Below are positions 1-64,000 of a stretch of 64,000 bases of DNA, piece after piece (the stretch's first letter is position 1; every line of letters starts with the position of its first letter). The stretch is from positions 1,122,629-1,186,628 of the forward strand of contig BQUP01000003.1 in the NCBI GenBank assembly GCA_022835595.1. The letters are read 5' to 3'. Under the pieces are notes generated by a model, which worked only from the letters and a program-made list of their open reading frames with translations, ran no database searches and was not told where the DNA came from. A program made the translations under genes and the position numbers. This stretch comes from Cystobasidium ongulense. Taxonomy: Eukaryota > Basidiomycota > Cystobasidiomycetes > Cystobasidiales > Cystobasidiaceae.

Positions 1-1121
1 CCATTAACAAAAGGTGAGCGCGTACGTGTTAGGGGTATGCGAATTTACTTACCTAGATGAATGTCAGACATAGAAGGCGGGCAGCCTCGACCTTTCATAT
101 GTTGATGATGATGACCCAATGCCAGTGATTCAAGCGCTCCTACAGCTGCCTCTTCTCCATCATTGGAGTTTTCGCCTTCGACATCAGATTCCACTTTCTA
201 AGGTTTATGCGAGCAGTCAGCTACAGTGTAAAAGGGTTGTGTGTTGGTAGGTCGGAAGGTACGCACCGTTTCTGTGACAGCTTCGAGAATGGTTTTAGGT
301 ATCCGTGCAATCAATGATTCTACCATTTCAAGCCTTGCGCGAAGTTCATCGACTTCGGCCGAACCTGCGAATGGTTGTGGCGCTCCTGTCTTTGTCGTGT
401 CTTCCCAGTGACACTGCTCTGATATACCTCGCCGTACGCAGCTTGTACAGGGCATGTTTCTGCAGACGACAATGGCACACAATTGTCAGATTGACTTTCC
501 ATGCACGTGGGCAATCTCTGATCTCCAAATCCAACAGCCGAGTGGCATGCCGAACGGCAAGAAGCTTACCTGTCGCATCTGATCTGCAGATCCGAGGAAG
601 AATCGTCAGTATGACTCTGTCTACTGGTGATATCTGACACCCACCTTTCTCGCTTTGCAAGGCGCGCAGCTGAGAACAGCTCTGTTCCGTTTCTTCTTGT
701 TCCTGCTGCTTTCCGGGTCATTGTCGGTATTCTTGCGCTTCGACGAGGAGGAATGCGGTCCCCCTGGCCCAGGCGCAGGATCTTCTGAGTCAGATCTGGA
801 TTCCCCAGGCGAATCTACGAGTATGCTGTTGCGGTTCCGAATCGAGTCGCCTGGCAGCTCGGATGTTATGACTTGGGGAAGCGACGAGGAGATTGATGAC
901 GATGGCCGCGAGTGAGATGGACCCGGGGTGGACCAAGCTACATGGTGCTGCATGGGATAGGGTATATGTGTGTTTGAATGCTGGAGTTGTTGCTGATGTT
1001 GCTGCTGCTGCTGCAGACCCTCGTTCTGAAAGTAGTTCATCGCCGTCGTCGGATAGCTTATCGAGCCTGTCCGGCTGCCCTGCTGGAACGGCAGGCCGCC
1101 CTCGCCGCTGGGATAGCTCAT
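1..1121 (-). CDS. Zn2Cys6 fungal transcription factor (N-terminal part, runs off the left edge)
   Basis: Predicted nuclear DNA-binding regulator with a Gal4-type binuclear zinc cluster. Exons on the minus strand are 1121-645, 583-570, 459-267 and 197-53; the donor at 52-47 shows that the gene continues beyond base 1. The spliced protein reads CAPCKARKIRCDR, then PCTSC, then a final cysteine in EQCHW, which supplies all six cluster cysteines. The central IRCDR comes almost entirely from a 14-base exon. A Gln-rich and Ser/Pro-rich stretch precedes the cluster. A heptad-like stretch after it (VDELRARLEMVESLIARI) may dimerise. The last visible exon has the acidic, ALESLALG-containing linker common before the regulatory middle domain. 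Start ATG 1121 is the first in frame, but an upstream exon is possible. Targets are unknown. Confidence 0.85.
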
Positions 1122-1582
1122 GCTCGTCGTTGCAGCACCCTGTCTGCTTCAAGTGCTTTCATTCTCCCTGTCGATGCGGATGCAAGCAGAGAAGAAAGAA
1201 AAGCAGCTGGCTGTCGCGGACTTTCTCGATCATCAAATGCACGTGTTCATGAATCGCATATAGCAGGTCTGCATGCATGAAAGCTGATTGCATACGAATA
1301 CCTCGATAGAGAGGCACTCTGCCTTCGGGGAAGAGTGACAACCTTTGTTGCTCTTGGGCGAGAGTTGTCTGTGTTCATCCCGCTTTCCTCGCTTTCTCGA
1401 TCACGACGAGTCCGCTCATGCTGGAAGCACCAGTCTGGTCTTCCTCAGCTCGCATAGGATATACCTTGTGAGATCTACTGACCTCGCTCTTGCGTTGCTA
1501 GCTAAGAAAAGCTCAAATAGTTCCCTCCAGCCGGCCTGCTCACCTATCATCAGCGCCACCTGCACGCTTGCATGGTTGATGG
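1122..1582. promoter_or_regulatory. Divergent intergenic region
   Basis: This 461-base stretch separates two divergently transcribed genes and must hold both promoters. I see no conserved coding sequence and no clear TATA box. A CTG-rich/Gln-codon-like run near 990-1010 belongs to the neighbouring gene, not to this region. Confidence 0.5.
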
Positions 1583-2864
1583 ATGGCCAAGATACATCAG
1601 GCCATTGAAGATGGTCTACCTCGACGATGTTCGCCCATTGAGCTTCTCCCACCAGAGGTGTGTGGATTCGCTGTATTGTGCGGCGGCGTGTCTTTGGACA
1701 AGCTGACCATCGACGTCTCCATCGGTTCGTCAATAGGTCCTTCGGCAAGTCTTCGGTCCCGAACTGGAGCTTCTCACATCAACACGGGAGCGTCTGAACG
1801 ATCTATACTCTCTTTCCCTGGTTTGCAAGACTTTCCGGCCAATAGCACAAGGAGCGCTCTTGAGCAATGTGACCATTCGAGCAGAAGGGAGAGCTACCCT
1901 CCTTCGTAATGCCATACTTCAAAATCCAGCTCTTGCTGCTCTAACAAGCAGTATAACTTGGAATATGTTTAGTAGTACTTCAAGTCCAGCTTTGTTAGCT
2001 CAACTTGTAAATCTAGCACAACCCGCTTCACTATCGTTTGGACATGGATTCTTTCGCGCTTCGTCAACCGAGGTAGAAGACCTTACGGAAGCACTCTACA
2101 AACTCGATAATCTTAAGAGCTTCACTTTTGGTAGTTTCGATACAGGAGGACACACATCAAGTGATTTTATCTCTCATCATTTATCGCAGTGGCACAACCT
2201 CACCAGATTGGATCTTTACAATGTCGCGTTCGTACAGCATACAGACGGTGCTCATCCATTACTACCGAATAAGCAATGGGAGAAATACCCTACTCCTACT
2301 TTCCAGCTTAGACATCTTGGAGTACATTGGACGAGACATGTCAAAGAGAATCATTGGAAACTGAACGAATTGGATTGGTTATCTTGGTTATTGGAAAGCT
2401 CTACTTCGACACTGCGAAGCTTGTCATTGCTTGGCTTAACTCAGTCACTCCCTGAATCTACACTCGACATCCTTGTGGAAATCTCTCCTCGTTTGCAAAA
2501 TCTCTACATCTCGAGATACACAGGTCCACAACTTCTAGCAGACATACTCCTACATCAAGCTCAAGACATTTACACACTCACACTAGGCGGCGACATAGCG
2601 CACGTAGATACAGCAGATGGATCCTCAATGCCGACACTAGCAACAAGTTCAGCATTAGAAAACAAGAACAATCTAAGATGTCTCGAAATACACGATCTTT
2701 TACTTTTCGATAGACTAAACGTAGTGGAATTGTTAAAAGCTGGAAAGTTACCTGCTTTAAGACAAATTACTCTACTTAATGCTTCAAGGGTTTATTCCCC
2801 TGTTCAGCAATTGGTGCTTTGGTGTAGAGGAACAGATATCAGTGTAGTGGTACGTCCACCTTAG
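1583..2864 (+). CDS. F-box protein with leucine-rich C-terminal region
   Basis: Probable substrate adaptor of an SCF ubiquitin ligase, about 400 residues. Exons are 1583-1657 and 1737-2864; removal of a 79-base GT-AG intron joins PIELLPPE to VLRQVF, giving a normal F-box (IELLPPEVLRQVF, then LYSLSLVCKTFRPIA, then LLSNVTI). The remainder has repeated leucine/isoleucine patterns (LTRLDLYN, LRSLSLLGL, LQNLYISRY, LRCLEIHDL), which suggests a leucine-rich-repeat-like substrate-binding fold. ATG 1583 is chosen because the ATG at 1579 is closed by a stop within ten codons. The second exon shifts from GC-rich to A/T-ending codons after about 1900. It converges on RRP9 with 284 bases between stops. 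The substrate is unknown. Confidence 0.8.
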
Positions 2865-3148
2865 TAGGGTACAAGGAGGACTGCAGCGTTACGGTCGTAC
2901 TCGCTCCATATCTTGTCCAATAGGTCCAGATACTGTAGCATAAAAGGTAATTTGAATGCGCTGGCTTTAGCATTGGACGGAAAAGGTGGACCATGGTACC
3001 GTAAATGATACGGACCCTTCATTTGCTTAGAATATCCATTGCATGTTGATATTGGAAATCAAAAGGAAACGACAAGTAGTATGATAGTATAATAATATCG
3101 ACAACACGTAAGAATAGGGTAACGTTTGCAAGTCGCTTGTCTGATTTG

Positions 3149-5384
3149 CTAAACCTTCTCTTGAATAACAGCCAACAAAGCTTGATTTTTAGCATCTTTC
3201 AATTTCATCCATCTTCCAAATTTATGTTCCTGTCCTAGTGCAGCAGTTAGCAATATATTACTTTTCCCGCCTAACGCTTGAGTCGTTTTCCTTCCTTTTT
3301 TCCCACTTTGTCCATGACCACCAGGAATGATATTCAATTGTAAAGAATTAACGTAACCCATAGCAGGCAAAGAACCAATCAAAGAAAACGATTTAACATC
3401 TTCTGAAATACGCCAAAATTTAATTTGATTATCCCATGAGCCTGTTGCAAATAAATCCGAATAAGGTAATGAAGTTAAAGATATTATCCATCTTGGATTT
3501 CCTATTATTCCTTCACTTTCAGAATGAAATTCGTTTAAACCGTGTACTATAGGTTGTGAGAATATTGGTTTCTTCTTGTTTACATTCCAGAGTGAGATTG
3601 TTCTGTGAAAAGACACTACTCATCAGCATACAACACAACCATACGCCCATGCAATCCCATACGAAATTCGCTCACCCTGAATCACCACCACTGACGAAAT
3701 GAGTATCATCAACCATAGCGATACAATCGACCGAACCTTCAACAAATTTCTTCTCAGTCGATATTTTCTTATTATTATCTTGCTGCTGCTGTTCGTTGTT
3801 ATCATCATTTTCAATATCATCCAAACCACCTTCGAGTACCGATCTAATTTTACTAGTACCACCAGCTCTAAAAACCAACTGAGTTTCATCTTTAATTTTC
3901 CAATATCTAATAGTTTTATCTCTTCCACCAGCAGTAACAGCTAATTCATTTCTCAATAAATTAATAGATTGTATTTTATCTTGATGTCCAAATAGTGTTT
4001 CAATATAATTTAATGACAGAATGTCATAGATTTTAACTGTACGATCAAAAGAAGATGTATACAATTGGTTTGTATTCAATCTAAAGTTTAAAGATGAAAT
4101 TGTATCCTTATGACCTCTTAATCCTTTGATCCATTTACATCCCTCTCCAGGTGTATTGTGCGATGAAATATCCCAGACTCCTATACGACGATCTTTACCT
4201 CCACTTGCCAGTCTGGTTCCATCACCACTTATTGCCAAACTGTAAATTTCATCAGTATGACCTGGTGTATCTGCGTCTTGACTGGGTTGATTACGCGCAA
4301 TAGCTGCTTTTCCTTTTGAATCGGAATCTTTCCGTCTTTTAGGAGGGACGCGTTTAGGTATAAAGTCGACTTTTGTTATTTTTGGAGTCGGTTTGATGGT
4401 AGGTGATGATGTGGACGTTGATGCTTCGGGTTGGGGTGCATCAATTGACATGGATGAGGAGGATGAGGGTAGAAGGGATGAAGTAAAGCTGGAGATATCC
4501 CATCTTGCGATTGAACCATCTTTACTAGCTGTGAAAAGGTACTTGCAGTCTTCGGTTGTAGTTGCACAAGTGACAGGAAGGCGATGGACTCGGTTGCTGG
4601 TTGTGGCTGAGGACGATGGTGCATACGAGAGCTAAATACGGGTGAGGTTAGAAAGTGTAGTTGTGCCATACGAATAACATCTCCAACTCACCTTGTCTGC
4701 TATACGAAGATGTAGCTTCCCAGATACTTCGAGCTGGATTTCACAACTCAATGTCAGCCAGAGACCCGAGGACGAGCTGGGATGAACGACGCACCACATC
4801 CTTCTGCAGCCGTTCGTTGATGATATCGCGTTCGAGATCAGCTGCATCGAAGCCTACTTGTTCTGGATGGCAGAGAGAAATAATCAGTATCCGATCCATT
4901 CCAAATTTTGACCTGACCCATGCAAGGTCAATCTGGGTTGCGAGTGAGCATGGCCATCAGTGAGGACCGACGCACCCTCCTGTGCCGCCTTGAGCGTGTC
5001 GAGATACTGCTGAGCGAGTCTGAGCCTCTTCTGCGCTGGTGTTTCCTTCCTATCCGCTTCCTGGTCGGATTCGAATTCTTCGTCGTCGGCTTGTCCATTG
5101 AGCTCTTGACGGTCTGACCCATCTTCGCCCTCTGATTCTGATCCTTCTATTTCCTCGTCGTGGATCTTTGAGCGACGTGATGCTGGCTCTTCTCTCCCTT
5201 TGCCCTTGTAGCTGCTTCCGCTGCCAGCATGCGTGCCATTCACTCTCCCGCCGCGTGTAGACGACGACAATGATCCTTTACCACCGCGACCTCGCCCACC
5301 TCGCCCGGCCTCTTTCACTCCACCGCGCTTCCTCTTGCCATTCGAGCCCGAGCCCGAGCCCTCGAAGAAGGTGTCCACCGCCAT
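3149..5384 (-). CDS. RRP9: U3 snoRNP protein Rrp9 (U3-55K), WD40 protein
   Basis: WD-repeat subunit of the U3 small nucleolar RNP, needed for 18S rRNA processing in the nucleolus. Five exons (5384-4976, 4862-4795, 4733-4692, 4631-3676, 3602-3149) give about 642 residues. The N-terminus is Gly/Arg/Lys-rich and acidic, followed by the family signature ETPAQKRLRLAQQYLDTLK and a helical segment (FDAADLERDIINERLQKDV). WD repeats follow (GHTDEIYSLAISGDGTRLA, SFDRTVKIYD, GGRDKTIRYWK, GSWDNQIKFWR). The C-terminus AALGQEHKFGRWMKLKDAKN is the characteristic Rrp9 ending. Every junction keeps frame. ATG 5384 is preferred over an in-frame ATG at 5444. An Asn/Gln-rich insertion lies near 3760-3850. Codons become A/T-ending in the 3' two thirds. 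Confidence 0.93.
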
Positions 5385-6245
5385 GCCGTCGCTGCTCCAG
5401 TGTCGTGTCGTGTTGATTGTACCTCGAAAACCTCGAATCTGCAAATTTGCTGGTGGTCAACAAGTGGCAAGATTCGATCAGGTCGATGTATTCGCATTAG
5501 AATACATTGTATAGCACGGACAAGCTGCATTCACTTAGTCAGAGTAGATGCTGCGTCAATATCGATAGGTGAAAGACAGGCAGGTGATGCATTTCATTCC
5601 AATCCAGCAAGTGTAAGAGAGAACGAAAGAAACTAGCCGGAACTAATGGCAATAGCTAGGAAATAAGGAGAGGTCTACACGAGGTACAAAGTATTCGGTA
5701 AAGAGCATTCACGTCTTTATCGCACTTGCACATCGCTCCATGGGGCCTGGAGAGCAGGTCGAACAGGCGGGAGATGAGATGCTTGCGAACGCCGAAAGAC
5801 AAAGGTGTCGAGACTGAACAGGGGAGTTATGCCCAATCTTGAACCCAGATTTTAGAAATGATGTGTGATGAGAGACGTGTCTTTCCATCCGATGCGCTCC
5901 AGTTATCTTGTTCGACCTTCCAAAACCCTCGAATGAAGATTTAACAAGCTTCATACTGCCATGAACCTCAGCCCACGAAAACAGTCAGCTTGCTTAAACT
6001 TCGACCCTCCCTAGATCTTCGCTTCTTCTACGAAACTTGCTGTAAGATTTGAGAAATCATCCATGCATTCCTACGTGCTATCCAGTTACATGTAGAGAAA
6101 AGAGATAGAGAGAGATAGACAAAATCCAGAATGAAAAAGAGACGGTAAAAAGACGATGAAAAAAGACCCTTCCGCGACTGCCTAACGAATGTTGCATGCT
6201 TGCGTTATTGGTTTGTATCGTTTAGGATATTCCTTCTTCGTCCGT
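5385..6245. other. Intergenic, no gene seen
   Basis: Region between the 5' end of RRP9 and the 3' end of the eS27 gene. It should contain the RRP9 promoter and the eS27 3' untranslated region. Short open stretches exist but have no recognisable protein features. A purine-rich GA tract lies at about 6095-6120. Confidence 0.5.
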
Positions 6246-7195
6246 TTATGCCTTTCTTCTGAATGAAGAGCCTGTTGGCGGTACAAAGGATATGTCAGTA
6301 TACGTCTCCCGGTATCCTGTTCATACGAGGAGGTCGACGCACCCTCAGTAAGTCTCGCCTTTCCACCTGTTGGCTGGCAAAGGACAGTGGAGCATGAGCC
6401 GCAAATGACGACGGTTTGAGCGTGTGAGAAGACGGTGGTGATGTTGAAGCATCCTGGGCACTTTACGTCCATGAAGTACGAGTTAGGGCCTTGCACCAGA
6501 CGCTTTTTCTCTGTAGAGGTCGATAGCGCGAGATGAAGATCAATCGAGGGCGGTGAGGGAATTGGAGGTTTCGCGGTAGGTGGGGAATCGGGGCAAGATG
6601 GAGGAGACGAGACGAGTGAGCCAGTCAGCAGGTGTCCTAGACTGGGCGTACGAGTCGCACTCTACGGCGGGTGATGACGCAGCACTCACTGTGTAGCTGA
6701 GATTCGAGCTTCTTTGAAGGGTGCAATAGGTCGACCTTCAAGCCGGACTGCTGCTTTTGGGTGCGGGACTGCAAACAAAGAGGGTGTGTGAGTGTCATTG
6801 ATACGTGTACGGTGTGTTCTGTGGTGGCACGGTGGTGCTGCTGAGTGCTGGCTGGTTGGTGTGGCCTGTCCTGTCCTGTCCTATCCTATCCCATAGGTGC
6901 TCCTTGCTGCATGAATCGAGTCTTCGCTGTTGCCTGTCGATGCAGCCTGGCTCTCGAACTTGGTGCATTGTCAATCTGCAGGACTGTCCATCGTATATAG
7001 TGCGTCTCTTGCATGCACTGTGCTCTCTTAATGACAGCTTCCCTCCTCCATCGCTGCCGTCTCGGTGCTTCGCAAGCCTGCTGTCCATCTCTCCAATCCA
7101 CCAGCACCCAGGACCACCCACCGACCACCACCACCCAGCAAGACCACCGCCGCCGCTGTCCCTCGTGCCAGTCTCCTCACCTTGCCTCTGGCCAT
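6246..7195 (-). CDS. RPS27: 40S ribosomal protein eS27
   Basis: Zinc-binding protein of the small ribosomal subunit. Conserved exons are 6768-6690, 6510-6343 and 6271-6246; the first coding exon is probably 7195-7181. The body matches the family closely: VDLLHPS, then [17 protein letters not shown], then [18 protein letters not shown] with the four zinc cysteines, then GGKARLTEG and a short last exon ending FRRKA. The N-terminus is less sure. A five-codon exon (MARGK) spliced over a roughly 410-base intron keeps frame and would give 95 residues, longer than the usual 82-86. An in-frame ATG at about 6801-6799, reading through without that intron, is the alternative. Long first introns are common in fungal ribosomal protein genes. 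Confidence 0.88.
6865..6889 (+). repeat. Pentanucleotide microsatellite inside eS27 intron
   Basis: Five tandem copies of CCTGT/CCTAT, lying within the proposed long first intron of the eS27 gene. This is an ordinary short tandem repeat. Confidence 0.8.
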
Positions 7196-9077
7196 GTTGA
7201 ATGCGATGGATGTGCAAAGTGGAAATCGGTCAGGTTCAAACTCGTCCTTCTCGCGCCTTTTGCCAGATCCCGCCGCCGTCCTGCAATTCGCCCCCCCAAA
7301 TTCCGCCACCAGATTTTCCTCACGCCCTGGGGAGGATTTGCCACCAACTTTTGGCAGAACGGGCAGAGGGAAGGCTCAGAGAGATGGAAGAAATCGAAAA
7401 TAAGAAATAAATGAAAATCATATTCATGAAAATTGTGACGAGGGGAACAGTACACTGGAACGGTACGGCATACTCTGGCTATCGTTATATGTCCATTGCT
7501 GCAGCCTGTCTCTGTCACGTCGACTGGTTTCAACTCTACGCCCCAGGGACAATCCAGCTCGACTCCGCATGCCACTGATTGGACACCGCCCTAATCATCA
7601 AGATCCTGTCACTGTTATGGCACTTTATAGAAGGCGAACATCACGCCTGCGTCAAGTGCACGTCGGACAGCCCTCCCCCATTACTTGATAATGCAAGACT
7701 GACTTCGGCAAAGCTGAACCTGCTGGCCTCCCTCACAGCGGGTGCGCATGATCAGCGGATGGAACCAAACCGGCAACTTGTCGCTTTACGCAAGAAAGTT
7801 TGCAAAGGCACTGACAGCGAAAGATGGACACTACAGTCTGTTACTGATCTGGACTGGAAATACCATCTGCATCACCTGCCTATAAGCTTGATTGTCGTTA
7901 CTGCTTGACGGTTCGACGTCATACCAGCGCCTAACGCGATGCACGGTCGAACTCCACAGAACGGGCTGTGTCGTGTATCGCCCATGCAGGTCCAGCACGT
8001 ACTCAGCCACTAGTACGTGGTTAAAAGGCCGTCGTGCGTCTCCCTCCTCTCTTGCCTTTCTACCATCCACTACGAAAGCATCTTGAACTCACCACCTCAA
8101 TCGAGACTTCAAGTTTACCAATTTCTACAACAATCAAGTGAGTGCAGTATGATATCCCCGTCTTTTCCGTATGAGATAGGCGTTAGCCTACCTACTGACC
8201 AGCAGGCGGCAGTCAAACGCGGCAATGTGGTCCCCCCAAGCCCAGAACAGCCAACCGCGGTCAAACGCGGCAATGTGGTCCCCCCCAGCCGAGAACAGCC
8301 AACGGAACAGAGTGAGTTCTCTTGTTACGGCCTTGAGCGCTCTAATGACCGCGTGCCTCGAAAGCCAACGGTTCACTCGAGACAAGGCCTCTGGACACAG
8401 CCGGTGGCGGAGCTGACGCATTGACTCAAAGGCAGCACCTAAAAGAGGACCGTTCGAAATATTCGTAGGCTTTCCCAAGCACTGTAACAAGGTCTCGGGG
8501 GAGGGTTCACTCTGGAAAATTACATATCCTTATTCCAGATACCAGCAAAGCCGAGCATTCCATGGTGATGTCTGGGACGACTACTTGCAAATGGCCGCTC
8601 AGAATCGAGACTCTATATCGGTCACCATCACCCACGATGGCACTAGATGGGTGGCAGCACACGCTACTGTTCAAACTTAACTAGATCCAACGTTTTGACT
8701 TCCAACCACCCTACTGTAGCACATTTGATCGTATAGCTCCCTTCTAGTACCTTCTGAAACTTTGAAAAACTTCTTTATAAGCCATATTGCCAGGATCGTC
8801 GTTCTTCATTGCCCCTTTGCGTAGCCAGACTTGGGGGCTGCTTTTCGCATGCAAGGTGACAGCAACAGCTTCACCGAGCTGGCAACAATTCCGGCGAAAG
8901 TGTTCAGCCAGCAGCAGCGTCGACAGCTCAGGGCCTTGTGTATGCCCCGAACAAGTACTGGCATTTTCCGTCGTTCGCAATCATCAACCGGTAGAGATGG
9001 TGTCAAGTATCCGATAGGACTGTCGTTCACAATGTCTAGATTCTTGAAATGTCAGCCTAGCAGTCATTTTCCAACCT
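7196..9077. other. Long gene-poor interval
   Basis: Almost 1.9 kb upstream of eS27 with no gene I can support. It must hold the eS27 promoter. Several open stretches occur on both strands, but none shows a domain, a signal peptide or a splice-consistent extension. A 48-base tandem duplication lies at 8212-8306. Confidence 0.5.
8212..8306 (+). repeat. Two-copy 48-bp direct tandem repeat
   Basis: Two adjacent copies, starting at 8212 and 8260, each contain TCAAACGCGGCAATGTGGTC followed by a C-run and AGAACAGCCAAC. They differ at only a few positions, so the duplication is recent relative to the surrounding decay. The run of C residues varies by one between the copies. There is no evident function. 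Confidence 0.85.
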
Positions 9078-9330
9078 GCTGACCCGCTCCCCTAACATGC
9101 GCATGCTGGACTATAGCCAACATCATGGATGAACTGACTGACGCCAGAGGCCTGCCGTCGACCGCGTTCCTGCCGTCAACATGGACGCGACCACGCCTAT
9201 GCAGCTGCGAATGGATGGTGAAGACAATCCTGCTGGACTGCCAACGATGAATAATTATGCAGACACTTCATACAACTCACCCCTCAACGACTATTTCGCC
9301 TCCTCCTGTCAGCTTCCCATTCCGAACCAG
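9078..9330 (+). pseudogene. Decayed partial copy of the dynein heavy chain 5' end
   Basis: This stretch aligns with 25884-26150, the 5' leader and first about 50 codons of the dynein heavy chain gene in this same window. Shared blocks include GCCGTCGACCGCGTTC just before the ATG and ATGGACGCGACCACGCC at the start. The peptide from 9181 (MDATTPMQLRMDG) resembles dynein [13 protein letters not shown], and both share SPLNDY. The copy lacks 12 bases present in dynein after SPLNDY-(F/L)-AS and then loses similarity. It holds no motor sequence and stops after about 61 codons, so it cannot encode a dynein. It sits about 16.8 kb from the intact gene in the same orientation, just upstream of GID5. Confidence 0.85.
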
Positions 9331-9752
9331 GATATATCCATATCAGGGCCTCACTACCTAATGTGAAATTTCAATCTGCAGTGGGCCGCAAAGGATTGGT
9401 CCGGTCAATGGTTTCAAACGAAGTACCCTGCGTTTACTTCTGTGTGGTTCACCAAAGCTAGCTGTCTTTTCCGGCGTGGCCAGCAATACAAGACCTTGAT
9501 GCCGAAGTAGCAAGCTTGAGGGGAGCTATACTTCCTGGTGTGGTATGGATTGGCAGGAACAACAGTAGTCAGTCTCTATAGGTGTCGCTTGAAGCAGGCG
9601 CAGTTGTACAGCAGACAAGGCTGATCGGACCTTTGAGAGCCTGCCGTCGACGACGCGAAGGGTTGTACTCGCTCGACAGCGCCAGTATAGCGAGTCCACT
9701 GAGCCAGAACGAGCACGGCCATCAAGAAGTCTTGCCGGAGTGCAGCGCAGCC

Positions 9753-12700
9753 ATGCAGAGAGCGCTCGAGGCATTACGGTCAGCTGGCCATTCGGATTCC
9801 ATCGATGATGATGCTGCCACGCCCGGGTCAAGCTCGACGGGTCCAGGGACGGCATTATCAGGCCTGAAAGGCATCAAGCACGCTTTGATAGGTAATACGA
9901 GCCGAAAGATCGAGCTGGCGAAGAGCGTCAACGATGTGCAGAGGTGAGTCGAAGCTTGTCGTTGTCGTCGGCATCTCCATGGAGGCTGATCGGCTATGGC
10001 TTGTACGCGACACCTTTCCTCGCAGGATTGTATCCTTCATAGCTGTCGAGCATGCATCCAGTTCCACGCCTATGGATGACGACTGGCATCAAGCATTCCT
10101 CCAGGCTGCTGATATCGTAGCTGCTCTGGCTGTTCGTAAGTCTTGTGGCGTGCCTTTTGCAAGCCTCACCGACGTGCTCACATTGATTCCGAGCAGCTCG
10201 AAAGGAATGCCTGGAACCTCTTATCGATCTACGAGTACATCGTATCCTATTAGAATCCATCAAAGCCATCACTTTACTCATTCAGAAAGGGAAACCCACA
10301 GAACAGTCAATACTGATCGCTCTATACCAACGCTTATTGCATGCCATTCGAGCTCTGAAGAGCATGTGCATCGCTATAGTAGCTCTCATAGACCCTTACG
10401 GCGCCCAAGCTGCCATGTCGGAGCTTGTACTTGCTTCTGCGCACGCAAGAGCGAAGGCTCTAGGATTGGCGATCCCTTGGAGCACTGCGCGTAGCGACCG
10501 ACATCCTACTACTACAACACTATCTAAGAACAAATCAGCGACGACGACAATACCTTCCGAAAAAGTCATAGCTACTTGTGCCGGGCAGATGTTCCTGGTG
10601 AGCGGACTGAGATCATAGGCTGCAACTTCTCAAGCTGAGCAGGTTGCACGACTTCGCAGGGCGACGATGCACAAACATGTATGCAAACGCTCAGGCTAGT
10701 ATGTCAAAACCTGACTCGGATTAGGGAAGAACAGCCTGCAATTATTCAAGCCTCTCAGCAAACCTTGATACATCTTTGCGATCTCATAGCAACATGCGTC
10801 CGAACACCAGCTCAACGGGATGCCTTTGAAAATGCACAGATAAGCTTGAGTAAGAGTCAAAATGGACCAGAAACGTGGGATCCTTTCGTTCTGCTTTCTT
10901 CAGCATTAGAAACGGCTCCGATCCAGGTAGGCGCGTCTCGCTTGTGCATAAAAGTATAGCGTGACTAACTTGATGTCCACCTTCTCCAGCTGGCTGAAGC
11001 TATTATACGCACTATGACTGCCCTTCTAAAAGACCAATCTCCGAGTAAGGGTGTCCGCTTGCCGAGCCATTATATTGGCGTAGATGGCGAGTTGCATTTA
11101 TTCTAGACTGTCATAGAAAGGCGAACAGATAGGGCTGACTGTATTCGCTCAATAGGGCACGATCAAAATGCCCGAATGGCTGAAAGATTGGCGGATCAAT
11201 CCCGATCTATGCGTCTAGCAGCTGCTGAATGGCATGTTGCTGTATACAAGAGCTTCAAAGCGGTCAACATAGACTGGGATTTCGGAGTGTCACCCGTCAT
11301 TGCTGTTCTACTGAGCTTGTTGGCGGACCCCTCACCTGCAATAAGCACGCGTGCTGGATTTGTACTCGGTATGCACTATTCATAAAACAGTATCTAGTCA
11401 ATCAATCGTCGCTAACGCTAAAGCTTCATTTCAGCTTTCCTCGTCACTGGCAATCAAATCTTTCAGGAGACAGCGGCCAACATGGAAGCTTTTCAGCGGA
11501 TAAAAGAACTCTTAGATCGGCTAGGAAAGCCTGTTGAGCCTTATGAGACGGATCAAGCAGCAGCTGATCGCTCAAGTCAAGAGCAGGTATGTCCTCTCTT
11601 TATTTTCAGTGTGTGAGGATCTGACGAATGCCTTGTTCTTTCTACATAGGCTGCCTTACTGGCTGTTTCGGCACTCTGTACAGACATCGAAGAGCTCCGA
11701 CGCAAAGTAGTCGAAAACAAGCTTCTACCTTATATAATTTCAAGTCTCACATCACCGTTTCCTAACGTCCGATGCGCAGCTGCTCAATGTGCCCGTTCCT
11801 TATCTCGCTCTATCAATATTATCAAAACGGCATTATTGGACACGGACGCAGCTTCTGCTTTTGTCCAACTATTGGCACCGACTGAAGACCGTCTTACTCA
11901 AGTGGCGATACTAGCTGTCGTATGTAATGTCTTCATCGAATTTTCACCTTTGAAAACTATATTATTAGAGGTGGACGGATTAGTAGAGCGGATAATTGAA
12001 TTGACCAAAGTCATCAAACCTAGAGGGATAGCGCATACGAACCCGTCTCATTCGAAAAACATCAAAATTGATGAAGAAGAGGATTCGCCGAAAACAATGG
12101 AGGTCAAGGCGTTGCTCAGGCATCATGCTTTGACAGCTATCAAAAATATGACTTATTGGTCGTCTTCCGCACTAAAGCAAAAGACAGCCAATTGTTTGAC
12201 GTGGGAGTATGCTGTCGCGTAAGCAGAGTCTTCATAAGTTTGGACATCCGAGACCTGAGCTAATGAAAATCGTTCGTCATCGATGCAGACTATTGCGCGA
12301 CCCTGATATGGCAGTAAGGACGGAAATGCTAAATATACTACGCAATATCGCCTGTAATGAAGCAGTGGATATCGATTTGGTAGTCAGAGGGATAGGAGAG
12401 GCTCGGCTTTTCTCTCTCATTGAAGATTCTTTACATACTACAAGGCAAGAAATGTTACTACATGGATTATACCTCGTTTCAAACATCGCGACTGGTACGG
12501 AAGCGCATCGATCTGCAATTATGAATCGAATAGGTATTATTCGAGCTTTACTGGAACAGCTCGTAAGTTCTCTCACAACCAGCTTTTCCTATGGCTTGGC
12601 GTCCGCAATGAAGGCTGAACTCGTTTCCATTTTGGCTGTAGAGCAACCCTTCTTCGGATGTACGAGTCGCCGCGGTCTGGGCTACTATCAACCTCTGTCA

Positions 12701-12961
12701 TCGACCTGAGCCGGGTCATCGTCGTGAGTAATGCCCGCGCCATTGCCCTGATCTTATAAGAGGGTGACTGCTAAGGCCACATCTTGTCGATTTCTCGCAG
12801 GCTTCAACGATCACGCTCAACGACTTCGAGCGCTGGGCTTTGAGAGCCGTCTTAAGGAGATGCGGGATGATCCGAGCCTTGATGTCCGAGAGCGAGTGCG
12901 GGATGCTTTGGAGGGAGGTTTTGACCCCGATCCGGCTTCGCATAGCATGGCCATTGATTGA
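9753..12961 (+). CDS. GID5: ARMC8/Gid5 armadillo-repeat subunit of the GID/CTLH ubiquitin ligase
   Basis: Probable armadillo scaffold that holds substrate receptors in the GID/CTLH E3 ligase, which in yeast degrades gluconeogenic enzymes. Eleven exons (9753-9943, 10026-10135, 10197-10597, 10660-10926, 10990-11044, 11156-11368, 11435-11586, 11650-12206, 12289-12562, 12642-12723, 12801-12961) give about 820 residues, and all phases close. The N-terminus GLKGIKHALIGNTSRK matches the ARMC8/Vid28 opening. Helical repeat motifs recur (FPNVRCAAAQCARSL, LTQVAILAVVCNVFIEFSP, MAVRTEMLNILRNIAC, SSDVRVAAVWATINLC). The end keeps the LGFESRLKEM-type C-terminal repeat. ATG 9753 is the first ATG in the conserved frame. 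The upstream start region overlies the neighbourhood of the dynein fragment. Confidence 0.85.
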
Positions 12962-13021
12962 TGCAAGCACACTTGCACTGTACGTGGGTAGGGAATATGT
13001 AGCAGGAAAACCTTTTTTAGT

Positions 13022-14220
13022 TCACGTCCAAGCGAAAGATTGGAAATTAGGCCAAGCTATTTCATCCTGTATCCGTAAATAAGATGGTAACATTTAGTAT
13101 TTGGTTTGAAATATGGCTCAAACAGGAAAGCATAATAAGCAAAAGCGAAACTCACTTGTAAAGCCTTTCTTGCCATTTCCAAAACAAATTGTTCGACTTT
13201 TGCAACGTCCTTTAAGACTAACTTATCCATTTGACCAACTTCACTTTCTACAACTGCATTTTTTAGTAGATCTTCACCTTTGACAATTTTAGTCCTATTA
13301 GGATTGTTTTCATCTAGTATTGAAACATGTAATCTTTTTTTGTCACCTTCATATGCTACTATTAACATTCCTTCAAATGCTAGACTTGTTATTTTTAAAT
13401 TTAATGGTAAGCTCATGAATGAAGGTGAAGGGTAGTTTACTTTTAATGTTGTACTCAGAGCAATTGACATATTGCCGTGATATTTTACTCTGAAATGAAG
13501 CTGGAGGGAAAGGCCTGCCGTGGGAGAGGAAGAAGTGTGATGATGATGGCCTGGAGCAGCACCTGCGGATTGAGATTCAGGAGGTACAAGAGGGGCCAAA
13601 GGATCATTATCGACGTGTATGTTACGATGATGTATTCTGTTCTTTAAATCTTCAGCGTAACTTGAGCTTGCATTATCTTCGTTCTGTTGGGTTATATGAC
13701 CACCAGAATGGATGTGAGCGTGTCCAAACCGCGGGAAGGGATAGCCCGAGGTTGTTGCATTCGTCGACAATGAGGGTGCTGGAGAATTGCGCTGCATCCA
13801 CAGTCCTGCAGTGGGATTGTATAGCCCTGGAGTACTTAGAGGTCTTCCCAGTCCAGCAGGGAAGCCCCCCAGCGAGGCGGTAGGCGAGAGCGGTCCAGCC
13901 TGACTCTTGAGTGATGCTTTCGCACCAGGATATCCGTCTCCTAGAACGTCATCGTACTCTTCTTGGTCATCATCTTCGTCCTCGTCCTCATCCAGCAGTT
14001 CTTCTTCGTCCTCATGCTCGACATGCAGGAACTCTTCAAAGACGTCGCCAATCTCTACGATGTCCAGCTGCGGGCTGACTCGACCGAGGGAGAATGAGGT
14101 AGCGCGTATATCGCCGAGGAAAGCAGGCTTCTTGCATGTTCTCAGTGCGTCGTTGATGCCTGCGAGCGCTCTTGCACACAGCTCTCCGTCGAGCTGGGCC
14201 CAGTCGAGGTCGATGGACAT
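13022..14220 (-). CDS. MDM12: Mdm12, ERMES complex subunit with SMP domain
   Basis: Lipid-binding member of the ER-mitochondria encounter structure. Exons 14220-13156 and 13066-13022 give about 369 residues. The start MSIDLDWAQLDG is typical of Mdm12. The SMP domain is split by a long acidic and Ser/Pro/His-rich insert (about residues 70-230) and resumes at LQLHFRVKYHGNMSIALSTT, then LPLNLKITSLAFEGMLIVAY, then RLHVSIL. Splicing the last 89-base intron replaces an unlikely read-through tail with DEIAWPNFQSFAWT and a stop, a plausible SMP end. The protein is longer than yeast Mdm12 (271 residues) because of the insert. It converges on GID5, 60 bases apart, and the 3' half uses A/T-ending codons. 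Confidence 0.92.
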
Positions 14221-14623
14221 GACGGCGGTTGTTGCAGGCGGTGTCTAGTTCAACATCGTGGTCTGTAGCAGCAGTATAACACGGCTGCTTGAGCCTGTTG
14301 CTGATGACAAGAGTCGGCGAGATGAAGAGCTTTGAAGACTATCTGCGACCTTCTTCATCAAAGCGCCTTTGAAGTGAACGCCTTCTTCCCGCTCCAACTA
14401 GGATCATAACACAAGTCGACACAGCATGACAAGGCTGCCTATAGAGATGCTACAAAATATCAAGGTGCCCTGCTCGCACCTTCCTGCTTTGTCAGTGACA
14501 TGCTCGACCGCCTCTCGCCAAAGGAAGGTCGTCAATGATGGATCCAAGTCATGAAGAGGACATGCTGCTCTCTGTCACTCTCACACCATTAACACAACAT
14601 ACTGACCATCCTGCTGACTCGCA
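14221..14623. promoter_or_regulatory. Divergent intergenic region
   Basis: This stretch lies between the starts of MDM12 (minus) and the next gene (plus) and should carry both promoters. I see no coding signal. One short ATG-initiated stretch near 14426 has no recognisable domain. Confidence 0.45.
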
Positions 14624-15282
14624 ATGCCCAAACGCAAGCAAGTCATGCTGTAGTACTCACCCACCTCGCTCATCAGCTGACAGCCCTTATACTGCAGAGC
14701 CGACACTGCTGCGGACGATTCAACCAGCAAACCCGCTGCAAAGATCGCCAAGAAGAGCACAAGCAAAGGTGCAGACGAGGTGTGTCGCTTGTCCGATTCG
14801 CTCTGCCCCTGAAGATAGAAGAGAGCCTACCCGCTGTCAATCGCCGGTGTGCACGTGATTAGCGGCCAATACTGACATGTCGCTTTCCTCTATGCCTGGC
14901 CTTCCATTCTCGTACAGATCGGTCTCAAGTACAAAGACTTTGAAAAGTCAGCTCCCAATCTATCCCTCAAACTCTTCGAGTCCAAGAGCAGCAGCCAGAA
15001 AGAGGGCTCCTCTAGCAGTGCAAAGACAGAAGTCCTAGCTTTAGATCTGTCAAAGACCATGATGGCAACAGGAAGTTATGGATACACTTCCTCTGGTAAG
15101 CGAGTAATGATAGAAGTCGAAGTAGATGGGAAGAAACAAAAAGTCCCGCCTTGGTGAGTTAAAGGACTATATGAAACGAGATATCACGCCTACATGTTGA
15201 GACGGGATGCATACAGCTCTCAATCAACGTCACGGTAGTAGGATCTAAGAAGGTGGACTCGAAAGTGCAAGACTCAAAGTGA
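14624..15282 (+). CDS. Small lysine-rich hypothetical protein (uncertain 3' end)
   Basis: I do not recognise a named family. Exons 14624-14637, 14698-14779 and 14918-15153 join in frame to give MPKRKADTAADDS, a lysine/alanine-rich linker (KPAAKIAKKSTSKGADE) and a compact domain with GLKYKDFEKSAPN, LDLSKTMMATGSYGYTSSGK and EVEVDGKKQK. The first intron begins with GCAAGT, a GC-AG intron; without it the reading frame fails. The last exon starts at 15217 and contains a convincing strand-like sequence, LSINVTVVGSKKVDSK, ending at 15282. However, the only good donor (15154) leaves it one base out of frame, so the strict model ends at 15238 after a few residues. Basic character and size suggest a nuclear or nucleic-acid-associated protein, which is inference only. 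Confidence 0.55.
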
Positions 15283-15471
15283 ATCTCTCTCAATTGAATC
15301 CATGCTCGTGAAGTAGCAGAGTATTGACTAGTAGAACGACTTGGTGTAAGAACCTCGAAGCAACGGAGATCCCCTTATGTATTGCTACAAGTGCTGGATT
15401 GGTAAGAAATCAGAAGAGAACCTACGTCGTACAATGCTGCTTTGACTGCAATAGATGATATCTTGACTTGC

Positions 15472-16880
15472 TCAACGCCTCCGACCTGGTCTAGTTGGTC
15501 TCGCAAAGCCTGTCGACACAGGTGGGGTGGCCGTGTCTTCTCTAGAAGGCGTACATTCCTTATCGATATAGTCATTCGTGATCTCTGATGGCGTCGATGT
15601 TTCCAGCTGTTCACGGATAAGGTGATAAGTCAGCTTCAAGCGCACTCTAACCGCTGATCGACCATGGTATAACCCTCATACGATCTTCTTCTCACCTTCT
15701 TTGACACATCCACACCTCGCGATTTAGAATCTTGCACTATCGGCTGGCAGTTTGAAGAGTACATCATTCGCCAGCGTACGGGGCTCGTGTCAGGACAGCA
15801 ATAGATGAAGACTGTTGACCGAGAATCAGCCGGTGATGCATGCTTCTTAAATTTTAGCAAACGTACCGATGCCAGTAGCATGCTTATAAAAAGTATAGCT
15901 GGGATCATCCGCAGGTAGAGATAGAGATGAAGTATCTTCACTTGCTGATAGTAGTATGATTTTCTCATTCTTTGTATCGATACCAAATTGGACGACCTGG
16001 TTGTTTCCCTCTCCTAAGGATCTCATAGCTTCGTCTGCTTCTTCAGTCCAGGGCATACCGACTTGTGCACCTCCAGTCGTTGTGTGATCTCCTGTATGAC
16101 TACGTCGTACGGTTGTACCTTGCATATTAGCTTCTAAACCTTCTGCTTGTTTAATCTCGGCCATTTCTCGCTCGCGGGCTGTCAGAGGTGCTTGACTATT
16201 TTGATGTTTGAGGAAACGCTTGAATCCATCTGAAGAGAGCTCGTCCTGGGTTATAGCAAAAATGCAATAATGGTTCAGGTTAGGAGGGGAAACTGAACAG
16301 GCACGTGACGAGGCATTGATGTGATGACGGTATGGCAAGACCTACGGGGGTAGAAGCATGCAGGTTGTACAAGAACTTGCCCTCTCCTAACTGTCTGGAT
16401 AGAGTAGCCTTGGTGGAAGAGTACATCATCTTGCTTCGTACGTTCGCATTGTCGGGGACGTAGGTACACATGCACCATGTCTTGTCCTGCTCGTCGGCAG
16501 AAGTAGAGCTATTTGCGCTGTCGAGCTTGACGAGTATGTACGCTGGACTGTCCTTGTGATCCTTCTGTAGCAACTCTGCTATGGAATCAAAGTCCTCTGC
16601 GTCTGTCTTGTGTGTGGGTATCGTCGTCGATGGGACCAGTTGCTCTGCGGGGTCGATGAGCATCAACCAATCTGAAGGCCACGCACACTATGAGCGTGCT
16701 GCTGACCGTTCTCAATGACCACCTCGAGTGCACGCAGGCTGCTGTCGTTCTGGGCCTGCTGGAAGGCTGTCGCCAGCTGCTCCGATACCTGTCACAGCAC
16801 AACCAAATCGCCTCAGCTATCCGGCGTTCGCTATGCACGCTGCATGCCCATCTCACAGATATGCCAGACTGAGTAGACAT
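15472..16880 (-). CDS. TWF1: Twinfilin, actin monomer-binding protein with two ADF-H domains
   Basis: Sequesters ADP-actin monomers and caps filament ends. Six exons (16880-16857, 16788-16707, 16644-16346, 16245-15867, 15811-15696, 15606-15472) give about 344 residues, close to the family's 330-350. The start MSTQSGIS is typical. The first ADF-H domain runs through ALEVVIENEQLVPSTT, AYILVKLD and TYVPDNANVRSKMMYSSTK. The linker has LTAREREMAEIKQAE and GMPWTEEADEAM. The second ADF-H shows VVQFGIDTKNEKI, YTFYKHATGI, VFIYCCPDTSPVRWRMMYSS and VDVSKK. The basic tail FARPTRPGRRR is the conserved twinfilin end. ATG 16880 is preferred over an in-frame ATG at 16928 because family members start at the MS-QSGI position. 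Confidence 0.93.
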
Positions 16881-17214
16881 CTTGTCCTTTACTTGTGTCT
16901 GTCCGTGTTCCTGCTCGATGGAAGACAAGAAGCAGCTCTTTAGGACGGCGACAGTTCGAGATGCAGCTTGTCTTTACTCCAAACGCAATTGCAAAGCAAG
17001 AACAAGCATGATACGATTCAACAGCACACAGAATGTAGAAGAACAAGCGAATATATATTACAACAGCGAACTAGAGGATACTGCGACAATCTGGTTGTTT
17101 GGACGAACTGGGATCAATAATCCTATATCTCGTCACAAAGCTCGACAGGAGGATAACGGCAAGAAACGTGTAATATGCGAAAGAGATTTTGGACATTGCT
17201 AAAGCTGGCCAACC
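16881..17214. promoter_or_regulatory. Intergenic between TWF1 start and secreted protein A end
   Basis: This should carry the TWF1 promoter and the 3' end of the next gene's transcript. It is AT-richer near 17030-17070. No gene is seen. Confidence 0.4.
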
Positions 17215-18208
17215 TTACTTTGCCTCGAAGCAATCCACATCATCGCCGCAGACAGGAGGAGCGACCACCTTCACCTTAACCTGGCGACTGTCCTCTTCGC
17301 ATGGATCGCATGCATCTTGCTTTTTCACCCTTCGAGATGGCAATTCAGGATCATGAGCTACGACGTCAAAAAGAGCTCCATAGGACGAAGAGGATCTCGA
17401 GCTTTTCTGCAATGTGACCTGCCCATTTGATTCCGAGATATAGGCATTGTCTGCATATGACATGATGGAGCAGCCGCTTGCCATGTCTTCGTAGCCAGTA
17501 GCAATCTCTTCGTAGTGGCAGGTAGTGCACTCAATTTTGAATCTACTGCTGCTGGCACAAGTGCATTAGCCTCGAATTCCCAACTGGAACAGGAGATGAG
17601 GTGTGAGTCACGTACTGCTCCTGTGCTGCATCAATATCACACAACCCAAGTCCATCGTCCATTGGGGTGAGGATAACGCTGTTATTTCCGATACCCCCGA
17701 GTCTATTGGATAGCAAGGATCAAGCGAGAAAAACCAACAATCGTCAGAATAGGCATGCAAGATTGGGTAGTGTACAAGCGGCCGTCACTCACTTGATGAT
17801 GAAGTCCTGATCAGTGTAACCGGTCTGTTCGATTCGGAAGGTAGTTCCAGAACCAACAACAGATTCGAGCATGGCACCTTTTGCGGGAACAGTACCTGGA
17901 GCAGCGAGAATACACCAGCTAGATTGAGTACCAGACGTCAAAACACGGACAGCAGCACCTTGAAAGCTTGGTGTGCATGTCTTGGGGGCCTGTGTCGGTG
18001 CGGGATAACAAGACTTGGACTTGCAGGTAGGTGTGGCATAAACTTCATCGTCACAGTTGTCACCGCATGGCGCACGAGCTTCAAGATGGTTGGTCGAAGG
18101 AAGAAGAGTCGGAGTGGAAACCAATGGGAGGGCATAAGCAGAGTGCAGGAGGACGGACAGATGTACAGCCGCGATGAAGCAGGCCTAAAGAGGAGTAACT
18201 CTGAGCAT
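17215..18208 (-). CDS. Secreted beta-trefoil-like protein A (family member 1)
   Basis: First of three tandem relatives. Supported exons are 18184-17793, 17702-17616 and 17548-17215. The N-terminus is a signal peptide (ACFIAAVHLSVLLHSAYALP). The body contains CTPSFQGAAVRVL, SSWCILAAPG, TFRIEQTGYTDQDFIIK, then RFKIECTTCHYEE and DNAYISESNGQVTLQ. Splice phases match members B and C exactly. Two things are odd. The only ATG nearby (18208) is separated from the signal peptide by 15 bases that begin with GT, end with AG and contain an in-frame TAG. The C-terminus also carries about 45 extra residues with four more cysteines (DACDPCEEDS, CGDDVDC). With those 15 bases removed the protein is about 273 residues. 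Function is unknown; it could be an extracellular lectin-like or effector-like protein. Confidence 0.65.
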
Positions 18209-18753
18209 GTCTAAGGAGTTTGAATGGCAGACTATGTAAGGATCCGACTATGCAAAAACTGAGAGTGGGTGAAGCTTGGGCAAGACAAGAACAGAAAATC
18301 AAGAGACGGAAAAGTGAAAAGTCAAGAGGTAAGAGGCAAGAGGCAAGACAAAGTGGGAGGACTTGCAGGTGCGTTTGATTTTGCTCAAGAGTAAGACCGT
18401 ATTACAGTCAGACGGGGTGGTGTCAGGGCTCTGCTTGGGTAAGACTGTCGTGGCGCGGCTGGAGTTGGACGGCAAGGCAAGGCAAAACTTCAGTCAAACG
18501 TACGAAGAGTATGCTGCGGTGTATAAGTGGGCCTACAAAATAGCAGAGCCACAACCGTCAAACAGTCAGTCAGGTTGTACAAGCGAACAAGGTTACTTCG
18601 AAAATCCTTTCATCTTGAAGATCCTTTCATGGGTAGACTTGGTTTGCCCTGAATACGAGTCTTCAGCTTAGACCAACAACATGGATGAGACTACTATCAA
18701 TAATACGATACACGCAAAATACGGCTGTTGTGCTAAGGTCTTTCTCCTTCTCT
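18209..18753. other. Intergenic, no gene seen
   Basis: Region between family members A and B. A pyrimidine-rich run (minus strand), formed by short CTTGCCT-type repeats near 18320-18350, could be part of the promoter of A. There is no supported gene. Confidence 0.4.
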
Positions 18754-19485
18754 TCAAACAGCAATCATATCCCACTTCTGTTTCTTGCCTTTGGCTTTTC
18801 TGACCAGAGCACCGCCCTTTCCAGCCTCACTAACGTACAGCCCCGTTGAAGTATCGATAACAGTGCATTCAGAGGCTAATACGCTGCCTGTAGTAGGCCA
18901 TTGTCCTGGGTCCATACATTTTGTACAGGAAATTGCGTAGCTCGGGTTCCTGTCGGGATACGGTACTGGTTAATACGGTACGGCAAAGCACAGGGACGGC
19001 GAAAGTTTCTACTTACGCAGTTCCTTGTATAATCCCTAGTGCTAAGTTAGCTGCTTTGAAAGGTTTCGCGACAAGGCTATTATCACTAACCCCCCCTGCC
19101 CTGCAAAAATACAGGTCGCCGGAAAGAAGAAATTGATATAAGTCTATATTTGAAAGTACGCAAACAGCCAGATGTATGGCCAGGGAAAGATAGAGACTTA
19201 CTTGATGATGAAATCCTCTTGTGGAAACCCAGTACGCTCTATCCTCCATGATACCTTAGCTCCTTTAGCAGCTGTTAAGACCGCACCTTTTTTCAAAGCC
19301 TTGACTGTCCATCTTGATTTGGAAGTTGTGGAGGAGATATACAGATTGGCACCTTGATAATTAGGCAGACAACTAGCTGCTGCTCGTGCTTCAAGAGTTT
19401 CGTCTCCCACTGTGGTAATCGGGCTGGGTAGAGCCGATACCAGACCGACCAGAACGCCAGCCGCGAAAATAGAAGATATTCTCAT
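18754..19485 (-). CDS. Secreted beta-trefoil-like protein B (family member 2)
   Basis: Second tandem relative, about 187 residues from exons 19485-19202, 19100-19017 and 18949-18754. It starts with a clear signal peptide, MRISSIFAAGVLVGLVSALP, followed by a possible Lys/Arg-type processing site (LEARAAASC). The mature part has YQGANLYISSTTSKSRWTV, VSWRIERTGFPQEDFIIK, GGVSDNSLVAKPFK, then YAISCTKC, ECTVIDTSTGLYVSE and a final QKWDMIAV. Repeated GLY(V/L)S and W-x-(I/V) motifs resemble single units of ricin-type beta-trefoils, but I cannot assign a Pfam family with confidence. Intron positions and phases (phase 2 after IIK, then before the C-x2-C segment) are shared with A and C. Predicted extracellular. 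Confidence 0.8.
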
Positions 19486-20159
19486 ACTGGAAGAGTAGTT
19501 TGAGGAGGTACCCAGACCTGAAGGAAAAGTAGGAAAAGGGGAAACGATATGCAGCTCCTCCTATAGCAGGAAAAATGTCAAGGTGTCGCAATAAGTGACC
19601 TGATTTCATACCCGACCAGCGTGGCTTGCTTCACGATGCCGAACCGGCACAGCACTCATGCTTGGCTATGACACGACTCTGCTTGGTAATTACACGCCGA
19701 TAGAGAGAGACTAATAGGATTGAAAGCGTCCATCTGGTATTGTTGCTGCAGTCGCCTTGTACTACGGTGTGGCGACCTGTAACTAGTTCAGCGGGGTGGA
19801 AAGTTGAAGCAACAGCAAGCAGCATTGAAAGGCACAGATCGCCTTCGAACGATATCTCCTCAGCCTCAACAAAGCTTGACCATGCTTTTGGCCTTCTTTG
19901 CCGCTGTCATGAAATCGAGCCGACCAGCGGCGCCACAGAAATGGGGCACCGCGTTTTCCAAGATCGAGGGCAATCAATCGTATCTGAATTCGGACTCAAT
20001 TGGCCGGCATTGCAGCAGCAGTGCGCATTGTGCCGAGCTCTGATGCATAACAACAATATCCCCCAGTATTCGAAAACAACAGAAAGAAAAATTGATAGTG
20101 ACGGTCGCGGTCAAAAGACTTTAAACCCTAAAAGCCAAATGTAAATAAATGATGCTGGC
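19486..20159. other. Intergenic, no gene seen
   Basis: Region between family members B and C, expected to contain the promoter of B. Short open stretches show no domain or splice-consistent extension. Confidence 0.4.
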
Positions 20160-21084
20160 TCAAGCAGCTACGATATGGAAAAATTGATTGGTAGCTCCGT
20201 TACGGGATGCGAGGGATAGATCACCTTTGCCGATACCGTTGGGAGTTTCAGTAAGATAGAGTCCCGAGTTTGAGTTGATAATATAGCAAGTATTTCCGAT
20301 AAAAGTGCCAGCAGATGCAATAGTACCGGGAGGATGGCATTGGTTGCATGTGATCTTGTAAGCTGGGTTGCTGTGGGCAGATGGATGCTTAGTGCAGGCT
20401 ATTTGCTGGTATGTTGGAACACGCCACATACCCGGAACCTTGAACAAGACCAAGACTGACGGTTGAGCCTCTCCAGAGTTGAGCGAGAAGATTGTTGGCG
20501 GGCGTGATGTATCTGTTAAGAGAGGCCACAGATCAGTAGCCATTGCGAGGTTATAGCGAGGAACACACTTGATGATATAGTCGTTAGCAGCAGAACCGGT
20601 ACCTTCGATTCTCCATTTAGTCTGACCACCGCTCAAAGTTGAGATTACGGTAGTCTGCTGACTACCAGGGGCTACCCACAAGCGGTTATAAGTGTCGTAG
20701 GCCCGGATGTAAGTAGCTACTCCTTGGAAGCTGAGCGAACAAGGATTTGTGACTGGCTGTGGCTGCTGAGGGGCCGGGACCGGGGAGGCGTTGACGAGGC
20801 CCGAGAAGGCAGCGAGGATGATTGGGGGGACGGTAGCGAGATAGCATGGCTACGATGATGGTGTAATAACCAGGTGAGCAAGTATCTGTGTGTTAGAGTT
20901 ATAGTGAAGTATATGTGATAAGGAAGAAGAGGGACAGGGTTCACACAAGGTCAGCTTTCTGTAGGAAGACTCGAGTCAGTGGAGACCCTGGCAGTGCAGT
21001 AGCTGCACAGCCAGTCGGGGAAACAAGGACAATCAGGCTGTGTTTAAGCAAGAAAGTAAGGCGGGTCACCTTTGTTGCATTCAT
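20160..21084 (-). CDS. Secreted beta-trefoil-like protein C (family member 3)
   Basis: Third tandem relative, about 195 residues. Exons 20849-20569, 20512-20432 and 20370-20160 are well supported. A 15-base first coding exon (21084-21070, MNATK) joined over a 220-base intron gives a good signal peptide (PIILAAFSGLVNASPVP). The mature part has CSLSFQGVATYIRAYD, WVAPGSQQTTVIS, TKWRIEGTGSAANDYIIK, NNLLAQLWRGS, YKITCNQCHPPG, NTCYIINSNSGLYLTE and a final NQFFHIVAA. It aligns along its whole length with A and B and uses the same intron phases. NSGLYLT followed by FFHI is typical of a beta-trefoil unit, so carbohydrate binding is possible but unproven. The first exon is the least certain part. Confidence 0.75.
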
Positions 21085-21731
21085 GTTCGACGGTATTGAC
21101 CAAGTTTTTTAGACTGCAATCACGGTGGAGGCCGTTCTGCTAGAAAGGGGAGGAGACACTGTTAGACATAGAGTTCAAATTTGCAATAGTCTCGTACGAG
21201 GTTCTTCTTGGCTAGCGAGCTTCGAGGTTCGGACATTGGGCTGTGCCGTGTTTGGAGTACTTGCCAGCGTCGCCTGAGGCAGTGCGGAGACGGCAGGAGT
21301 AGAGATATTAGACGAACGAGCTTGTGCAAGCATACAGCCAGACACACCATTCACTAGTTTCTCTAATCTTAGACGTTGTGTTTCGAGGGATGTCTGCAGA
21401 GCCAGCTTCGATCTCGCTCCTCTGGACGCCGCGAGCGTTTGACTTCGTCGGTAAAGAAGAAAGGTAATAGCCAATTCATTGCCAAAGAAACACAGAAAAA
21501 GAGAAAGAAGTGCTATTCACAACCGTCCGGTGGTGAAGGGGAAGGAAGGAGATGAAGGGGTGGAAGTGCTCAATGAAAGTGTAGAATACACGAACGCTAA
21601 AGGGTAGAGGGCAGAAAAGTTCCACTGTCGAATCTTGCGACGGATCCATGGTTGACGATACTTGCCTCGAGGCGGCCGAAACCAGGTCTCCTATTGGAAG
21701 CCACTAGACGTGCATAACGTGCGTGACTTGC
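21085..21731. other. Intergenic; one possible but unsupported small minus-strand gene
   Basis: Region between protein C and the 3' end of NOT4. On the minus strand, 21474-21175 is open for about 99 codons with a coiled-coil-like segment (LETQRLRLEKLVNGV) and a Thr/Pro-rich tail, but has no ATG in frame. It could be an exon of an unrecognised small gene, or of a NOT4 transcript variant, or chance. Confidence 0.3.
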
Positions 21732-24700
21732 TTACCGCCGCAGCATGCCGAATCCGCCACCGGGCGACATGGGTTGACCCCCTTGAAGTCTATTCATGCC
21801 GACCGCACCAGAGGGTAGGCCGCCCATACCTACAGGTCCTACTGGAATGTAAGGATTATAAGGCTGTTGAGCTTGCACAGGCGTAGGCATAGGGTGGTAG
21901 CGACTGTAGAAATCGCCACCAGCTTGTCCTTGTCCTTGACCGATGACGCCTCCGGTGCCGACAGAACCCGCTTGTCCAGGTGTACTGGGAGGGGCTTGAT
22001 CCAAAATTCCATGCATGCCATACGGTGAGCCATAGGGATTATGATGCATGTGTTGCTGTCCGAATCCATTCAAGCCTGCAAAGGAAACGATCGCGGGATC
22101 TTGAAAGCGTCCACTGCTAGTATCGCCATACGGACCAGGTGTACCGGGAAGAATAGGAGGACTCGTTGGGTTATGCATCTTGGCGTAATTACCAGCGGCG
22201 GCACCTGATGGTCAAAAAACAAGGTTGCCTGTAAGTGTTTGTTCTTTTCACATTACACTCAGCAGTGGCTTACCGTAATGCGGATGTCCAATACCAGGAT
22301 GCTGTATGGCACTTTGCTGTTGAGTTGAGCGATGGTGTTGCAAAGCAGCGGCAGCTTGAGCCTGTTCAGCGGCAATTTGAGCTTGATGGGCTTGCTGAGC
22401 TTTCTGCGCATGCGTCTGCTGTGCTTGTCGAGAAGTTCCCAACCCAGGCGGCATGGCTCCATGTGAGAGAACCGTTGCAGCACCGTTCAGGACTTGCTGA
22501 GACGGTACAGGTGACGAAACCGAACTATCACCAGCACTGCTATGCTGACCAGATCCTGCTTTAGGCGGTAAGGGCAAGTTTGCGAAGCCGGCACTCTGTC
22601 CTAGCGGCAGCGGAGAGAAACAAGGCAATCTACCATTTGCAGCTGCAGTAGCTTGTAGATCAAGATTGTCCAGCGATATGCCCAACGATTTGATGAGGGC
22701 ATCAGGCAGTGTCGAGGCTGCTGAGAAAGAAGCCGCAAGATCTACTCCAGGGAACAGATCCGCCAGAGTCTTCTTCTGATTTTGAGGGCTTGAATTACCG
22801 GCTTCTTGATTTACATTTCCTGCTGCTGGTGGAGGTAGTGGCGTATTCGATGCGAAAACGGTCGGGCCAGGAGGAAGGGGTAGATTGAGTCCCGAAGCAG
22901 AGCTCATACTAGAGCCATTTCCGTTCAGAGCTACTGGCGAAAATATCCCAGGTGGAGGCTGAGCAGCGAAGTTTGGGCCGAAAGATTGTGCGCTATCCGG
23001 TCGTAAAGGTGATACTGTACCACTAAATCCACCAGCTAGCCCAGGTGTGCCATTGAGACCCTTGAAGAGGTCAGAGACTGCTGCGGACGATGATGTCCCA
23101 GAATTACTACCCCCCGCATGTGCCATTCCAGTACTCGTAGGTACGCCACGTTCTGTTGATCCCGGTCTTGCGAAACCGAATCTCGACCGATGCCTAGAAG
23201 AAGCTTCTTCAAGACCGGGCGGAGGACCACCTCTTACAGCCGACGAGACGCTCGTTCCATCTTGTGACGACGCGGCAGTATTAACACGTGAAAGACCAGG
23301 TGGACCTTCAAGTTTTCCATTCGTAAATGCGGACGAGGTGAAAGGAGAACCCGATCTAGATACTGATTCACCCGAGATACCAGCTTTGCTTGGTGTACTT
23401 GTAGGATCACCGGCGAAAGCAAAAGGGTCGAAGGGTCCTTGATAGCTTGTTCTTGCCGTATCTTCATTTTCATCTTCGTTACTTGAAAACCCATGAAGTG
23501 CTGCAAGATGAGCCCCTCGTCCTCTCGCAGGCGATCCATCCCTGCTAGCTTGTGCACTTGCACTTGGCGAATCACCATCAGGGTTGAAGCGTAGCTCATG
23601 TCTTCTGTCCTCCTCGTGTCCGTTCCTAAGATCATCCATCGACAATCGTTCCTTGCCCTTTGCATATGGAGGGGCTGTATTACTAGAACTAAGATTGAAA
23701 GCAAAACTACCATCTCCAAACGTATCGAGCGTTCTATCAAACTCGCTGACTGGCGTAAGTGGTCTTCCAGACTGTGCAGATAAGCCAGGAGGAAAAGCAG
23801 ACGCCTGTGAAGGTTGTTTCTGCGATCCTGAAGTTGACGAAGAGGGTTCTGGTACTGGAGGAGTGGGTGGTGCAATTACATTGGATAGGTGCGACGAGCC
23901 CGTCGCTGTGGTCAGAGGCGCTTGCGGATTTGAATGAGAAGACGAAGGTTGAAGGTCAGGATTCGTCAAGATCGTCTTAACGTTCTCCTTGTCTGCTGAA
24001 GCAACTTCTTTCTCCTTATCTCGCGCCGACCTCGTACGCGACAGATCAACGCTAGAAGTCCGCGATAGAGGTCGTGCTGGTAATGGATGATTTTGAGCTC
24101 TGGGCAGTCGAGAAGAGATGGATGATGAGTGTGCATGAGAGGGAATGGAAGTAGAAGTGGATGTGGAAGCGGAAGCAGTGGTATTCGAAGGAGCGGGACG
24201 GTTGTTTTGAGAAGGTGATGAGGAAGATGAAGTGCGCCTGAGATCACTAGAGCTAGGTCGAGAAGCCATCGAAGTGGATTGCAATTGACCAGATCCAGAA
24301 AAAGCTGAAGGCTTCGAAGCCCAACTCGCAGATGGTGGCAAAGCAGGCTCTTTGGCGACTTGCTCCTTGTATGCATGTTTGAGGTTGACCATTTCATCCC
24401 TTGTTTCTCTAAACCCTTCTGGATGCTTCTCTCCTCTGTTGACTGCGTTATGGCCAGCGTGGTTGTTGTAACTATACGAAGGGTTCTGTGGGTGAAAGGG
24501 TCGTTCCATGCCGGTGCCACCTGGATGCGTACCGCTCTCTAGCTCTTCGCCTGGCTCATGCGCTTGCATGCAGTTCTCGTTCGTGCATCGTACGCCACGC
24601 AAGTATGCAGGGCAGTAGCGTGTTGTACCCCATGTCGCTTTGAGTTTGTGTCCGTCTGGTGTGATGGAGCCGTCGATGGCAGCAATGCACGCATTGGCTT

Positions 24701-25447
24701 CGGCAGCGCTGGAATAGTTGATATAGACGTTCACTGGGACATAAGGGCCTATGGATGAAGTGGATGGGATGGGGGTGGATGGCACGCCTAGACCGGGAAT
24801 TGCTGCACGTCGCGAGAAGAAAAGCTTCAGGATCCTGCCAAAGCGTCCGAACTGGTCAGTCCCTTTGAGATAAGGGAGGGTCTGCAGAGCATAACGACAT
24901 GATGGTTAGTATGTATCCAAGGTGATATTGTCTGAGATGCAGGCCGGGGCCAGCATCGAGTCCACTCACATCTTCGTTTGCAATCTTTGTGGTCATGCCC
25001 TGGATATGGACCTGAGCACGCTGTCGAACGCGGACGTTGGCAGCATGGCGTCTGGCATTCGTTTCTGCGTCCTTCTTCTCCTTCTCACGCTGCTTCTTTG
25101 CCGCTTGCAGTCGCTTGAGCTCTTCAGGCTTCATAGGCTTGAACTCGACTGCAGCATCGTCGTATGGCTTTCTGCAGGCAGGACACCTGCCGTTGAGGTT
25201 TGCTTTGATGTGGTGCCAGCAAAAGCGGCATATCTGTAATGACATGAATTAGCACAGGACACGTACACGGTATTGCTTGTCGGGCCTACCTGATATCCAC
25301 ACGAGCAAGGGAAGAAGCTGAGGTCGTCAAAGGAGAGCGTGTCGAGGCATAGTGGGCACTCGACCTCGTCCTGGAAGACGGCAGCGTTAGTAGGAGCGTG
25401 ATGCCTGTACAAATTGCCTGCATCACCTCATCTGAGACGTCGCTCAT
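21732..25447 (-). CDS. NOT4: Not4, E3 ubiquitin ligase of the CCR4-NOT complex
   Basis: RING-type ubiquitin ligase of CCR4-NOT, acting in mRNA decay and co-translational quality control. Five exons (25447-25427, 25370-25290, 25233-24970, 24881-22274, 22204-21732) give about 1148 residues. The first exon encodes only MSDVSDE. The RING (about residues 10-57) has the Not4 C4C4 pattern: CPLCLDTLSFDDLSF, CSCGYQ, ICRFCWHHIK, CPACRKPY. A basic helix (LKRLQAAKKQREKEKK) follows, then an RRM (about 100-205; QFGRFGRILKLFF, VNVYINYSSAAEANACIAAI) and a C3H zinc finger (CPAYLRGVRCTNENCMQAH). The remaining 900 residues are low-complexity Ser/Pro/Gln/Gly, as in other Not4 proteins. It shares a 557-base divergent promoter with the dynein gene. 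Confidence 0.93.
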
Positions 25448-26004
25448 TGCTGGATGGTGTGTCTTTCTGTCCAGCTCTCTATCTCGCCCTACACCACTGC
25501 TGGCGGCCTCCCTCCAACTCGTTCGAACTGGGGAGCCAGTGTGTGCGAGGGCAATGCAATGTCCTGCTCTTCGCTGCTTGCTGTGTGGTTGCTGTGCTGG
25601 GTGTGGTTGGGAGCTGGCAGACATGCCCTCCATCCACTTTACTCTTGCCTTTGAGATTTTTCGAGCTTGAATGGCCGCGATGGGCTATCTCGGCTTGCAG
25701 AGCAGCAGGGATGATGGGAGTTGGACAGGGTTGTAGAGAGACGTCTCAATAGTCACTAAATCAGCCTACAATGCTGAATATACTTGCCATACTGCCGTCC
25801 TCGCCCCATTGCCCTCGATCAAGTCCCTCCATGCAGCGATATCCATGTACATCAGTGGATCAACGAGATGCACTCGCTACAACCAACCAGCTGACCCAGC
25901 TTCCCTTCTGTTCCCTCAAGATGCTCATGCTGGACTGCAGCCAGCGCCATGGCTGAACGGTGACTGACTCGAGAGACTGCCGTCGACCGCGTTCTGCAGT
26001 CAAC
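25448..26004. promoter_or_regulatory. Bidirectional promoter region of NOT4 and the dynein heavy chain
   Basis: 557 bases between two divergent start codons, with no convincing gene inside. The right-hand 120 bases, the dynein leader, are the part that was copied to 9078-9180. Confidence 0.6.
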
Positions 26005-29000
26005 ATGGACGCGACCACGCCCATGGAGCTGCAGATGGATGGGCAAGACAATGCTGCTGGACTGCCAACGATGAACAGCAATGCAGACACTCCACACAGC
26101 TCACCCCTCAACGACTACCTCGCCTCGCTCCTCCCCCTCCTCCTGTCAGCTTCCCCCTCCGACGTCCGTCGCTCCCTCCTAGACACCTCCCATGCTGCCC
26201 TTGTAGCGAGATTCGCCAGCGAGCACCAGGTCCAGAGTATATACGTCAACAAGATACAGGGACAGGCAGTAGGCCAGCCACAGACTGCTTCTCTGTCTGC
26301 TGCGGATGATGACCTCGACGACGCCGAGGAGCGAGCACGAGACCGTGTATCTGCATACACCATCACCCCAACCCTCTCGTGGCACCCGAACAACGCTGCC
26401 TCGCTTGCACTCATCAAGCGAGTGCCCGCTATCGATCCAACACGCCCCATCGCCGAACAAATCCACGTACTCAACCTCTTCGGTCCTGCTTTGACGCCTT
26501 CGCCAAACACCGACAAGCCAGTCGCACTAGTGGACGATGAGGATGGTCAAGCTACAGCAAGAGCAGCCGCAGCTAGCTCTGCAAACCCGTACGGATCACT
26601 TCACTCCATCGTCCACTTGGCCGTACAGCCCTACTTTGAAGCATACATATCTCGCAAGTCTACATCCAAAGATGAAGAGTCGACAGGCGCAAATCGAGGT
26701 GAACTCCCCTCTTCAGGCTCGGACAACACGCTTTCATCAAAAGCAGGACCCCTCTCGGCAATCACTGCTTCAGCTTCATCAAAGGCAAACAAAGAAGGAA
26801 AGGAGAGCAATGACCTCTCTTCCAATACTGGAATTCCAATTGCAAAGAAGAAATTTGCAGAGTTGGAGCTATCCCTACTCCATTTACAGCAGAATGTAGA
26901 AATACCTGAAACTGTATTGGGAGTCCATCCTGTTGTTATGCGTGCAGTTGAGCAGGTGAGCAGTCAAAGGAGTCTCGCTCCAGTTTCCATCAATCTCACC
27001 ATATCATTTTCCAGGCACGTCAAATGGGAATCAGGCCATCCCCAGAGCTCATCGAGCCAGCGAGTCTACTGTCAGACTCTTCCTTCCTCAACAAGATCCA
27101 ATCCGAAGTCAATTCCTGGATCAAGGAGATTCAAAACGTAACAAAGCTATCCCGAGATGTGTCAAGCGGTACAGCATCGCAAGAAATAAGCTTTTGGCTA
27201 TCGATGGAAAAAGCACTTGAAAGTATTGAAGAGCAACTACGAAGCGAGCCAATCATGCTCACTTTAGATATACTTAAACATGCCAAGCGCTTTCATGCTA
27301 CTGTTTCGTTCATTGCGGATACGGGACTGAAGGAATCAACAGATGTAGTACACAAATACAATTTACTCATGAAAGATTTCCCACTTAATGAGCTGCTCGC
27401 TGCTACTGATCTGGACAAGATTCAGGACGCCCTCATATCAGTCCTAAATCATTTGAACAAGAAACTCAAGCTCTCACCTTACCCAATCCGTCGAGCTCTC
27501 CCGCTAGTAGAAGCTATTTCGAAAGATCTCTCAGAACAACTTCTTCGAGTATTAAACTCGCAGAAATTAATGTACGCTTCATTCCCTACGTTCGAGTCTT
27601 CCCTCTCTCAAGTAGCGAATATATTCGCAACTTGGGATGATCTAATTAAAGAATTCACAAATGTAGCGCGTGAAGTTACTAGAAAGAGAAATGAGAAATT
27701 CCTACCTATCAAAATTAATGCTTATCATATTGCTTCGGGCTTAAAAGCTAGAATCGAATACCTACGTAATTTTAGAAAACATCATCAACAACTTGTGGGT
27801 ATGGTTAGTCCTACCAAAGGTGTAGTAGCTACTACTGCTGCGTCTTCGTTGGAAGGGAGAGATGCTTTATCGGACGCTGTTGGTTTAAGTCTCCTTGGTG
27901 GGCTGGATATGCAAGAGGAAGTAAGACTTGCTTGGGAGGAGGTTAAAAATGTTGAAGTCCTTGATACGTCGGAAGAAGGTACTCAGATCTGGGTCACCGC
28001 CGAGACCGCATAGTAGGTTCGACGCTCTCTGATAAAATTATGACCCAGACAGCTGAGTCTGAGCCCGTTTACCGAATTTTTGAAATTACATAGCAACGAG
28101 CGCGTTGCAAGGGTAGAAAATCAAATTATTGCAAAATTACGAGATAGATTAGGAACAGCTCGAAACGCTTCTGAAATGTTTAGAGTTTTCTCAAGATTTA
28201 ATGCTCTTTTCGTCAGACCTAAAATCCGCGGAGCTATTCAAGAGTATCAAAATCAACTTATTGAATCTGTTAAAGATGATATTCAACGATTGCATAAGAT
28301 ATTCAGAGTTCAGTACAAGCATAGCGAGGCGTATCGTGAGTCTTCTATTACAATGCATGAAGCGCCCTGTCTGACTCGGCGTACTGCACCTTTTTTTTAC
28401 GGCAGACATGGCGCAGTTACGTGACTTGAGCCCAATAGCCGGTGCTATCAACTGGGCGAAGCAGATCGAAAGACAGCTCAACATGTACATGAAGCGTGTA
28501 GAAGACGTCTTAGGCAAAGGATGGGAGCTATACGCAGAAGGTGCCAAGTTAGCGAGCGAAAGCAACTCCTTCAGACGCAAACTTGATACTCGGCCAATAT
28601 ACGAAGCATGGCTTCATGAGATCAATCGTCGAGACTTGCAAATCTCAGGTCGGCTGTTTGACGTACAACGAAGCAGAGCATCGGTTTCGCACCCGAACGG
28701 TACGCTTACCAATGGACATATCCAAGGCGAAGTCGATGATGGATTCGTATATGCGCTGGCTATCAACTTCGATCCTCAGATCATCACGCTCTTCAAGGAG
28801 GTACGCAACCTGCTATGGCTAGGCTTTAGTGTCCCGCACGCTATCGGCAACGTGGCTAAGGACGCGAAACGGGTCTATCCTCACGCTGTATCCTTGGTAA
28901 GCGCAGGAGCACGATTGTGTTGCCTTAAACCTGAGGCTGATACACGTGTCACAGATGGAGACAATTCGCACTTATCAGCAAACTATCGATAAAGTCCAAC

Positions 29001-32000
29001 ACAACCCGGGCATTCTACCTCTCGTTGCGGAGCATCGCAGAGATGTACAAGCTATGCTTACTCGTGGCATGTCACTCCGCTGGGAGTTTTTCGTGAACGC
29101 TTTCGATTCTCGACAGCAAGTTGCTACCCTGCTCCCCGCTGCCGCGCCTAATACTGCTACTGCTGATCTAGCTATGCGAGAAGGCAGACACGGCGCCTTC
29201 GTTAGAGAACTAGCTTCGGCCGTCTCTATGTTCCAAGATCGTACAGATTCACTGCTAGATATGTACTCTGAGGTCATGAAAGTCATCGATGGCCTTTCAA
29301 CTTGCGCTTACTCTAAGCAAGTATTTGAAGCATTGCTATGTAGGGTACAAAAAGCTATAGACAATTTGAGTTTAGAAGGATATGCTAACCTGGAGAAATG
29401 GGTCAAAGATCTCGAAGGCGAGATTGAGAGTACCCTGCTGGCAAGACTCGAGAAGATCATCGAAAAATGGTGTATCGAATTCGCCAAAAGTGCTTCCGAA
29501 GATAGCCTTGCTTCTTCCAAACATGCTAGCCAACTATCACGCACATTGGGAGGATCGAAAGCGTCAACTGGACTAGACCTGTACATCGAGCCTTCCAAGC
29601 ATGAAATTCGAATCAAGAACCAAGTCATCTATCTTGATCCACCCGTAGAAGCTGCAAAGATGTCATGGTATGAACAGCTTCAAAACTGGCTTGGCGTCAT
29701 CTGCCACCTACCTCGACTTCAGAGTACCCATTATGAGATTGGATTGAGAAGCAAGAAGCTTAGCCTCGAAGAGACTACCTACATCGGCCTTGTAAGTGAC
29801 CTGCATTTTCCTAATGGATCGATGGGGCCAAGCTGACGGGCGTAACCTCTCTACAGCTCGCGAAGCTTCCAGCGGCCACATTGCAACGACCCTTCAAAAC
29901 GATAGAAGGCAGGACCGATGAAATGGAGAAGTACGTCAACAAATGGCTCGAATTTCAAGCTCTCTGGGACTTGGAGTCAGAGTATGTATACAATCACCTA
30001 GGCGATTCACTCAACAATTGGCAACAACTTCTTCTTGAAATTCGACGAACACGCTCGACATTCGACACGTCCGAATCTCATCATGACACGGGTATTGCAG
30101 TCATCAACTACGAACAGGTCCAATCTAAAGTCAATGCGAAATATGACGCGTGGCAGAGAGACATTCTCAGTCGCTTTGGCGGCAAGTTGGGCGTTTCTAT
30201 GAGGGAGACACACGCAGAACTACTCAAAGCCCGTCATGATCTTGAGCTTCATTCTATCGAAACATCCTCTACAACTCAAGCAGTGGCCTTGATTACCTTC
30301 GTGCAGGAGCTGAAGCGTAAAGTAGCAAAGTAAGCCAAGTACCAAAGTGCTCCACGCACAGCCACCTGACGTACAGCTTGCAGATGGACGCCTGAAATTG
30401 AGACGTATACAAATGGGCAGAAGACGCTCGAGAAACAGCGATACCAATTCCCAGGTGACTGGTTAACAGTAGACCAACTGCTCTTAGAGTGGACCGCCTT
30501 CAATGATATTCTAAATCGTAAGAATAGCGGGATTCAAGAACAACTCGCAGGTCTGCAGATCAAGATTCTTGCCGAAGACAAAATCGTTCAAAACAAGGTC
30601 ACAGAGGTTGCTAGCGAGTGGGAACAGAATAAGCCCATATCGGGTGACTTGAAGGCAGATATCGCTATCACTTCGGTAAACATATTCGAAACTCGCGTCA
30701 AACAGCTGAAAGAGCAAGTCGATATGGTCGCAAGAGCAAAAGACGCGCTCGATATGGAACCTACGAAGATCCAGAACTTGGTCCCCATTATTGATGAAAT
30801 CAAAGACCTCAAAGCAGTATGGACTGCCCTTTCGGGTGTTTGGAGTCAGATTAACGAGCTCAGGGATACCAATTGGTCTAGCTTACAGCCTCGCAAGATC
30901 AGACAGCAGCTAGACTCTTTACTCGCGTCAACTAGAGAGATGCCCTCCAAGATGAGACAGTATGCTGCTTTTGAATTCGTTCAGGACCTTCTCCGGCAGC
31001 TCCTCAAAGCTAATGCGCTGGTGTCGGATCTCAAGTCGGAAGCTTTGCGCGAACGACATTGGAGACAGCTCTTCAAAAGTCTCCGAGTCGCTGGCGCATA
31101 TGCGCCGTCAAGTATAACACTGGGCAGCATTTGGGATCTTGATCTCAAAAAGAACGAATCCCTCATCAGGGAAGTTATTGTACAAGCTCAAGGCGAACTA
31201 GCCTTGGAGGAATTCCTCAAGCAGGTGAAGGATACCTGGAGTAACTACTCCCTCGACTTGGTTAATTATCAGAACAAAACAAGATTGATCCGTGGATGGG
31301 ACGAGCTATTTGCCAAATGCAGCGAAAACTTGAATTCACTGACTGCCATGAAGTACTCTCCCTACTTCAAGGTCTTTGAGGAAGAAGCGGAAATTTGGGG
31401 AGACCGTCTCAATCGTGTACATGTCCTGTTCGATGTTTGGATCGATGTACAGCGACAATGGGTGTACCTCGAGTAAGGCTTCACTCCCGTCTGCCAAGGG
31501 AGCACTCACTGACTCTCTGTGTTAGGGGAATATTTGCAAGTAGCGCCGACATCAAACACTTACTTCCGATCGAGAGCGCGCGCTTCAGTAATATCAACAG
31601 CGAATTCTTGTCCGTTATGAAAAAAGTCTCCAAATCTCCGTTTATTCTGGATGTATTGAGTATCGCAGGCGTACAGAAGAGCTTGGAACGTTTAGCAGAA
31701 CTGCTGAGCAAAATTCAGAAGGCTTTGGGAGAATATCTGGAGCGCGAGCGCCAATCATTTCCGCGCTTTTACTTCGTTGGTGACGAAGACCTGCTCGAGA
31801 TTATCGGTAACAGCAAAGACATACACCGCGTCATGAAGCACCTGAAGAAGATGTTCGCGGGCTTGTCTACTCTCCTATTGCAAGAAAAGGAGGATGTAAT
31901 TACCATAACAGGCATGGCGTCGAAGGAAGGTGAAGAAGTCATGTTTTCTCAGCCTATCAAACCTTCCGAATTCACAAGGATCAACGACTGGCTAGCTAAG

Positions 32001-35000
32001 CTCGAAAATGAAATGAAGGCCACTTTGTCAGATATGGTGGTCAAAGCCGTCCCGAGGCTAGCTAGCCTATGTCGTTTAGGCAGCGAGCCTGTCAAGGACG
32101 ACATCCTAACCTGGATCGACAATCTCCCGTCACAACTCGTCATCTTGGCTGCGCAGATTAATTGGACGAAGCAAGTAGAAGAGTCTGTCTCGTCCAAGTC
32201 TAGATTGGAGGAATGTCTGAATCTACTTCTCGCTCTTATGGATCAATTGGCCGACGCGATTTTAGGAGATCTTTCACCCCTATTGCGGACCAAGTGTGAA
32301 GGATTGATAACGGAGCTCGTTCACCAGCGAGATGTCGTACGAATCCTCCTTCAGAACAATGTCAGCTCTGCAGACAGCTTCGACTGGCTCTATAATATGC
32401 GATTTTACCTAGACGGCAATGCAAAATCGCAATGGTCTCGCGTGAAAGTCCGAATGGCCGATGTGGAGTTGCCATATGGGTTCGAATATCTGGGTACCGG
32501 GGACCGACTCGTGCAAACTCCTTTAACAGACAAGTGCTACCTGACGCTCACGCAAGCTCTATCCAAAAGGCTAGGAGGCTCTCCATTTGGACCGGCAGGA
32601 ACTGGAAAGACAGAATCAGTCAAAGCTCTGGGTGCTCAATTGGGCCGGTTTGTCCTGGTCTTCTGCTGTGATGAAAGCTTCGACTTTCAGTCTATGGGCC
32701 GTATTTTCATCGGCCTTTGTCAAGTTGGCGCGTGGGGGTGCTTTGTGAGTCTCCAAGAATTTACGCTGCCAGTGCTGGGCATCATTGACATGTATTTTAG
32801 GACGAGTTCAACCGACTGGAGGAACGTATGCTCAGCGCGGTGTCTCAACAAGTGCAAAGCATACAGCTTGGTCTGCTGGCCGCTCTGCAGAATCCGGAAA
32901 ATGAGATCGAGCTTGTCGGCCGGCAGTTGAAACTCAATCCGGATACTGGTATTTTCATCAGTGAGTCATTCAGTGTTTACCGCTTTGTTACCATTATTGA
33001 TGCATGCTCCTAAGCCATGAATCCTGGATACGCCGGTCGGTCGAACTTGCCCGACAACTTGAAAAAACTCTTCCGAAGTATCGCCATGACGAAGCCAGAT
33101 AAGGAGCTGATCGCGCAAGTCATACTTCTCTCTCAGGGTTACCGTACAGCCGAGGCACTTGCAACGAAGGTTGTGCACTTTTTCGCGAAGTGCAACGAGA
33201 AGCTTTCACCTCAAACCCATTACGACTTCGGCTTGCGTGCGCTCAAAGCCGTTCTGACGAGTGCGGGCTATCTCAAACGGCTCAGATTACAAGATGGCGG
33301 CAGCTTGACTGCTGATGTGGCATCATCTCACGATCGTGAAGCCAGTATCCTGATTCAAAGTGTGGTCGAGACCATGATTCCTAAGCTCATCGCAAACGAT
33401 GTTTCGATTCTGAAGCAGTGGGTTTTCAACTCTCGGAAGGATCCAGAAATCTACTAACTGTTCTTCTAGGCTTCTGAATGACACTTTCCCCGGCATCACC
33501 TATCAACCAACGAATATGGACGAGCTGAAAAAGCACGTAGCAGCTATCTGTCAAGAACAGAATTACCTCACGGATGATGGATGGCTCGAAAAGCTCATTC
33601 AGATTTATCAAGTTCAGAATATCCAACATGGCTTGATGATGGTTGGGCCATCTGGGTCCGGCAAGACGGCTGCATGGAAAATTCTATTAGCTGCATTGGA
33701 GAGACTAGAGGGTAGAGAAGGTATTTCCTACGTAATCGACCCAAAGGCTATGTCAAAAGACCAGCTTTACGGTACTCTAGACACGACCACCAGAGAATGG
33801 AACGACGGGCTTTTCACGCACATCTTACGCAAGATTGTCGACAATGTTCGCGGGGAGAGTAACAGAAGACATTGGATTGTGTTTGACGGCGATGTCGATC
33901 CTGAATGGGTCGAAAATCTAAACAGGTACGCGATAAATCACATCGGCCAGCGCATTCGGCTTACACTTTGTTTAAAGTTTGCTGGACGATAACAAGATTC
34001 TCACACTTCCGAACGGCGAACGACTCAACCTGCCTCCAAATGTTCGCATCATGTTCGAGGTAGACTCGCTGCGATACGCGACACTGGCCACAGTCAGTCG
34101 CTGCGGTATGGTATGGTTCAGTGAATCGACAGTATCGTTCGAGATGCTGTGTCACAATTATTTGGGTACACTCCGAAACGTTCCATTGGGCGTAACAGAG
34201 GATGATGCGCGTGTAATAAGCGCATCCGCATCCATCGGTTCTGGCGGCTCCACTACTATGCGTACGCAAATCGAAGCAGTAGGCTTCCTTTCGAAGTACT
34301 TTGACCAGGATGCAATCGTCGCAATGGCGCTGGAAGAATGTCGCTCGAGCAAGCATATAATGACTTTCACAGATGGACGAGCTCTCAGCACGCTATTCTC
34401 TCTGCTCAATAAAACAGTACAGAATATTCTTGACTACAACAATCAGCACTCGGATTTTCCTCTGGCCGAAGAAAAGATGCAGAGCTACATCTCGAAACGT
34501 CTGCTGGTCGCTCTTGTCTGGGCGTTCATGGGTGACGCACCTCTCATTCACAGAGCAAGGTTTGGCGAGTTCCTCAGCAAACGTGCCGATGTCGACATAC
34601 CCCCTTTGGCTTCTGGCTCGTCTCTAATCGACTTCGATGTCCACGTCCAAAATGCAGACTGGTTTCCCTGGCAGTCTATGGTACCCACCGTCGACATTGA
34701 CACTCACGCAGTCTTGTCATCCGATGTCGTTATCCCGACCGTGGACACTATTCGCCATGAGGAAGTGCTTTACTCCTGGTTGTCCGAGCACAAACCGCTC
34801 ATGCTGTGCGGTCCTCCCGGCTCGGGCAAGACAATGACGCTGTTCAGCGCTTTGCGAAAGCTTCCGGACCTTGAAGTTGTTGGTCTCAATTTCTCTAGTG
34901 CGACTACTCCAGAACTGCTCCTCAAGACATTTGATCAGCATTGCGAATACCGCAAAACTCCAAGCGGTGTCGTTCTCTCCCCAATACAGGTGGGAAAATG

Positions 35001-38000
35001 GCTTGTTCTCTTTTGTGACGAAATCAATCTACCAGCTACCGACAACTATGGCACGCAGAGAGTCATCTCGTTCTTACGGCAGATGGTAGAATGTGGAGGA
35101 TTCTGGCGAGTAAGCGACAAATCGTGGGTGAAGCTGGAGCGCATTCAGTTTGTGGGCGCTTGCAATCCCCCTACGGATGTCGGACGAGTACCTCTCTCGA
35201 CCCGCTTCCTTCGACATGCACCACTCATCATGGTCGATTACCCTGGGGAGCTTTCCCTCACGCAAATCTATGGAAGCTTCAATCGTGCTGTTCTCAAAGT
35301 CGTTCCAGCTCTTCGTGCATACGCAGAACCCCTCACCTCTGCTATGGTAGATCTCTACCTAGCATCTCAAAATCACTTCACTACGAACTCACAAGCCCAC
35401 TATATCTACAGTCCGCGTGAGCTTACGCGCTGGGTTCGAGGCATTTATGAAGCTATAAAACCCCTCGAAAGCCTGCCAGTGGAAGGACTTTTGAGGGTCT
35501 GGGCGCATGAAGCATTGCGACTGTTTCAAGACCGTCTGGTCACAGAGTCAGAGAGGAAGTGGACGGATGAAACGATCGATCAGGTGGCGCAGAAGCACTT
35601 CCCCGGTATAGCGCTTGAGCAAGCATTATCACGCCCTATTCTGTTTTCAAATTGGACGTCCAAAGACTACGTCCCCGTTGATCGAGATGAGCTTCGAGAA
35701 TTCGTAAAAGCTCGCCTACGCGTGTTCTACGAAGAAGAACTGGACGTGCCTTTAGTCCTTTTCAACGCAGTACTCGACCACGTTTTGCGGATCGACCGAG
35801 TTTTCAGACAAGTGCAGGGACATATGCTTCTCATAGGCGTGAGCGGTAGCGGCAAAGTAGGTTCAATGGCATTGTAATTAGTGAGAGCTCAGCTTGCTGA
35901 CATCAAGATTTCAGACAACTCTATCCAGATTCGTGGCTTGGATGAATGGCCTGAACGTATTCCAGATTAAGGCTCACAATCGATATACCAGTGAAGACTT
36001 CAATGAGGACCTTCGCACGGTCCTACGCCGGGCTGGGTGCAAAGGCGAAAAGATTTGCTTTGTCATGGACGAGTCCAATGTGCTCGATGCTGGCTTCCTC
36101 GAGCGCATGAATACCCTACTGGCAAACGCCGAAGTGCCCGGGCTGTTCGAAGGTGATGAATACTCGGGACTGATGACAGCCTGCAAAGAAGGTGCCCAGC
36201 GCGACGGCTTACTATTGGACTCTCCAGAGGAGCTTTATCGATGGTTTACGCAGCAGGTCGCACGAAACCTACATGTCGTTTTTACTATGAATCCACCAGA
36301 TCAAGGACTCGCATCCAAGGCTGCGACGTCTCCCGCTCTATTCAATCGCTGTGTATTGGACTGGTTTGGCGACTGGTCCGACCAAGCATTCTATCAGGTT
36401 GCATCAGAGTTCACGAAGACTCTCGATCTCGACATTGCTCAGTATACTGTTCCAGCGAAGTTCCAGGTGGCATATAGAGATCTAGCTTTGCCGCCGACAC
36501 ATCGCGATGCTGTAGCCAATGCAATGGTCGCAGTGCACCAGTCAGTGTACAAGATCAACGCGAGGCTATTGAAGAAGCAAGGCAGAAAGCTATATGCCAC
36601 TCCACGCCACTACCTCGACTTTATAGCTCATTACGTTCGGCTATTCAATGAGAAAAAGGATACGTTGGGAGATCAGCAGCGACACCTGAATACCGGTCTG
36701 GACAAACTTCGTAGCACCGTCACGCAGGTTGAAGAGCTACGCCGTAGCTTAGCTGTCAAGCGCAACCAATTGGAGAGCAAGAATGCCGAAGCAAATGCAA
36801 AGCTACAAGGCATGGTCGCAGAACAACGCGAGGCTGAACAACAGAAGGCTGCTTCAATACAGATACAAACAGCCCTTGATCATCAGCAAAAAGAGATTGA
36901 GGAACGCCGAGCAATTGTCATGAATGATCTCGCAGCTGCAGAACCAGCTGTTTTGGACGCACAAGCAGCTGTCAGCAATATCAAAAAACAGCATTTGACG
37001 GAAGTAAGGTCAATGGCCAATCCACCGGAGGCAGTCAAATTGGCTATGGAGTCTGTCTGCACACTCTTGGGACATCAGATTGACAGCTGGCGAACAGTCC
37101 AAAGTATCATTCGTCGCGATGACTTTATCGCAAGCATCGTCCATTTCGATACTGAGCGACAAATGACAAAACGACTTCGAGACAAGATGAATGCGGAATA
37201 CATCACAAGGCCAACATATAACTACGAGAACGTCAATAGGGCCAGTAAGGCCTGTGGTCCGCTAGTCAAGTGGGTACTGGCACAGGTCGGCTTCTCCGAG
37301 ATACTTGACAGGGTTGGACCACTTCGGGACGAAGTACAGTCATTGGAAGACCATGCAGCTTCGACTGAGGCACAGGCTTCTACCATCTTTACTATGATTC
37401 GCGAACTCGAAGAGCGTATCGATCAATTCAAGGAGGAGTATGCTCTTCTCATCAGTGAGACGCAAGCCATCAAAGGCGAGATGGAAAAAGTGCAAACAAA
37501 GGTTGAACGAAGCGTCAAACTTTTAGCCAGTCTAGAGTCGGAAAGAGACAGGTGGGAATCCGGAAGTGCCCGGTTCGACGAGCAAATGAGCACTCTAGCT
37601 GGCAATGTGCTACTTTCGGCAGCTTTCCTAGCCTACGCCGGCTGCTATGACCAGCAATTCCGAGAAGTCCTATGGCAATGGTGGTCGGACCACTTGGAAG
37701 CTGCGGGCATCCAATTTAAGCCTGATTTATCTCTTGTCGAATATCTATCAACGACGGAGACCCGCCTCGAATGGCAGTCTAAATCACTGCCTTCTGATCA
37801 GTTGTGCACAGAGAACGCCATCATCCTTCAGCGGTTCAACCGCTATCCACTAATTGTCGATCCTACCGGTCAAGCGGTCAAGTTCCTGACCAGCCAGTAT
37901 CAAGATAGGAAGATCGCCACTACTAGCTTCCTCGATGGAGCTTTCCTGAAGAATTTAGAAAGCGCTCTGCGTTTCGGGACTGCTTTACTGATCCAAGATG

Positions 38001-40290
38001 TGGAACGACTTGATCCGATTCTCAACCCTATCCTGAATCGCGAATTGCGCAGAACAGGCGGACGCGTTCTTGTTCGCCTGGGAAACCAAGACATTGATTT
38101 TTCGCCCGCCTTTACACTCTTCCTATCGACTCGAGATTCCTCAATAGACTTCCCGGCCGATATTTCTAGTCGCGTAACGTTCGCGAATTTCACTATGACG
38201 CCAGCAAGTCTTCAAAGCCAATCTCTCAGTCAAGTTTTGCGAGTTGAGCGTCCAGATACCGAAAGAAAGAGGACAGACCTGTTGAAACTCCAGGGAGAAT
38301 ACCAGACGCGACTGCAGCATCTGGAGCAAGGGCTACTACAGGCGCTTAACGATTCTTCTGGAAACATTCTTGATGACGAAAAGGTTGTGGACACGCTGGA
38401 AACACTCAAGCGAGAAGCAGCAGAGGTCACCGCAAAGGCCAAAGAGACGGAGAACGTCATGCAAGAGATTGAAGTCGTAACAGCTCAGTATACACCTTTG
38501 GCTTCTGCGTGTAGTTCAATCTACTTCGCCCTGGACCGTCTCAGCTCGATCAACAGATATTACCAATTCTCACTGCGATTCTTCCAAGAAATCTTCAATC
38601 ATGTTCTGATAAACAACGTCGCTCTTGTGAATGTGACAGACCCGTCAACCCGCCTCAGGATCTTGCTTGACAGCCTGTTCCTCGAAGTAATACGACGAGC
38701 TTCACGGGCTCTGTTGCATAAAGATCATGCCGCTCTGTACTTGACGCTGGCTCGCATCAAATCCAGCAGCACTGGCGCAGTCATGGAGGATGAAGAGATG
38801 GAATACCTTGAAATGGGGATACGCCAGAATGCACGGTCAACCGCCGCGTCCGGAATATTGGACCTACCCTTTGTATCGGATGAGCAAGCACATGCCCTGG
38901 CGCAACTTTCTAAGCTTTCTGCTTTCGAGAATATCGGGAGAGCTATGAGCATGAATGTAGAAGCTTGGTCGGCTGCGGTAGTCTCCCCCACTCCTGAACT
39001 GCACACACCGGAGCTCTGGCCCGAAGAAGAAGGTAAGGCTCGGCTAGGTCGAAATGCCAGCTTTACTGATCTGTTACCATTGTGCACAGAAACTGTCGCT
39101 GCGTTCCGCACAATCCTTCTGATGAAGGCTCTCCGTCCCGATCGGGTGCTTCCAGCAGTCTCGCACTTTGCTAACCAGCTTTTCAAAGCGAATCTCGTCG
39201 AGGAAGCCGATTATAACCTGGCAAAACTTGTCGCGAGCGAAGTGATGGCTTCAACGCCCGTTGTCATGTCTTCGGTACCGGGCTACGATGCCAGCTTCCG
39301 CGTGGATCAAGTGGTTGGTCAGCAAAGCGGTGTACATTGCACATCTGTAGCGATGGGTTCTCAAGAAGGTTACAACCTCGCGGATCAGGCCATAGCCACA
39401 GCCAATCGCACCGGCAGTTGGGTTCTTATCAAAAACGTTCATCTGGCGCCTACGTGGCTCAAACAACTAGAGAAGCGCCTTCACAGCATGAATGCGCACC
39501 CCAACTTCCGTCTCTTCTTGACGCTCGAAATGAACGACGCTGTGCCGACGAGTATCTTACGACAGTCTGTCGTTATCGTGAATGAACCCCCTCCCGGCAT
39601 ACGAGCCAGTCTGTTGGACTCTTTGAAAGGTATCTCGGCCGAGCGTCTATCTATTCCCGGACCAGTCGAGCGCTTCCGCCTCTATTTCCATCTCGCTTGG
39701 CTCCATGCCTTGCTGATTGAACGTTTACGTTATGTTCCTATCGGTTTCTCAAAATTGCACGAATTCAACGAGTCGGACTTCGACGTCGCGCTGTCTACCA
39801 TCGACAGCTGGATGTTCTCGGTGGCTAATGGCCGTCTGAATGTCGATCCTGCAAGCATTCCATTCGATGCACTTCGCGTTCTTCTCAAGCAAGCTATATA
39901 CGGTGGTCGGATCGACAACGAACCTGATCAGCGTATACTAGACCAATTCGTCGACGGGCTCTTTACCCATCGGATGTATGACCATGGATTCGCTCTGGTT
40001 CCGGCTAAGTCGCCAACCGATGAGGCAGTTATAGCCCCTGATGGTGTCAAAATTCAAGATTTCATTACTTGGTCAAGCGATCTCCCGGAGAGAGAGGTGA
40101 GTTTGCTTTTAGACTGCCCACGCTGAAAGTAATCTGACATGCTTGCACTGCATCGCAGCCTCCAACATGGCTATCTTTACCACATGATGCGGATCAAATG
40201 CTAGCCGTAGCAGAGGGCGAAGCAATGGGTGCTAGCTTACAAGTGCTGCGAGAAGTGTCTGAAGACAATGAGACTGTGATTGAAGCCTGA
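26005..40290 (+). CDS. DYN1: Cytoplasmic dynein 1 heavy chain
   Basis: Minus-end-directed microtubule motor for nuclear and vesicle transport. Fourteen exons (26005-26955, 27015-28012, 28094-28335, 28406-28896, 28955-29791, 29857-30329, 30384-31472, 31526-32744, 32801-32960, 33015-33417, 33470-33925, 33978-35856, 35915-40096, 40159-40290) give about 4503 residues; every phase closes. The tail holds [14 protein letters not shown] and [20 protein letters not shown]. Walker A loops are GPAGTGKT (AAA1, residue about 2049), GPSGSGKT (AAA2, about 2347), GPPGSGKT (AAA3, about 2718) and GVSGSGKT (AAA4, about 3061, split by an intron). The stalk and microtubule-binding tip follow ([20 protein letters not shown], about 3433). 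The protein ends soon after PPTWLSLP, so it lacks the large C-terminal domain of animal dyneins, as known for yeast and other fungi. ATG 26005 is the first in frame. Confidence 0.97.
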
Positions 40291-40636
40291 CCGCTTCATG
40301 TTAAATGGGCCATTGAGCTGCAGCAACATCACACTGTCTACCATTCAATAGTCTTTTACCTTTGCTCTTCTAGTTGTTTTCAGTTCCTACAGTAGTCGCA
40401 AGTCTGACACGTCATTCGATGTAATTCAGTATTCGTTTTCCTGACGGCCACGGTCTAGCTAGCCAGATGATGAGTTGCAATGCAAATTTACGATTTTCCT
40501 GCCGCGTTAGCTGCATCACTTCAGACCCTTAAGTCTGTGACATGACATTCGAGGCGATATAGTGCTTTACTGCCGCTGGCTGGAGCTCTTGGTAAAAAAG
40601 CGGGGCCTCAGTCGAAGCCCCACTCTCCGCCACAAT

Positions 40637-40660
40637 GCGGCGTCAAGCGGCGTTATGCGG
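40637..40660 (+). promoter_or_regulatory. Three GCGG motifs spaced by one helical turn
   Basis: GCGG occurs at 40637, 40647 and 40657; the first two lie in near-identical GCGGCGT units. CGG-core repeats are the usual half-sites of Zn2Cys6 regulators, and the array lies about 120 bases before the P450 ATG. The binding role is inferred. Confidence 0.4.
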
Positions 40661-40734
40661 ACGAAAGCAATTCAGCGACATGTTGACTACAGACCGCGTA
40701 TCTTCCTACAAATTGGACGACTTCTGTCCTTACT

Positions 40735-40763
40735 TTCAAGCTCCCATACCTTCAAGCTCCCAT
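40735..40763 (+). repeat. Tandem 16-bp-period repeat before the P450 start
   Basis: TTCAAGCTCCCAT occurs twice, at 40735 and 40751, ending 14 bases before the P450 start codon. It probably lies in the 5' leader. Confidence 0.8.
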
Positions 40764-40777
40764 TTTGTCTCGTCAAG

Positions 40778-43207
40778 ATGTTCGAGATAGATTCTAAATG
40801 GGCCTTGCTGGGCGCCACCATTCTCGCCGTCTGGCTGGCGTATCTTTTGACCGAAAAAAATGGACATGGTAGGCTACCACCCCGGGTAAAGGGCTTTCCA
40901 ATCATTGGAAGTCTCGTCGACATGGCGAAAGCTGGAAAGGCCGGAACACTTCACTTGACCATGCAAAAATGGGCTAAACAGTATGGACCGGTGTACCGTG
41001 TCAAAGTTGGCTTTACCGAAGTGAGTGGCGCGCCATACGAAAGAAGCTGTCTAGCCTGACCGAATGTTTATTCTCAGGAATACTTTATCAATACAGATCT
41101 CGCCGTCAAGGTATGTATCGAACGATTTGTGTACAGGGAAATTTGAGATTTTTGTGGCTGAGAACACTACTCTACACTATTGCTTCACAGACATTGATGG
41201 ATTCCGGAGCAGCTTACAGTTCCGAAAGACCAAGATGGATCTTTTCGAATGAGTGAGTGTTCCTCCAAGTTCTTGTCTAGTAATCTAGTCGTTTTATTCA
41301 ACAGAAGCTTCCAACAGATTTGTCTGCAACCAGAGGAATGTACTTCTGCTCTCAGCGTCACATGCCCGATGGAAGGTAGGTAAAAGAAAAGCAACAAATG
41401 TCCGCATATACCTCAACTGAGGGAGTTTTCTTCAGAACCAAAGAAAGGTCATCACAAATCAAATGACGTCTCCCTTGATGGCCGATTCGGCATTGCCGTA
41501 AACCTGGCTATATTTTTTTGGGTAGGATGTGGTGATGCTGATGGGTGCTCTGTCGTTTCCAGATTAAACTACTTCGAAACTGCCCGATTCCTGCATCGGA
41601 TATCGCACGACAAAACTGCTAGCATCGATTCGCGTCAAATCTGGAAAAAGCTCAAGCGATATCAATACTCTTTATTCACGATGCAGACTTTTGGATTCCC
41701 CGTGAGTCCAGGCACCTAACAAAAGAGCTGAATCTGAAGGTTGTTGCCTTCAAATACAGATTGAGAGGGATGATGATCCAGTTATAGACTATATATTTTG
41801 TGAGTATGAAGCCAAACAACGCAGCGATTTGCAAGCTTACGCCTCAATCTAGCTACTGGTTTGAAGCAGATCGTGGGTACCTTGCCGGGTGAACGTATCA
41901 TCGAGCTATTTCCTTTCCTTGGATACCTGCCAATGGCCCTAAAGCCATGGGAGAAGGAAGGTCGTGAAGCTTATATCGAGGATCTGAACTGGTGTCGCCA
42001 GCGTATGCAGGTGGGGACTGGTCCGTCCCCCTACCCCATTTGTACCATCTACTGACGCAATGTCCACCCCTTGCTGTGCTTTCAGCGTTGCCGCAAAGCT
42101 ATGAAGGAAGGCGTTGCGTTGCCAAGTGCTGCTCTGGCCCGTCTACTCAGTGACCCAAGATTAGCCGGGCTGGAAGACGACGATGAAGCTTGCTATCTCA
42201 TGTTGATGTTGACTATAGGAGCTGCCGATACCGTAAGGTCATGCAAGTTACCATTTGATCTCATTGAATTCTGATGGGAACGGCGTTGTAGAGCATGATG
42301 ACTACCTGGTCTTTCTTGGAGGCGATGTTGAGCTACCCAGAGGTGCAGAAGAAAGCTCAAGAGGATATAGGTGAGTCGATGTAGAGAATAAGCACCTCAC
42401 TTACTGACCTTCATTTAGATGCTGTCTGTCCTGACCGCTTGCCGAAATGGGAGGATCTTGACAATCTTCCGTACTTTCGATGTATAATGAAAGAGGTTTG
42501 GCGGGTAAGTAGCTGCTACTTCAAGTTTGCACTTGAAACGCGTCTAACGCCCTGTTGGGGGTTTCAGTGGAGGCCCCCTGTAGCTCTCGGACACCCTCAC
42601 CTTACGACTCGCGATATCGCTTTCGAGGATATGGTCATACCGAAAGGGGCATATCTGCATCTCAACGCCTGGGCAATCCAGCATGATTCAGCTCGACATG
42701 AGAATCCGGATGATTTTGTACCCGAGCGCTATGCAAACGATCCAACTACTGTCAGTTTATGTCACTGCAAGCGCAGCGGTCCAAGATACTTACTGTTCTT
42801 ACCCATAAACAGGCTCAACAAAGTATCAACGCCAAAGACGTGACGAAGCGTGACCATTTCGCATTTGGAGCCGGGCGACGCATCTGTCCAGGTTATCACG
42901 TCGCCGAGCGCAGCTTTGTGATTACTCTGATGCGCATGCTCTGGTGCTTCAATATCACAGCGAAAGAGGGCGTCGAGGTGCCTTTGAAGGATGGTAAGTC
43001 TCCAGGTACATCGCACACATCTAGGAATGCTTATGTTTAGCATCTTCCACCATAGATACGTTTGATGGTCCCATGCCCGCAACGCGAGGGCCGAGCATGC
43101 CAGTGCAGCTCGAGGTCAGAGATTCTTTCAGACAACAGATCATAGACGAAGAGTACGCGTCTGAGTGTTCAGCTTTTGCGGATGTGCTTGCGTTGGGAAC
43201 ACTGTAG
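40778..43207 (+). CDS. Cytochrome P450 (copy 1)
   Basis: Membrane-anchored haem monooxygenase, about 545 residues from fourteen exons: 40778-41020, 41078-41110, 41191-41252, 41318-41375, 41436-41497, 41563-41701, 41760-41799, 41853-42010, 42086-42232, 42292-42370, 42419-42504, 42568-42750, 42813-42993 and 43041-43207. An N-terminal anchor (WALLGATILAVWLAYLL) precedes the proline-rich hinge LPPRVKGFPIIGS. Diagnostic motifs are the I-helix IGAADT, the K-helix EVWR, PERY, and the haem loop FAFGAGRRICPG with the iron-ligand cysteine near residue 455. It resembles the broad fungal O-methylsterigmatocystin-oxidoreductase-like class, but the substrate cannot be told. It is not closely related to the tandem P450 pair at 54-58.6 kb. 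Several exons are only 33-62 bases, and phases close throughout. Confidence 0.88.
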
Positions 43208-43456
43208 AGAGAGTTCTGTTCTGCGTGGCGAGAAGGTTTGTCGAGGGTATTAACATTGCAAACAGGACAGCACCAGTGCATGGATGACCTTCAAACGGCT
43301 TGCACTGCAATCTTTCATTGTGCCTTTCTCTGAGCCTTGAGCCGTCGTCAAGAGCTTGCTTGCTCTCGCAATATCTCGTGGGCGTGCTCATTGACTCTGC
43401 CCAATTCTCGGCTTTGTGAATTTGGATAGCCATCTGTTGCGCATCTGTACGCTACA

Positions 43457-45203
43457 ATGGTCTCGTCAGGCCTGCTGCAGGTGCGTCTGGTCGTGCTGCT
43501 GCTGCTGTGTTTTCCCTGGCTGATGGCCTTGCAATGTTCACCGTTCACTCCAGGCCTACATGGCTATTGGAGCTTCGGCTGTTCTGCCCATCTACTTTGG
43601 ATCGTATGCGTGAGCGGGCTGATATGCAAGACACCATCTGACGAAGCATGCTCACCGCTGCTGCTGCTGCTGCCTTGCTTCCGCAGCTCTGTCAAGGCGA
43701 GTCGAGCCGGAATTGCTTGCCAATATCGACGCGATACTGGATACACTTGCTAACGACCTGCTTCGATGGTGCATTACGATGTACGACACTGCAGATGCCT
43801 AAATCAACACGCAAGATGATAAGGGAGCGCAGAGGTGTCAACAGTGACGATGAGGAAGAAGAGGAAGAGGACGACCTCGAGGACATTGACAGAATCACGA
43901 AGGAAGAAGCCTACCTATTCCCGATATTCGGGTCCATCACCTTGGTAGGCCTCTTTCTGGCATTCAAATACCTCGACAAGGTGGGCTGGGAGTTTATAAC
44001 CGCACTCTATCGTCTTTTGACTGATTCTGACGTTCCATTCCAGCGCATCATCAACCTCATACTTTCGTCGTATTTCGCCCTACTTGGAACAGCCGGTCTG
44101 GCCAGGGTAAGCAACTGTGTCGGTTTGCTTTTGCATCTTGTCTCTGACCTGTGAGTCGCAGATGGGCGTACACATCTATCGCAATTGCATCAGCAAACAA
44201 CGATATGCATCTCTCGAGAAGTGGCGATTCGAGCTGTCAAAAGGAAAAGAAGAATACATCCTTGTCCATTTCAACAACCTGCACATCGCATTCACAATCT
44301 TGTCGATATTCCTCAGCGCATATCACTTATACACAAATAACTGGGTAGCTTCAAACTTTATCGCACTGTCATTCTCCTTCAATGCGATCTCCTTCCTGAA
44401 GCTAGATACTTTCTTCACCGGGATGATTCTGTTGTCAGGTCTGTTCATATATGATATCTATTGGGTCTTCTATAGCTCGAAAACATTTGGGCAAAGCGTA
44501 ATGGTAAGCAGGCAGGCGGCCGATACACCTCCTTAAAGATTGGCCTGACTTTTCATACATCAAGGTTGCGGTCGCTACAAACTTCGAAGCACCAATCAAG
44601 ATTGTCTACCCGAAAGATGGTTTCTGGAACATGAAAGACTTCACAATGCTTGGTCTCGGTGACATTGTCATTCCTGGAGTGTTCATCTCGCTAGCACTCC
44701 GCTTCGATTACGCTAGAGCACTCAAAAGGCCTGTATGGCTGCTCAAAGTTTCGCCGAAAGATACGTCAGTCACAGTACCTGAGCCGGGGGACAAGTATCC
44801 TAGACCGTACTTTCATGCTGTTCTAGTCAGCTACATCGCGGGTCTAGTCACGTGAGTTTGTTGACTTTGAGAAGCTTCGCCTAGAAAGAAGCAGCTTACA
44901 CGGCGTTGTTTGGCCAACAGAACCATCGTCATCATGCATCAATTCAAAGCTGCACAACCTGCTTTGCTGTATCTGTCGCCCGCCTGCATACTGTCTGTCA
45001 CGTTGGTTGCCCTCCTGCGAGGCGAATTTCAGACATTCTGGCAATTTACTGATGAAGATGAGGAAGCTCTGAAAAAAGACAAGGAGGATTCGACAGCTAC
45101 GTCAATCAACGGCAAAGACGAACAGTCGAATGGACATGGAATAGATGTCGCGACTTCTACATCAACTAATGTCACAAGCGATGGATCACTTAGGCGGCGG
45201 TAG
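43457..45203 (+). CDS. Signal peptide peptidase-type intramembrane aspartyl protease
   Basis: Presenilin-related ER protease that cuts signal peptides and short membrane anchors. Seven exons (43457-43480, 43554-43609, 43687-43696, 43795-44106, 44162-44503, 44565-44851, 44921-45203) give about 437 residues. Catalytic motifs are all present: IYDIYW (Asp about 232), GLGD (Asp about 281) and QPAL (about 356-359). Multiple membrane segments and EAPIKIVYP, IVIPGVFISLALRFDYA and QPALLYLSPACI match the family. The third exon is only 10 bases and supplies SVK between LPIYFGSYA and MPKSTRKMIRERR; its donor would be GC (GCGAGT). A weaker GT donor six bases earlier is the alternative. The C-terminal tail is acidic and hydrophilic. 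Confidence 0.9.
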
Positions 45204-45697
45204 TAGCATCCTTTGTATGCTAAGGGCAGTAGGGCTTACAAGTGTCTCTATAGTTTGGTGCAGCGCGAAACAGTGTCAAAGCAACCTCTACGCGCCCTGA
45301 TGACTATACCTAACGAGTAGTACTTAGAGACAGCCTGCTTCCACCCTTTCGCTCAGGCAAAGTTGACGGATTCTTCTCTTCGAAATGGCTGTTGCAAAGG
45401 AGAGGAAAATCTCAAGGCATTCCTCCTGATATCAGATCTACGCAACTGCCAATGTGCTGATGGTAGAAGGAAAAGGCGATGAGCGGGGTTCTCGAGGACC
45501 CGCCCGAAGATCACGTGGACCCACCCGAAGGCTAAAGCGGGGCCCACTTCTTTTGTTACGGGTGCCCCATGTAGCTGATTGTACGAGTTCGAGCTGGCGC
45601 CCCGCGTGCTGGACTACAGATGCGTAACACTTGCGAGATACATCCTCGTACCTTTCCTTTGCTTTAAGATTTCTAGTTCCTGTGCCAAACCTTCAAG
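45204..45697. promoter_or_regulatory. Promoter region of the MFS transporter
   Basis: 494 bases between the signal peptide peptidase gene and the transporter start. It contains the paired 14-base element described separately. No gene is seen. Confidence 0.5.
45496..45530 (+). promoter_or_regulatory. Direct repeat of a 14-bp GC-rich element flanking an E-box
   Basis: GGACCCGCCCGAAG (45496-45509) and GGACCCACCCGAAG (45517-45530) lie in direct orientation 21 bases apart, with CACGTG at 45512-45517 between them. The element is 168-202 bases before the transporter ATG. CACGTG is the core site of bHLH regulators. A regulatory role is inferred from position and symmetry. Confidence 0.4.
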
Positions 45698-48009
45698 ATG
45701 ACCCACCAAGATGCGGAGCCGGTCATGCTCGCCACCGCCGATTCTCGAGTACACCACCACCTTCAAAGCCAAGGCCCTGTTGAACAGCTCGACGATGTGA
45801 AAGCAGAGCATCAAGAGCACGAAACAATCTACGAAGGTGGCCAACTCCCTCGAGCTATATTGACTACTGCTTCAGAGCAAGACCCTGATATCGCCCCTGA
45901 TGTTCAAATCCGAGCTATCAGTGAGTCGTTACCGAATTGATATTGCTTCATTTCTACCTGTTCAACTCTGAAATTTTCGTTTTCTAGTTGTCACCATAAC
46001 CGCCGGACTCTTCTGGATCTCTCTCCTCTTCACAATTACCGTCCTCAATGCTTTCACACGCAATATCACAGCAGCACTGGGTGAATCAGGCAAAGGTGCT
46101 TGGATATACAATGCTTTTAATCTCGTTACTGTCGTGATGGCTCCTATCACAAGTTATTTCTCCGATATTCATGGTCGAGTGAGTCATACCTACTGTGCAT
46201 TTCTGCTGTTTGCAAAGAAATTTGTGTCAGTGGCTGTTCAAGGTATTGACGATGATATTCCACTCCGGTTCTATCTACTGGCAGAAATGGTTTATTGTCA
46301 TCCCGCTAGCTTGTGGTATCGCTGGCGCTGCTATCGCTTCCAAAGCCAACTCGATGAACATGTTAATCGCCGGCACCGCCATCCTTGGTATTGGCGGTTC
46401 TCCTCTGGGCATCGTTACTGCTATTCCCTCTGTGAGTTTGAAGTCACACAGACAACGGAGCGAGTCCGCCCAGGTAAGATTCCTAGCTAATGTTACATTG
46501 CCTCTGCAGGAAGTCCTTCCACATCGATATCGAAGTTTTGGACAGGCCGTCGTCTTCTCCATGTCATCAGTCGGAGCTCTTCCCGCCCTATTGGGCATCT
46601 CCAAAGCGATACAGAACGACCCCGTCGACGGCTGGCGAACAATGTTCTACGCTCTCATCGGCTCATACTCATTAATGACTGTCCTATGGGCCGTGGCATA
46701 TCGACCACCACCACGTCGCACAGAATTAACAGAAGAAAGTCCAAAACTGGACTATATCGGTTATGCACTACTAGCATTTGCAGTCGTCTTATTCCTTCTG
46801 GGTTTGATCTGGGGAGGTAATACCTATCCATGGAAATCTGGAAAAGTATTAGGACCATTAATAGCTGGATTGATCTTATTTATAGTATTAGGGATGTGGG
46901 AATGGAAAGGTAAAAAAGATGGAATTTTCCACCATGGTTTATTCCAAGATAGAAATTTCCCTTTAGTTTTAATAGCTATTGCTATTGAAGGATTCGTTTA
47001 CGTTGCTTGGAGTTCTTTATATCCAGCTCAAGTAGCTACTGTTTATGAACATGATGTTTTTAAAGCTGGTATTCTTACTACTCCTTTCACTTATGCTTTC
47101 TTACCGAGTGTTTTACTTGGTGGTTGGTATGCTAGTCGGTTTAAGGACAATGTAACTCCTGTCATTGTGAGTTTCGGCGCTGGGTTTCTCCTTCTCCTCC
47201 TCACAGAATCCTACACTGACATCTTTAATTGTTTATCTAGTTTGGCTTCACCCTCTTCTTGGGCAGCTGCATAGGATTGTAAGCATCGAATAAGCTCGTG
47301 GTGTTATTTTGGGATTATTCGTTGACGTTCTTCCTTATTATCGTTCACTTATCTGCAGCTGCCTCGCCCGACCCGGTCAGAAAGGTCTTTTCGTAGCCAT
47401 GGACGCTGTCGCTGGATTCGGGTTTGGAATGCCTTTGACCTTCCTGACCGTCATCGCGCAATTTGCAGTAAGCACGCTCGTCTTCCACTTGCATTTAGAG
47501 CTCAGTACTTGGATGAACCTTTACGCTCGCAGGTCCCACCCGCTCTCATTGGCACTGCAACAAGTATCGTTCTCTCAGCTCGCTCCCTGGCTGGTGGAGT
47601 AGGCGTTGCGGTCGTCACATCCATTTTGAATTCCAACACTGGATCAAAGATTCCGGAATATGTAGCTGCTGCGGTTCTCCCACCCCCACTCAGTGCGAAT
47701 CCAGCTCAGCTTGGAGTGATTATCGGCGCAGCGACAGGGAATGGAGAATTGATAGCAGCAATCATGCAAGGACAGGTTCCAGGAATAACGCCCCAAATCT
47801 TTGGAGCGGCTACAGAGGCAGCTACGAGGGCATTTGCAGATAGCTATAGGTTAGCTTGGATACCAATTATAGTGCTTTCTGGAGTTGGATTAGCTAGTAT
47901 CATGCTACTCAAGAGGAACAAGAGACAGTTTGATTATGTTATTGATGCGCCGCTGGAACATGTTCATCACCGACGTGCACATACACCAGCGAAGGCAGAG
48001 GGCGTCTAA
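45698..48009 (+). CDS. TRI12/siderophore-type major facilitator transporter
   Basis: Proton-coupled efflux or siderophore transporter of the 14-helix DHA2-like group, about 613 residues. Exons are 45698-45920, 45988-46178, 46285-46431, 46510-47166, 47241-47278, 47359-47467 and 47533-48009; all phases close. A hydrophilic N-terminus leads into helix 1 (VTITAGLFWISLLFTITVLN). The loop between helices 2 and 3 reads DIHGRKWF, the MFS signature. Other family-like parts are AGTAILGIGGSPLGI, RTMFYALIGSY, FIVLGMWEWKGKKDGIFHH and LAGGVGVAVVTSIL. The C-terminal tail is short and basic. One exon is 38 bases. The middle of exon 4 (about 46740-47160) switches to A/T-ending codons. Cargo is unknown; nearby P450s make a toxin or metabolite efflux role possible. 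Confidence 0.87.
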
Positions 48010-48350
48010 AGGGGAGTGACAGGTAAAACCGGAGGAGATTCGACCTGTATCAGAGTAATTCTTCAGAGTAGTGCTATTCATTCGGATGACTCGGTGCATG
48101 TAATATTCGAGTGTATGCTGTGCAAGGATACAGGGAGTCTTGAGAGGTGCTCGAAGGTGTAATCTATGCCATGACTGGACTAGGCGAGTATGGCGTGCTG
48201 TACGAGTCAATGCAGATGTTTTCTGCAGATGGATGTGTTTGCCACCACTCTGTTGCCACCCGCCACAGCTTGCCGGCGGCCGGGAAGCAAGGAAGGCAAG
48301 GGCTTGGGGAGAGAAAAGAGCTGGACTGACTCGAGCAGCTGCGAGCAAGT

Positions 48351-48374
48351 GAGAGAGAGAGAGAGAGAGAGAGA
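48351..48374 (+). repeat. (GA)12 microsatellite
   Basis: An uninterrupted run of twelve GA units between the transporter and cyclin genes. Confidence 0.9.
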
Positions 48375-48520
48375 CTGGCAGTGGATTGACAGAGTGAGCA
48401 AGCTATGCGCATGCTTCTCGCTTTCCGCCGGGTGCTGATGCTTTTGGCCAGCGTGACTTGGTTGAGCAGGCGCACTGAAGCAAGTCAAAGCAGGCAGGCA
48501 GGCAAGACGACGCCGTTGAC

Positions 48521-48550
48521 TGGACTGGACTGGACTGGACTGGACTGGAC
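48521..48550 (+). repeat. (TGGAC)6 pentanucleotide array
   Basis: Six perfect tandem copies of TGGAC. A pentamer is not a multiple of three, so this agrees with the stretch being non-coding. Confidence 0.9.
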
Positions 48551-49039
48551 AGCTCTACAAGCACACCGGATAGCAAGCACAATCAAGTCAGGAGTTTCCC
48601 CATCAAGCTCGTGTCTGACAAGGCCGCAGAACAGACAGACAGACGCTCAAGGGCTATTGAAGACTCGGACTGCACCAAGCCGTCCTAGCTGCGTGCATCC
48701 ACTACCGACTACCACTCCCACCACTCCTTGACTGCGTGTGGTGCTCACTCTCGTCTCGCTGGACTCGCGCCTTTGACTGCTGCTCGCCTTTGAGAGCAGA
48801 ACGAGATAAAGACAAGACAAGCAAGACAAAGGCCGACCAAGCTGAGAGAATAAAGCAGTGCAAAGCTGCTGCATCGACAAGCCTCATTGTACGCTGGACC
48901 ATCGTCTGCTATATTCTCAAAGTCTATCTGTCCCAATTCCATCTTTTTGCGATCATATCACGGCGTTGGACGTATACTCGCAGCTTCAGGAAGACAGAAG
49001 GACACCGCAGACGGACCAACACACAGCAAGCACACCACC

Positions 49040-49096
49040 ATGGAGAACTCATACACTGCCTCATCACCCATCAACGTCGCTCAGACTGCTCTCTGA
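49040..49096 (+). other. Possible upstream ORF (18 codons) in the cyclin leader
   Basis: An ATG in the context CACCACCATGG, the best initiation context in the region, opens an 18-codon frame closed by TGA at 49094-49096. It lies about 940 bases before the cyclin ATG. It matters only if the transcript starts upstream of it. Confidence 0.35.
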
Positions 49097-50038
49097 ACAG
49101 AGGTAGCCCGCACAATACTCGCACGCACTCGCTCAACAGCATAGCAACTGAACCCAGGTTCTTGGAGGAGCACTCTCCTAGGCCATCCACTCCAGCTATA
49201 CATCTCATCCCATTCTATCTCGTACTCTCGTCCAACCAGCCATCACCGCTTAAATCGCCACCATCTTCACGCACCTCAAGCTTCCTCGGTGCATACCCAA
49301 ACAACGCACAAAGCTGATTCCACGTCCTGACGGGAGATCCAACATCCGCGTGACAAGCTTGTACGTTCCGAGGTGAGTTGTTGCGCTGAACCTGGACCAT
49401 GCTTGCTTTCATTGCGGTCCTGGCTATGCGTCCGTCGTATGCAGGATAGCAGATACTTTCATCGAGAGGCTATACATTCAGCCGCTGGGCTGTAGCAACA
49501 TCGCATGCTGACTTGTCCATCCTTGTACTCCCTCGTGACTACTGCAGTGCTTCGACACCTTGGAAGACTTTTCTACGCCTCGCCTCCACCCCCAACTCTG
49601 GTCACAAGTCCGAAGAAAGCGATATAACGCCAGACGACTTGACCTCGACAGGACATACAGGTACGAAGAGTTCCTTCGTATAGCACAGACGCATCACACC
49701 CGGTCTATATTTCATCTACCATCCTCTCTCTACTCCCTCTCTCTTTCCGAACAATCACCGACGAACCATTACAGTCCGCCACGGTCCTATTTTGCCACCA
49801 TCTTCTACAAACAGCCATACGTATACTCCTCCGACACGCCTTATCTCTAAGCAGAGCCGACCAAGCAGCGATCCAAGGAAGCAGCTTACACTACTTCACT
49901 CCCATCGCTCTACATCTCGCAAGGAAGCTTTACCGGCTATCTCGGATCGATTCATACGCCACATCCATTATACGCAGTTTAGCAGGACCAGATTACCTAA
50001 ACATCAAGCAAGTGCTACTGCAGGCATTCTTCATCAAC

Positions 50039-52139
50039 ATGCCTCCCATACAAGCGTCCTACGACCACAACGAGCTCGCATACGCGGCAGCTCCCTACCG
50101 TCCCCGCTCTCGACAGCGCACCACTTCACTACGAGGTGACAGTCTGCGCGAAAGGCCTTCGTCGGTCAACGGCATGAACAGTCTGACTGTAGATGGACGG
50201 CCTATCTTATCATCCACTCCTCTGGGAAGCTTTGCCGGACCTCAGCACCTCGCACAATGTATGTCTGACAAGCCGTCTGCTTTTTTGGCGGACACGAAAA
50301 CACATGGTACTGACGTATGAATTGTTGGCATATCTTCTATGACCTTCTATCTCTACACATGGATCATCGCACCATATTACCATATTACTCACCACACTGC
50401 TTCCTCCCGTGAATGCAACAGACTCGGACTACCCATCTCTCCCTTCGCCACTTCGACACACAACCACAGCCTCGTCGTCCGACGGGCCAGGCTCAGCTTC
50501 CTCTTTCGCTTCATCGTACGCCTCGGGATCAAGTGCTCCTACTTCAATAGGCCATTCAGACATCCTACACGAGTCGCCAGAGGCATTGCAGTTGCACCCC
50601 AAGTATCCTCACCACGGTGCTTTTGCCACTACGGAGCAAATCAATTATCCAGTCGCCACAAGCGGCAGGCTGGCAGGCAATGGCAGTGGACGCCCTGCTC
50701 TACACGGCTCGACAAGCTATGTCGACTCACTCGGCAGTCATCCAGCTCCACCTGCACACGCCAATGCTTTTGCTCCACTCCAACTGGATTCAGCCACTGC
50801 GCAAGAGTTGGACGAAGAACCTCCGCTCACACTGCCTCAGCCCTGGGCTATCGAACGACAAAGGTCGCAAAGCAATTATGGTCTTCTTAGACGACCCTCG
50901 TTGTCGACTGGCCTGTCGAGTAGCTTGAGTCGCAGTCATAGCTTGCTGTCATCGTTGATGGGCGCTGCTGCGAGTGCAGACCGCCTGTCGAGCAGTCTCG
51001 ACTTTAGTCAGTCAAGGAGCAGGTCCCCAATCCCTCGACCATCGCTCTCAACTTCCACCTCGTCCTCCATACATGGACAGTCTGCTATCCCTCCTGACAT
51101 GCCCAAGAACAAGTTTGTTGAAGGATTAGTCGGAGCAGCTTGCATTGCTGTTGAAGTAGTTTGGAAGGTACCAGACTCGCCAAGTACATTACTCAATCGT
51201 GGTATAGAAGGATCATCCAGCCAAGCCAGTGTTCTACCTTTGAGACACTTCATTAAAGAAGTGTTGAGAAGAAGTAGATCTACATGCTCCACTCTACAGA
51301 CTGCTCTGTATTACATTCACAAGAGTAGAGACATAATTAGGGAAAGAGTACGAGCCGCTGAAGAAGCTAAAATACAATTGATGAGGATTAAATCATCTGG
51401 CCAAGTCGATGCTGGCAATTGGAATGGTTTCACCCTTCCTTCCCCTCCTTATGGAGAACATGATCGTCTCACCTCTGGAATGGGTTCTTCCCCTCCTTCA
51501 CCTAGAGATGTAGCCAACTTACTGGCAAAAGTTAGAGATCCAGTTCTATGTGGAAGAAGAATGTTCTTAGCTGCTCTCATCTGCGCTTCTAAATTCCTTC
51601 AAGATCGGACATACTCGAATAGAGCATGGGCGAAAATCTCCTCATTACCTTGCCTTGAGGTCAATTCCAACGAAAAAGCTTTCCTTGAAGTGCTGGATTA
51701 CAATCTTTGTGTCAAGGCAGATTTGTTCCATAATTGGACTAGAAGGTTACAAAACCTGGCGGATAAACAAGATCGGAAACAACCTTTATCACAATTGCCA
51801 GTTGGAGCTGTTCCATCACAGCAAAGAGCATTGTTAGGCTCGCAATTAGCAGCAGCGCAGCTCAGGGATGGCTTAGAACGATCAACTTCGGAATACCTCC
51901 CTGCTCCAGCTGCAGTAGAGACGAGAGCGAGACCATCTTTCTCATCGGCGCAAACCACTGCAAATATACTCCCAAGACCTCCTCTCTCTCAAGCCGGACG
52001 ATCTTTAACTTCAACGTCGGCATTCCCTTCTCTACAGTCGGAACCTTCGAGGAGATTCGCTTCGGGTTTTAACCATCCCTGTTCGGAATTTGCTAGACAC
52101 ATTGGAGATTGGTCTGCCATTGATAATATGGTTCTATAA
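50039..52139 (+). CDS. Pho80/PCL-type cyclin (Pcl5/Clg1-like)
   Basis: Regulatory partner of a Pho85-type cyclin-dependent kinase, about 645 residues. Exons are 50039-50258 and 50422-52139, joined in phase 1. A long Ser/Pro-rich N-terminus precedes a cyclin box that begins near FVEGLVGAACIAVEVVW. It continues with LRHFIKEVLRRSRSTCSTLQ, is interrupted by a Pro/Ser loop and resumes with CGRRMFLAALICASKFLQDR. The next part, SNRAWAKISSLPCLEVNSNE followed by AFLEVLDYNLCV, is the hallmark of Pcl5/Clg1-type cyclins. In yeast these control starvation responses such as Gcn4 turnover; that role here is inferred. The C-terminal 150 residues are low complexity and end without a recognised motif, so a further 3' exon cannot be excluded. 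Confidence 0.83.
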
Positions 52140-53979
52140 CCGGACTATCCAAGGACCACTCGACGATATCTGTCTGCACAGCTTCACACACGCACAGCAA
52201 GCTGTTAACCAGGAACAGTTCCCTTCTCTCAGTAAGATTCCCTTTTCTGTAGTGTGTTGTAAGAGTTTGTATACCATCAAGGGTCAGTTTGTCTCGTTTA
52301 TTTCATCGCAAGTGTGGTCAGAAGGTTGCCTCAAAAGTGTCCAACGATATCAGGTTGGCGCAAAATACCAAAGTATTGCCCTAGTGAAGAGTCTTCCGGT
52401 ATTGTAATTTCACCGTTCATAATGCAAGAGGTTTCAAATCACTGCGTTATGTTCTCTACCTTATCACCTCAATCTGTGTGATTTCGCTCCCTTTTCCAAT
52501 CTGTAGCTAGCTTTCTCCTCTAGACCTTTCCCGTTTCTACACTACCGTTATCTGTCATCTAGTTTTAGCGCAGATTCATAATAACAAATCGTGTACTAGC
52601 CCGTGATACCTATGAAAGAAATGAAGTAAAAGGTCTTCAGATCCGGACTGTTTGTGCTTGCATTTATTACATTTGCTAACTAAAAGTGCTCGAGGCGAGT
52701 GCTTTGTCGTCTTCTTTGATCCGTACGCCTCGATATTGTTATCGTCCTTCGGCTGCAGCTGTCACTACGTGCGCATGCGCGTCGAGGTCTATTCTGCAAA
52801 GAGCATGCCTGTCATGAATCCGATATTGATGTGGACAAATCTGTCATCGTTTGGTATGTAGCCTCGATGACAGCTACACATCAGTAGCATGTTAGTAAAT
52901 CGTGGCATGATAGTTCAACACGATGTCATCTCTCTTCCGGCCTCCGCTTCCTCAGTTCAGATCCGGGCTTTTCTTGTTAGCAGCCAATTGATAGCATGTC
53001 TACGCTACGCCAATCATCCACCACTCGACAGCTTGAGATATGTGACATGCTATATCGTCAAGAGGTTATGGCCGGAGTGGTCTTCCTGGCGCGATAGATC
53101 CACCGTCAAGAGACGAGAATTTCGAATTCATGTCTAGAATTTGTTCTAACTGTCTCGTATTAGCGTCTCAACGCTTCGATTGGTTGTATACCGCGTACAC
53201 AGGATGGGGCACGACATCAGAGCCAGATCGCAAGCTGCAAGGATGGCTGATAGGGAGATAGAAGCTGGAGCTTTGATGGCATGTTCCCTGGGAAAAGCAT
53301 TTGAGATGTTAGAAACGGTTGATCATTCTTTAAATGTCCCTCGAGTACCTTCGTGGCCGCGTTTATGTGTGCTTTCAAGATGACAAACGACCGGGAGTAC
53401 TCTAGTCCTGCATGGACTCAGATTCCGGGACTCAGTGCCCTAGAACTGAAGGAGTTTGAGAGACAATTCCTTGATCAGTACCAATTACTGTTTGTACGCC
53501 AGCAGAGATACTTTTGAGAGTTGGATCAGGGAACTTGGAAGCCTCGGCCGAGAACTCGACATGCAGGCCTTCGCTGCATAAAGGCAAGTTTCGCGTGACA
53601 ATGCCTCTTATTGAGCAACGTGGGCAGCTGAAAAGAGAGCTTTCTCCAAGATGGTCTTTCTTTGTCTAAGAGAAAAGCCACATTTGAGGAAGATGTCTTC
53701 AATTTCCCATTATCCCTTATCAAAGCTTGTAGAATTGAGGATTAGGGCAGGTGGAAGCATAGGATACATGTTTCCGGCAAGCGAGCTACATTTAGCTGTG
53801 ATACTATGGGAAACTGCGTCAGCTATCAGTCTAAGGATGTGCGAGAATCAGAGCTTACCTATATACTCTTTGAAATATCGGAACGTGACAGAACTTCGAA
53901 AACTAGCACTTCACTTAACAACTTTGCCATCGCATCTAGTCGCGAAGCAATAAATCGGAGCCCTTGGCACCTACATACG
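52140..53979. other. Convergent intergenic interval, no gene seen
   Basis: 1.8 kb between the 3' ends of the cyclin and P450 copy 2. Open frames of 60-105 codons occur on both strands, without domains, signal peptides or splice-consistent continuation. I see no repeat or transposon ends. Confidence 0.5.
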
Positions 53980-56259
53980 TTATACTCTCCGAACCTTGAG
54001 CGGTAGCTGAGCACCTTCGTCTATTCTGCCTTCAATTACAGGTCGCATGACGATATTCGTTCGGAAAGTAATTCTTTCTCCGCTTGGCTGGAAATCAAAC
54101 TTGTTGACCAGGACAGCCGCAATTGTTTTGACTTCTAGTAAAGCGAAGCGATAGCCTAGATTAAAGGGTGGGAACGGACCTTTTAGTTTCGTCCCTTTTC
54201 AAGTTCGTTCAGGTGGCGCATCTCACCTATACATCCTCTGATGAAGATATAATTGTACATTTCAGTTCTTGTTCCGGCATGCCTTTTAATCTGATGAAAC
54301 TCACCTTGGTCCGCCTAAGAAGCTCAAGATCGGCGACCACGTTTCAAATGCTTTACTTTGCTTTTTCAGCTGGCCTTCATTGTGAAGCCAACGGTCCGGT
54401 CTGAAAAGCTCGGCGTCTGCCCCAAAGAGCTGTTTGTTTCTGTTGACCTGCATAATGTCGATTGCGACTGTCTGACCACGAGGAATATATATAGAGTCCA
54501 GCAACTTTCCATCACGCCCTCTTACAGGCTCCGATAAAGGCAGAACATCATCATCTACGGCTTCTCTTACAGTCAAAGCCACTGGTGGCAGTACTCGCAG
54601 AGTTTCGCGCTGGAAGAAATCACAGCAAAGTGTCAGTGTCAGCTCTGGAGTGCGCTCAGTCTTGCAGACTCATCTAAGCATTACTCACGACTACAGCATC
54701 CAAATATGGTAGGCTACTCAATTCTTCCGCATTGAGACTGCTTCTCCCTTCAGACTCCGCCAATCCGTAGGCCTCTTTCAGCTCCATTCTTAATTTGTGC
54801 TGTACATCTGGATAGCAAGCAAGCTCGTGAAGAAGGAAAGTCAGAGCAGTACCTGTGTGTCAAAAGTGAGGTGAGCGTGTGTGAAGCCTGATAGGCTTGG
54901 AAAGGAACTCACTGGAAGTCTCATGACCGGCAAGAAGGAAGACTGTAGTTCGTGCCGAGCAGTCTTAGCGATCTGGACAGTGCCCATGTGTATGCAGTGC
55001 TTGAAGCTGACTTACCTGAGACAGTGCCTTGAATCTGCAGCCAATTATGATTGTATAAGCCATTTGCTTTGAGATGTGTCAAGGCACATCGGTCCACCTG
55101 AAGACTCACCTCATCATCTTTCATCTTGTCTTTCTCGGTTCTAGAAAGTTTATTGGCTCTAACGATGCAGCTAAGGAGATCCTTCTTTCCTTCCAGTTCT
55201 TCCGAGTCTGCCACTTCTAGCTTATCACCCAGCATTGCTTTGCTCTCCTCCTTCATGAGCGCCATGGACGCTTTAGCTGCTTTGATCTGTGGTAGAGGTA
55301 ACTTGGCAAGTAGTGGAAGCTTGTTCAGAACTCGGATGATGAGGAAGAGTAGAGGGGTCAATGGACGTGGACGCAGCATTAAATTAAATGCATTGATCAA
55401 TTCATGCTCGTCTTGATCCAGTGACCCAACATGATAGCCGAAACCGGCTGAGCAGATGACTTCTAGGGTTGCTTTTGAAAGCCAATTCAGGATCGAATCC
55501 AGTTTTGCGTAGCCATCGCCTGTCTTTTCAGCTTCGACGACCTTGTCCAGACGAGCGGCTAGCTGAAGACCGAATGGGATCAGCAATACTACATAATTCA
55601 CATACCATTATAGCAAGGTAGCAAGGCCCACCTTTTCTGCCATCTCTGTAAATATCGGAAGATAAGTGTTTGTTTGTGCTTGCGTGAAGCTGGGAGTCAT
55701 GATGCGCCTCTGTCTCTTGTGTACATCCCCTTCAACGGTAAGTAGGCCGCGACCGGTAAGCCGCTCCAACCCTCTGACTTCTTCTGGGGGCTTTGGGAAG
55801 TTGCTTGTCTTTTGCATGAGAATGTAGTTTATTGCCTTTTCATCTGATATGGCAATCATTTGTTCCCCCGCAAAGGCCCTGTACTGGATGACGGGGCCGT
55901 ACTTGTCTGTCAGGGTGGAAAGGTTTGATTAGCTAGAATGTAGGTGCTTATTCGCCGCCTCGACTCACCAAACCAGCGAGCGTGGTGAACGCCAGTCTGG
56001 TCTCTGAACTGCTCAAGCTGCCTGCCGAACAGGAGAGATCGTCCAACAGAGGGCCCAGCGATGTTCCTCAGCGGGGAGAAGTATTCCGGATAGACCCATA
56101 GTTTCCACGCGGTGTATATCAGCAGTGTTGAGAGCAGAGTCCTGTGTATCGGGCTTCAGTGTGCGATGAAGTGCACGTGAAAACGGCACCTGCTCACCAC
56201 GCGACAAGAGCCGCAGGCACTCTGTCCAGCGCCAACACCTGAGCTGCGTGGGTCAGCAT
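53980..56259 (-). CDS. Cytochrome P450 (copy 2), ten exons including an 11-base exon
   Basis: Membrane-anchored P450, about 555 residues. Exons are 56259-56198, 56141-55969, 55906-55632, 55562-55110, 55034-55016, 54942-54913, 54852-54689, 54609-54305, 54237-54227 and 54155-53980, and all phases close. The anchor is TLLSTLLIYTAWKLWVYP, followed by RNIAGPSVGRSLLFG. The I-helix LLAGHETS spans two small exons of 19 and 30 bases. The K-helix RETLR and PPV follow. The haem loop reads FLGGPRGCIGYRF only when an 11-base exon encoding most of RGCIG is included; its cysteine is residue about 496. It resembles copy 3 along the whole length, including three shared intron sites. The family is CYP-like, of the type with AGHETS and GPRGCIG. 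Substrate unknown. Confidence 0.9.
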
Positions 56260-56708
56260 AGTGCAGCCAGTCTTGTCGAGCAGATGGAGTCGACGAGTAG
56301 GAGCAGAGGCAAGCAGTGTTGCCATTGACTGTTCAGTGCCTTTCTTCCGGCAGTCCGGTCCATCAAATCAACGGGGCGCCGGGCTGACTAAGCGCACGCT
56401 GTCCGACGCTGTCACAGAGTTGGCGTGGGTCTGCCGCTGCCCACCTGCCGAGTGTAGCAAGTGTACAGGGCCTCCCTCGAATAGCTGTGTGCTTGGGGAA
56501 GCTTCAAGTCGCTGCTGCTTGTCGATTATTGTACATGGCAATTCATATACCATTTCGACATGGACAACTAACAATGCATCGCAAAAGGCAAGACTTTCTT
56601 CACCGCCAGACTGCTACACTTCATGCATCATAGGCAAACTACTATCTCACGTGAGAATTGCCAGTCTTGCTACAGGTTCACAAAGCCGATATCTCCGACT
56701 CAACCGAC
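56260..56708. promoter_or_regulatory. Intergenic between the tandem P450 genes
   Basis: 449 bases that should include the promoter of copy 2 and the 3' untranslated region of copy 3. No gene is seen. Confidence 0.45.
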
Positions 56709-58615
56709 TCAAGGCCGCTGCACTTTTCTAATTCGCACTGGCAGCTGCCCACCGGCTTCTTCTTCTCCAACTACCACTGGTCTCGTAACCACATTGGACT
56801 TCCTGCAGATAGGAGTACCACCTTCATCCCTCTCCAAGAATTCAAAGCTCGCAATCAGCTCGTACACTAATATCTTCACCTCTAACAGGCTGAACTTGTA
56901 TCCTATACACCCTCGAGGACCTGCTAAAAAAGTCATCAAAGGAGACCAAGTCGTGAATTTCATAGCATTTTCAGCATTCTTGTCCATCTTATCCTCTTCC
57001 AGCCACCTTTCGGGGCGGTAGTCATCGGCATCCTCTCCGTATATTGCTTTAGATCGATTTATCGTATATATTCCAATGATGATTTGTTGCCCTTTCTTGA
57101 CGTGCAATGATGTGATCGTTTCTCCGTTCTTGCCCTTGATGGGCTCGCTCAATGGTATGAAATCTTCAGCGCTGGGCTCTCGATTTGTCATGAATACAGG
57201 GGGTGCGTAACGCAGAGTTTCGCGCTGTTTATTGTCATGAGGGCATTAGCGTATGCATGGATATGGACGGGTCTGTAGACTTACCACCACAGCATCCAGG
57301 TATGGCAACCTGCTCAAATCGTCAGGGGACAACGATGTGTCACCTTTGCTAGCGAGATCAGCCTTGAAATCGAGTACTTCTTTTCTTAGTTTGTCTTGTA
57401 CGTCGGTGTGGAGGCATAGATAGTAAAGAATCCAGTTGATAGCGGCTGCAGAAGTCTCGTGTCCTGCCAAACTGAATGTACTGAGCTGTCCCATAAGCTG
57501 CAAATTAGAATTAGCGTCAGCATAGATTCGTTTGATGGACTAACGAAGGTGAAGCAGGCTGTGTGTCTGTGTGTGAATGGGCTCACCTCGTCATCGCCAA
57601 GCTTGTCCTTCGGGTTTGTCGCTTGCATGTTAGCTTTAACAAGCAAACTAAGCAAATCTTTCTTTCCTTCCAGTTCTCCATCTATAGCTTGTTGTCTACG
57701 TTGTTCCAACATCTTCTTTCCCTCTCTCTGCATGACCCTCGTCGTTTCATTGATCCTCTTTGTCCCTTTTGTAGGTATAGCAGCGAGGAAAGGAAAGTAT
57801 TGCATGAGATATTGACCAATTATCATACCTAGCGATATCTTGCGAGGTTTGAGCATGTTTTGAAAGACATTTGCAAGCTCGTTATTTTCACTATCCATTG
57901 CGTGGAGTTCATAATCAAAGCCTGCGAGACCGATAATGTCGAGGGTGACTCTCGACAGCCATGGATACACATTTAATACGGCATAATTGCCCCTTTTGTC
58001 TTCTTCTTTCGATGTGTCTACCAAGTCTTCTAATTTTGCGACTAGTTTGAGCGCTTGCTCTTGAAAGATGGGAATGTATGAATTGACGGAAGCTTGAGTA
58101 AAGGGTGCGCTGAGCAGCCGTCTTTGATGGCGATGCTGATCTCCTTCGACAAAGAGTACACCTTCTCCGAGAATGCGAGCGAGTGCCCGACGGAGAGCCA
58201 TAGGTTTGGGGTATTCATACGCCTTGTGCACCAGTATGTACAGAAGAGCCTTGGGGTCTGTTACATACAGTCTCTTCTGTCCCAAGAAGCCGCTGTACAC
58301 GAATGTCGAGCCGTACTTGTCTGCAGAAGAGGAAGCACGTGATCAGCAGGGCTGCAATGCATACGCACATGTTCACTCACCTGCCCATTCTTTGTGCGGG
58401 ACACCTGCATCAGCTTTGAAGATGTACTTGAAGTTGCCCGAGAAGAGCGAGTCGTTTGGCGGGCCTGGAATGTTGCGTATCGATAGGCGGTAGGTGGGAA
58501 AGAGCCATATCCTATATAGCAGATAGAGCAGGACAGCGAGCAGGAGGAGGCCAGCCTTGCCGCCGGTCGTGCTGGGGTCCAATGAGGACAGTGACAATGG
58601 CAGCGACACGCCCAT
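56709..58615 (-). CDS. Cytochrome P450 (copy 3), four exons
   Basis: Paralog and tandem neighbour of copy 2, about 565 residues. Exons are 58615-58381, 58320-57587, 57497-57285 and 57224-56709. The N-terminal anchor AGLLLLAVLLYLLYRIWLFP is followed by LSIRNIPGPPNDSLFSGNF. Downstream are VEGDQHRHQRRLLSAPFTQA (C-helix), GDDE, LSTFSLAGHETSAA (I-helix), RETLRYAPPV (K-helix), RPERW and the haem loop FLAGPRGCIGYKFSLLE with the cysteine near residue 500. ATG 58615 is the first ATG before the anchor. It has only three introns, all at positions also used in copy 2. The pair probably arose by tandem duplication. The reaction catalysed cannot be inferred. Confidence 0.92.
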
Positions 58616-59023
58616 GGTGTAGTCAAGTAGCAAAGCAAAGACCAGTCGAGCAAAGAAGAGCTGCGATGCTGCTTGCTTGCGTGTCGTGGTGTCTGCGATT
58701 CATCTCGCACCGACAGACGACAGCGTGACGAGGCATACGAATGGCAACTCGCAGTCCCATCGGCACAGGCACTTGGAACTCGCCGCCGTCCACTCTGACA
58801 CTCTGCTGGCACTGCACAAGCTGTGTTCAGTGTTCAGTGTTCAGTGTTCAGTGTTCAGTGGTCTTGCATTCCGTCGCATGCCTGCTGTCGCCACTCGGGG
58901 AATTACAGTAGTAATCAACGACTTCTTCGTAATTGTACACATCTACAACCAGGTCAAGTGGTACACTCTACTGCTATGATACTGCTGCAGCCAACGACCT
59001 CTATGTATTCACTATGCCATCAA
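58616..59023. promoter_or_regulatory. Promoter region of P450 copy 3
   Basis: 408 bases between the P450 start and the SYS1 3' end, including the heptamer array at 58824-58858. No gene is seen. Confidence 0.45.
58824..58858 (+). repeat. (TGTTCAG)5 heptanucleotide array
   Basis: Five perfect head-to-tail copies, about 210-240 bases upstream of the P450 copy 3 start codon. There are no spacers, so it is not a CRISPR. Confidence 0.9.
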
Positions 59024-60096
59024 TTAGCCCACATCGACCATCGGTATCCTCTCATACGTGACTGCAGAGGGCGCAGAGTTCCGCCGCTGTCTCCTTGCAC
59101 CTCCCACCTGATGCATCGGCAAATCTTCGTTCCTTTCGTCCGTCTTCCATCCTTGTCCAAGCGTAAAACCCTCTTTCATTTCTCGCTGCACGCAGAGCTG
59201 TTCAGCCCATATGATCTGAATAGCCGCCGCTATCCCGATAACGAGCCAGAAATAGAGTGATGTAGGAAAAGCAGAAGCGTAGTATGTGGTGAGGATGATG
59301 TGATTGAGGACAAGAGTGAGGGAAAAATCTAGAATATGCGTCGGCCGTCGAATAAGGTGGTACATGTACAGGATGCTGGAAAGAAAGTGTGACTTAGTCA
59401 AGGCCCAAGAGAGGAACAGGACTCCATCAACTCACTCTACCGTCGAGGCCAGGATCCACGAAGCACCCAGCACCCATGCTCTCCGCGAATCAGCAGCAAT
59501 GTAGCCATACTGACTAGATTGATCCGCCAACGTCGCTTGCTGAGCCGTCAATGCAGCAGCCTGTTGCGCAAGGTCTTGCTGTTCTTGGCCGCTTTCAGAG
59601 GGTACATCTGACAGAGGCTTATCTTCCCATGGCTGCTTGTGTCTTCCAAGACTTGGAGGCAAGCGCATGTAATCTCCAGCGACTTGATCCTGATCTATCG
59701 TCGCTCTCCCTACCATTTCTCGCCAGTCCATGACCATGGCTACGTTTGAAGCGCCTCCCTCGAGCGACAGTGCGACGGGGTCAGCGAAGAGTGTGAGGAG
59801 CGGAGGGGTAATGACGGCGAGGAAGAGATAGTGACATGCTTGGAGTGCGACAATCTGCGAAGATCAATGTCAAGTATACCTGTCAGCTTTGAGTCAGGAC
59901 TGCTTGCAAAGCCCAAGCAAGCCGACCTGAGAGATGATGACCAGCGGGTCCCTGTAGACAACGATGTAAGCTTTACTCCATCGCAATGCAGTCTGGCCAT
60001 CGTGTTTACCATCCTGATCTCCTGGAAGTGGTCGCGCTGTCTCGCCGTGTCATGCGCGCTGCACGCCGGTACGGCCAGTCTGTCTCGATCCGGCAC
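59024..60096 (-). CDS. SYS1: Sys1, Golgi membrane protein that recruits Arl3/ARFRP1
   Basis: Four-helix Golgi protein required for targeting an Arf-like GTPase and for endosome-Golgi traffic. Exons are 60096-60073, 59992-59927, 59854-59436 and 59375-59024, about 286 residues. The family signature is clear: YRDPLVIISQIVALQACHYL and LAVITPPLLTLFA at the start, then ILYMYHLIRRPTHILDFSLT and LNHIILTTYYASAFPTSLYF, ending near WAEQLCVQREMKE. The N-terminus comes from a 24-base exon (MPDRDRLA) spliced in phase 0. The protein is much longer than the human one (156 residues) because of a roughly 100-residue hydrophilic loop rich in Gln and Ala after the first helices. The tail is basic. The first exon is the weakest part of the model. 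Confidence 0.87.
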
Positions 60097-60751
60097 CAGC
60101 TTGACGGCGAGTGTGGGTATGTGCAGCGTCTCTTGCGCAGTGGACAGTCGTGGCTGCTGCTGCTGTCGTCGTTGTGGATGTGTTGATGTCCACGAAAGAG
60201 GCAGTCGTGATTTCCTCGATCATCCTCAAGCCTGCAGTCATGGACACCTGTTGACTTTCTAATACCCTTCACGTTCCACGCAAGACTAGAGATCCACCTT
60301 GAAATGTAGAAATGAAGGCCACGCACGGCCCATCGTTCACACGTGCTTTTCAAGTCGCTTTGTCCGCCACTCTGACGGACTACGAGGAGACACAAAAGCA
60401 GATTGACGCAAAATGCTATGCTCAAAGCGACAACAACAAAGAACAAATGGCGAACACGCACACCGACGAAGTCCTGATCCTCGGAGAGCAAACCTGACCA
60501 GACCTTCCAGCAGCGCCATCATCGGGCAAACTCGTCCTGACTGAACTACCAGACTGACCGCTTGACTGCTTGACGGTCTTTTTTCGCACAGCCTATCTTC
60601 CAAGTCAGCACACAACGTGCAGCTTTCTGCCTCTAGCAGGTCTAAACCCGTGTCTTTTTCTTCTTGCCGACACGCTGGTCGTTCGGCAGCAACAAGCAAT
60701 ATACACTTCAATACCCTCTTCTCGAGTCTATCAAAACTTCCGTCATCGAGA
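60097..60751. promoter_or_regulatory. Divergent promoter region of SYS1 and the Egh16-like gene
   Basis: 655 bases between divergent starts. Short open frames exist on both strands but none has recognisable features. No clear TATA box is seen. Confidence 0.45.
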
Positions 60752-61965
60752 ATGAGATGCCTCAACACAGGATTTGTGCCTACAATGTACCTATTGGTGC
60801 ACTTCAGCTCTGTCTTGTATACGCAAGCGGCAGTCATCGACAGAAAGTACGCTGTAAATCAAAGACCTCGCTCGCTGGACCTTGCAGAACGGTCAGCACT
60901 TGAAGCTCGAATGCTGGTTGGAAGAGTAGGTCGGTTTTCTACGCATCCCTGCAATCATAAATTGACCTTTGGTATAGCAAGCTATCCCTTCATGTGGCGA
61001 TGCTTCTGGTAACCAGGTTGACTTACAAAATCTCGTTACAAGCAGTAAGTGAGACAACCCTGAACACATTGATTAAGCCAGTAAATAACCCTTTTCCTTT
61101 GCAGGCGTATCTGCTGGTCTACCGCATGCTTCAGATGCCGGGGTCGTGTTCATGGAAGCAGCGGTGACTGGTTTGGATGCATGTGGCCCTTATACATGTA
61201 TGTCCTTTGCGCTTGTTTCAACGCTTTGACAAAGCTGAGATACCTCGTCCATATTTATAGGCTACGTTTCCTCAGACGCAAGTGGTACCTCGTGGTCCAA
61301 CATGGTCATGCTTCAAAACGTCCCTCAGATCAGCGAAGGATGCGGCACGACTAATAAAGAAGACGCATATACCGTAGTAGCTAGCTTCCCGGATGGAACT
61401 ACCTGCAGTGGACTAGGTGGTGCATGTTTGATCATGTGCAAGGCGCAAGTAAATACGGTACAGACATTGTATACTTAGTGATAGTTTTCTGACGTATTTT
61501 CTTCTTCTTCAACATCAGGCTATGCCCTTAGGGAACTGCGCAGCTGTAGCTTGGGAGAACACGACGTCGTCATCCGCCAGTCCAATCAGCACATCAACAT
61601 CCAGCAGCTTCACATCCAGCTGTACAACAACTTCGCCCCTGCATACGACTCAAAGTCTAAGTACGACGCAAACAACTTCTGCAAGCGGCACCATCATGTT
61701 GCCACCCTCGAGCTCGAGCTCGAGCTCGACTACGACCACTACTTCACCAACCGACGCAGTCAAGGCCGCATTCACGCTACGAGGGTTCTCAGGCAATGAA
61801 GGACCCGGTGGACCCGCGGAACAGCATCTCAATTTTGGCCAGAGTAGCTCTTCCGGGAGCATGGGCACTATTACAAGCGTGAGTGGATCTGCATCAGCTT
61901 GTCAAGCTGGCAAGATATTGGGAGCTTTGTGGCTCTCGACCGCCGTAGCATGGGCCTTCACGTAA
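60752..61965 (+). CDS. Egh16-like (Gas1/MAS3-type) secreted protein, probably GPI-anchored
   Basis: Member of the Egh16/Gas1 family, first described in powdery mildew and rice blast as infection-stage secreted proteins. Five exons (60752-60925, 60978-61044, 61105-61197, 61261-61448, 61519-61965) give about 322 residues in closed phases. A signal peptide (TMYLLVHFSSVLYTQA) is followed by IPSCGDASGN, then LDACGPYTCYVSSDASG, then ISEGCGTTN, FPDGTTCSGLGGACLIMCKA and GNCAAVAW. This is the conserved cysteine ladder around GPYTC. A Ser/Thr-rich stalk of about 110 residues ends in a hydrophobic tail (KILGALWLSTAVAWAFT), which suggests a GPI anchor. Many family members lack such an anchor. A role in host or surface interaction is inferred from the family only. 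Confidence 0.82.
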
Positions 61966-62152
61966 GGCAGAAGGCAGACAATTGCTATGGTACCAGGTAG
62001 TTGCGAATACCCTCACACCCTTCAATCGCAATTCAAACTCATCAAGCGTAACTAACAGCATTGAATACTTAGGCCATTTCCAATTTCATAATCGTTTTTG
62101 TGTAACATACGAAAAATTACATCCATGCTTTCGCAATACTCATCAAAAATAA
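61966..62152. other. Convergent intergenic spacer
   Basis: AT-rich 187 bases between two stop codons, probably holding both polyadenylation regions. Confidence 0.5.
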
Positions 62153-63835
62153 CTACTTCTTACTACTTCTTCCAGCGCCCCTTATTGTGAATTGCGCTTT
62201 ACCACCTTCATTGTTCCCACTTGAAATAGGTAAACCTAGTCTACCATACATATTACTACGATTTCTTGACGTATTGCTTGATGATCCTTCACGTTTTTGA
62301 GATCCTATCGCTTCCTTGTCTTCCGTCTTTATGCGCGCTGATGATGCGTCTACCTTTATTCTTGATGGATTTAGCTCAGCTTCTTCATCTGCGTATTCCA
62401 GATTGTGTTTCTTCTTCGACGGATGTTCGTCGCTACTTCTATCGCGTCGAGAAGGTGAGCGAGACCGCGTACGCTGACTGGATCGATGGTCTCTTTCTCT
62501 GTGTCTATGTCGCCGTGGTGAACGTGAGCGCGACCGCCTTGTCGAAGTCGATGCGGGAGCTGGCTTAACGATAGGTGCGTCCTCCTCTTCGAACACTAAA
62601 TCTTCTCCGATGTCTATTTCAGGCTCGTACTCCTCCTCTTTCTGCACTGCTTCTATCTTGACGGGATTGCTTCCGGCCTGACGAGAAGTCCCGCCGCTGT
62701 AACCATATGTGTCTTTCGAAGCTGCGCCGTTGATCGATATACGTCTCTCTGTTACCGGCTGTTCTGTATCCTCCATTGATCTATTACTGTCTGCTATCGT
62801 ACACGAATACTCGTCGACAGGCGAACCTTGGTCTTCCTCATCTTCACGTATCCGATCAACTCGAGCATGCTCTCGGCTACCTTTCGAAGCTCCAATATCA
62901 TCTCGTCTACTTGAAGACCGCCTTGAAGATGTTATACTGCTCTCGCGTTCGTGACGGTGACTTTCCCGCTCTTGATGTCGGTTAGAATCAGAGCGATGAC
63001 TTCGATGTTCACGATGCCGGTCTCTGTCTTTATCTCTATTGCTTTCTTCGCGACTGTCCCGATGCGAAGGACGCGATTCGGACATGTCAGAAGTGTGTCG
63101 AGAATGCGATGAACGCTCAGTACGAAGCTTCAACTCCGCTATGAGCTTAGTTTGTCCTGCTAGCTCATCCTCTTGCTGTTGAAGAAGCTGATGTGCGTCT
63201 GTGAATCGAACCATTAGCTAACTGTCAACGAAAGGTGTCTTTGGACAAGGACTCGCCATGTAAGGCCGCTTCGGCTTCCTCTGTCCGCATCCTTTGGTCT
63301 TCCAGGCGCTGCTCTAGACCTTTCAGGCCAGCTCGATTCGTACGCTCAGAGCTGAGCAAGCGTTCGTTCTCATCGTTCAGCAGTTGTAGTCGTGATACAA
63401 GAGCATCGGTAAGTATGCCGTTCGCGCCTATGATTTCGAGCAGGCGGAGCCGACCGAGAAGACTGCCGTACGCGTCCAAGATTGTCGTAGCGGCCGAGTC
63501 TGGTAGAGCGTTCAACAGGACCTAGGAGTTCTCATCAGTCATAGGTCATTACAACAGTGAACCAAAAGCATAACATACCTTGAACTCGTCGAAGGAGGGG
63601 ACGTCTGTCTTGCCGAGCGTGGGATCCGCTTCGGTTTTGAGATTCTCATCCTCAAGCTGAGGCGAGTAAGATGGCGACTGGCGTTCGAGAAGTGTCAGCT
63701 TTGCCTATGGTAGATAAGTTGCATGTCCCGAAGGTAGTAGATGATATCGATCATCCAGACCCGCACCTTGACACGAGCAGCATCAGCATCAGCAGCATCA
63801 GGCCCAGTGAGCATCTCCTTGTCTTGATGCTCCAT
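62153..63835 (-). CDS. Coiled-coil protein with arginine/serine-rich region, unknown function
   Basis: I do not recognise a named family. Exons 63835-63767, 63704-63579, 63521-63257 and 63198-62153 give about 501 residues. The N-terminal third is helical and coiled-coil-like (LVSRLQLLNDENERLLSSE, LEQRLEDQRMRTEEAEAAL, LLQQQEDELAGQTKLIAEL). The middle is dense in His/Arg/Ser/Asp (HREHRSHRSDSNRHQERE), followed by RS-type repeats (RRSRSRSPRRHRHRERDHRS) and an acidic patch. The tail ends GRLGLPISSGNNEGG and RGAGRSSKK. The layout suggests a nuclear, splicing-associated protein, by inference. The third intron begins with GCGAGT (GC-AG) and is required to keep the coiled coil in register. ATG 63835 opens MEHQDKEMLTG. 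Confidence 0.75.
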
Positions 63836-64000
63836 CTTGAGGGTCGTACAGTGCTTATGCGGCTTGCTTTCTGTGTGTCCTGTGTGGAAGCTGCATCTTC
63901 AGCCACAGCCAGGCAGGCAGCAGTCGGCTGGAGCGAAAGAGAGAGACCTCTTCTTGATGACAATCAAGTCATCCATCATCCAGAGGTGTTGAAAGCTGAT
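63836..64000. other. Right edge, upstream of the last gene
   Basis: This should hold the proximal promoter and leader of the coiled-coil/RS gene. No feature is supported in these 165 bases. Confidence 0.3.

Follow-up and report, generated by a model that had tools for sequence, protein, structure and literature searches.

Passages of several published accounts describe very small exons. In Fusarium, the P450 gene CYP621A carries a 1-nt exon in its PKG motif, documented in 20 orthologues and by transcript reads (Nelson and Syed 2026, PMC12940212), and, as cited in the same account, the I-helix motif of Phanerochaete CYP5141A1 contains an exon of 8 nt. In the P450ome of Phanerochaete chrysosporium the shortest exon is 6 bp long and microexons occur in nearly one third (Doddapaneni 2005, PMC1184071). 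The cDNA-determined structure of bglA from Cystobasidium minutum (synonym Rhodotorula minuta) comprises 22 exons, ten of which are shorter than 30 bp (minimum 6 bp), and its introns span 55–69 bp (PMC9142197). Inclusion of a 20-nt microexon of Trichoderma Xlr2, essential to a domain of the protein, is reportedly glucose-dependent (PMC11121469), and small microexons of plants, including the 1-nt exon of APC11, are backed by RNA-seq and RT-PCR evidence (PMC8831610). No report of a microexon bearing the haem-ligand cysteine was found in the open-access literature on P450 and fungal microexons, which was represented mostly by passages.

The window analysed here, a stretch of 64,000 nucleotides from the 19.8-Mb genome of Cystobasidium ongulense (19 contigs), contains what by sequence reading is an intact cytochrome P450 gene (gene A; 577 aa, ten exons, minus strand, window 56325-53980), in which the haem-ligand cysteine falls within an 11-nt exon. 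Like the CYP621A microexon, this exon lies in a conserved P450 motif, is needed for both the frame and the motif, was inferred from a phase mismatch (the comparator there being an intronless family member) and sits in a gap between larger exons that is over double the length of a usual intron (PMC12940212). Unlike the 1-nt PKG exon of CYP621A, it is 11 nt long, holds the haem-ligand cysteine and is known from the DNA of one genome. The Phanerochaete genes are likewise basidiomycete P450s with short introns and frequent microexons, but they belong to a different fungus, and the part of that account covered here mentions no haem-cysteine exon (PMC1184071). Although bglA encodes a glycosidase and not a P450, it indicates that the species of gene A's nearest named orthologue splices many tiny exons (PMC9142197); a six-frame search of the present genome for GH1 gave no match, and a gene split into short exons could escape such a search. 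Xlr2 resembles gene A in carrying a fungal microexon, glucose-dependent inclusion being reported for Xlr2 only (PMC11121469), and the APC11 case in plants is similar in that tiny exons are often overlooked by annotation (PMC8831610).

The ten exons of gene A measure, in order, 128, 173, 275, 453, 19, 30, 164, 305, 11 and 176 nt, and its nine introns, all GT-AG, are 56–79 nt long. In window coordinates, the exons, the two introns beside the 11-nt exon and a neighbouring paralogue are as follows.

Exon 1, 56198..56325, minus strand: 128 nt, counted from the upstream ATG
Exon 2, 55969..56141, minus strand: 173 nt, from sequence reading and spliced aligner
Exon 3, 55632..55906, minus strand: 275 nt, from sequence reading and spliced aligner
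Exon 4, 55110..55562, minus strand: 453 nt, from sequence reading and spliced aligner
Exon 5, 55016..55034, minus strand: 19-nt microexon preceding the I-helix motif
Exon 6, 54913..54942, minus strand: 30 nt, bearing the I-helix motif AGHETS
Exon 7, 54689..54852, minus strand: 164 nt, from sequence reading and spliced aligner
Exon 8, 54305..54609, minus strand: 305 nt, ending in phase 2 inside the arginine codon of FLGGPR
Intron 8, 54238..54304, minus strand: 67 nt, GTGAGT...CATCAG
Exon 9, 54227..54237, minus strand: 11-nt microexon AGGATGTATAG, encoding the end of R516, then G517, C518, I519 and the start of G520
Intron 9, 54156..54226, minus strand: 71 nt, GTGAGA...ATCTAG
Exon 10, 53980..54155, minus strand: last coding exon, 176 nt including the stop
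Gene B, 56709..58614, minus strand: tandem P450 paralogue with four exons

A spliced protein-to-DNA aligner, purpose-written for this analysis, was run on gene A with five query relatives. Translation could start at the upstream ATG or at an inner ATG (56259), at which the spliced alignment of P0001 begins. Exon 4 ends at 55110 with two of the five queries and extends a few bases beyond with the other three. Exon 5 was recovered with two queries (P0001 and P0002) and missed with three; exon 6 was recovered with all five. Together, these 19- and 30-nt exons (window 55034-54913, minus strand) split the I-helix region of gene A, which is uninterrupted in paralogue B. Exon 9 was placed at 54237-54227 with five of five queries. 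P0003 also gave a 5-nt exon near the N-terminus, absent with the other queries and apparently spurious, so that a lone tiny exon in the aligner output does not by itself amount to proof.

The predicted protein matches the Pfam p450 family (PF00067, E = 1.4e-67, positions 11-441 of 462) and contains the I-helix motif AGHETS (AGxET) and the K-helix motif ETLR (ExxR); the name of the latter and the AGxET spelling (there AGHETT) follow passages of PMC12940212. Its haem-thiolate loop (FxxGxRxCxG) reads FLGGPRGCIG and is whole only with the 11-nt exon spliced in. In an alignment with solved P450s, Cys518 falls in the haem loop (GPRGCIGYRFAL in gene A vs GPRNCIGMRFAL in P450 3A4).

Exon 8 ends in phase 2 with GGA CCA AG, and exon 10 starts at 54155 with GC TAT CGC TTC. 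Between them, the 11 bases are preceded by CAG (54240-54238) and followed by GTGAGA (54226-54221), and the codons across the junctions read AG+A for R516, GGA for G517, TGT for C518, ATA for I519 and G+GC for G520. The TGT codon of the haem ligand (54233-54231) thus lies wholly inside exon 9. At 11 nt and with canonical splice sites, the exon is a microexon (≤ 30 nt) of the small class (≤ 15 nt). An earlier note on this DNA had placed exon 8 at 54609-54305, ending in phase 2, and the start of exon 10 at 54155, coordinates that proved exact on re-reading. Translation bore out its further claims that a direct join of exons 8 and 10 is out of frame and loses the cysteine, that the 11 bases with their CAG and GTGAGA flanks restore both the frame and the haem loop GGPRGCIGYRF, and that skipping would give a frameshifted protein without the loop (a predicted product of 535 aa, shifted after FLGGPR). 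A nested-intron (stwintron) reading of the region was set aside as superfluous, since the 11 bases encode the loop.

To gauge how readily such an exon might arise by chance, the 149 nt separating exon 8 from exon 10 were dinucleotide-shuffled 100,000 times, introns having to be at least 30 nt long. In 77,955 shuffles some open exon of no more than 60 nt restored the frame, and frame restoration alone therefore proves nothing. A cysteine-bearing 11-nt exon occurred in 5,028 of the 100,000, one reading [RH]xCx[GA] in 43, and one reading RGCIG in none. With the spliced aligner, the real span scored 1875 against a maximum of 1861 among 120 shuffled spans, a modest margin, and GGPRGCIG was restored in 0 of the 120. 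Some small exon (≤ 60 nt) was placed in 61 of these 120 spans, so that it is the score and the motif that argue for the exon, not the placement of a small exon as such. Sixty aligner runs on four microexon-less P450 loci with shuffled introns were free of spurious internal exons of ≤ 30 nt. It is the encoded motif, rather than frame repair, that constitutes the convincing evidence for the 11-nt exon, which from its sequence we consider, with high confidence, to be real.

Paralogue B adjoins gene A, 0.4 kb upstream. In paralogue B the haem loop, FLAGPRGCIGYKF (from 56930), is encoded without a break, reads CIGYKF and can thus be used as a ruler for the gene A microexon. By eye, three intron positions are common to the two genes and the remaining positions differ; the haem-loop introns would therefore have been gained in the line of gene A or lost in that of gene B. 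A whole-genome search with introns 8 and 9, which skips very common words, matched only the introns themselves. Repeated insertion-type introns are termed introner-like, and such an origin for introns 8 and 9 was rejected, there being no similar copies elsewhere in the genome.

A protein search with gene A gave 176 matches, 120 of which were checked for the loop. The haem-cysteine loop is present in 119 of these 120 listed relatives (111 fitting the haem-loop pattern, eight variant with the cysteine), and the remaining one (P0011) stops before it. The closest named match among the relatives listed is a protein of Cystobasidium minutum (P0001; 66% identity, 96% of length), a member of Cystobasidiomycetes. 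In a protein tree of 44 rows (four genes of this genome and 40 of 240 relatives), gene A pairs with the C. minutum protein (support 100/100) and paralogue B with P0002 (97/82), P0011 falling next outside (98/91). P0011 (ENA, 485 aa) terminates exactly at FLGGPR, at which point intron 8 of gene A would read AGG TGA; judging from its sequence, P0011 may be either a fragment or a gene model in which the corresponding intron and microexon were missed. Viral contigs were searched for DNA of the relatives; four stretches fitted the pattern, none of which encoded a relative.

The gene is represented by one genome assembly only, which leaves some room for a decaying pseudogene or a misassembly with a merely coincidental microexon. 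We regard this as very improbable, given nine GT-AG introns, a full 577-aa frame, a whole haem loop, the identity to the C. minutum protein over almost its entire length and the failure of all 100,000 shuffles to produce an exact RGCIG.

For comparison with other P450 genes of this genome, eight query proteins were aligned to each of 27 P450 loci; ten loci scored at least 600, and the 17 scoring below 600 were dropped. Some of the dropped loci also show tiny exons in their best alignments, and these were left uncounted. Three of the ten confident loci had internal exons of ≤ 30 nt that 50% or more of the retained queries supported. The small exons of gene A (11, 19 and 30 nt) were obtained with two of two retained queries in this genome-wide alignment, and a 20-nt exon in the P450 locus at 168 kb of C3 with four of four. 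At a locus on C11 (C11:94000-98500, ~ 95 kb), a 9-nt exon, CTTCATATA, encodes LHI directly after GRRICVG and was supported by four of four retained queries; an 11-nt exon there, seen with one of four queries only, was dropped. Inspection by eye also located introns beside the haem cysteine after FLG (C6, 58 kb), directly preceding the cysteine codon (C10, 77 kb) and immediately after CAG (C13, 93 kb). These unlike positions suggest independent origins and hint that introns were gained repeatedly and independently in the P450 haem loop of this genome. A third, distantly related P450 with many short exons lies in the window at 41000-43200 on the plus strand, its alignment score of 456 being below 600.

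The ten confident loci yielded 67 consensus introns of ≤ 120 nt (median 66 nt, range 45–98 nt); three longer ones (129, 232 and 240 nt) lie outside this list, making 70 in total. Splice sites were scored leave-one-out, and percentiles are given among these 67 P450 introns. The donor of intron 8 is at the 100th percentile (the highest of the 67) and its acceptor at the 79th, and the donor and acceptor of intron 9 are at the 40th and 24th percentiles, slightly below average.

Within the span, three other exons of ≤ 60 nt keep both the frame and the cysteine. A 5-nt form, AGGAT (donor GTATAG), would lose I-G; a 41-nt form (acceptor AACAAG) would add ten residues ahead of the loop; and a 35-nt form would combine both changes. 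Their sequences make these alternatives unlikely, and use of any of them instead of the 11 bases appears extremely improbable: their donor and acceptor are each at the 1st percentile, the 35- and 41-nt forms imply a first intron of just 37 nt, paralogue B reads CIGYKF, and the two residues are missing in none of the 119 loop-bearing relatives listed.

The earlier note had also seen a difficulty in the exon being far below the size normally needed for exon definition. This was not borne out: the introns on either side measure only 67 and 71 nt, and basidiomycete introns have been argued, in the available passages of an alternative-splicing survey, to be recognised across the intron (intron definition; PMC2397502). 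If short introns are recognised as units, a size of 11 bases does not present the difficulty expected under exon definition, and exon-definition limits would hardly apply to exon 9. In C. elegans, both PRP-40-independent microexons adjoin unusually short introns, according to passages of PMC8378409.

We consider it very probable that gene A is an ordinary, apparently intact basidiomycete P450 whose 11-base exon is joined via intron definition, most likely constitutively. The haem loop would be interrupted by two short spliceosomal introns with 11 bases between them, and each intron would be recognised as a unit in this species. Two spliceosomes are probably too big to flank 11 bases together, so that intron removal would be sequential and would thereby join the exon into the mRNA. 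Retention of intron 8 is predicted to bring a stop immediately after FLGGPR, and retention of intron 9 a stop 13 residues past RGCIG. Since these and all other outcomes read from the sequence destroy or alter the haem loop, constitutive inclusion is the most likely.

The proposal that exon 9 acts as a regulated on/off switch, in which conditional skipping or intron retention would yield either a P450 lacking haem or an mRNA targeted for decay, went unsupported and seems improbable. The predicted skipping and intron 8 retention products would suit it, as would the presence of a UPF1 zinc-binding domain in the genome; glucose-dependent inclusion in Xlr2 (PMC11121469) and alternative splicing of Phanerochaete CYP63, reported in passages of PMC1184071, offer precedents. 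The sites of intron 9, middling to slightly weak, also lie under the middle of the distribution, but those of intron 8 are strong, with cryptic sites only at the 1st percentile. Skipping, moreover, requires an intron of 149 nt, whereas 67 of the 70 consensus introns are ≤ 98 nt and only two exceed 149 nt, and intron definition predicts retention, not skipping, as the usual error (PMC2397502, in part). A PRP40-like protein encoded in the genome, in which Pfam identifies one WW and three FF stretches, fits either reading. SRRM_C, a domain of metazoan microexon factors, had no match in this genome or in any control genome and is hence uninformative.

Tiny exons are an already known habit of fungal P450 genes, of which gene A is a striking further example. 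Its sequence indicates that exon 9 is a real, probably constitutive microexon at an unusually critical place, and gene A shows that very little exon suffices in a short-intron fungus, even for an unchangeable catalytic residue. It also carries a warning for annotation: a pipeline missing the 11 bases would call the gene truncated or haem-less, and such an error might leave a model resembling P0011. Were the switch reading correct, splicing would control an enzyme very directly, through the addition or withholding of its haem ligand.
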